Source: a virus. From it: a stretch of 31,380 bases of DNA. Shown piece after piece: positions 1-31,380 of this stretch. Made by a program: the position numbers and the translations under genes. The DNA lies in the IMG/VR virus record IMGVR_UViG_3300043426_000413, positions 1 to 31,380 of that record; one strand, 5' to 3'. Each line of letters begins with the position of its first letter. Positions within the stretch are counted from its first letter, which is position 1. The notes beneath the pieces were generated by a model. The model was not told the DNA's origin and searched no databases. It worked only from the letters and a program-made list of their open reading frames with translations.

Positions 1-41
1 CCGTTGCCGCGATCGGGGGGTCAGTTAATTCATTTGGATCC
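1..41. repeat. Terminal direct repeat, left copy (circular join)
   Basis: Bases 1-41 match bases 31340-31380 at 40 of 41 positions. The only difference is position 21 (T here, G at 31360), directly after a run of six G. One reading frame continues through the overlap, so I read this as the overlap of a circular contig and not as a packaged phage terminal repeat, which is usually longer in T7-type phages. The unit length would be about 31,339 bases. Confidence 0.9.
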
Positions 42-338
42 ATCATGAATAAGGAATCAAAACATCATTACCTGCGCGTCGTTATGGAAAACAAAATGAG
101 CGAATTAATTGGCCTAAGAGATTATTCAGCTTTCACTGCGAAAGCTAATAGAGACAAACAAGATACTTCTGTAAATAAGTATTGGTGGGACAGTTATTCT
201 AATGAAACAATTAGTCTGAATCAAGAAGAAGCAATACCGATGGTTAATTACGGTCCATCTAGTTCAAGATTATTTTTAATTCCAGCAGAGAATAATAGTG
301 GCTCATATTCTGATGCCCCAACTTTTTCAAGGAGCTAA
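1..338 (+). CDS. C-terminal part of the 602-aa membrane protein that begins at 29869
   Basis: Codons begin at base 3 and are open from the left edge. They are the direct continuation of the frame that reaches base 31380. Joined through the 41-base overlap, the protein is about 602 residues. This end holds the last hydrophobic stretch (VAAIGGSVNSFGSI) and then roughly 95 polar residues rich in Ser and Asn, ending in FSRS. The ATG at 45 opens a 97-codon frame, but taking it as an independent gene is unnecessary because the same frame is open upstream. The function is unknown. The nuclease frame follows in the same phase, immediately after the TAA at 336. Confidence 0.8.
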   Translation, partial: VAAIGGSVNSFGSIMNKESKHHYLRVVMENKMSELIGLRDYSAFTAKANRDKQDTSVNKYWWDSYSNETISLNQEEAIPMVNYGPSSSRLFLIPAENNSGSYSDAPTFSRS

Positions 339-368
339 AAAATAAAAGAGTTTCAACACCAAATAGCG

Positions 369-698
369 TTGATAAATCATTTTAAAAATAATCCTATTGT
401 CTCGAAATATATTTTTCATTGTCCAAATGGCGGATTTCGAGCAAAACGGGAAGCTCAAAAATTAAAAGCGATGGGGGTTAGATCAGGGGTTTCTGACTTA
501 TTTTTGGCTTATCCAAATGCGTTTTATCACGGATTATGGCTTGAGCTTAAAAGCGAAAGGGGTAAATTGAGTGATAATCAAAATAGATGGTTACTTTTGA
601 TGAAGGGTGTTGGCTATGCTTGTTTTTATTCACATAAACTCTCTGACAGCATCGATATTATTAACAACTACATAGGAGATTCTAATGGAAAAAAGTAA
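369..698 (+). CDS. VRR-NUC domain nuclease
   Basis: This small PD-(D/E)XK-type nuclease belongs to the stand-alone VRR-NUC family common in phages, thought to act on branched or structured DNA during replication, recombination or packaging. The visible family signature is HCPNGGFRAKREAQKLKAMG, then GVSDLF (catalytic Asp), then WLELKSERG (catalytic Glu and Lys), then LSDNQNRWL. The first standard start codon is TTG at 369. However, family-like sequence (KEFQHQIALI) is encoded in frame from about 345, downstream of a good AAGGAG ribosome site at 329-334, so the protein probably begins near 342 at an ATA codon or at a mis-sequenced ATG. It overlaps the next small gene by 14 bases. The family call is firm; the start is not. 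Confidence 0.85.
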   Translation: MINHFKNNPIVSKYIFHCPNGGFRAKREAQKLKAMGVRSGVSDLFLAYPNAFYHGLWLELKSERGKLSDNQNRWLLLMKGVGYACFYSHKLSDSIDIINNYIGDSNGKK

Positions 699-834
699 AA
701 AAGATAGGGCCAATGACGAACCACTAGAGGTTCAATTGGCTAAAAAGCAACACGTGACTTCATACAAAATTGTAGAAGAAAAATTTAAAGGAGGACATGC
801 TGCTCCTATGTTTACGGATAATTCAACAGGTTAA
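685..834 (+). CDS. Hypothetical small phage protein (49 aa)
   Basis: A 49-residue charged peptide begins MEKSKKDRANDEP and ends in DNSTG. It has an ATG start preceded by TAGGAGATTCTA (GGAG, good spacing), overlaps the end of the VRR-NUC gene by 14 bases, and stops two bases before the next start. The tight packing and ribosome site support a real gene. I recognise no family. The position just before the terminase small-subunit candidate suggests a morphogenesis accessory role, which is inference. Confidence 0.6.
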   Translation: MEKSKKDRANDEPLEVQLAKKQHVTSYKIVEEKFKGGHAAPMFTDNSTG

Positions 835-836
835 TT

Positions 837-1226
837 ATGGTTCATTTAAAGCCCAGAAAAGAAATATTTAGCGGTTTATTGGAAGATGCTAAAAAAATGA
901 TTCCACTGAGCTTTTCGGCGAACGCACGAGGAATTTCCTCTAGCACGCTCTATAGGTGGCTCGAGCGTGGACTAAAAGAATCCGATGAAGGAAGAAAGAC
1001 GGAGCTGTCAAAATTTGCAATGCAGCTGCGAAAAATCGATTGCGAAAATATTGAAATTTTGATTAGTGAAGTGAGGTCAGGGTGCAAGGTTTGGCAATCT
1101 AAGGCATGGCTGCTCGAGCGCCGATATCCGACGGAGTTCACACTATATAGCGGTGAATTTAACCGATTGAGAGAGGAAATCAATGATCTAAAAGCAATGA
1201 TTCTCGAGAAAGCGGCGCAAATGTGA
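837..1226 (+). CDS. Putative terminase small subunit (HTH DNA-binding protein)
   Basis: This 129-aa protein is likely to recognise viral DNA for packaging. It has an N-terminal helix-turn-helix with the motif GISSSTLYRWLERG at about residues 32-45 and a downstream SKAWLLERRYPTEF segment. Both are typical of phage small terminases and related DNA-binding proteins in which an HTH is followed by an A-W-x-LERR-(Y/F)P motif. The C-terminus (REEINDLKAMILEKAAQM) looks like a short oligomerising coiled coil. It sits upstream of the portal gene, while the large terminase lies at the far end of the virion cluster (17127). A general phage HTH protein is the alternative. Confidence 0.65.
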   Translation: MVHLKPRKEIFSGLLEDAKKMIPLSFSANARGISSSTLYRWLERGLKESDEGRKTELSKFAMQLRKIDCENIEILISEVRSGCKVWQSKAWLLERRYPTEFTLYSGEFNRLREEINDLKAMILEKAAQM

Positions 1227-1639
1227 TAGCTATTTTTTTATTTTTCAATAAAGGGCTAGGAAAGTTTGTTAATTTCATCAGAGATAAAAATTTTCTGCAT
1301 TCGGCCGTGATTTGTTACCGTGGAGATGTGCCTATTTTGCTAGAAATTTCTAGAAGTGGAATTGCATATCGCGTTTTAAAAACAGAGGATATGGCTAAGC
1401 TGATGGAAAAAATTACTCTAATGCCGAACCTTACCCATTATGTCGCAGTAAGAATAAAAAAAGAAGCTTTTATTCAAGAACTTCCGATCAGATTTTTCAC
1501 CTGTAATGAGCTGTGCAGATTTTTCACCGGTGTTGATATAGGCCTGACTTTGAGCCCAAAACATTTATTTCAAAAATTAGTTGATTTCAAAAATAAAAAT
1601 TTCTTCGTGATGAACGTATGGAGTAGAAATGGCAACTGA
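1223..1639 (+). CDS. Hypothetical phage protein, possibly papain/NlpC-like fold
   Basis: The 138-aa protein overlaps the preceding gene by 4 bases (ATGA). It resembles a poorly characterised podovirus family placed between terminase and portal genes. In that family an early His (here in FLHSAVICYRGD) and a later Cys in a TCxEL-type motif (here FFTCNELCRFFTGV) followed by LSPKHLFQKL suggest a small cysteine-hydrolase-like fold. I see these residues but cannot show that they form a catalytic dyad. The N-terminus is hydrophobic (MIAIFLFF) but is followed at once by charged sequence, so a signal peptide is doubtful. Its role in virion assembly is inferred from position. Confidence 0.5.
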   Translation: MIAIFLFFNKGLGKFVNFIRDKNFLHSAVICYRGDVPILLEISRSGIAYRVLKTEDMAKLMEKITLMPNLTHYVAVRIKKEAFIQELPIRFFTCNELCRFFTGVDIGLTLSPKHLFQKLVDFKNKNFFVMNVWSRNGN

Positions 1640-1820
1640 CGATTCTGCAAGCAAGGAGATGGATAAACAAGTTTTAGATCAAAAAGCTGAAATGACAAAA
1701 AAGCTTAATGCTTTATCTGAGGCAAGGATGGATATTCTTAAGTCACAAGGCGGGCAGCAGTGGAAATCAAATAAAGATGATGAAAAGCCTGCTCCTCTTA
1801 CAGAAGGATGGTTTTTTTGA
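1629..1820 (+). CDS. Hypothetical small virion-operon protein (63 aa)
   Basis: A 63-residue, highly charged, probably helical protein (MATDDSASKEMDKQVLDQKA...) overlaps the previous gene by 11 bases and the portal start by one base (TGATG). Short helical proteins in this position, just ahead of the portal gene, are common in T7-like podoviruses. I recognise no specific family. The overlap arrangement supports translation coupled to the portal gene. Confidence 0.55.
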   Translation: MATDDSASKEMDKQVLDQKAEMTKKLNALSEARMDILKSQGGQQWKSNKDDEKPAPLTEGWFF

Positions 1821-3394
1821 TGTCAAAAAATATAGCGCCTTCGCCAAAAGATTTACTTGATAGATATTTAGAATCGAAAAATGACAAAGATAAATGGCTG
1901 GATATCTATCAAGACCTATATCGCTATGTAATCCCAAATAGAGATGCGTATAACATCGAATTCGGCTATAACGACTCAGGAAAACAGGCTGCAAAAATCT
2001 GGGATTCGACCGCCGTGATGTGCGCATATCAACGCGCTAATGATTTACACGGACTATTGCTGCCTCATGATCGGGTCTGGGGCAAGCTCAGTCTAGATGA
2101 TCATCTTTTTAGTAAAGACGATATAGAGAGCCTAAAACCCGTCTTAGACGAAGCAAATGATCGAATTTTTTATTATTTGAATCAGTCTAATTTATCCAGG
2201 GCTGTCGCTTCGAGCAATTTAGATCTGGTTGGCGGAACTGCAGCGCTTTGGATCGAATCAATTGACGATTTTAATCCACTTCGGTTCACGCCTGTACCAG
2301 CTGTTTGTTTAATAATAGAATTTAGCTCTGAAGACATTGCTGATACCTGCTGGTTTAAAATAAAAATGAGTGGGAGGAAAATTTTATCAACGTTTCCTAA
2401 GTACAAAAATAATAAATTATCCGATAAACCGAATGAACTGCACGAATTAATCTACGGCCAGATCAAAATATCTGAGCGAGAATTCTACCTGTATGCGTTT
2501 TTGGAATCTGATCCGCTAAATGTGCTATGGGACGTGTTTAGAGATTATAAACAAATATTGGTATATAGGGACCAAGTTCGTCCGGGTGAATCGGAAGGGC
2601 GGGGGATTGGCCTCGATTTATTGCCCGCAATCAAAGATTTAAACAGAATCGTGGAATATTCTAGAAAATCGCTCGAGTTTAAAGCATATCCCCCCATTTT
2701 TTATGACCTTAACTCAAGATTCAATCCGCATTCATTAAGGACCTTTGCCGGATCCATGCTGGCAAGAGATCCAAATTCGCGCATGCCGCTTGAGGCGATG
2801 CGGATGCCGGAATACTCCGACGTTCTAAATCATATTCAGGATCTTCGTGGCCTTATAAAGCTGGGGTTTCAGGTTGACCAGCTAGGGGAAATAAATAGTA
2901 GCGTAAAGAGTGCAACTGAGATTTCTATTAGGGAAAATCGAGCGCAACGAACATCGGCGACGGATATATCACGACTTATCAACGAGTTACCTAAACAGAT
3001 TTATACCATATCTGCCAAAATATTGGCGGCTAGAGGGCTGCTCATTAAGGATAAAAGCATAGGGAATATTAACCCGCATTTGTTTAGATTTGATTTTCAA
3101 TCACCCTTGTATGATCTTCAAAAACAACAAGATTTATCGCATTTTGCGACGATGGCACAGATTTTACAGCAATTTGGCGGTGAGGGCGCTGTGATGGGGG
3201 CGACAAATATGGCGGAATGTATTTCATTTATAGCTGAAAAATTAGATATACCGGCCAAGTTAATTAAATCTAAAGAACAGTTTAATTCTTTCATGAAAAA
3301 TTTGGCGCAACAAGCTCAGCAAGCACAATTGCCAACCCCGTCAACACAGGCGAGCGATGTACAACTTCCGTCGAATCAAGAGATAAAAGTATGA
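1820..3394 (+). CDS. Portal protein (podovirus head-to-tail connector)
   Basis: This is the portal, the dodecameric ring at one capsid vertex through which DNA is pumped and to which the tail attaches. The N-terminus (LDRYLESKNDKDKWLDIYQDLYRYVIPNR) and the following DSTAVMCAYQRANDLHGLL and PHDRVWGKL segments match the head-tail connector family of T7-like phages. The length of about 524 aa is typical. I chose ATG 1820 because it overlaps the upstream stop (TGATG) and lies downstream of AGAAGGA; an in-frame ATG at 1808 would add only MVFL. The C-terminus is Gln-rich, as in many portals, and its stop overlaps the next gene by 4 bases. Confidence 0.92.
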   Translation: MSKNIAPSPKDLLDRYLESKNDKDKWLDIYQDLYRYVIPNRDAYNIEFGYNDSGKQAAKIWDSTAVMCAYQRANDLHGLLLPHDRVWGKLSLDDHLFSKDDIESLKPVLDEANDRIFYYLNQSNLSRAVASSNLDLVGGTAALWIESIDDFNPLRFTPVPAVCLIIEFSSEDIADTCWFKIKMSGRKILSTFPKYKNNKLSDKPNELHELIYGQIKISEREFYLYAFLESDPLNVLWDVFRDYKQILVYRDQVRPGESEGRGIGLDLLPAIKDLNRIVEYSRKSLEFKAYPPIFYDLNSRFNPHSLRTFAGSMLARDPNSRMPLEAMRMPEYSDVLNHIQDLRGLIKLGFQVDQLGEINSSVKSATEISIRENRAQRTSATDISRLINELPKQIYTISAKILAARGLLIKDKSIGNINPHLFRFDFQSPLYDLQKQQDLSHFATMAQILQQFGGEGAVMGATNMAECISFIAEKLDIPAKLIKSKEQFNSFMKNLAQQAQQAQLPTPSTQASDVQLPSNQEIKV

Positions 3395-3645
3395 TTGAGT
3401 ATCTGTTATTAGAAAAAAAAATAGATAAAGAGCAGTACCTTATGTACAAGATTTTTAAATCAGATGATGGCGCTGATTTTTTACAGCGTGCATTAAATAG
3501 AATTATTATGGAAGAGCCAGTTTCTTTTGACCACGGCGCTATATCTTGGCGTGACGGACGGCATTCCGTATTCAGAGAGATAAAAAATAGCATTAAATTT
3601 ATTGATAATGAAATAGAGAGGTTTTTAAAAGATGAATCAAAATGA
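3391..3645 (+). CDS. Bbp19-like phage protein
   Basis: This 84-aa protein carries the pattern of the Bbp19 family of podovirus structural-operon proteins: an early hydrophobic/charged segment (MYKIFKSDDGADFLQ) and then the signature SFDHGAISWRDGRHSVFREI, where the family shows F-D-x(n)-DGRRSV-x-(K/R)-I. The gene sits between portal and scaffold, overlapping both neighbours (4 and 14 bases), which is the usual context. The family's exact role is not established; an assembly or minor virion role is inferred from position. Confidence 0.7.
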   Translation: MIEYLLLEKKIDKEQYLMYKIFKSDDGADFLQRALNRIIMEEPVSFDHGAISWRDGRHSVFREIKNSIKFIDNEIERFLKDESK

Positions 3646-4258
3646 AATAGTTCAAGAAGAGCCGAAATTATATGCTGGTAAATACAAGTCAGTTGAAGAG
3701 CTAGAAAAAGGCTACTGTCACTCTTTGCAGGCATTAAATGAAATTAAATCGGAGCTAAAATCATTCACAGCTCCTGAAGAATATATTATTCCTGATGTCA
3801 AGACGCACCATGAGATCATATCCCGCGCAAAAGAATTAGCTAAAAGCACAGGACTGTCTCAATCGCAATTTGACGCGGTTGTTAGGAAAATGGATGAAAA
3901 GAACAGGGATTCAATTGAAAAGTTTGAAGAGTCTAAGAAAAGAGCAGGTGAAAAACTGGATATTTTAGAGGATTACGTCTCTAGACATTATCCGAAAAAA
4001 TTGAAATCAACGATTATAAATTCGCTGGTAATGGATCCGGAAGCAATGGATGAAGCATTGAAGCACAGGGAATCCATGTTAAACACGCAAGTCCCAGGGA
4101 TTCATTCCGCACGAGGCTCATCCTTTTCAACCAATGATAATAAAGAAAAAGAAAAAATGATTGAAGCTATGCGTAATTATAATTCTAATCCTACAAAAGA
4201 AAATTTAGATTACTACATGAAGCGCATTGAGTCGGTTGCGAAAAACAAGAAAGTGTAG
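3632..4258 (+). CDS. Capsid scaffolding protein
   Basis: A 208-aa, strongly charged, largely helical protein lies directly before the major capsid gene, as T7 gp9-type scaffolds do. The N-terminal phrase LYAGKYKSVEELEKGY followed by APEEYIIPD is characteristic of phage scaffold and capsid-assembly proteins. The middle is coiled-coil-like (KMDEKNRDSIEKFEESKKRAGEKL) and the basic C-terminus (RIESVAKNKKV) suits docking to capsid subunits. Scaffold would nucleate procapsid assembly and be lost on DNA entry. ATG 3632 overlaps the previous gene and is preceded by GAGAGGTTTTTAAAAG, a fair ribosome site. Confidence 0.85.
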   Translation: MNQNEIVQEEPKLYAGKYKSVEELEKGYCHSLQALNEIKSELKSFTAPEEYIIPDVKTHHEIISRAKELAKSTGLSQSQFDAVVRKMDEKNRDSIEKFEESKKRAGEKLDILEDYVSRHYPKKLKSTIINSLVMDPEAMDEALKHRESMLNTQVPGIHSARGSSFSTNDNKEKEKMIEAMRNYNSNPTKENLDYYMKRIESVAKNKKV

Positions 4259-4263
4259 TAATC

Positions 4264-4417
4264 TTTTTCCCATAAATTGGGAAGTCTACCTTTTCTGTTT
4301 ATCAATTCAATATCAGCCCGTAATGTGTATCAGCACATCTATGACAACCTGGTAGGTGAAATTAGTTTGTACCTATTTTTTTTAGGTATTTTTAATCTAT
4401 TTTTAACCTATGAGGTT
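4264..4417 (+). promoter_or_regulatory. Hairpin-rich leader before the capsid gene
   Basis: The 161 bases between scaffold and capsid genes hold several small inverted repeats on the plus strand: TTCCCA-TAAAT-TGGGAA (4267-4283), ATGTG/CACAT (4323-4338), ACCT-GGT-AGGT (4347-4357), TACCTA-T7-TAGGTA (4370-4388) followed by TTTTT, and AACCT-ATG-AGGTT (4405-4417). The fourth is the best terminator-like element. The last contains the capsid ribosome site GAGG in its 3' arm. Three of them share the ACCT/AGGT core, so alternative pairings are possible. An attenuator or an RNA processing or stability element that raises capsid expression is inferred. The 71-codon frame at 4277-4492 is judged non-coding. 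Confidence 0.55.
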
Positions 4418-4419
4418 TT

Positions 4420-5310
4420 ATGTCTACTGACTATAAATGCTATTCAGAACTATTCGACACCGAAGTTACGCAGCAATATCAGAATAGTTTAAAATTAAGA
4501 CATACCATCGACGAACGAGAAGGCCTTACCGGAACGTTTTTAAATATTCCAATTTCAGATCTTCTGGAATTGAAATCGGCAACGTTTGAAGCGAGCGACA
4601 TTTTAGCGACTAATGTTCGAGAAACTAATATACAAGTCCCCACGAGCAATTATTACCTAAAAACGGTAATTAATGGCGGAGAAAAAACGCTTTATAACTT
4701 TCATAAAGTTCGAGAACACGCGTCTTTGCACGCAAAAGCTAGTGCGCGGATCCTTGACTATATAAAAATCAACGCCATATACAAGGATGAGCAATATATT
4801 GCAGGAAAAATAGCAAAAATTCCATTAAAAACAGGAAAAAACACTGGTTTTAATGTTGATAAGCTGACGGCTGCGAACTCAATACTAGAAGACCAAGGCA
4901 TTGAAATTGGCCCGAAGAAAGTTTCTGGGTGGATACCTGCTCGATTAAAGCCTAACTTTATGGAAGACCAGCGCGTTTTCAGTATATACAGCAACCATGA
5001 AAAACCATTGGCTAACTATCAAATTACAGAATATTTAGGCGTGGATTTTAGAATTCTTGGTCAAAAGGGCATAAATACAATTCCATTTATTGAGGACCAA
5101 GAAAATGGAAATAGAACTTACCAAGTGCCTATAGTCCATCGCGACGCAATCGTGCAAGGGTTTAACAGAACTATTTCTACATCCGTCACTTGGTTGCCCC
5201 ATCAGGATAGGTGGGAACTACTAACTTCTGTGACGACTGGCGCAAAATTGGTGAAACCGGAAGGCGTGGTCATGATAGAAGCGGAATCGATCCCGAAATC
5301 TAATGTTTGA
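4420..5310 (+). CDS. Major capsid protein
   Basis: This 296-aa protein is placed straight after the scaffold and matches the podovirus capsid family: N-terminal YSELFDTEVTQQYQNS, then HTIDEREGLTGTF, and later N-ILEDQGIE (segments where HK97-fold podovirus capsids such as those of phiKMV-like phages are conserved). The ending VTTGAKLVKPEGVVMIEAE is also typical. It would form the icosahedral shell. ATG 4420 has GAGG five bases upstream, inside the small hairpin at 4405-4417. The gene overlaps the next one by 8 bases. Confidence 0.88.
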   Translation: MSTDYKCYSELFDTEVTQQYQNSLKLRHTIDEREGLTGTFLNIPISDLLELKSATFEASDILATNVRETNIQVPTSNYYLKTVINGGEKTLYNFHKVREHASLHAKASARILDYIKINAIYKDEQYIAGKIAKIPLKTGKNTGFNVDKLTAANSILEDQGIEIGPKKVSGWIPARLKPNFMEDQRVFSIYSNHEKPLANYQITEYLGVDFRILGQKGINTIPFIEDQENGNRTYQVPIVHRDAIVQGFNRTISTSVTWLPHQDRWELLTSVTTGAKLVKPEGVVMIEAESIPKSNV

Positions 5311-5566
5311 AATATATCCTGTAAATGGGGGGCTAACATATAGTTCCCCAAATCTTTATACAGCAGTCACGTCAGACACATTTGATTTGGTTATTAGCAA
5401 GGATTATGGCCAAGATTTATATGAAAAGGGGTTAATTGGCGAACAATCAAACGTCTTTATAAAAACTTCAGATGGTGTTTTTTTAATGAGCTTTACTTTG
5501 GATCCAACAAGCAAAAAAATAGTTGGCAGTAAATTATTAGACCTGAAAAAAGAAGAAAAATTATGA
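5303..5566 (+). CDS. Small virion-operon protein, first of three related domains
   Basis: The 87-aa product has no family I can name, but it aligns with the product of the next gene and with the first 80-90 residues of the gene after that: a start of the form (L/I)xPVxxG, a P-N-L-Y-T-A segment, a G-L-I turn, an N-V-F-I strand and a G-V-F-L-M/V strand near the end. It is probably an all-beta domain. Placed directly behind the capsid gene, a capsid decoration or head-surface role is plausible. The start overlaps the capsid stop by 8 bases with no clear ribosome site, implying coupled translation. Confidence 0.65.
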   Translation: MFEIYPVNGGLTYSSPNLYTAVTSDTFDLVISKDYGQDLYEKGLIGEQSNVFIKTSDGVFLMSFTLDPTSKKIVGSKLLDLKKEEKL

Positions 5567-5802
5567 GTAATATCACTTTTCTCCAATTAGAGCCGGTAAA
5601 TCTTAATACTGGAAGCGAGCCAACAATATTTATCGCTCAGGTTCCAAAAGATAACTATGAATCCTGTCTAAAAGAGGGTTACACGGATGTTTATTTCAAT
5701 AAAGGGTTAGTAAAAGAAAAAGACGTATTTTGCATTTATTCTGTTGGGGTATTTATCTTGACAAGAAACAATTCTCTAACCAAACTTATTAAGGTTTTGT
5801 AG
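5563..5802 (+). CDS. Small virion-operon protein, second of three related domains
   Basis: The 79-aa product is similar in pattern to its neighbours: LEPVN, P-T-I-F-I-A-Q-V-P, an L-K-E-G-Y turn, K-G-L-V, D-V-F-C-I and G-V-F-I-L. The shared G-Y/G-L and V-F motifs indicate tandem duplication followed by divergence. Its start overlaps the upstream stop by four bases (ATGA), with AGAAGAAAAA as a weak ribosome site, and its TAG overlaps the GTG of the next gene. A capsid-surface or head-fibre role is inferred from location only. Confidence 0.65.
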   Translation: MSNITFLQLEPVNLNTGSEPTIFIAQVPKDNYESCLKEGYTDVYFNKGLVKEKDVFCIYSVGVFILTRNNSLTKLIKVL

Positions 5803-7448
5803 TGTTGTTAAGCTTGTGTTCAATAACGAAAGGATATAACAGCAAAGCGCCCAATATTTATGCTGGATTTACAGATGATGAATTAAAAAACATTATTTTA
5901 AAAGGCTATTTAGCGGGAACGGAAGCATTCTTCAGTTTAATTCAAAACATAAAAGACAGCGATGTTATTTTTATTAACTTCAACAAAGGCTCTGGGCTTT
6001 TTGTTTTCGATGCATCCCAGGATAGGTTAATCCTATCGAAATCTTTTCTAAAAGATTATGATTTTGATAAATCGCCATTAAGGGATGACTCCCTGATAGG
6101 CCCAGAAGCTATCCCTCCATTTGGATTAAAGCCATCAAAGAATTTTTTTAATGTTCCATTTATTTCGAGCTTAGATCCGGATAAAACGAGTTTTAGTGAA
6201 AAAATTACTGTTTCGATGAATGGAAATAATTTATCCTACGTAACAGAAGTAATTTTTGGCGAATATAGCGTGGAATTCATCGTATTAGACGATGGGAAAA
6301 TCCATTTCGATGTTCCTGCGCTGGAAAAGGAAGGCGACTATTCTGTTTATGTGAAGAATGCATTTGTAATTTCAAATAAAAAAACATTCCAATTCCAAAA
6401 AATAAAGCCAGTAATATCTAGCATAAAACCAAATAAAGGCGCTTTAAACGAATCTGTTCCCATTGTTGTAACAGGAAAAAATTTTTATACAGTAACAAAT
6501 GCCGTTTTTGCCGGGAAAGATATTTTACCTACTGAAATTTCCGAGACGACACTAACAATTATCCCTAAAAAGCGATCTAAGCTAGGAACAGTACAACTTT
6601 ATTTAGAAAGCCCTGAAGGAAGGAGCAATAAAGTCCAATTTGAATTTATCTCAGCAGAAGTTATTAAATCTATAACGCCTAATTTTGGCCCATTAAAAGG
6701 CGGAACAGATTTTGCCATAGAACTTGAAAATTTTAAACAGGCTTTGGAGTTAAAATTTGGCGATGTAGATGCCGCAGCTAAGATAAAGGAAAATGGGGTA
6801 ATATTTGGTAAAGTGCCGAAGGGGAAAACTAGCGATCCAGTTAACGTTTCTGTTAGGAACTTAGCAGGATGGAGTAATTCTGTCCCATTTTATTATTATG
6901 ATGACCTTCCTTCGATAAGTGGAATTTCTCCAAATTTATTACATGTCGAAGAAAGCGGAGTGACGATTACGATAATAGGGAAAAACTTCACGCCTAATAA
7001 TATCGTTAACGTTAATAATATTGATATTTTTCAAATTAATTTCATAGATAATAATACTCTTACATTTGTTGCTCCAAAATCTGATAAACCGCAAGGCGTA
7101 GATGTTTATGTTAATAGGCCAGGGGATGGAAATTCTAATAAGGTCAAATTATTCTACAAATCAAAAATTTTACCAGAAATAAAAAAAATAGAGCCAGGGG
7201 AAGGGAAAATAGAGGGCGGGGATAAAATTCATATACAAGGGGAACACTTATTAAAAACGAATAAAATCACTTTTAATGGCAAGGATGGGAAAATAGAAAT
7301 TAACAATGATAATTTTGTGGATGTAATTACGCCGCCTGCTGATCATGAAGGGGAATGTGAAGTTATTTTATACACGTTTGAGGGGCAAGCAACTTGCCCA
7401 AAAGACACGTTCACTTATGTAAACGACGTCCCTGTGCCCCCATCATGA
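5802..7448 (+). CDS. Head/tail surface protein: small domain fused to IPT/TIG repeats
   Basis: This 548-aa protein has about 90 N-terminal residues matching the two preceding small proteins (P-N-I-Y-A-G-F, L-K-G-Y-L-A-G, D-V-I-F-I-N, G-L-F-V-F-D) followed by about five immunoglobulin-like IPT/TIG repeats. Repeats begin near ISSLDPDKTSFSE, ISSIKPNKGALNE, IKSITPNFGPLKGG, ISGISPNLLHVEES and IKKIEPGEGKIEGG; several show the family's V-x-G-K-N-F phrase. Such repeats on phage particles usually decorate the capsid or tail and bind cell-surface glycans. The start is GTG, overlapping the previous TAG. Its end overlaps the tail tubular A gene by 4 bases. The exact location on the virion is unknown. Confidence 0.8.
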   Translation: MLLSLCSITKGYNSKAPNIYAGFTDDELKNIILKGYLAGTEAFFSLIQNIKDSDVIFINFNKGSGLFVFDASQDRLILSKSFLKDYDFDKSPLRDDSLIGPEAIPPFGLKPSKNFFNVPFISSLDPDKTSFSEKITVSMNGNNLSYVTEVIFGEYSVEFIVLDDGKIHFDVPALEKEGDYSVYVKNAFVISNKKTFQFQKIKPVISSIKPNKGALNESVPIVVTGKNFYTVTNAVFAGKDILPTEISETTLTIIPKKRSKLGTVQLYLESPEGRSNKVQFEFISAEVIKSITPNFGPLKGGTDFAIELENFKQALELKFGDVDAAAKIKENGVIFGKVPKGKTSDPVNVSVRNLAGWSNSVPFYYYDDLPSISGISPNLLHVEESGVTITIIGKNFTPNNIVNVNNIDIFQINFIDNNTLTFVAPKSDKPQGVDVYVNRPGDGNSNKVKLFYKSKILPEIKKIEPGEGKIEGGDKIHIQGEHLLKTNKITFNGKDGKIEINNDNFVDVITPPADHEGECEVILYTFEGQATCPKDTFTYVNDVPVPPS

Positions 7449-7990
7449 AAAAACTAACGATAATTAATCATGCATTGTCTGAGCTTGGAATGGAGGCCAT
7501 TACAGGGATTTCAGATAACAATGTTGCCGGGATATTGGACACAAAGCTTAGTGTGTTGATGCCGATATTGTTGCAATCAGCGCTTTGGAATTTTGCTATG
7601 AAATTCAAATCGGACAAAACTCCGATGCAAAATCCAATAACCCCGAAATTCAAATATAGCTATTCGCTACCAAATGATTACGGAAGATTTATTAAGCTTG
7701 CATCGAACTTTGACGATTTTTTGATAATGGATGGATTCATTTGTTCAGATAGTCGTCCTTTTGAGTATTATTATTTGGTAAATAGCGTGGACTATGAAGC
7801 TATGCCGGTTGAATTCGCTTATATTTTAGGTCTTTATGTCGCCGCTGAATCTGCGATTGCTATTACTAGAAATGTTCAATTAGCACAATATTTGACCCAA
7901 AAATTTGAACGAGAAAAAAATAAAGCAATATTAACTGATGATATGGAAAGAATAATATCTCCAATAAGAACTTCTTTTTTCGATCGATAA
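7445..7990 (+). CDS. Tail tubular protein A (T7 gp11-like adaptor)
   Basis: The 181-aa product from ATG 7445 starts MKKLTIINHALSELGMEAI and contains ALWNFAMKF, both characteristic of the gp11 tail tubular A / head-completion family, which forms the ring below the portal in short-tailed phages. YSLPNDYGRFIKL and the helical YVAAESAIAI segment also fit. A longer frame from 7394 exists, but its extra residues are merely the upstream gene read in another phase. The ATGA overlap with the upstream stop supports 7445. Tail tubular B follows one base after the stop. Confidence 0.85.
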   Translation: MKKLTIINHALSELGMEAITGISDNNVAGILDTKLSVLMPILLQSALWNFAMKFKSDKTPMQNPITPKFKYSYSLPNDYGRFIKLASNFDDFLIMDGFICSDSRPFEYYYLVNSVDYEAMPVEFAYILGLYVAAESAIAITRNVQLAQYLTQKFEREKNKAILTDDMERIISPIRTSFFDR

Positions 7991-7991
7991 A

Positions 7992-9905
7992 ATGGCAATA
8001 GTTAGGCAAACATCGTTTAAAACCGGCGAAATAGATGCGCTGCAGTATACTCGATCGGATTTTCCAGAATATATGACGGCGGCTCAATCGCTAAAAAATA
8101 TGGAAATAACTGTTACCGGGACGGCTCAAAAAAGATCAGGGACCTTACTATTAGGGTTAATAGAAAACCCATTGAGGGGCGATGAAAAAATAGCCCAAAT
8201 AAGGGATAGAAATAATAATAATTATCTCGTATTAATTTCAGATAAATTTTATGTTTATGATTTGAATCCACTCACATTAAAATTCATAATAAACTCACCG
8301 TACCCCAGCACCGAAGGATTAGACTGGGCTAATGATAATGACTCGCTCATTTTTGTTCACAATAATTATCCGCCAGCACGTCTTTATTTCAATGGAATCG
8401 ATTTTGTTTTTGAGATCTTGAATATTTATCCTTTACCGGCCTATGATTTTGGTGATTTCGATTATACAAGGATCACTTTTAACATAAGCGAGGACAGAAT
8501 AAAAACCAGTTCTCCTATCCCTCAAAGTTATTTATGGGGCCAATTCTTGGCAAAAGGACGCAGTGTTGAGGATCTAATAGGTTGCGGCGTAATAAATAGT
8601 ATTGATGCGTATGGATTCACGGTTGATATGCATATTCCATTCATGAATGGTGATTTTTCAGGCAGCCAAGTCTCATTGAGAGAACCGGCTTTTTCTAGTC
8701 TGGCAGGATGGCCAAGCAAGGTAATTTATTACCAAAATAGACTTTGGTTTGCGTCTACAGCTAAATTGCCATCAGGAATTTTTGGATCAAAAATCAATCG
8801 CCCTGTTAATTTTGACGTCGGCACAGGAAAGGATTCTGAGGCGATTATTTATTGCATCGGACAAGAAGATTGCGGGAAGATTTTATGGCTTAATGGAGGA
8901 AAACAACTAGAAATATACACTGAAAACTATGAATTCAGTTGTCAGCAAGGGCAGGACCAGCCATTAACGCCTTCTACTTTCAATCTTAAACAGCAATCAT
9001 CTTTTGGTGTATCTGAAAAAATAAAACCAGTTACCTACATGAATGATAGCTATTTTGTCGCAAAAAAAGGAAATTCTATTCTTAATTTTAAATATCAAGG
9101 TATTGGCCAAAGCTATTTAGCGCAGAATGTATCAATGGCATCGCAGCATCTCGTGAAATCACCGACAAAAGCAGTTTTATTGAGAGGGTCTGACGCATCG
9201 CAAGACAATTTTATTTATTTCTTGAACCCAGATGGTTCATTAACGACCTTTCAATACGCGACTGAAATGGGACTTGCTGCTTTAACGCCCGTTTTTTTCA
9301 ATGAAAATATCCGTGTTTTAGACATTGAAACGATCAATAATTCTGTTTATTTGTTCGCTAAATACAAAAATAATAGCTATGGAATTTTGGAAATGTACAG
9401 AGATTTCGTGCTGATGGACAGTGCAGCTTATGTCGATGTTAATAGCGACGGAAATATGTATATCCCGTATTTAGATGGCGTGGATAAGGTGCAGATTACT
9501 TTTGAAAACCAAGACTTTGGTTTGCACGCATGCCAAGACAAAATAATTAATATCCCTGCGCTTGCATCTAAAAAAGCGTTTGTCGGATTAAATTTTGATG
9601 TCGAGCTAAAGAGTATGTATTACACAGGAGGTCCAGATTCATCTCCGTATAAAAAATTTATTACAAAAGCTTTCGTGGACTACTACAAAAGCTTCGATTT
9701 CTATGTTAATGGAAAATTAGTGAACTATCAGTTTTATGATGGGATAGAGAAAAATACTATTTTCAAAGAGGCTCAGACAGGCGTTGCAATTATTGATTAT
9801 GTCGGTGGATGGCACAAGCATAAAAACTTAACCATTACACAAAAAGCGCCTTACAACCTTCATATTATTTCAATTGCATACCAAATAAGTTATTCAAAAA
9901 TTTAG
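7992..9905 (+). CDS. Tail tubular protein B (T7 gp12-like nozzle)
   Basis: This 637-aa protein forms the tail nozzle in T7-like phages. The N-terminus FKTGEIDALQYTRSDFPEY then AAQSLKNMEITVTGTAQKRS follows the family pattern of G-x-(I/L)-xP-x(3)-R-D and L-x-N-x(6)-G-x(3)-RxG. Further family-like stretches are WPSKVIYYQNRLWFAST and INRPVNFDVGTGKDSEAI. The C-terminal half is beta-rich, as expected for the nozzle propeller. The length is a little under T7 gp12 (about 790 aa), within the range of smaller podoviruses. Gene order (A, B, internal proteins) matches T7. Confidence 0.87.
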   Translation: MAIVRQTSFKTGEIDALQYTRSDFPEYMTAAQSLKNMEITVTGTAQKRSGTLLLGLIENPLRGDEKIAQIRDRNNNNYLVLISDKFYVYDLNPLTLKFIINSPYPSTEGLDWANDNDSLIFVHNNYPPARLYFNGIDFVFEILNIYPLPAYDFGDFDYTRITFNISEDRIKTSSPIPQSYLWGQFLAKGRSVEDLIGCGVINSIDAYGFTVDMHIPFMNGDFSGSQVSLREPAFSSLAGWPSKVIYYQNRLWFASTAKLPSGIFGSKINRPVNFDVGTGKDSEAIIYCIGQEDCGKILWLNGGKQLEIYTENYEFSCQQGQDQPLTPSTFNLKQQSSFGVSEKIKPVTYMNDSYFVAKKGNSILNFKYQGIGQSYLAQNVSMASQHLVKSPTKAVLLRGSDASQDNFIYFLNPDGSLTTFQYATEMGLAALTPVFFNENIRVLDIETINNSVYLFAKYKNNSYGILEMYRDFVLMDSAAYVDVNSDGNMYIPYLDGVDKVQITFENQDFGLHACQDKIINIPALASKKAFVGLNFDVELKSMYYTGGPDSSPYKKFITKAFVDYYKSFDFYVNGKLVNYQFYDGIEKNTIFKEAQTGVAIIDYVGGWHKHKNLTITQKAPYNLHIISIAYQISYSKI

Positions 9906-9914
9906 GAGAAAAAA

Positions 9915-10292
9915 ATGGCAATAATGGGAGTAGCAATAGCGCAATTTGCAGAAGCTGAATCGAAAAAAGAAGCATTAAATTTGCAATCCAAACAAAATGA
10001 GATTCAATATAATCAAAAGAGATTACAAACACTCAATATTTTGGATAATGTGATTCAGCATCAGCAAGCGCAAACGACTGTGCGTGGCACTTCATTTAAT
10101 TCAGCCTCATTCAATGCTATCCAAAGAAATACGGAGAATATTGCCTCCGAGGAATTATCCAATCAAAATATGCAAAAATCTCTTTTTGATAGAAATATTC
10201 AGGTTGAAAAAAATAAGGTTAACCAAACTTTATTTGCTCAACTATTTGGCGATGCCATGACGGCCGCCGAAATGGCCGCAGGGGGGGCATAA
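9915..10292 (+). CDS. Internal virion protein (T7 gp14-like)
   Basis: A small 125-aa helical protein with an Ala-rich start (MAIMGVAIAQFAEAESKKEA) followed by a long Gln/Asn-rich helix and TTVRGTSFNSASFNAI, resembling the small internal (core/ejection) protein encoded after tail tubular B in T7-like phages. Such proteins are ejected into the envelope to form a DNA conduit. It has a strong ribosome site (AGGAGAAAAAA) and the next gene starts on its last base. The assignment rests on position, length and composition. Confidence 0.7.
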   Translation: MAIMGVAIAQFAEAESKKEALNLQSKQNEIQYNQKRLQTLNILDNVIQHQQAQTTVRGTSFNSASFNAIQRNTENIASEELSNQNMQKSLFDRNIQVEKNKVNQTLFAQLFGDAMTAAEMAAGGA

Positions 10293-12343
10293 TGACTGAA
10301 CCTATTGCGCAATTTCAAAATGAAAATCCAATATTGCCCACTACAAAAATAGAATCCGGAGATGAAGGATATCAAGCGATCGGTAATGCTTTTAGACAAT
10401 TATCCAAAACAATCAGTAATCATGCAAAATATACCCAAGACTTAAAAAACAATTCTCTCTATCTATGCGGTAATTCTTCAGCATATGAAATAGAGCAACA
10501 AACAAAGGCTCAATTAAAAGAGCACCCAGAATTAGCTAGCCAAATTAGATCGAACGCAATTAATGAATTACAAACTATATCGCAAACAGAAATAACTGGA
10601 AAAGATAAAGATAGATTAATAAGTTCTTTGAATATGGCCGCATCACGCATTGGTTATAGTGCAGAAATGGCACGATTTAATTATGCCAAGAATACGGCCT
10701 CATACAATATATTTAGCGGCTGGAAAGGGACATTAGATAATCTTGCGCAGAATGTTGGGACTAATCATTTTGATGAATTGCACACTGCTGCGACAAAGCA
10801 ATTAGATGAGGCATTAAAAGGAGGGATACTGTCACCTGACAAATATTATGTTCTGCATGAGCAGCTAAAACATGTCATGGACAATCAAACCCTAGCGCAT
10901 TCTATTATTGGGAAAAATAAATCATCGCTAGATTTGAATACGCTCGCTGCAAATCCATATTCAACCCTAGATAAAAGTGCACTGCCTATTAACGGGAATA
11001 CGGACTATATTCAGCGCCATTTTACAATGGATTTAACCTTAAACACGCTAAAAACTAATTTAGTTCGTGGTGAAACATTAAACACAATGGCTATAGGAAA
11101 TTTAAAACCCGAACAAACCAATGAATTATATCTTTATGGAATGGGCGTTCAAAAGGCGAATGGCGTCTTTAATAACGGCGAAAACTACCAACAAATTGTA
11201 AGAAGATTAGATCAACTAAATAACAAAGAACACTTAACTGAGTCCGAGCGAGGAGAATTCGAACGTTATAAGCATATACAAAATGATTTTCAATCCGGCG
11301 ATTATTCAAAAATCGTTCTATCGACTCCTGCTGGAATGCGTATTGAAAATGAGTTTAGAGATGAAACAAAAACAGGAACAGAAAATTATAATCTGGCGCT
11401 CAATAACCGTATTAGAAAACTAGCGCAATATGGGATCGCTACGGGTATTGATTCTCATCTCATTAAGCCTATTCCTGACCAAATAACCCAAGCTGCGCAA
11501 TCTTCTTTTGATCCTGGCGGAAACCCTGAGATGGCCATCAATTCTATGGCGATGCTAACTTCAGAAAATAGAGTTTATTTAGCCGATTCGATGAAAAAAC
11601 CAGAGCATCAGGAAGTAGTCTACTTAGTAGGTAGTAATCATATCAATTTGCAGGATAAAGCGGATTTAATTTTGTCGAATCAAACAGGGTTATCGTTTAG
11701 TGCGATTAAAAACACTTCGAAAATAGAACATGATTTAGCTGCTTCGATTTATGCCCCAAAGATCACATTTACCGATAAAGCAAAAAATTCCGAACAAGCT
11801 TATGATGCGATGAAATATTTGAGTTTGACCTCACAGGACAGACAAGCACCAATATTCAAATCATTAACCAATTACGTTAAATATCAGGCGATCAAAAATA
11901 GTGATTTTGATCTAAATCATTCACAGGAATATATCGACAAAGCGATCTCATTATTGGGGAAAGGGTTTGATATAAAAAAAGGCGACAACTATATATTCAA
12001 TTCATTACCGATAACGGATAAAGAAGCAAAAAAATTAGCTAATAGTGTTATAGATATAGCTTACGCCAAGCATTATGGCGAGATGCCAAAATCAAATATT
12101 AAGGAAGAATTAAATGATTTTACTCCTGGTACCAAAGCCGTTTTGGACAAAATCAAAAAATCATTCAAAGGTACTGATATTTCAGATGAAATAGCATACA
12201 AGAAAGCCAAGCAGGCATTTTTAAGTTCGAACCCATTAACAATTTTTAACACGCCTGACAATAAGATTATTGCGCAAGATGCAAATCGCACTATTTATTA
12301 TGTTTTCCCTTTTTCTCATGGATTGATTCATGCCAATCATTAG
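10292..12343 (+). CDS. Internal virion protein (T7 gp15-like)
   Basis: A 683-aa, mostly helical, polar protein in the slot of T7 gp15 (ejected internal protein). The N-terminal third carries the layout seen in these proteins: an Asn/Gln-rich start, AIGNAFRQLSKTISNHAKY, then repeated amphipathic helices. No transglycosylase motif is visible. The downstream gene starts inside its 3' end (14-base overlap). Identification is mainly by synteny and size, because this class diverges quickly. Confidence 0.68.
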   Translation: MTEPIAQFQNENPILPTTKIESGDEGYQAIGNAFRQLSKTISNHAKYTQDLKNNSLYLCGNSSAYEIEQQTKAQLKEHPELASQIRSNAINELQTISQTEITGKDKDRLISSLNMAASRIGYSAEMARFNYAKNTASYNIFSGWKGTLDNLAQNVGTNHFDELHTAATKQLDEALKGGILSPDKYYVLHEQLKHVMDNQTLAHSIIGKNKSSLDLNTLAANPYSTLDKSALPINGNTDYIQRHFTMDLTLNTLKTNLVRGETLNTMAIGNLKPEQTNELYLYGMGVQKANGVFNNGENYQQIVRRLDQLNNKEHLTESERGEFERYKHIQNDFQSGDYSKIVLSTPAGMRIENEFRDETKTGTENYNLALNNRIRKLAQYGIATGIDSHLIKPIPDQITQAAQSSFDPGGNPEMAINSMAMLTSENRVYLADSMKKPEHQEVVYLVGSNHINLQDKADLILSNQTGLSFSAIKNTSKIEHDLAASIYAPKITFTDKAKNSEQAYDAMKYLSLTSQDRQAPIFKSLTNYVKYQAIKNSDFDLNHSQEYIDKAISLLGKGFDIKKGDNYIFNSLPITDKEAKKLANSVIDIAYAKHYGEMPKSNIKEELNDFTPGTKAVLDKIKKSFKGTDISDEIAYKKAKQAFLSSNPLTIFNTPDNKIIAQDANRTIYYVFPFSHGLIHANH

Positions 12344-13553
12344 TAATTTTTCTGTTCCAGACTATGCGGCTGAAGCTGGGTTGCAAAATGCACAATCAAG
12401 CGAGATGCCATTTTTAACCGGCATAGAATTTTCTATGGAAAAGGGTCTTTTAGAAGCCCCTGAGCTCATTAGCAAAGGCGCTACACTGATTGGTCTTCAA
12501 AAAGAGCCGAGCGGATTAAACAAGGTTTATGACGCATTAAACATGGGTCTCAATCATCCGGCAGGCATTACACAGTCTTTGGTAAATGGCTTGGCTGAGT
12601 TTGCGCTCGATCCATTGTCTTATATAGGTGCTGGCGTAGCAACTAAAATTACAAAATATGGTTTAGAAACGAAAGCAGCTGAAGATTTATTAGGGAAGTT
12701 CTCTGAAAAAACTGCCAGCAAGATTGAGATGGCAACAGAAGGCGTCGCTATAAATACCGCGGTAAATTCCCCTAGCGCCATCAATGATCACTTAAATTTT
12801 GATAAAAATAATAAGGCGAGTTTTGATACTGGTGGATTTTTAAAATCCGAAGCAATGGCCGCAGGAATGGGACTTGCATTTCCACTCGTCTCATTTGTTG
12901 CTGGCATGGTGAAAGGGAAAATTAACAATATTCATACTTCAAATGAAATTGTGACGCCGATGATGGAAGGTTTCGCCAAATTATACGATAAAGTTAAATC
13001 TAAAGGCGAAGACGTAAACGCCAATGAAACGCTTATCAACATGGCTGATGAGCTGAAGAATAAACATCCTGAAATGGAAAACAGGATAAAAACGCATGAT
13101 ATGCAATCAATGAAAGCATCCTATGTAGCGCCATTAGAAGATATTGGAAATATGAATTCAAAAATTTCAGATGCTGTTGATGATATTACCTTATCCAGAA
13201 TTGATAGTTCGAAAGCGGATGGCATAAAGGAAGTCGCTGATATCATTCCAGATGAAAACCTAATCAAACCCGTATTAAACCATTTAGCAAAAAAGATCAG
13301 CGAAAAAGAGACTGATCTCGGCGAGAAATCTACCTTAAACGCGATGGATCATATAAAAAGCATCATTGATAGAAAAAAAGAGGCCATTAAGACTGACGAA
13401 ATAAAAATAGAAGATGAACTACCTGAATTAGAGTCTATGCACGAAGGAAGTACTGACGAGTACAACGCTGTAAAAACTAAGCTGCAAGAATTTCGCGAAA
13501 ACAAAGGCGTCATTAATGATTTGGTGGATTGTTTCCTTGGGGCAAAAGATTGA
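12330..13553 (+). CDS. Internal virion protein, N-terminal part of a split gp16-like protein
   Basis: The 407-aa product looks like the first portion of the large internal virion protein that in T7-like phages is one chain of about 1,200-1,300 aa. It has Ala/Gly-rich membrane-active helices (LNHPAGITQSLVNGLAEFALDPLSYIGAGVA; SEAMAAGMGLAFPLVSFVAGMV) and then a long charged helical tail. No N-terminal lytic transglycosylase motif is visible, unlike T7 gp16. It ends at TGA 13551-13553, which overlaps the ATG of the next gene (TGATG), so the two are probably translated in a coupled manner. The split could be natural or a frameshift. Confidence 0.65.
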   Translation: MPIISNFSVPDYAAEAGLQNAQSSEMPFLTGIEFSMEKGLLEAPELISKGATLIGLQKEPSGLNKVYDALNMGLNHPAGITQSLVNGLAEFALDPLSYIGAGVATKITKYGLETKAAEDLLGKFSEKTASKIEMATEGVAINTAVNSPSAINDHLNFDKNNKASFDTGGFLKSEAMAAGMGLAFPLVSFVAGMVKGKINNIHTSNEIVTPMMEGFAKLYDKVKSKGEDVNANETLINMADELKNKHPEMENRIKTHDMQSMKASYVAPLEDIGNMNSKISDAVDDITLSRIDSSKADGIKEVADIIPDENLIKPVLNHLAKKISEKETDLGEKSTLNAMDHIKSIIDRKKEAIKTDEIKIEDELPELESMHEGSTDEYNAVKTKLQEFRENKGVINDLVDCFLGAKD

Positions 13554-15976
13554 TGGATAACAAAAAATTAGTAAAAGAGCTCGAAGCAACCAAAAGAGAG
13601 CTTCTTGATTTAAAGGCAAGACACAAAGAAGCGATATGGAGAAAAGCGGATAGATCGCAAGCTAAAATTGAAGCAAATCAGTTCGATAGAGAGATATCAA
13701 AAAAGGTAGAGGGCGATACCAGGGGCGCTTGTTTAATTTCTGCTATGAAACAATTGGGCAGTTTGAACAACCTATCTAAGGATGATTTAAAGGAATATGC
13801 GAGTCAAGTTGCAGATATCATCAAGAAGACTGGCGAAAGAACGGGAAAGGTTCATAAGGAATTCGCCGACGAATATGAAAAGAAACTACACCATGAAGCT
13901 GTAAGATTAGGGAATAATGTTATTAAGATAAATAAATTAATAAAATTATTGAATTTAAAAAAAATAAACATGAGAGATTTGCTTGATATCTCAAATAAGA
14001 ACCCGGTAGAAAATGTTCCGCAATATATCCATTCCGCCAAAAATGATTTGTATAATGCGCTTTTAAATAGGCTGTCCAATGAAGAATCTGAGCTTCTATC
14101 TTCTGGTAGAGATGGCGAAATTAAGATTATGCGTGCTTTGGATGGCAATGAAAATAGTGGCGCAGCAAAGTCTATCGCGGATAAAATCAAGGCATACAAT
14201 GAATATAGAACTCAAAAAATGATTGAGTCTGGCGCTTTGAGAACGAATGAAGTATTGAAAAATAGACTATTTAGAACTGATCACAACATTAAAAAAATAC
14301 TTGGAGGAAAACTATTTGGGAAGTTATCAAAAGTTGATTTGGATGAGGCAAAAAACAAATGGATTGAAGATGTTTATCGACTAGCAGACCATAAAAAAAC
14401 CTTTGGAATTAACCCAACGCCTGAAGAAACGCTGAAAATACTGGAAGAAGCTTTTGACGATATAACCTCACAGACTCTTGAGCCGAATGTGCGAAGAAAA
14501 AAAGGCGATCCTTTGTTGAAGCATAGGCAGATACATTTCAAAGATTATACATCTGAGTATGAATATCAAAAATTATATGGAAGAGACAGTCTATTAGATT
14601 CCATTGTTTGTGATATGAATTACTCTGGGAATCAAATTGGAATATCACAATTATTAGGAAGCGATACTTCCAAGGCTTTTGAGCAATTAATAGCTGCTCA
14701 GGTAAAAATTAATCCTTCCGAGCATGGCCCTACTTGGCGATTAAATACAACGAATATGTACAATATCGCAACACGCATTAATCAAACTATTGTTTCGCCA
14801 AGACTGGCAGAAATATTCCAATCCATGCGCGGAGTAACGTCCGCTGTCAAATTAACAGGTATCACGATTCAATCTCTATCAGACTGGGCGCACACTGCGA
14901 TGTATGCAAAACGCTGGGGTTTTGGAGGGACAGAAACAGCATTTAAAGGAATAAAAAATTTACTTGCTGGAATAAATCAGGATGAAAAAATTAATGTCGC
15001 CAAATCGATCAAATTCCTTTTTGATACGCATTACTTACATACGGCGAGATTTGTAGAAAGCACCAATATATCTACCATCGATAAATTGACGAATGCCACT
15101 TTTAAATGGAATGGCCTAGAGCGATTTGACGCAGGAAACAAATTCGCAATTATGTCGACGGTCGCAAAAAGTCTTGGAGAATTATCTAATAAAAGCATGG
15201 ATGAGCTGCCAAATGAAACCAGGATACAGCTATCCAAATATTTGAACTCTGATGAATGGGATTTGTTGAGAGCGAATACAAAGAACGGTTATTTCACGAT
15301 GGACAATTTAGAAGGATTGGACAATCCAGGCCTTCAACGAAAAGTTTTTTCAATATTCAATACAGCTGCTCATAATACGGTGCTATCACCGGGTAATTTT
15401 GAAAAAGCCTTTATGTACTATGGGACACGTCCTGGAACGCCACTTGGTGAAATCATGCGAACCGTCATGCAATTTAAAGGCTTTGCGCTCTCATATATAC
15501 GAAGAGTCCTAATTGATGGCTACCATGATGCTACGGAGGCTCAAATGAGAGGCAGATGGGCAGCTTCGCTACTTGCCGGAACATTTGCATTATCTTATGC
15601 CTCAAATAGTCTACACAGCCTCATAACTGGAAAAACACCGGTTTCTCTCTCAGATATGGATTCTTTGGACCTATTTAAAGTACTAGCTGGCCCTTTGGGA
15701 ATATTTTTGACCGTCCTATCGAACCAAAACCAGAACCAGAATTTATTGCCAAAACTCATCTCCACTCCAACCATTAACCTAATTGGACATGCGCTAAGCG
15801 CTCCTTTGGCAGCTATAACGGGAAATGAAAAAACAGCCGTTCGAAATTTTAGAGACATGGCATCTGATGTTTTACCAATAAGTACCATGCCGATTATCGG
15901 AACAACAATAGCCTCCGCTTTGGGTAAAAAACCCTATCTAGAACCGGGGCAAGAACTATTATGGGGGATTGATTGA
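13553..15976 (+). CDS. Internal virion protein, C-terminal part of a split gp16-like protein
   Basis: This 807-aa product begins at ATG 13553 (MDNKKLVKELEATKREL), overlapping the previous stop; a TTG at 13529 is possible but unnecessary. The first third is coiled-coil-like. The last third holds the segment best conserved in podovirus large internal proteins: RLAEIFQSMRGVTSAVKLTG, SLSDWAHTAMYAKRWG, and near the end the hydrophobic MQFKGFALSYIRR and AASLLAGTFALSYA. Together with 12330-13553 it adds up to about 1,214 aa, the usual size of the single-chain protein. It probably inserts in the envelope on infection to make the DNA channel. Confidence 0.75.
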   Translation: MDNKKLVKELEATKRELLDLKARHKEAIWRKADRSQAKIEANQFDREISKKVEGDTRGACLISAMKQLGSLNNLSKDDLKEYASQVADIIKKTGERTGKVHKEFADEYEKKLHHEAVRLGNNVIKINKLIKLLNLKKINMRDLLDISNKNPVENVPQYIHSAKNDLYNALLNRLSNEESELLSSGRDGEIKIMRALDGNENSGAAKSIADKIKAYNEYRTQKMIESGALRTNEVLKNRLFRTDHNIKKILGGKLFGKLSKVDLDEAKNKWIEDVYRLADHKKTFGINPTPEETLKILEEAFDDITSQTLEPNVRRKKGDPLLKHRQIHFKDYTSEYEYQKLYGRDSLLDSIVCDMNYSGNQIGISQLLGSDTSKAFEQLIAAQVKINPSEHGPTWRLNTTNMYNIATRINQTIVSPRLAEIFQSMRGVTSAVKLTGITIQSLSDWAHTAMYAKRWGFGGTETAFKGIKNLLAGINQDEKINVAKSIKFLFDTHYLHTARFVESTNISTIDKLTNATFKWNGLERFDAGNKFAIMSTVAKSLGELSNKSMDELPNETRIQLSKYLNSDEWDLLRANTKNGYFTMDNLEGLDNPGLQRKVFSIFNTAAHNTVLSPGNFEKAFMYYGTRPGTPLGEIMRTVMQFKGFALSYIRRVLIDGYHDATEAQMRGRWAASLLAGTFALSYASNSLHSLITGKTPVSLSDMDSLDLFKVLAGPLGIFLTVLSNQNQNQNLLPKLISTPTINLIGHALSAPLAAITGNEKTAVRNFRDMASDVLPISTMPIIGTTIASALGKKPYLEPGQELLWGID

Positions 15977-17130
15977 GTAATTTACCGCAGCAGTACACGT
16001 TAATTCAATATATTTCAGATGGGGAAACGCTAAAATATGATTTTCGTTTTTTGATTTTAAAACCAGAAGACATCAAAGTTTATGTGACGCTTAAAAAGGC
16101 AATCCCAGATCCAGAAAATGATATCAAAAATCTAGATGATGATTACACCGTAATAAATGTTGGGAATATAAATGGTGGGACTATCGTATTTAAGGATGCA
16201 AGTATTATCCCTTCTAATTCGATTATTTCTCTGAACCGGGAGATGGAGAATAGCATCGAAACTGAGTTTGCGAACTCAAGAAATTTCAATGGAAAAAATT
16301 TAGATGATTGTTTTGAAAGATTAATTTTGATTGTTCAGCAACTTGCAACGACGATGAGATACAAGGCCTTGCAATATATTCCCAACTCTTATTCGAAAAC
16401 GACTGGAAATAATCAACTTCCAGTATTAACGGATAAAGACGGGTACGGATGGGTGAGCCAAGGTGGGCAGGTGATTGCGGCCAAAATAGGGTCAGGTCCA
16501 GACGCTGATGTACTGCGTTCTGAGTTAGAATCACAGGCTCCAAAAGGATCTGATGGGGCTTCCTTGGTTGGTTTTTATGATGATTCAACTAAAAAAGGAT
16601 CTAAATTAGATGCTGCACTAAATGCGCTTATTAATAGAGTGGAAAAATTAGAAGGCGCCACTATACAATTAGAGGAATCAGCACTGCATTCTGGCGATAT
16701 AATTTATACTTCCTGGGGTAATATTCGACCAGGTTTTTTATTTTGTAATGGAGAAAGCCTTTTAATTAACGAATACCCTAAACTTTATAGCGTTATTGGT
16801 AAAACTTTTGGTTCTACTGATGATGTCCATTTCAATATCCCCGATTTAAGACGTAGAGTTGCCGTTGGATCTGGTGGAATTGGATCTTATATTTTGGGGG
16901 CTGGGTTAGGGAATATAGGCGGGGAAGAAACCCATACCCAAACCGTAGCAGAAATGCCTCCCCATAATCACGTCACATTCGCCTGGGGCCGCGATTCTAA
17001 TTCTGTAAATCGTTCGAGCGGAAATGCAATACCAATGTCGGAATTAAACGAGACACAATACTCAGGAAGCGGAATGCCTTTTAATATTCTCCAGCCATCT
17101 TTAATTTTAAACGCTTATATAAAAACATGA
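15973..17130 (+). CDS. Tail fibre protein with C-terminal tail-collar domain
   Basis: This 385-aa adhesin has an N-terminal part (YTLIQYISDGETLKYDFRF...PEDIKVYV...DDDYTV) that matches the virion-anchoring domain of T7/phiKMV-type tail fibres. The C-terminal 140 residues form a phage tail-collar domain: GDIIYTSWGNIRPGFLFCNG, FNIPDLRRRVAVGSG, then ETHTQTVAEMPPHNH with the conserved His residues. It is presumably the receptor-binding fibre. The start codon is TTG at 15973, overlapping the upstream TGA by three bases. The short length suggests a simple stubby fibre. Confidence 0.87.
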   Translation: MSNLPQQYTLIQYISDGETLKYDFRFLILKPEDIKVYVTLKKAIPDPENDIKNLDDDYTVINVGNINGGTIVFKDASIIPSNSIISLNREMENSIETEFANSRNFNGKNLDDCFERLILIVQQLATTMRYKALQYIPNSYSKTTGNNQLPVLTDKDGYGWVSQGGQVIAAKIGSGPDADVLRSELESQAPKGSDGASLVGFYDDSTKKGSKLDAALNALINRVEKLEGATIQLEESALHSGDIIYTSWGNIRPGFLFCNGESLLINEYPKLYSVIGKTFGSTDDVHFNIPDLRRRVAVGSGGIGSYILGAGLGNIGGEETHTQTVAEMPPHNHVTFAWGRDSNSVNRSSGNAIPMSELNETQYSGSGMPFNILQPSLILNAYIKT

Positions 17131-18578
17131 AAAAACTTAGAAAAAGTATTTCTGAGCTAAAAGAATTAATCGATATGACTTTTTCCAAGCGCTATAGGCA
17201 CTGGAGAAATGAGGATGGCGATTTGATATGTGAACACGAAGGCATTAAATACAAATTTCCTATCATCACGCTAAGACCATATCAAAAAGAGATATCCAAA
17301 GCGCTCTTTGAAGAAGGGAAAAAGCGATTCTTTTTGGTTAGGCCACGAAGATCCGGGAAAGAAGTAGAAAGTTGGAGCCTGCTAATACAAGCGGCATTAA
17401 CTAAACCAGGTCTTTATCTCGCGATTTATCCAACCAATGTCCGTGCACGACTCGTTCTTTGGGATGGAGCAATTTTTCTTAATGATAATGGGGAGTCAAA
17501 ATCTATAAAATTTATCGATATGATTCCTGAAAAATTTGTAAGGTCAAAAAATAATACCGAAATGTCGCTTTCTCTAACAAATGGGTCAATTATAAAATGC
17601 GTCGGAAGCGATATCGACCCAGACAAATTACGCGGAACGAATTGCATGGGCGCATTTTTCTCAGAATTTGCATTCTCGGATCCTAGAGTTTTGCATACCC
17701 TAATGCCGGCTTTTCGACAAAATGGCGGCTGGTTCATATTACAGACAACATTTAATGGCCTAAATCACGCCTACAAATTCTTTAATGAAGTCAAAGGCAA
17801 TAAATTTTGGGTAACAAGACTCGATAGTGTTGAAAGTTTAAAAAACGATCGAGGTGAACGATATATTACCGATGACATGATTGATGAGGATCGAAAGGCA
17901 GGAATGCCCGAATTCCTGATCCAGCAAGAATATTACTCTGTGGTTACATCAAACCACGAAAAACTTTGGTTCAGTGAGGGCATAAAGCATATTATGGAAG
18001 AAGAACAAATTATTGAAGGCTTATACTTAAATAATAAGCCCGTCTATTGCTTTGCAGATTTAGGTGTTAACGATTCAACGGCCATAATAATGGCACAGTT
18101 TGACAATGAAATGAGACCTCAGATTATCAATTATATCGAGGACAATAATAAATCATTAGAGTATTACATTAAGCAGGCTAATTATTTTGTTAATAAAAAG
18201 CAATTGCATCTAAAAGAATGGTTTTTGCCTCATGATGGTGCGCGAAGAGATATCTGCACTGCAAGAACTCCTGTCCAATACTTCTCCGAATTGGGTGAAA
18301 AAGCTACAAGCATACAAAGGCCAAGCAATAAAATTGACGCTATACGAGCGATGAGAAAATTATTGTTTAAATCTAAATTCAATAAAGAAAATACTGCGCG
18401 TTTAATTGACTGTCTTAGCAATTATTCCAAAGTATATGATGAGAAAAACAATATTTATCGCAATGCCCCGCTTCACGACTGGTGCTCACATGGCGTTGAT
18501 GCTTTCCAGAGTATGACGATTGCACTTGAATCAGCCCTGATCAATACAGCTCCAATAGATACTTTTTATTACTCTTAA
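17127..18578 (+). CDS. Terminase large subunit (packaging ATPase/nuclease)
   Basis: This 483-aa packaging motor has an ATPase part with an adenine-binding-like TLRPYQKEI at about residue 48, Walker A VRPRRSGKEVE (71-81), Walker B GAFFSEF (175-181) and a coupling motif TTFNG (207-211), then an RNase H-like nuclease domain with CFADLGVNDST (Asp at about 311) and the late Asp of HDWCSHGVDAFQ. The Walker A ends GKE where the common form is GK(S/T); acidic residues at this place occur in other phage terminases (GKD). It overlaps the fibre gene by 4 bases. It lies at the end of the virion cluster, far from the small-terminase candidate. Confidence 0.92.
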   Translation: MKKLRKSISELKELIDMTFSKRYRHWRNEDGDLICEHEGIKYKFPIITLRPYQKEISKALFEEGKKRFFLVRPRRSGKEVESWSLLIQAALTKPGLYLAIYPTNVRARLVLWDGAIFLNDNGESKSIKFIDMIPEKFVRSKNNTEMSLSLTNGSIIKCVGSDIDPDKLRGTNCMGAFFSEFAFSDPRVLHTLMPAFRQNGGWFILQTTFNGLNHAYKFFNEVKGNKFWVTRLDSVESLKNDRGERYITDDMIDEDRKAGMPEFLIQQEYYSVVTSNHEKLWFSEGIKHIMEEEQIIEGLYLNNKPVYCFADLGVNDSTAIIMAQFDNEMRPQIINYIEDNNKSLEYYIKQANYFVNKKQLHLKEWFLPHDGARRDICTARTPVQYFSELGEKATSIQRPSNKIDAIRAMRKLLFKSKFNKENTARLIDCLSNYSKVYDEKNNIYRNAPLHDWCSHGVDAFQSMTIALESALINTAPIDTFYYS

Positions 18579-18583
18579 ATGGT

Positions 18584-18605
18584 AATAATAGGCATAAAGT
18601 ATTAC
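18584..18605 (+). repeat. 22-bp site shared with the rep-side iteron cluster (candidate par/rep site)
   Basis: The 22 bases with core AGGCATAAAGTATTAC are identical to the reverse complement of 23445-23466 in the cluster beside the rep gene. The site lies 5 bases after the terminase stop and 34 bases before parA. It may be an operator or centromere for the partition proteins, or a Rep-binding iteron placed in the par promoter. Confidence 0.6.
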
Positions 18606-18607
18606 TA

Positions 18608-18613
18608 TATACT
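18608..18613 (+). promoter_or_regulatory. Possible -10 element of the parA promoter
   Basis: TATACT lies just after the shared 22-bp site. A matching -35 is not evident at 17 bases, so any promoter would be weak or regulated. If it is real, the shared site overlaps the RNA polymerase footprint, which would suit autoregulation of the par operon. Confidence 0.3.
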
Positions 18614-18639
18614 TTTACATATTTTATTCAGGATTAACC

Positions 18640-19305
18640 ATGGCAGCAAAAATTATCGCCGTCGTCAATCAGAAAGGCGGCTGCGGGAAAACCACGGTCG
18701 CGATTCAGGTTTGTGGAACTTTAGCGCTACAAAAAAAGGAAGTACTACTCATAGACGCTGATGAGCAGAATTCTGCTGTTGAATGGGCCTCGATGGCGCC
18801 CGAGTCAACCCCCTACCCGGCTCGCGTGTTCAATTTAGCTGCTGCCGGCCGTAAAATTCATCAAGAAATTAAAAAATATTATTATGATTATGACTATATT
18901 TTCGTTGACTGCCCCCCAGCGGCTGAGTCGCCCATCTCAAAATCAATTTTGCTGGTATCCGACCTTGCCCTAGTGCCCTTTATCCCCGATGGCCTCAACC
19001 TCTCCGCGTCGGTAAGAATTCGCGATACGATCCAAGATGCACAAATTTTGAACCCAAGTTTACGAAGTCTATTGCTGTTGAACAGAGTAGAGCCTAAAAC
19101 AAATCTCACAAATGAAATTTTAGAATTATTAAGTGAGTTTAATATGACGCAATCTGAAACAAAATTACACAAGAGAACACACTATCCAGAATCTTTTTTG
19201 ATTGGCGGGACTGTTCATTCTCTAAAAAGTAAGGCTAAAGATGCCATAGATGAGATTGAAGCATTTACCGATGAACTTTTACAATTCCTAAGGAACGGGG
19301 AATAG
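18640..19305 (+). CDS. parA: ParA-family partition ATPase
   Basis: A 221-aa P-loop ATPase of the small plasmid ParA (type Ib/ParF) kind, which segregates low-copy plasmids with a DNA-bound partner. The deviant Walker A is KGGCGKTT at residues 12-19, Walker A' is LLIDADEQNSAVEWA (about 36-50), and Walker B is IFVDCPP (about 89-95). The short length means there is no N-terminal HTH, as in type Ib systems, where the partner gene autoregulates. It is preceded by AGGATTAACC as ribosome site and followed, after one base, by a small gene. The first half is visibly richer in G+C than the neighbours while the second half is AT-rich, hinting at mosaic origin. Confidence 0.92.
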   Translation: MAAKIIAVVNQKGGCGKTTVAIQVCGTLALQKKEVLLIDADEQNSAVEWASMAPESTPYPARVFNLAAAGRKIHQEIKKYYYDYDYIFVDCPPAAESPISKSILLVSDLALVPFIPDGLNLSASVRIRDTIQDAQILNPSLRSLLLLNRVEPKTNLTNEILELLSEFNMTQSETKLHKRTHYPESFLIGGTVHSLKSKAKDAIDEIEAFTDELLQFLRNGE

Positions 19306-19306
19306 C

Positions 19307-19678
19307 ATGAGTAAATATGACTTAAGTAATTTCAAAATTAAAATTGCTCCTAGAGATAAGGAACAGGTTGAAATAGAAGCATCTTCACGATTTACTAAAG
19401 CTGATGAAACTCTTGGTGTAGTAGAGGAGATACCTAAAGCCAATTCTGTAAAAAAAAAATCATACCAAAAAGTCATCAGAAAAACTTTTTCTATCACTAA
19501 AACAGAAATTGAATTAATTTTAAAAATAAAAGACAAAGCACTAAACAAAAAAGTCATTCTTTCAGACAGCGCGATTGCTAGGATTGGATTTTTGCTACTA
19601 TCTGATCTGTCTGATGGTGATTTAGTTTCGTTATCAAAAAGATTGGAAAAAACACCTTTAGGAAGACCAGTGAAATAA
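19307..19678 (+). CDS. Putative ParA partner (centromere-binding/ParB-like small protein)
   Basis: A 123-aa basic protein starts one base after the parA stop, the classic place for the small centromere-binding partner of type Ib ParA. The N-terminal third is polar and probably disordered. The middle is very basic (KKKSYQKVIRKTF), and the C-terminal part looks folded and helical (ILKIKDKALNKKVILSDSAIARIGFLLLSDL), ending GRPVK. I recognise no named family with certainty. The likely target is the repeat before parA or those near rep. Confidence 0.6.
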   Translation: MSKYDLSNFKIKIAPRDKEQVEIEASSRFTKADETLGVVEEIPKANSVKKKSYQKVIRKTFSITKTEIELILKIKDKALNKKVILSDSAIARIGFLLLSDLSDGDLVSLSKRLEKTPLGRPVK

Positions 19679-19683
19679 TTTTG

Positions 19684-20412
19684 TCATTTAAAATATTGAA
19701 TTTTTCTACTATATAACCCAATCCAATATTTCCTAAATTTTTGCAATGAGGCTATCCAAGTTAAATCAAATTTTTCATTACGTGGAATAAACCAGTTATT
19801 AAGTCCAGTTCTGAAAATATTTTTATACCCATGTTTTATCATAAATCGGTATTTATCATGATTTATGATATGATCTTCTAGTAAGATAAGGCTTGGCTTC
19901 CATTTTTCTAAAGAAAAACCTTTAAACATCTCCATTTCATGTCCTTCAATATCCACTGATAAGAAATCAATCTTTTCTACTCCATTTTCGTCTAAAATTG
20001 AATCAAGGGTTCTGCATTCAACAAATTCTTTTCGTGAATTATTTATATTTATACCACGAGCAATTGTTTGATTATTTAAAGTTGAAAGAGCGCCTGCAAC
20101 CAGCATTGGAAGTTTATATCCTTGATTCTCAGGGCTAGAGCATGCCGATTGGATAACTAGCGCATTACGCTGTTCTCTTAGTAAAGAACAATATTCATTA
20201 AGAGGTTCAATGAGCAGACCATTCCATCCGATTTGTTCAAGATGCCAAGTCTGAGAATCTATTATAGGATGATTTGCTCCGACATCAACAAAGAACCCTG
20301 AATGCTTATTATTAAAAAATTCTCTTATAAATTTTTGCTCTAATTCTTTTTCGATACAAAAACGATAAGACTTTCTTTCAACAAAATCGATATTTTTTAT
20401 TTTTTTTAACAC
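19684..20412 (-). CDS. FkbM-family SAM-dependent methyltransferase
   Basis: A 242-aa protein carries the two hallmark segments of FkbM-type O-methyltransferases: a SAM-binding GFFVDVGANHP at about residues 39-49 and DFLSVDIEGHEMEMFKGF at 149-166, plus the LIEPLNE acid loop near 67. Such enzymes usually methylate sugars or polyketides; here a surface polysaccharide of the host is a reasonable guess. The start is GTG at 20412 without an obvious ribosome site. It is read towards the par operon, ending 5 bases from the partner gene's stop, and probably sits downstream of the recombinase gene in one transcript. It looks like an accessory cargo gene. Confidence 0.85.
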   Translation of the reverse strand: MLKKIKNIDFVERKSYRFCIEKELEQKFIREFFNNKHSGFFVDVGANHPIIDSQTWHLEQIGWNGLLIEPLNEYCSLLREQRNALVIQSACSSPENQGYKLPMLVAGALSTLNNQTIARGININNSRKEFVECRTLDSILDENGVEKIDFLSVDIEGHEMEMFKGFSLEKWKPSLILLEDHIINHDKYRFMIKHGYKNIFRTGLNNWFIPRNEKFDLTWIASLQKFRKYWIGLYSRKIQYFK

Positions 20413-20414
20413 GA

Positions 20415-20442
20415 TTAACTACTAATGTAGATTACTAACGTT
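20415..20442. other. Candidate dif-like recombination site
   Basis: The gap between the recombinase and methyltransferase genes holds TTAACTACTAA, a 6-base centre TGTAGA and TTACTAACGTT, an 11-6-11 layout like Xer/dif sites (whose centre is often TGTATA). The inner arms are partly inverted (TACTAA and TTACTA). It adjoins a tyrosine recombinase gene. This is a pattern match only, and the arms are not perfectly symmetrical. Confidence 0.35.
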
Positions 20443-20445
20443 ATA

Positions 20446-20979
20446 TTACCATTTAGCTAAATATTCTTCCATCACATGCACGTCCGTAAAGTTAAGATAA
20501 ATTGCCGTTGTATTTAAGTTGTCATGGCCCAAGATTTTTTTTAGGCTGGCCAGCGATATATTTTTTTGTAGGGCTAAGGTCGCAAAGGTGTGACGAAGAA
20601 TGTGAGGAGTGACTTGCTCCACTATTTTTGCTCTGTTAGCGATATTTTTGATAATTTTTTGTACCTGTCTTACACCAACCGGAAAATTATTATTAATTGC
20701 GAAATAATGCTCAAGTAATGTTTGGACCCTCCTAGACATGGGCACTACCCTTTTTTTAGATTTTTTTCCATAAGGGCCCCCTTTTCCTGAAACACGAATT
20801 GATTTTTGTTGCCATAGAATTTGCTGCGGGTTAAGGTCACATAATTCAGAAACTCTTAGTCCCGTATCAAGCAACGTCCAAACAATTAGTTTTTCTTGCA
20901 TACTTTCGCAAGCCTGACAAAGTCGATCTGCCTCCTCGTTTCTTAACGGCTCCCTTACATACTGATAACCCATTCCCAT
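20446..20979 (-). CDS. Tyrosine recombinase, catalytic domain only
   Basis: The 177-aa protein contains the complete active site of a tyrosine recombinase: TGLRVSEL (Arg42), SGKGG (Lys66), HILRHTFAT (His126, Arg129), LGHDNLNTT (His152) and the Tyr161 nucleophile in AIYLNF. It lacks the usual N-terminal core-binding domain of XerC/D or phage integrases (about 300 aa or more). A stop lies just upstream in frame, so the start at 20979 (or 20973) is genuine unless the gene is truncated. Roles to consider are dimer resolution of the plasmid form, integration at a dif-like site, or inversion. It may be a decayed integrase, but all catalytic residues are intact. Confidence 0.88.
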   Translation of the reverse strand: MGMGYQYVREPLRNEEADRLCQACESMQEKLIVWTLLDTGLRVSELCDLNPQQILWQQKSIRVSGKGGPYGKKSKKRVVPMSRRVQTLLEHYFAINNNFPVGVRQVQKIIKNIANRAKIVEQVTPHILRHTFATLALQKNISLASLKKILGHDNLNTTAIYLNFTDVHVMEEYLAKW

Positions 20980-21183
20980 TTTTCTTCAACCTTGCTTCTT
21001 GATTTAAGTTCGTAAAATGTTAAAATTTAAGAATTATTCTCGCTATATATTAAAATCTATTAAAATAAATTTCTTAGCTAATAGCAAGCAGTTATTGGCT
21101 TTAGAGATTTTATGGCTTAAAGGGATTTATTTTTGATGTCGTATTATTAGACGGAAGGCGAAGTAATTAAGTAATTTAAAATT

Positions 21184-21363
21184 ATGACAAAGCAAGAACA
21201 AACAGCCATGAATATGGCAGGGTTTATCAAAAAGCATACTTTAATTTTATTAGAGAAGCTGAACGATCTTGACTTAGATTCTTGCGCAACTGATTGCGAG
21301 GAATTAAACGACGTTGCAGAAAAGCTTTATATAAAATTAAAGCACACTCTAGAAAGCCAATGA
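21184..21363 (+). CDS. rop: Rop/Rom protein (ColE1-type RNA I/RNA II modulator)
   Basis: A 59-aa protein beginning MTKQEQTAMNMAGFIKK. From memory of ColE1 Rop it shares about 31 of the first 50 positions, including HTL-LLEKLN-LD and the C-EL-D-A--LY helix. The residues that contact RNA in ColE1 Rop are kept at Lys3, Asn10, Phe14 and Lys25; Gln18 is His here. Rop is a four-helix-bundle dimer that stabilises kissing of RNA I and RNA II and lowers copy number. I see no convincing RNA I/RNA II origin beside it, since the main initiator appears to be the protein at 23624-25291. It may be a remnant of a plasmid fusion or act on another RNA pair. Confidence 0.88.
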   Translation: MTKQEQTAMNMAGFIKKHTLILLEKLNDLDLDSCATDCEELNDVAEKLYIKLKHTLESQ

Positions 21364-21379
21364 ACTGCGCATTGCGCAA

Positions 21380-21511
21380 TTAGTCTGTTTCCCCTGCGCA
21401 TATGCCTATATTTGGCATAATAAATAAAGCCATGACCTTTTTCTCAGATATGCCCGTTATTTTTTGAACAGATTTAGGTGGCATATCCTTATTTAGCAAT
21501 AGTTGTGCTAC
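21380..21511 (-). pseudogene. Rpn-family C-terminal fragment (frameshifted)
   Basis: On the minus strand this continues the Rpn-like frame at 21508-21879 after a frame change. It encodes VAQLLLNKDMPPKSVQKI and then TGISEKKVMALF, another copy of the short C-terminal module (a leucine-rich helix, a G/D-M-P-x3-V turn, T-G-(I/L)-S-(E/D)-K-x-V-x-x-L) present in the two neighbouring frames. It has no start of its own. It is a decayed third module and shows that the locus has lost function at its 3' end. Confidence 0.6.
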
Positions 21512-21879
21512 TGGCTCTGTTCTAGGCCTTTTTTGTTCTGTGCTGAGATAGGGTCATAGGCTACTAATTTCATTACATCTTTTTCAGAAAGATCAGTTAT
21601 AACTTGGACGGCTCCAGGCGACATTCCATCAGCTAGAAGATTTTTGGCAATTGCTATAACCCTACTGCATGCGACTTCTTCACGTGCTAATTGGTTAAAT
21701 ATTTCTAAAGTATTGAGGCTGCCACCGAATTCTAGAAGTTTTTTGGCCATAGCAAAAGTGCGTTCGCCTTCTTTACGGCCTTGTTCTAGGAATTTTTCTA
21801 GGCCTTGTTTTAGGCCTTGTTCTAGGCCTTGTTCTAGGCCCTTTTTTTCTAGTTGCTGAGCTAGTGTCATAATATCCAA
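21508..21879 (-). pseudogene. Rpn-family C-terminal region with Glu-Gln-Gly repeats (fragment)
   Basis: This 123-codon frame lacks a nuclease domain. It begins MDIMTLAQQLEKKG, matching the tail of the complete Rpn protein upstream (REDIMTLAQQLEQKG), then has tandem LEQG/LKQG units, and two degenerate copies of the AKKLL...V..IT.LSE..V..L module. It is therefore a duplicated C-terminal tail. It could still be expressed as a small internal product, since internally initiated C-terminal proteins are reported for Rpn genes, but the further frameshift downstream suggests decay. Confidence 0.6.
21778..21845 (-). repeat. 12-bp tandem repeats encoding LEQG units
   Basis: On the plus strand about five degenerate copies of the unit CCTTGTTCTAGG lie in tandem; on the minus strand they encode repeated Leu-Glu-Gln-Gly. 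Repeats of this kind expand and contract by slippage and are usual in Rpn-like genes. Confidence 0.75.
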
Positions 21880-21904
21880 TTAAATATTGAGAAGAAAAAA
21901 ATGG

Positions 21905-22780
21905 CTAATCTTCTAGAGTAAGTAAATCTTGATCCGATAGACCAGTTAATTCCTTGATAACTGCAGGGTTAAACCTTTTGTCTAGCATTTTTTTAGCAAT
22001 AACAAAATCTTCTTCTCTTCGGCCCTTTTGTTCTAGTTGTTGTGCTAGTGTCATAATATCCTCTCTATAGTTGGGTAAGTTATCAGCTAATGTTGAGTAA
22101 AATTGCTCGAAATTCTTAGACTCACCCTCTTGGCTTATATAATACAATAAACTGCTAAATTGGTCATGTGTCAATAGGTTCTTAGCCAATTGCAAAGCTA
22201 TATCTTGTATAAATTCCAGTGCGTCTCGTTTATGAATGTTCTTTTGTATTAACTCTAGTATTGCTATCCCTCTATGTTTCCGTAGCTCATCATCGGGAAT
22301 AACAGTAATATCAATGAGGGGGTAAGGTTTTAAGAAAGTCTCCTGGGCTAATTCTTTATTTTCAAAGCAATCCATAATGTCTGTGCTAAATGGGTACGGA
22401 CTTTTTTTCCCACGATAAAAAAGCAAAGGAATCACGATGGGTAAAGTTTGGTGCCCTTGGTCCAAATGCTGTTTCATAATAGCGATTTGGTAGCGCAATA
22501 GTTTGAAAGGTGTTAATTTTCTTGGTGTCGTTTCATGCTCGATGAGCGTATAAATATAGCCTTGCGTTCCGGCTATTTTGACCGAGTAAAGAATATCTGA
22601 AAAATGATGTTTTAAATCTTTTTCTACAAAAGAACCCGGTTTAAATCTTAAAGTAGGAAAATCACATTGTTTTTTAATTCTTTCAGGTAGATATGTTTCT
22701 AGAAAAACCTTTGCTTTACTAATATCCGCTAAAAAATTTCTAAATAGTCGATCATGTGGATCGTGAATTGTTATAGTCAC
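21905..22780 (-). CDS. Rpn family nuclease/putative transposase (PD-(D/E)XK)
   Basis: This 291-aa protein has the look of the recombination-promoting nuclease family: HDPHDRLFRNFL at the start, then LRFKPGSFVEKDLKHHFSDILY with the catalytic Asp, YIYTLIEHETTPRK (strand with the catalytic Glu; the common form is EH-Q/K-S), and FKLLRYQIAIMKQHL. The tail carries the short AKKML...VIKELTGLSDQDLL module. Family members promote RecA-independent DNA exchange or act in phage defence. The start lies in a short T-rich stretch without a strong ribosome site. It looks intact, unlike the duplicated tail modules downstream. Confidence 0.87.
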   Translation of the reverse strand: MTITIHDPHDRLFRNFLADISKAKVFLETYLPERIKKQCDFPTLRFKPGSFVEKDLKHHFSDILYSVKIAGTQGYIYTLIEHETTPRKLTPFKLLRYQIAIMKQHLDQGHQTLPIVIPLLFYRGKKSPYPFSTDIMDCFENKELAQETFLKPYPLIDITVIPDDELRKHRGIAILELIQKNIHKRDALEFIQDIALQLAKNLLTHDQFSSLLYYISQEGESKNFEQFYSTLADNLPNYREDIMTLAQQLEQKGRREEDFVIAKKMLDKRFNPAVIKELTGLSDQDLLTLED

Positions 22781-22795
22781 TTTTTTTTATATTCC

Positions 22796-23029
22796 TTAAA
22801 TTTCTTTTTTCAGAGCCTGAGCTGAAAGTTCTTTTGCAAGTTGAGACAAAGCTGCTTTTACTAATTTTATGTCGAAATTATGTAGGCCAAAATCATCACA
22901 CGCAAGCTTCCCAAACTCATTAATTCTTTTTGCTTGAATTTTCTTAAGCTTATTTTTTTCTTTTTCTATTTTTCGGATTAGTTTTTCTTCTTTTTCTTTT
23001 TCTTTTAAGCTGTTTTTTATATATTTCAT
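22796..23029 (-). CDS. Small coiled-coil protein, TraD/MobC-like
   Basis: This 77-aa protein has an almost entirely charged N-terminal coiled coil (KEKEKEEKLIRKIEKEKNK) followed by KRINEFGKLACDDFGLHNFD and VKAALSQLAKEL. The arrangement resembles small conjugation accessory proteins of the TraD (Ti-type)/MobC kind, where a basic coiled coil precedes an xLGxLA...G motif. No relaxase is present in the window. If the call is right this is a mobilisation relic or the element is mobilised in trans. A simple hypothetical protein is the alternative. Confidence 0.45.
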   Translation of the reverse strand: MKYIKNSLKEKEKEEKLIRKIEKEKNKLKKIQAKRINEFGKLACDDFGLHNFDIKLVKAALSQLAKELSAQALKKEI

Positions 23030-23107
23030 TATTTAATCCCTATTTGAAATTTAAAATTATAATAATTAACAAAATTGATTATTAATTTCTTCGTTATTGA
23101 AAGTGTC

Positions 23108-23389
23108 ATGTTTTCTTGGTGTCGAAATAGTATAATTGATTATATGTTTTTAATTTCGATTTTAAAAGATTTGATCGCCAAACAACCTATCGATAGGCCG
23201 ATTAATATCGTGATAAATAATAATTTTACGCCAGACGATTATAGCCATTTGAATTCTTGCATTGATTCTGTTAATCATGTTCCAGCAACTTTGCATCATC
23301 CAGAGAATATGCATTTTTTAACATGCATATTTCACTATATTCAAATTTTCTTGTCATGGATTATTTCAATAATCAATCACATAATCTGA
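23108..23389 (+). CDS. Hypothetical protein (93 aa), uncertain
   Basis: A plus-strand frame in otherwise minus-strand territory. From ATG 23108 it encodes MFSWCRNSIIDYMFLISI and so on, ending with a hydrophobic stretch (YIQIFLSWIISIINHII) that could be one membrane helix. GAAAG lies upstream at a usable distance; a TTG at 23075 would add 11 residues. I recognise nothing in it. The balanced composition of the middle part (PIDRPINIVINNNFTPDDY) is protein-like, so it is kept at low confidence. Confidence 0.35.
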   Translation: MFSWCRNSIIDYMFLISILKDLIAKQPIDRPINIVINNNFTPDDYSHLNSCIDSVNHVPATLHHPENMHFLTCIFHYIQIFLSWIISIINHII

Positions 23390-23400
23390 TCCTTTTAATC

Positions 23401-23630
23401 GTAATACTATTAATACTTTATGCCTATTAAGCCTATTATTAATCGTAATACTTTATGCCTATTATTCTTATAATACCTATTTTACCTATTACGAATAGTA
23501 TTAAAAGTAATACCTTTAATAAAGTATGATCAATATGAATGTTATTACTATTCATAAAGTATGATATAGGCATAAAGTATGAATAGTAATAACTGTAATA
23601 CCATTAATACTATTCATACTTTATTACCTA
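23401..23630. repeat. Iteron-like repeat cluster next to rep (candidate replication origin)
   Basis: About 230 AT-rich bases between the rep stop and the unknown gene at 23108. They contain many copies, in both orientations, of a core ATACTTTATGCCTATTA (23413-23429 and 23447-23463; inverted near 23567-23580) and of TACTATTCATA or its complement (around 23546, 23580 and 23608). The copy at 23445-23466 is identical over 22 bases to a site before parA, and TAATACTATTCATAC recurs near 28134. Such mixed direct and inverted iterons are typical of Rep-dependent plasmid origins or centromeres. The last bases overlap the rep stop. Confidence 0.7.
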
Positions 23631-25291
23631 TTTCTACGCAGGATGTCCTTAAGATTTCTAACTTGCTTTAATCCCTCATGTTTTTTCTCTTCTGACATAG
23701 GTTGATTATCAGGGATAGATGATACATAAAATATTTGGCCTGTTTTAGCCTCACTGTTCAACGAACTCAAGCACATGTTAGGGAAGGGTAGTGATAAATC
23801 AACGCTCGCTACATTAGGCTTATAGCCCGTGTTCAATGACTGGTTGGATTTTGTGCATTCATTCGACGCCATGGGCATGTGATATTCGGATCGCTTCGAT
23901 TCTTCCCATGATTTTTCAGCGAGATCCCTTTTCTTCTTCTGCTCGATGCCATATTCACAATGATTAGAAAACCCTTTCGGCGTTGCCCAAATCTTTGCGG
24001 CAAGCAGCTTCAATATCCTGTTCAGACGATGTGTGAAGCCTAAAACGCCGCTGTGTTGCTCTTCGTTAACGATGGAAAACTTCATCTGCTCGAGGATCTC
24101 TCTGGGGTTTGAAAACCGCAATCCGCCCTTTGTTAACCCCTCAAAAGCTTTCTTCACTATGGTGTATTGGGTAGGGTTCAATTTTTTTGCAGAAAAATTA
24201 ATATCTTCGTCGCTTGAATTCACCCGGATGATAGGGAATAGTCCTGAGCATTGAATGTAGTTATTAATATTTACAATATTGGAATTGGTAACAACCTCTG
24301 ATTCTGGTCTCCGTTCGTTTTGTTCATCAAAACTAATATCCCTAATTTTTTCTTTCTTAACGGGTGTAGGGAATACACTTACATTGCTGCTATTATTAAT
24401 AATATTATTTTCTGTATTTATTTCTTCTATATAGGATTCGGCCCTTTTGTCTGTTTCAGAAACGGCCCTTTTGTCTGTTTCAGAAGTAGACATTTCGGCA
24501 TTTTTGTTTAAATTTTGGTCATGTTCTGAATAGTTATCAACAGGTAACCCGCCTTCAATCCACCCGTTTTCAGCAATGTGTTCTTTGATTTTTTTTATAA
24601 AATTTTCAGAAAGATGAAAATGGGACTTAGGTATCCCTTCGCGCCTAAATACATTAATAGAGACAAAATCTAGCTTAGAGATATTATTGGAATCGGAAAT
24701 CTTACCTATATATCGTTCTATCGTTTTAGTGCTGACCATTGCAAATTTAGCTAGCTCTTTATGGGTTATTGACACCCATCTTTTCCCAGATTTCTCGATT
24801 TTAGTATTCATAAATCCATAAAATATTCTTAATAAAACGAGAGAGCTCATGGTGCCGGTATACGAATGAAGTAAATCAAAAAGCTTGTGATTCAAAGGGA
24901 CGAAATTAATCTTTTTACTTATTCCAATAAATAGACTTTTTATACCTTGAGATAAACCTAATTTGACTGAAATCAATCCGGCCTTTTCCAGAATTGATAA
25001 AAGGGAAGATGTCTTTTTGTAAAAAAAGCCAAACCAAGAGGATATTTTTTTGATATTGGTAATAATTATTTTTTCGCCATTATGCAAGACAGCATATTTC
25101 TGCCAGAAGAATCTGAGCTTGGAAAATAGCAGGGAGGCTTCGGAATTTCCTGTGATTTTGTTCAAAAACTCAAACTGTTCGATATTTAGATAGAAAAGTT
25201 TCTCAAATGGTATTGATGTTTTTTGATAAATATTGATATAATTTGATGGATCATATGAAATTGGAGTTGATTTTTGAGCTAAATTAATCAT
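23624..25291 (-). CDS. Putative plasmid replication initiator protein
   Basis: This 555-aa protein is probably the DNA-binding initiator. Two winged-helix/HTH-like segments are visible: IKKISSWFGFFYKKTSSLLSIL then LEKAGLISV (about residues 79-110), and ITHKELAKFAMVSTKTIERY (about 175-195). A polar linker follows (with a tandem SETDKRA repeat), then a conserved-looking LNPTQYTIVKKAFEGL region. Adjacent iteron-like DNA at its 3' end and a complex repeat leader at its 5' end fit a copy-controlled rep gene. The start ATG 25291 has AAGGA five bases away. A phage replisome organiser is the alternative. I could not assign it to a named Rep family. Confidence 0.65.
   Translation of the reverse strand: MINLAQKSTPISYDPSNYINIYQKTSIPFEKLFYLNIEQFEFLNKITGNSEASLLFSKLRFFWQKYAVLHNGEKIIITNIKKISSWFGFFYKKTSSLLSILEKAGLISVKLGLSQGIKSLFIGISKKINFVPLNHKLFDLLHSYTGTMSSLVLLRIFYGFMNTKIEKSGKRWVSITHKELAKFAMVSTKTIERYIGKISDSNNISKLDFVSINVFRREGIPKSHFHLSENFIKKIKEHIAENGWIEGGLPVDNYSEHDQNLNKNAEMSTSETDKRAVSETDKRAESYIEEINTENNIINNSSNVSVFPTPVKKEKIRDISFDEQNERRPESEVVTNSNIVNINNYIQCSGLFPIIRVNSSDEDINFSAKKLNPTQYTIVKKAFEGLTKGGLRFSNPREILEQMKFSIVNEEQHSGVLGFTHRLNRILKLLAAKIWATPKGFSNHCEYGIEQKKKRDLAEKSWEESKRSEYHMPMASNECTKSNQSLNTGYKPNVASVDLSLPFPNMCLSSLNSEAKTGQIFYVSSIPDNQPMSEEKKHEGLKQVRNLKDILRRNR
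24438..24486 (-). repeat. Tandem repeat of about 24 bp inside rep
   Basis: The plus-strand unit GGCCCTTTTGTCTGTTTCAG occurs twice in a row and encodes a duplicated Ser-Glu-Thr-Asp-Lys-Arg-Ala in the polar linker of the initiator. It keeps the frame, so it is a length-variable linker and not a disruption. Confidence 0.7.
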
Positions 25292-25645
25292 TTTTCCTTG
25301 TTTCCTTATTTCCTTTTGATGGGGTTATATGAAATGGGAGTTGGTTTTTTGAGCTAAATTGATCATTTTTCCTATTTTCTTTGATTGGGATATATGGAAC
25401 TTGGTTAGTTTTTTGAGCTAAATTAATCATTTTTCCTTGTTTCCTTTGATTGGATCATATGAAAAATTAATCATTTACCTTATTTCCTTTGATGGGGTTG
25501 TATGGAACTTGGTTGAGCTAAAATTAATATTTTTTATATGGTCATATGTAATTAGGGTTATTTTTTGAACTAAATTAATCATTTTTCCTGTTTCCTTTGA
25601 TGTTTGTGTGGAATGGGTTGGTTATTTTTTGTACTAAATTAATCC
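25276..25645 (-). repeat. Degenerate tandem copies of the rep translation start region
   Basis: Seven diverged units spaced about 44-75 bases apart share the plus-strand core GAGCTAAATTAATCAT followed by TTTTTCCTTGTTTCC. Cores lie at 25276, 25351, 25415, 25464, 25514, 25567 and 25631. Read on the minus strand each is a ribosome site (AAGGAAAA type) plus ATGATTAATTTAGCTC, that is, the start of rep itself (MINLAQ). Four upstream units keep an ATG. No long gene lies in 25292-25755; this array and the elements listed next fill it. Confidence 0.8.
25284..25430 (-). CDS. Possible 48-aa leader ORF coupled to rep
   Basis: Starting in the repeat unit at 25430 with a good ribosome site (CAAGGAAAAATG pattern), this frame encodes MINLAQKTNQVPYIP and so on for 48 residues. 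Its TAA (25286-25284) overlaps the rep ATG region by 8 bases. Its first seven residues equal those of Rep because the unit is a copy of the rep start. An upstream frame whose stop overlaps the initiator start is the layout of translational-coupling copy control in several plasmids. It may equally be a by-product of the repeats. Confidence 0.4.
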   Translation of the reverse strand: MINLAQKTNQVPYIPIKENRKNDQFSSKNQLPFHITPSKGNKETRKND

Positions 25646-25665
25646 TTTTACTTATAGTAAGTTTT

Positions 25666-25685
25666 GTTTGTTTGTTTGTTTGTTT
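25666..25685. repeat. GTTT microsatellite (five units)
   Basis: Five perfect GTTT units inside a T-rich stretch upstream of the rep leader array. Such runs slip easily and could vary leader length. Confidence 0.8.
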
Positions 25686-25718
25686 TTGCACAATTAGTCC
25701 TTGTGTAGTTCTCAGATT

Positions 25719-25743
25719 ATCCCCGGACTCTTAATCCGGGGAT
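25719..25743. terminator. Strong hairpin between recT-like gene and rep leader
   Basis: ATCCCCGGA, loop CTCTTAA, TCCGGGGAT: a perfect 9-base stem, GC-rich against an AT-rich background, 13 bases past the RecT-like stop. There is no clean T tract on either side (TTCTTTCATT on the plus strand), so it could be a terminator, a stability hairpin at the 3' end of the recombination mRNA, or a Rep-associated stem. Confidence 0.6.
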
Positions 25744-25755
25744 TCTTTCATTGCT

Positions 25756-26388
25756 CTATGAAACCTGGTAGCTATGCTGCAGTTGATTTAATAGATCATC
25801 TCCCTTATCTGTGGAAATTTTGTCCTCCTTTCCAACTTCATTTTTAAGTTGATTTAACAAGTGATCCGATTTAAACCCCTTAATTTCCTCCTTTCTGTAG
25901 TCCAGCACTTCTTCTCTACACTCAATTCCACAAAGAAAATCTGCAAAAGCGTCTCTAAGAGCAAAAGCCCGTGCCCGCATTTTTAACATTCTATTTGTGT
26001 ATTGAATCCAGGTAGATTTTCCTGTTAAGTTAGCCTTTTTCGCATCTTCAATACTGAATGAACATCTAGTAGGAAGACTTTCTCCTCTTCTTTTTACTTC
26101 ACAATACGCTGTATCGTCTTCCTGCCACTCTTTGCAGTATTCAAGCTTTCCTGACGATTTCACGATACCTAATAGTCCATCTCCCCATATGGTCGGACGT
26201 CCGTTTATGACTGAAATATTTTTCAGTGCTTGTAGTGGTTTTAGCCCTACGTCATGCCCCATTTGAATCGCAATTAAAATGTCAAAAGGTTTTCCTCGGT
26301 ACTCTTTTGGGCAAAAAGAGGAACTATTTATTGCTTTCGACATGTAACGCATATCATTAATACTGGTAGAGAGTTCTTTGTTTTCCAT
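25756..26388 (-). CDS. RecT-family single-strand annealing protein
   Basis: This 210-aa phage recombinase anneals complementary single strands after exonuclease resection. The diagnostic block is [18 protein letters not shown] followed by [19 protein letters not shown] and WGDGLL, and later [17 protein letters not shown], both strongly conserved in this RecT branch. The polar C-terminal tail ([23 protein letters not shown]) contains a duplicated LLNQL motif. It has a strong ribosome site (GGAGCTTAAG) and begins one base after the RecE-like stop, so the two form an operon acting on linear DNA ends. Confidence 0.9.
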
Positions 26389-26389
26389 C

Positions 26390-27175
26390 TTAAGCTCCTA
26401 GTTCTATTTTGTTGTTTCTAAATGAGATTTCACATGTTTGTGGTCCAGGCCAAATATTTTCTTCTAGGCACCCCTTGTATATGACAAGAAGCCTTCGAAA
26501 TTCGGCAAGCCCAAATTCAAGAAAATCTTCACCTAGTTTGTAGGTAGCGATGGAGAAAGGAGCAGTTTTCTCTGCAACTATTAGCCAAAATGAGGACATT
26601 TCTCCCAAGTTGTTTGCTCGCATGCCTTCTCTGATCATGGCCGCCTGTAGAGCGTATCCGTAGCTGAAAATTGAGTTACGAATTCCTCGCAATGAGATAT
26701 CATTTGCTGTTTTTAAATCAGCGACGACAGTGCGGTTGATGGCGTCTGGCTTGCATTTGCATTTGACACCCGTTTCTTCGTCAACCCAATAAAGCTCTTT
26801 CTCGCAAACGGCGCCGCCTAGTAATAGACATGCCGTATCGTGAGCTTTGATTTTATTGGAAATTGACAAAATATCTTCGTATTCGTACAAATCTAGAACA
26901 ATTCTATCTCCGGCTTCTTCTACGAATTTTTCGTAGTCCTCCTTGCCTTTTTTTGTTCGTTTGTCGAATTTATTCTCAAGTACTACGTATCTGTCGCGAA
27001 ATTGCTCAGGCTCGAGCACATAGGTGTGCAGAGCAGAGCCAAATTTCATTGCTTTAGTGCTAGATTCTTCATTGATCCCCGACAGATGGCGATGATAAAA
27101 ATATTCTGGACACCTGTTTAAATCCATTAGGCCGGATCGGGAAACATAATTTTTGTTTGATAGGTAGTCAGACAT
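26390..27175 (-). CDS. RecE-like PD-(D/E)XK exonuclease
   Basis: This 261-aa nuclease pairs with the RecT-like protein next to it. The motifs are typical: [16 protein letters not shown] at the start, [12 protein letters not shown] (His50), then KELYWVD (Glu127), CKCKPDAI (Asp144), VVADLKTA (Asp153, Lys155) and YALQAAM (Gln177). It corresponds to the C-terminal nuclease domain of the much longer E. coli RecE and to the compact phage exonuclease VIII-like proteins. It would resect double-strand ends 5' to 3'. The start overlaps the stop of the upstream small gene (TAATG), so translation is probably coupled. Confidence 0.9.
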
Positions 27176-27438
27176 TACGCAGCCTCCCCATAGAATTTAT
27201 TCCACGCGGATTCGATATCTTTATCTATCAAGTACCTAAGGCTATACCCCTCGGATAGAAATATCTTATTTTCTTTGATAGCAGATATAAAAAGTGCTTT
27301 TTCCATTTCTGGATTTAAATCGTGGACGCAGTAGACGTCTTGGAATAGAACTGCTTGCTCTATTAGCGCCTCGTAGTTTTCCCAAAGTGGATTGGCTCGC
27401 CTATCTAATCGTTGATGTGATATATTCTCTTCGTTCAT
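27175..27438 (-). CDS. Hypothetical small protein upstream of recE-like gene (87 aa)
   Basis: From ATG 27438 (MNEENISHQRLDRRANPLWE...) this gene has an excellent ribosome site (AAAGGAGCAAAGA) inside the duplicated leader. The 87-aa product is acidic with a helical C-terminal half and is unknown to me. The frame is open upstream to ATG 27615, giving a possible 146-aa version, but the extra part consists of leader sequence, so the short form is favoured. Its stop overlaps the RecE-like start. Confidence 0.65.
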   Translation of the reverse strand: MNEENISHQRLDRRANPLWENYEALIEQAVLFQDVYCVHDLNPEMEKALFISAIKENKIFLSEGYSLRYLIDKDIESAWNKFYGEAA

Positions 27439-27520
27439 TCTTTGCTCCTTTGTTAAGCAATTGATGGAAAGTGGTAGGGTGGCAATTTGTTGATTTTTGT
27501 CACTCCGCCCGCTTTTATTT
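27436..27520 (-). repeat. Duplicated leader, copy A
   Basis: About 85 bases ending at the ATG of the 87-aa gene. On the plus strand they read CATTCTTTGCTCCTT, then TGGAAAGTGGTAGGGTGGCA, then TTTGTCACTCCGCCCGC. Copy B at 27613-27693 is nearly identical, with small differences in the middle. Each copy supplies a ribosome site and abuts an ATG. Confidence 0.85.
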
Positions 27521-27615
27521 GATGCAGTTAGCTCATGTTTTCGTATTCTCATCCTCCCCCATACAGGTTCTACTCGATTTATTTGCCTTCTTTGTGCTAT
27601 TTTACTAAATTTCAT
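27439..27615 (-). other. Upstream in-frame reading frame with Ash/Icd-like look
   Basis: ATG 27615 also has a perfect AAGGAGCAAAGA ribosome site and opens KFSKIAQRRQINRVEPVWG, RMRIRKHELTASNKSGRSD, then runs through the second leader copy into the 87-aa gene. The QRR-NRVEP and SGRSD phrases remind me of short Ash/Icd-type proteins of enteric prophages, which are controlled by C4 antisense RNA. That is recall and is not tested here. It may be a short peptide gene joined to the next by leader duplication, or a translated regulatory RNA region. Confidence 0.45.
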
Positions 27616-27693
27616 TCTTTGCTCCTTATGTAAGCATTTAATGGAAAGTGGTAGGGTGGCAATTAACGTTTGTCACTCCGCCCGCTTTTATTT
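27613..27693 (-). repeat. Duplicated leader, copy B
   Basis: The second copy of the leader, ending at ATG 27615. The conserved blocks in RNA sense are GCGGGCGGAGTGACAAA and TGCCACCCTACCACTTTCCA, separated by about 10 variable bases. The conservation of two blocks with a variable spacer suggests a structured or RNA-binding leader such as a C4-type target. Confidence 0.85.
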
Positions 27694-27711
27694 AATAATT
27701 TTATTTACCTA

Positions 27712-28005
27712 TTAACCCGTACTTTGGTCCTCCTCTTTGTTTAATTTTGTATTGATTCTTTTTGGTCTTACTTTTGCCATCTTTTTACGATCTTCAAAAC
27801 ACTCGTAAGGCTGTTGTTCCACCCATTCAAAAAATTCGTCCTCTTTAATAACGATTAGGCCACCGACCTTCCTTACTATTTTATCCAGCCCATTCCGACT
27901 TGCACTTTGCAAAAGTTTTCTAAAGTGTTTTATAGAGGGGAAATCGTGATGTTTGTCCCAATCTTGTAAAGCGATGTATTTAATTCTCTTTGGCTGTGTA
28001 TTCAT
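27712..28005 (-). CDS. AlpA/excisionase-like DNA-binding protein 1
   Basis: The 97-aa protein contains a MerR/excisionase-type winged helix: LQDWDKHHDFPSIKHFRKLL, GLDKIVRKVGG and then LIVIKEDEFFEWVEQQ, the pattern in which the wing ends in an (I/V)-x-E-x-x-F-x-x-W motif. It is related to the two proteins encoded at 28159 and 28385. A basic tail (RKKMAKVRPKRINTK) extends beyond them. It probably regulates transcription of the early arm or assists the recombinase. A perfect 20-bp palindrome lies 37 bases upstream of its start. Confidence 0.7.
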   Translation of the reverse strand: MNTQPKRIKYIALQDWDKHHDFPSIKHFRKLLQSASRNGLDKIVRKVGGLIVIKEDEFFEWVEQQPYECFEDRKKMAKVRPKRINTKLNKEEDQSTG

Positions 28006-28041
28006 GGTAGTTATATTAATACAACCAAAATGACATTGTCA

Positions 28042-28061
28042 ATATGTTTATATAAACATAT
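28042..28061. promoter_or_regulatory. Perfect 20-bp palindrome (operator candidate)
   Basis: ATATGTTTATATAAACATAT is fully self-complementary. It lies between two AlpA-like genes, upstream of the one starting at 28005. Its symmetry and place fit an operator for a dimeric regulator, perhaps one of the three neighbouring HTH proteins. Confidence 0.65.
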
Positions 28062-28081
28062 ATTTTATCTTTATTACTATT

Positions 28082-28117
28082 CATAATCGGCATAATCGGC
28101 ATAATCGGCATAATCGG
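28082..28117. repeat. Four tandem 9-bp repeats (CATAATCGG)
   Basis: Four exact CATAATCGG units, followed by a partial CATAAGG. The block is flanked by TTACTATTCATA on the left and GGTAATACTATTCATACC on the right. The same TACTATTCATA motif occurs in the rep-side iteron cluster, so this is likely a binding array for Rep, a Par protein or a local regulator. Confidence 0.8.
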
Positions 28118-28158
28118 CATAAGGTAATAAAGGTAATACTATTCATACCATTTCGTTT

Positions 28159-28392
28159 TCACCCAGCATCAATTTCTCTATAAACTCTTTTCGGATCGAT
28201 TTTTGGTGCATCTAGCCACTGAAAGAAAGCATCTTCATCAATCAGAAGTTTTCTTCCAAGAAATTTTACTGCGGGGCTTAGGCCGTTTTTTTCTCGTGTG
28301 TCCAGCAAGTTCTTTAATGACCTAGGAGTAATAAAAGGGTTCCTCTTTAAAAACTCCTGTTTCGATAAATAATTTCTTTCTTTTTTATGCAT
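28159..28392 (-). CDS. AlpA/excisionase-like DNA-binding protein 2
   Basis: This 77-aa protein has the same plan as its neighbours: YLSKQEFLKRNPFITPRSLKNLL, NGLSPAVKFLGRK, LLIDEDAFFQWLD. It starts at ATG 28392 inside the last codons of protein 3 (8-base overlap), so the two are co-translated. Basic residues cluster in the recognition region. Three such proteins in a row suggest duplicated regulators with different operators. Excisionase activity for the recombinase is possible. Confidence 0.7.
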   Translation of the reverse strand: MHKKERNYLSKQEFLKRNPFITPRSLKNLLDTREKNGLSPAVKFLGRKLLIDEDAFFQWLDAPKIDPKRVYREIDAG

Positions 28393-28576
28393 AATCTTGT
28401 TTGTCTATCCAATCAAAAAAAGCGGTTTCATTGACTAAAAGCTTCCCGCCGATTTTTTTCACAGCTTTGCTTAATCCGCTATCGCATTTCTTATTTTTTT
28501 GCAGGAGATAGCGAAATTGCGTTGTTGACGGATACTGATGATGCTTGTTCCATTCGCTCAGTTCAATATATTTCAT
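28385..28576 (-). CDS. AlpA/excisionase-like DNA-binding protein 3
   Basis: The 63-aa protein from ATG 28576 reads MKYIELSEWNKHHQYPSTTQ, then GLSKAVKKIGGKLLVNETAF and FDWIDKQ. It is closest to protein 1 in its W-(N/D)-K-H-H start. A GTG at 28618 would add MIIIFLFFKL, which is unlike this family, so the shorter start is preferred although its ribosome site is weak. It is the first gene of the minus-strand arm, facing the divergent promoter region. Confidence 0.7.
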   Translation of the reverse strand: MKYIELSEWNKHHQYPSTTQFRYLLQKNKKCDSGLSKAVKKIGGKLLVNETAFFDWIDKQDYA

Positions 28577-28713
28577 TTTGTTATTACTCAATTTAAAAAA
28601 TAAAAAAATTATTATCACAACTACTTATCAATTTTTAATAAATCTTGTTTTAATTTATTAAGTTTTAACGTTTATTATTGTTTAAAAATAAACAAAAGTT
28701 TAACGTTATTTGC

Positions 28714-28742
28714 TTGAAAAAGTACAGTTTTGAAATTATACT
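28714..28742 (+). promoter_or_regulatory. Consensus sigma70 promoter of the plus-strand arm
   Basis: TTGAAA at 28714-28719, a 17-base spacer and TATACT at 28737-28742. The predicted transcription start falls at about 28749, which is the A of the ATG of the next gene. Upstream, two TTTAACGTT copies (around 28662 and 28699) may bind a regulator of the divergent arms. Confidence 0.75.
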
Positions 28743-28748
28743 ACGCAC

Positions 28749-28973
28749 ATGATAAAAAACATAATTTTGAAATTTTCAGAAGAAATAAAAAGTATTTTTA
28801 AATTATTTAATTTGAAAAATTATTCCGACATATTGCTGGCAATCATTACTTTAATATCTTGTATTTATATACTGGCGAAAGCTTTTGCGGCCGTTACGGC
28901 GCTCGTTATTGTCATAGTAGTGAAATTAATCATTTATCGTAATGAAAAAATGGATAATGCAGAGAATGAGTAA
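28749..28973 (+). CDS. Small membrane protein (74 aa)
   Basis: A 74-aa protein with a basic, amphipathic N-terminus (MIKNIILKFSEEIKSIFKLF) and one long or two short hydrophobic helices (ILLAIITLISCIYILAKAF and AVTALVIVIVVKLIIY), ending in a charged tail. It has no ribosome site; the promoter just upstream would start the transcript at or next to the ATG, so it may be a leaderless message. Holin-like, superinfection-related and anti-host roles are all possible. I recognise no family. Confidence 0.5.
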   Translation: MIKNIILKFSEEIKSIFKLFNLKNYSDILLAIITLISCIYILAKAFAAVTALVIVIVVKLIIYRNEKMDNAENE

Positions 28974-29063
28974 TTGATTGTTTAGAATAATTATAAAATG
29001 TTTTCATTTCTATATTTTAAATATCATTATTCTTATTCCTTCTTATTTTGTTGTTAAGATTTT

Positions 29064-29082
29064 AGATAATTTACCATTATCT
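29064..29082. promoter_or_regulatory. Inverted repeat upstream of ssb
   Basis: AGATAAT, loop TTACC, ATTATCT: a perfect 7-base inverted repeat 12 bases ahead of the likely ssb promoter. It may be an operator or a weak terminator for the preceding small gene. No T tract follows. Confidence 0.4.
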
Positions 29083-29093
29083 TTAGGGATATA

Positions 29094-29122
29094 TTCGATA
29101 TTTGTTTCTTGCGTTTTATACA
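29094..29122 (+). promoter_or_regulatory. Possible ssb promoter
   Basis: TTCGAT, a 17-base spacer and TATACA. The -10 is good and the -35 is poor, so activation or moderate strength is expected. It lies about 75 bases before the ssb start. Confidence 0.4.
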
Positions 29123-29197
29123 AAGTAAAAAAAAGCTTTTTAGCATGAATCATCTTTCTGTTTTTTTAGTTTGTTGTTTTTTAAAATCGAGGTAAAT

Positions 29198-29578
29198 ATG
29201 CGTGGAGTTAATAAGGTAATTTTAATCGGGAATTTGGGGAAAAAACCAGATCTGAAGGTTTATAACGGAGAACCCTATGTCAATTTTGGGTTGGCTACTT
29301 CTTATAAGAAAAAAAATGGTGTGGAAGAAACGGAATGGCACAACGTAACCGCTTTTGGAAAAAAAGCGGAAATTATTGACAATTATACAGAAAAAGGCAG
29401 CCGGATTTTTGTGGAAGGCAGAATCAAAAGCAGTGAATATACAACAAAAGAAGGGATAAAAAAAACGAAAACATCAATCATCTGTAATGATATGCAGATT
29501 TTATCTAAAAAAACAGAAGATAACCATAAAAATGACAGTGAGTTTAACATGACTAATGACTACATCCCTGGGTTTTAA
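29198..29578 (+). CDS. ssb: Single-stranded DNA-binding protein
   Basis: A 126-aa SSB of the OB-fold family: MRGVNKVILIGNLGKKPDLK, VNFGLATSYKKKNGVEETEWHNVTAFGKKAEI, YTEKGSRIFVEGRIKSSEYT and the DMQILSK ending are all standard. ATG 29198 with CGAGGTAAAT ahead is the start; the 9 extra residues from 29171 do not fit the family. The acidic tip is unusual, ending NDYIPGF where most bacterial SSBs end in a D-D-D-(I/L)-P-F type peptide. It would protect single strands for RecE/RecT recombination and plasmid replication. It overlaps the next gene by one base (TAATG). Confidence 0.93.
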   Translation: MRGVNKVILIGNLGKKPDLKVYNGEPYVNFGLATSYKKKNGVEETEWHNVTAFGKKAEIIDNYTEKGSRIFVEGRIKSSEYTTKEGIKKTKTSIICNDMQILSKKTEDNHKNDSEFNMTNDYIPGF

Positions 29579-29865
29579 TGTATCTAATTCGATATGAAAC
29601 TGTTACCGGATGCTTTTTTAACAATAAAGAACAGGTACATGAACTTTTGCTGTGCGCCGCCGAAGATGAAGAGGTTTCGATAGAAAATATCAATATTGGT
29701 AGTAATTTCATTGAATTTTGTTTAACAAACAAAAGGCTTCCAAGTTTCGTTTATGCAAGAGCAAAGTCTATCCGAAGAGCAATCTCGCCGGTGCTGAAAT
29801 TTTCGAATCTATGTAAAGGAACATCTGCTTCTTTAAAAAAAGAAATTACAATAAAGAGAATTTAG
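29578..29865 (+). CDS. Hypothetical protein (95 aa)
   Basis: The gene starts on the last base of ssb and ends 3 bases before the membrane-protein gene, so it is part of the same transcript. The product begins MYLIRYETVTGCFFNNKEQ with an acidic middle (CAAEDEEVSIENI) and a basic C-terminus (YARAKSIRRAISPVLKF; ASLKKEITIKRI). It looks soluble and folded, alpha/beta. I recognise no family. Co-occurrence with SSB hints at DNA metabolism, which is inference. Confidence 0.6.
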   Translation: MYLIRYETVTGCFFNNKEQVHELLLCAAEDEEVSIENINIGSNFIEFCLTNKRLPSFVYARAKSIRRAISPVLKFSNLCKGTSASLKKEITIKRI

Positions 29866-29868
29866 AAA

Positions 29869-31380
29869 ATGAATTTAATAAACAAATCCTTTTCACAGAT
29901 ACTTTGCATAGCAAGGGATCTCGGATTGAAGGCAAGTAAAGAACATATAGAACCGGGTACTAATGTATTTTCAGATGTAGAAGCATATGCAAATTCTCTG
30001 TACCAAAATGAACAAGAAATAACTCCTAACGATCAAAATATTCGCGAAGAAAAGGCAAATCTTAGACGACTATTAACACTGATGATAGCGTGGCATTACA
30101 GGTCGTCTTTTATTGAAGAGAAATTTAGAAATCATATTAAATATAAAGCAGAACTCGATAAAAGAGACCGCCGATTAGTAAACACGGGGCTTGCTATCCT
30201 GTGCTATTTTTTATGCGCACGATCAAATGATCAGATGAAAACGATTTCACTTTTGTCAGAAATCAAAAGCAACATCATTCTAAATGATGATGATTATATG
30301 TTTATGCTTGCTTTATCAAAAGCAGACATTATAAAAATTGTTTATGACCAAATTGAAAAAATAAATGAGTTTGAAAATGAACAATACAAATCAACATCAT
30401 ACATCCATGAAAATTTTAATGGGATAGCTGAAGCAGGGCAAGCGATAGAAGGGTTTGTAGTCACCACTAGAAAGAAAAAAGTAGCCCAGGTTCTTTCTAT
30501 TTTGATCGGGCTTATCTCTGCAAGCGCTTCTGCCGCTGTGCTATCTACGGGTGTCATTGCCATGCTAGGAAGTGGCCCATTAGGTTTATCTCTAGCAGTA
30601 ATGACACTTATATTTACATTTTATGCCAACGCAAAATTTTTAAATAAAGCGATGCCTGACTTTATATTAAAACTAATGCGACAAGGCTCTATTACTGAAT
30701 ATGTAGACAAAGAAGGTAACAGAAGACAGCTTTCATTCTTTAAAAAATTTGTGACAGTTCCATTGACGCTCCTAGGCTCATTGTCAATTAGCGTGTTGAC
30801 TACAACATTTACCATAAAATCACTCACATTTTTGCTAATGCATTTTGTGCCTGCAATGATTGCTGTCCCTTATCTGATCCCCGCGATAGCTATCACTGGA
30901 GCTGTTTGTTTAGGAATTTCAACATTCGTTGTCTGTGCCGCGGCTTCTGTGAAAACGATTAAATCATATGAGCAATCAAAAGGGCTGAAAGAATGGTTTC
31001 AATCATTAAAGGATTTATCTTTAGCTGAAAAATTTAAATTAGCTTTTAAAGCGATTATTCTGCCAATTTGTATATTTTCTCTAGGATTTTTGGAATACCT
31101 TCATGCGTTCCGAGTGATTCCTGTTTTAGGAATAGCCGGCGCTGCGGTTGCTGGAGTTTTTTGCTTTATCGGGCGATTTTCTTTTATTACGCAAGGATTA
31201 CAAAAGCTTACGTCTGCTATTTCTAATAGGTTTAATACACGAGGATCTTTTTTAGAAAAAGTATTTTATTACTCTAGCTTGCTATGGCAATCAGTCGTCT
31301 CTGGCGCATTAATTTGGTCTCAGCCTCATTCTGGTGCATCCGTTGCCGCGATCGGGGGGGCAGTTAATTCATTTGGATCC
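29869..31380 (+). CDS. Large multi-pass membrane protein (continues at 1-338 through the join)
   Basis: The frame has 504 codons up to the right edge and about 98 more at the left edge, giving roughly 602 aa. The first 200 residues are soluble and helical (RDLGLKASKEHIEPG; LRRLLTLMIAWHYRSSF; KADIIKIVYDQIEKINEFEN). From about residue 203 come some eight hydrophobic segments in three blocks (VLSILIGLISASASAAVLS; LTFLLMHFVPAMIAVPYLIP; IILPICIFSLGFLEYL), then the polar C-terminal tail. I recognise no family. It lies between ssb and the nuclease in the phage operon. Secreted-effector, lysis, exclusion or membrane-remodelling roles can be imagined but none is shown. The ATG follows GAGAATTTAGAAA, a weak ribosome site. 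Confidence 0.8.
   Translation, partial: MNLINKSFSQILCIARDLGLKASKEHIEPGTNVFSDVEAYANSLYQNEQEITPNDQNIREEKANLRRLLTLMIAWHYRSSFIEEKFRNHIKYKAELDKRDRRLVNTGLAILCYFLCARSNDQMKTISLLSEIKSNIILNDDDYMFMLALSKADIIKIVYDQIEKINEFENEQYKSTSYIHENFNGIAEAGQAIEGFVVTTRKKKVAQVLSILIGLISASASAAVLSTGVIAMLGSGPLGLSLAVMTLIFTFYANAKFLNKAMPDFILKLMRQGSITEYVDKEGNRRQLSFFKKFVTVPLTLLGSLSISVLTTTFTIKSLTFLLMHFVPAMIAVPYLIPAIAITGAVCLGISTFVVCAAASVKTIKSYEQSKGLKEWFQSLKDLSLAEKFKLAFKAIILPICIFSLGFLEYLHAFRVIPVLGIAGAAVAGVFCFIGRFSFITQGLQKLTSAISNRFNTRGSFLEKVFYYSSLLWQSVVSGALIWSQPHSGASVAAIGGAVNSFGS
31340..31380. repeat. Terminal direct repeat, right copy (circular join)
   Basis: This is the right-hand copy of the 41-base overlap. The single mismatch changes a codon of the membrane-protein gene that crosses the join: GCA (Ala) here, TCA (Ser) at the left end. 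The mismatch lies beside a poly-G run, where sequencing or assembly error is plausible. Confidence 0.9.

Follow-up and report, generated by a model that had tools for sequence, protein, structure and literature searches.

Described control systems and the present locus

Translation of the initiator gene repA of plasmid R1 (IncFII; copA/tap/repA) is coupled to that of a short leader frame, tap, and the antisense RNA CopA acts by stopping tap translation (PMC5717011). An equivalent control operates in IncL/M plasmids (repB-repA), where RepB and RNAI are used (PMC12365149). Coupling of genes through an overlap of stop and start codons is widespread (PMC6728339). Iteron plasmids carry same-direction repeats beside a winged-helix initiator gene; the iterons are 17 to 22 bp in length and exceptionally 76 bp, as in R478 (IncHI2) (PMC4980987).

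The rep gene described here lies in a virus record of 31,380 bases (IMGVR_UViG_3300043426_000413, positions 1 to 31,380), analyzed at full length and termed the window, and is preceded by copies of its own translation start region. As in R1 and IncL/M, a short leader frame stands before the initiator gene, the initiators being likened by this leader layout only. The R1 tap-repA arrangement, in which a leader frame with its own Shine-Dalgarno (SD) tract stops at the rep start, is matched by a 48-aa frame beginning at 25430. The coupled initiator translation and the antisense RNA over the leader that characterize R1 and IncL/M would also apply here, although the antisense RNA of the present element is predicted from a promoter and a terminator guess. 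While R1 and IncL/M have one leader frame and mask rep by leader structure, the present locus has three chained frames, built from copies of the initiator's own start, and no masking leader structure. The array resembles those of iteron plasmids, including R478 (PMC4980987), in having same-direction repeats beside a winged-helix initiator gene, yet its spacing is irregular, and its repeat includes both the ribosome site and the start codon of the initiator gene, where most of the conservation lies.

Repeats upstream of rep are also found in Legionella antarctica plasmid pTUM19329-2, which encodes a distant relative of the initiator (56 residues matched; 20% identity in the alignment). These five to six 16-24-nt repeats ATTTTTGTGTCTCTTA, at 34/35-nt steps or multiples (L003:2838-3092), lie away from the start codon and, unlike the present array, include no start-region copies. 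A promoter and a terminator-like hairpin are located between the pTUM19329-2 repeats and rep. No paper on tandem copies of an initiator start site was found in a literature search outside which most subscription journals lay. The claim of an earlier note, that no described control device is built this way, stands for the multiplied copies; however, coupling of a leader peptide to rep with an antisense RNA is known (PMC5717011, PMC12365149), as are long iterons (PMC4980987).

The array of rep start regions

Seven tandem units occupy about 25240-25664 of the minus strand, the last being the rep start itself and the other six upstream copies. The start-site anchors are 25646, 25582, 25531, 25474, 25430, 25366 and 25291 (rep), with spacings of 64, 51, 57, 44, 64 and 75. 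The units and the gene are as follows:

25601..25664, minus strand: unit 1, outermost, ATG changed to AGG, no SD, anchor 25646
25547..25600, minus strand: unit 2, ATG 25582
25493..25546, minus strand: unit 2b, degenerate, no SD and no ATG, anchor 25531
25449..25492, minus strand: unit 3, shortened, ATG 25474
25385..25448, minus strand: unit 4, ATG 25430
25310..25384, minus strand: unit 5, ATG 25366, opening a 13-aa frame that ends at 25325
25240..25309, minus strand: unit 6, the SD tract, ATG (25291) and first codons of rep itself
23624..25291, minus strand: rep, 555-aa winged-helix replication initiator, homologous over aa 20-469 to initiators encoded beside parAB, members of which match PHROG families

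The array has a TRF score of 225. The 17-mer AAATTAATCATTTTTCC occurs 8 times at up to 3 mismatches against 1.25 expected, a count reached in none of 100 shuffles. When the rep start region is aligned locally to the 500 nt that precede it, z is 21.5, compared to -1.7 to 2.7 for 15 control gene starts (seven from relatives or distant plasmid homologues, eight from other window genes); rep is, thus, the only one of 16 gene starts tested with upstream copies of its own start region. The repeat unit was searched for elsewhere and not found. These results bear out the seven diverged copies that had been proposed upstream of rep; the limits given for them, 25276-25645, enclose array sequence, but the array extends slightly past both. 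Both SD and ATG are present in five of the seven units and absent from the two at 25646 and 25531, in agreement with the earlier count of four upstream units that keep an ATG, each of which has an AGG-containing tract.

Conservation within the units runs from the SD tract to about codon 6 and is at chance level beyond. In a gap-tolerant 14-mer comparison with unit 4, distances are lowest between about -15 and +17 relative to the ATG and reach chance level from +18 onward. The SD tract is the best-kept part among the ATG-bearing units: the 14-mer at -15, AGGAAACAAGGAAA, averages 0.25 edits in these five units against a null near 4.4. The five ATG-bearing units have SD pairing energies of -4.2 to -6.4 kcal/mol, compared to -0.6 to -1.0 for the other two. 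This pattern fits selection on translation initiation, while a protein-binding site of about 35 bp would be expected to look alike.

A neutral origin, in which slippage or recombination duplicated the surroundings of the rep start and the copies now decay without function, is unlikely. It would accommodate the wide divergence of the units, the two dead units, the drift in spacing and frames and the lack of an array in distant relatives, and a tetranucleotide run that adjoins the array (25663-25685) signals local slippage. The decay is uneven, however, with SD and start kept and the remainder of the unit at chance. A compact genome of 31 kb, with genes for RecT and an exonuclease, has also retained about 370 extra bases, and tests of frame chaining and helical phasing (below) each depart from chance, both post hoc.

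Iterons usually take the form of direct repeats upstream of rep, and the units may instead be putative Rep binding sites for origin function or autoregulation, with the start-site appearance a by-product of location. The last putative iteron overlaps the rep start, so bound Rep would limit its own expression. This explanation, which we consider possible but somewhat unlikely, draws on the several same-direction direct repeats next to rep, the winged-helix family of the Rep protein, the iteron-like repeats upstream of rep in the distantly related L. antarctica pTUM19329-2 and the existence of iterons up to 76 bp in length (PMC4980987). When unit 2b is left out, the spacings (75, 64, 44, 108, 64) are helically phased at P 0.003-0.008, in a post hoc test where the value 64 occurs twice among the five spacings, perhaps not independently; once unit 2b is included, the phasing is not significant (P about 0.15). 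The irregular spacing speaks against iterons, as does the conserved part itself, which is the ribosome-contact stretch with the SD included. Unit 3 is missing half of the 24-bp core, the rest of the window holds no copy save one 2-mismatch 17-mer, and in three nearer relatives rep is not preceded by an array. DnaA boxes are not in excess, the window having 9 sites at one mismatch where 9.15 are expected, and none lies near the array. Such boxes are not universal among iteron plasmids. An iteron array would make this an odd but ordinary origin.

Leader frames and a proposed translational coupling

Three leader frames connect the units to rep:

25475..25582, minus strand: leader frame 1, 35 aa, its TAA directly abutting the unit 3 ATG
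25427..25474, minus strand: leader frame 2, 15 aa, its TGA overlapping the unit 4 ATG (ATGA)
25284..25430, minus strand: leader frame 3, 48 aa, crossing unit 5 and stopping within the rep start ATGATTAA

The 48-aa (25430) and 13-aa (25366) frames had been described previously and are as stated, the former overlapping rep through a TAA stop (25286-25284) that falls within ATGATTAA, two bases beyond the rep ATG on its 3' side. The 35-aa (25582) and 15-aa (25474) frames, missed in the earlier note, complete an unbroken three-frame chain into rep. Frame 3 reads through unit 5, where ATGATC is without the in-frame TAA found in other units. Since ATGATTAA has stops in both other frames, the chain geometry partly comes with the unit. 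In simulation, a perfect 65-nt array gives a full chain, while arrays of units shortened or lengthened to another frame class give none. Under random decay of a 65-nt consensus unit, chains of at least three frames arise in 4.1% of cases with 9 substitutions per unit and in 1.6% with 12, and under shuffling the openness of the two long leader frames has probabilities of 0.084 and 0.065. The departure of the chain from chance is suggestive and, the test being post hoc, not strong. Conservation of a leader peptide is ruled out by the frames and sequences, which differ among units.

The leader RNA folds with less structure than shuffles (z=+0.81), and no stable structure covers the rep start, which is, thus, not masked. 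The plus-strand RNA is structured (z -3.1 to -3.8), but only as judged against shuffles that did not keep the repeats, and for this reason it is given no weight here. Two features could delimit an antisense RNA:

25213..25242, plus strand: promoter-like TTGATG-18-TATAAT with a TG extended -10, putatively reading antisense across the array
25719..25743, plus strand: terminator-like hairpin, a possible end of the antisense RNA

The former is the only promoter-like site of at least 10/12 with a TG extended -10 in the window. Promoter-like sites are not in excess in the region (4 against 6.3 expected), so the antisense promoter is a lead only. On the minus strand, no convincing promoter was found just upstream of the array, where the best -10 is TATAAG near 25651 with a poor -35. 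The rep gene may be read through from the recT operon, which would make the array intercistronic.

The best reading of the array, to which we assign a probability of about 38%, is a multiplied device for translational coupling of leader frames to rep, similar to R1 tap-repA and possibly with an antisense RNA. It builds on the observed repeats, the frames with their stop/start geometry, the conservation of the start region, the unstructured leader and the initiator homology; we infer that the leader is part of the rep transcript, that it is translated, that ribosomes restart within it and that an antisense RNA exists. The array would be the leader of the rep message, born by tandem duplication of the translation start region of rep. 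After loading at unit 2, 3 or 4, ribosomes would read through 35, 15 or 48 codons, terminate only a few bases from the ATG of the next unit and restart there, until they arrive at the rep ATG. As ATGATTAA stops both other frames, most out-of-register frames that enter a start site would end on it. Rep synthesis would then require leader translation or be buffered by it, which may tune the replication frequency of the element, and a plus-strand antisense RNA could target the leader in its entirety. Of the several options offered earlier, the one that couples leader translation to Rep synthesis fits best, given the abutting frames and the conservation from SD to codon 6, while iterons and neutral duplication stay live.

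Several observations count against coupling. The SD of rep equals the others and is unmasked; unlike in R1 and IncL/M, coupling is unneeded for access. Neither sequence nor frame is shared among the leader peptides, two of the six upstream units are dead, the unit 5 frame ends after 13 codons, short of rep, and no good promoter is found for a dedicated rep leader transcript.

A stricter form of the coupling device is a ribosome relay, in which each frame would stop on the next start, the repeat number would serve as a tuning knob and one antisense RNA would pair with all units; in this full form the proposal is improbable. If true, the relay would extend leader-translation control of replication beyond the enterobacterial IncFII/IncI/IncL-M plasmids, to an O-like or winged-helix initiator gene in a phage-plasmid of intracellular bacteria. 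The strength of control could evolve via gain and loss of repeat units, and the locus would offer a cheap test system for chained termination-reinitiation. That the extra start sites act instead as decoys, titrating ribosomes or an antisense RNA away from rep, is very improbable. Five SD-ATG sites stand on one message and an antisense promoter is possible; however, sites located in cis on one message cannot draw off free ribosomes to any noticeable degree, and stop-start junctions hand ribosomes on to rep, not away from it. The ribosome titration suggested in the earlier note found no specific support.

The initiator, its genomic setting and a second repeat region

The 555-aa rep product alone has no significant match in Pfam, PHROG or NCBIfam. 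Through a profile that included distant Legionella plasmid proteins, three full-length relatives are reached in genomes of one gammaproteobacterial order, each with adjoining parA/parB genes (3/3). They align to residues 20-469 of the window Rep at 24-29% identity. Members of the family match winged-helix Pfam models and PHROG replication initiation families (best E 2.7e-12); the assignment as an initiator is well supported via the family, the window protein itself being without a direct PHROG match. Single-sequence structure prediction of Rep gave a mean pLDDT of 34.8. Close relatives of rep were found neither in viral contigs (by rep alone or by profiles), genome contigs or phage records nor among 16 genomes of the order of Aquirickettsiella. 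The distant relatives (24-29% identity), in which rep is intact, lack the array, the outcome that the earlier note had named as a refutation; the device is thus not general in the family, but its function in the present element is not settled by this absence. The last repeat unit encodes residues 1-16 of the window Rep, and the first 16-19 residues have no counterpart in the relatives, whose start falls 15-20 residues later. With homology beginning at about residue 20, the repeat thus encodes only an N-terminal extension that the relatives lack.

Within the linker-coding part of rep is a perfect 24-nt tandem duplication, CGGCCCTTTTGTCTGTTTCAGAAA (24439-24485). The origin iterons of lambda O sit in a comparable linker-coding place. 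In the relatives, the stretch from the partition genes to rep contains palindromes TTCGGT(C/G)ACCGAA (L029:2030-2189, L030:1656-1788), which are probable ParB or operator sites.

The ends of the window (positions 1-41 and 31340-31380) have 41 bases in common with one mismatch, so the window is probably a complete circular molecule. The record is classed as linear, despite its circular look. The window encodes a podovirus-type head module (portal PF12236, terminase), an SSB, a RecT/exonuclease pair and ParA with a small partner gene. Its XerC-like integrase (20446-20979) is 75-85% identical to plasmid genes of Cardinium, Piscirickettsia and Megaira, a match that points to exchange among plasmids of unrelated intracellular bacteria, and an Rpn-like PD-(D/E)XK gene is 77% identical to a gene of Candidatus Aquirickettsiella gammari. 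The window is best read as a phage-plasmid with a predicted Diplorickettsiaceae-like (Rickettsiella-like) host. The cargo that points to the host comprises an FkbM-type methyltransferase gene and the Rpn-like gene (19684-20412, 21905-22780). Phages related through the portal protein (66-54% identity), several of them fragments, do not carry the present rep; a RecT-guided search led to other phage-plasmids, with no usable comparison, and Rfam gave no match in the window.

A second repeat region, unrelated to the array, lies at the 3' end of rep:

23395..23626, no strand assigned: repeats of the motifs TACTTTATGCCTAT and TACTATTCATACTTTATG, a candidate partition site or origin

The motif TACTTTATGCCTAT recurs upstream of parA at 18588 (18588-18601) and, in a weaker form, near 28113. 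Its recurrence at parA points to partition; in that case, sites for Rep itself would have yet to be identified, so the iteron reading stays live. Both TACTTTATGCCTAT and GTAATACTATTCATAC are common to 23395-23626, 18588-18601 and, more weakly, 28078-28150, and the three are likely partition or origin sites. The last of these lies within a non-coding gap between small early genes (one ending at 28005, the next starting at 28159) and also carries 4.6 exact copies of CATAATCGG.
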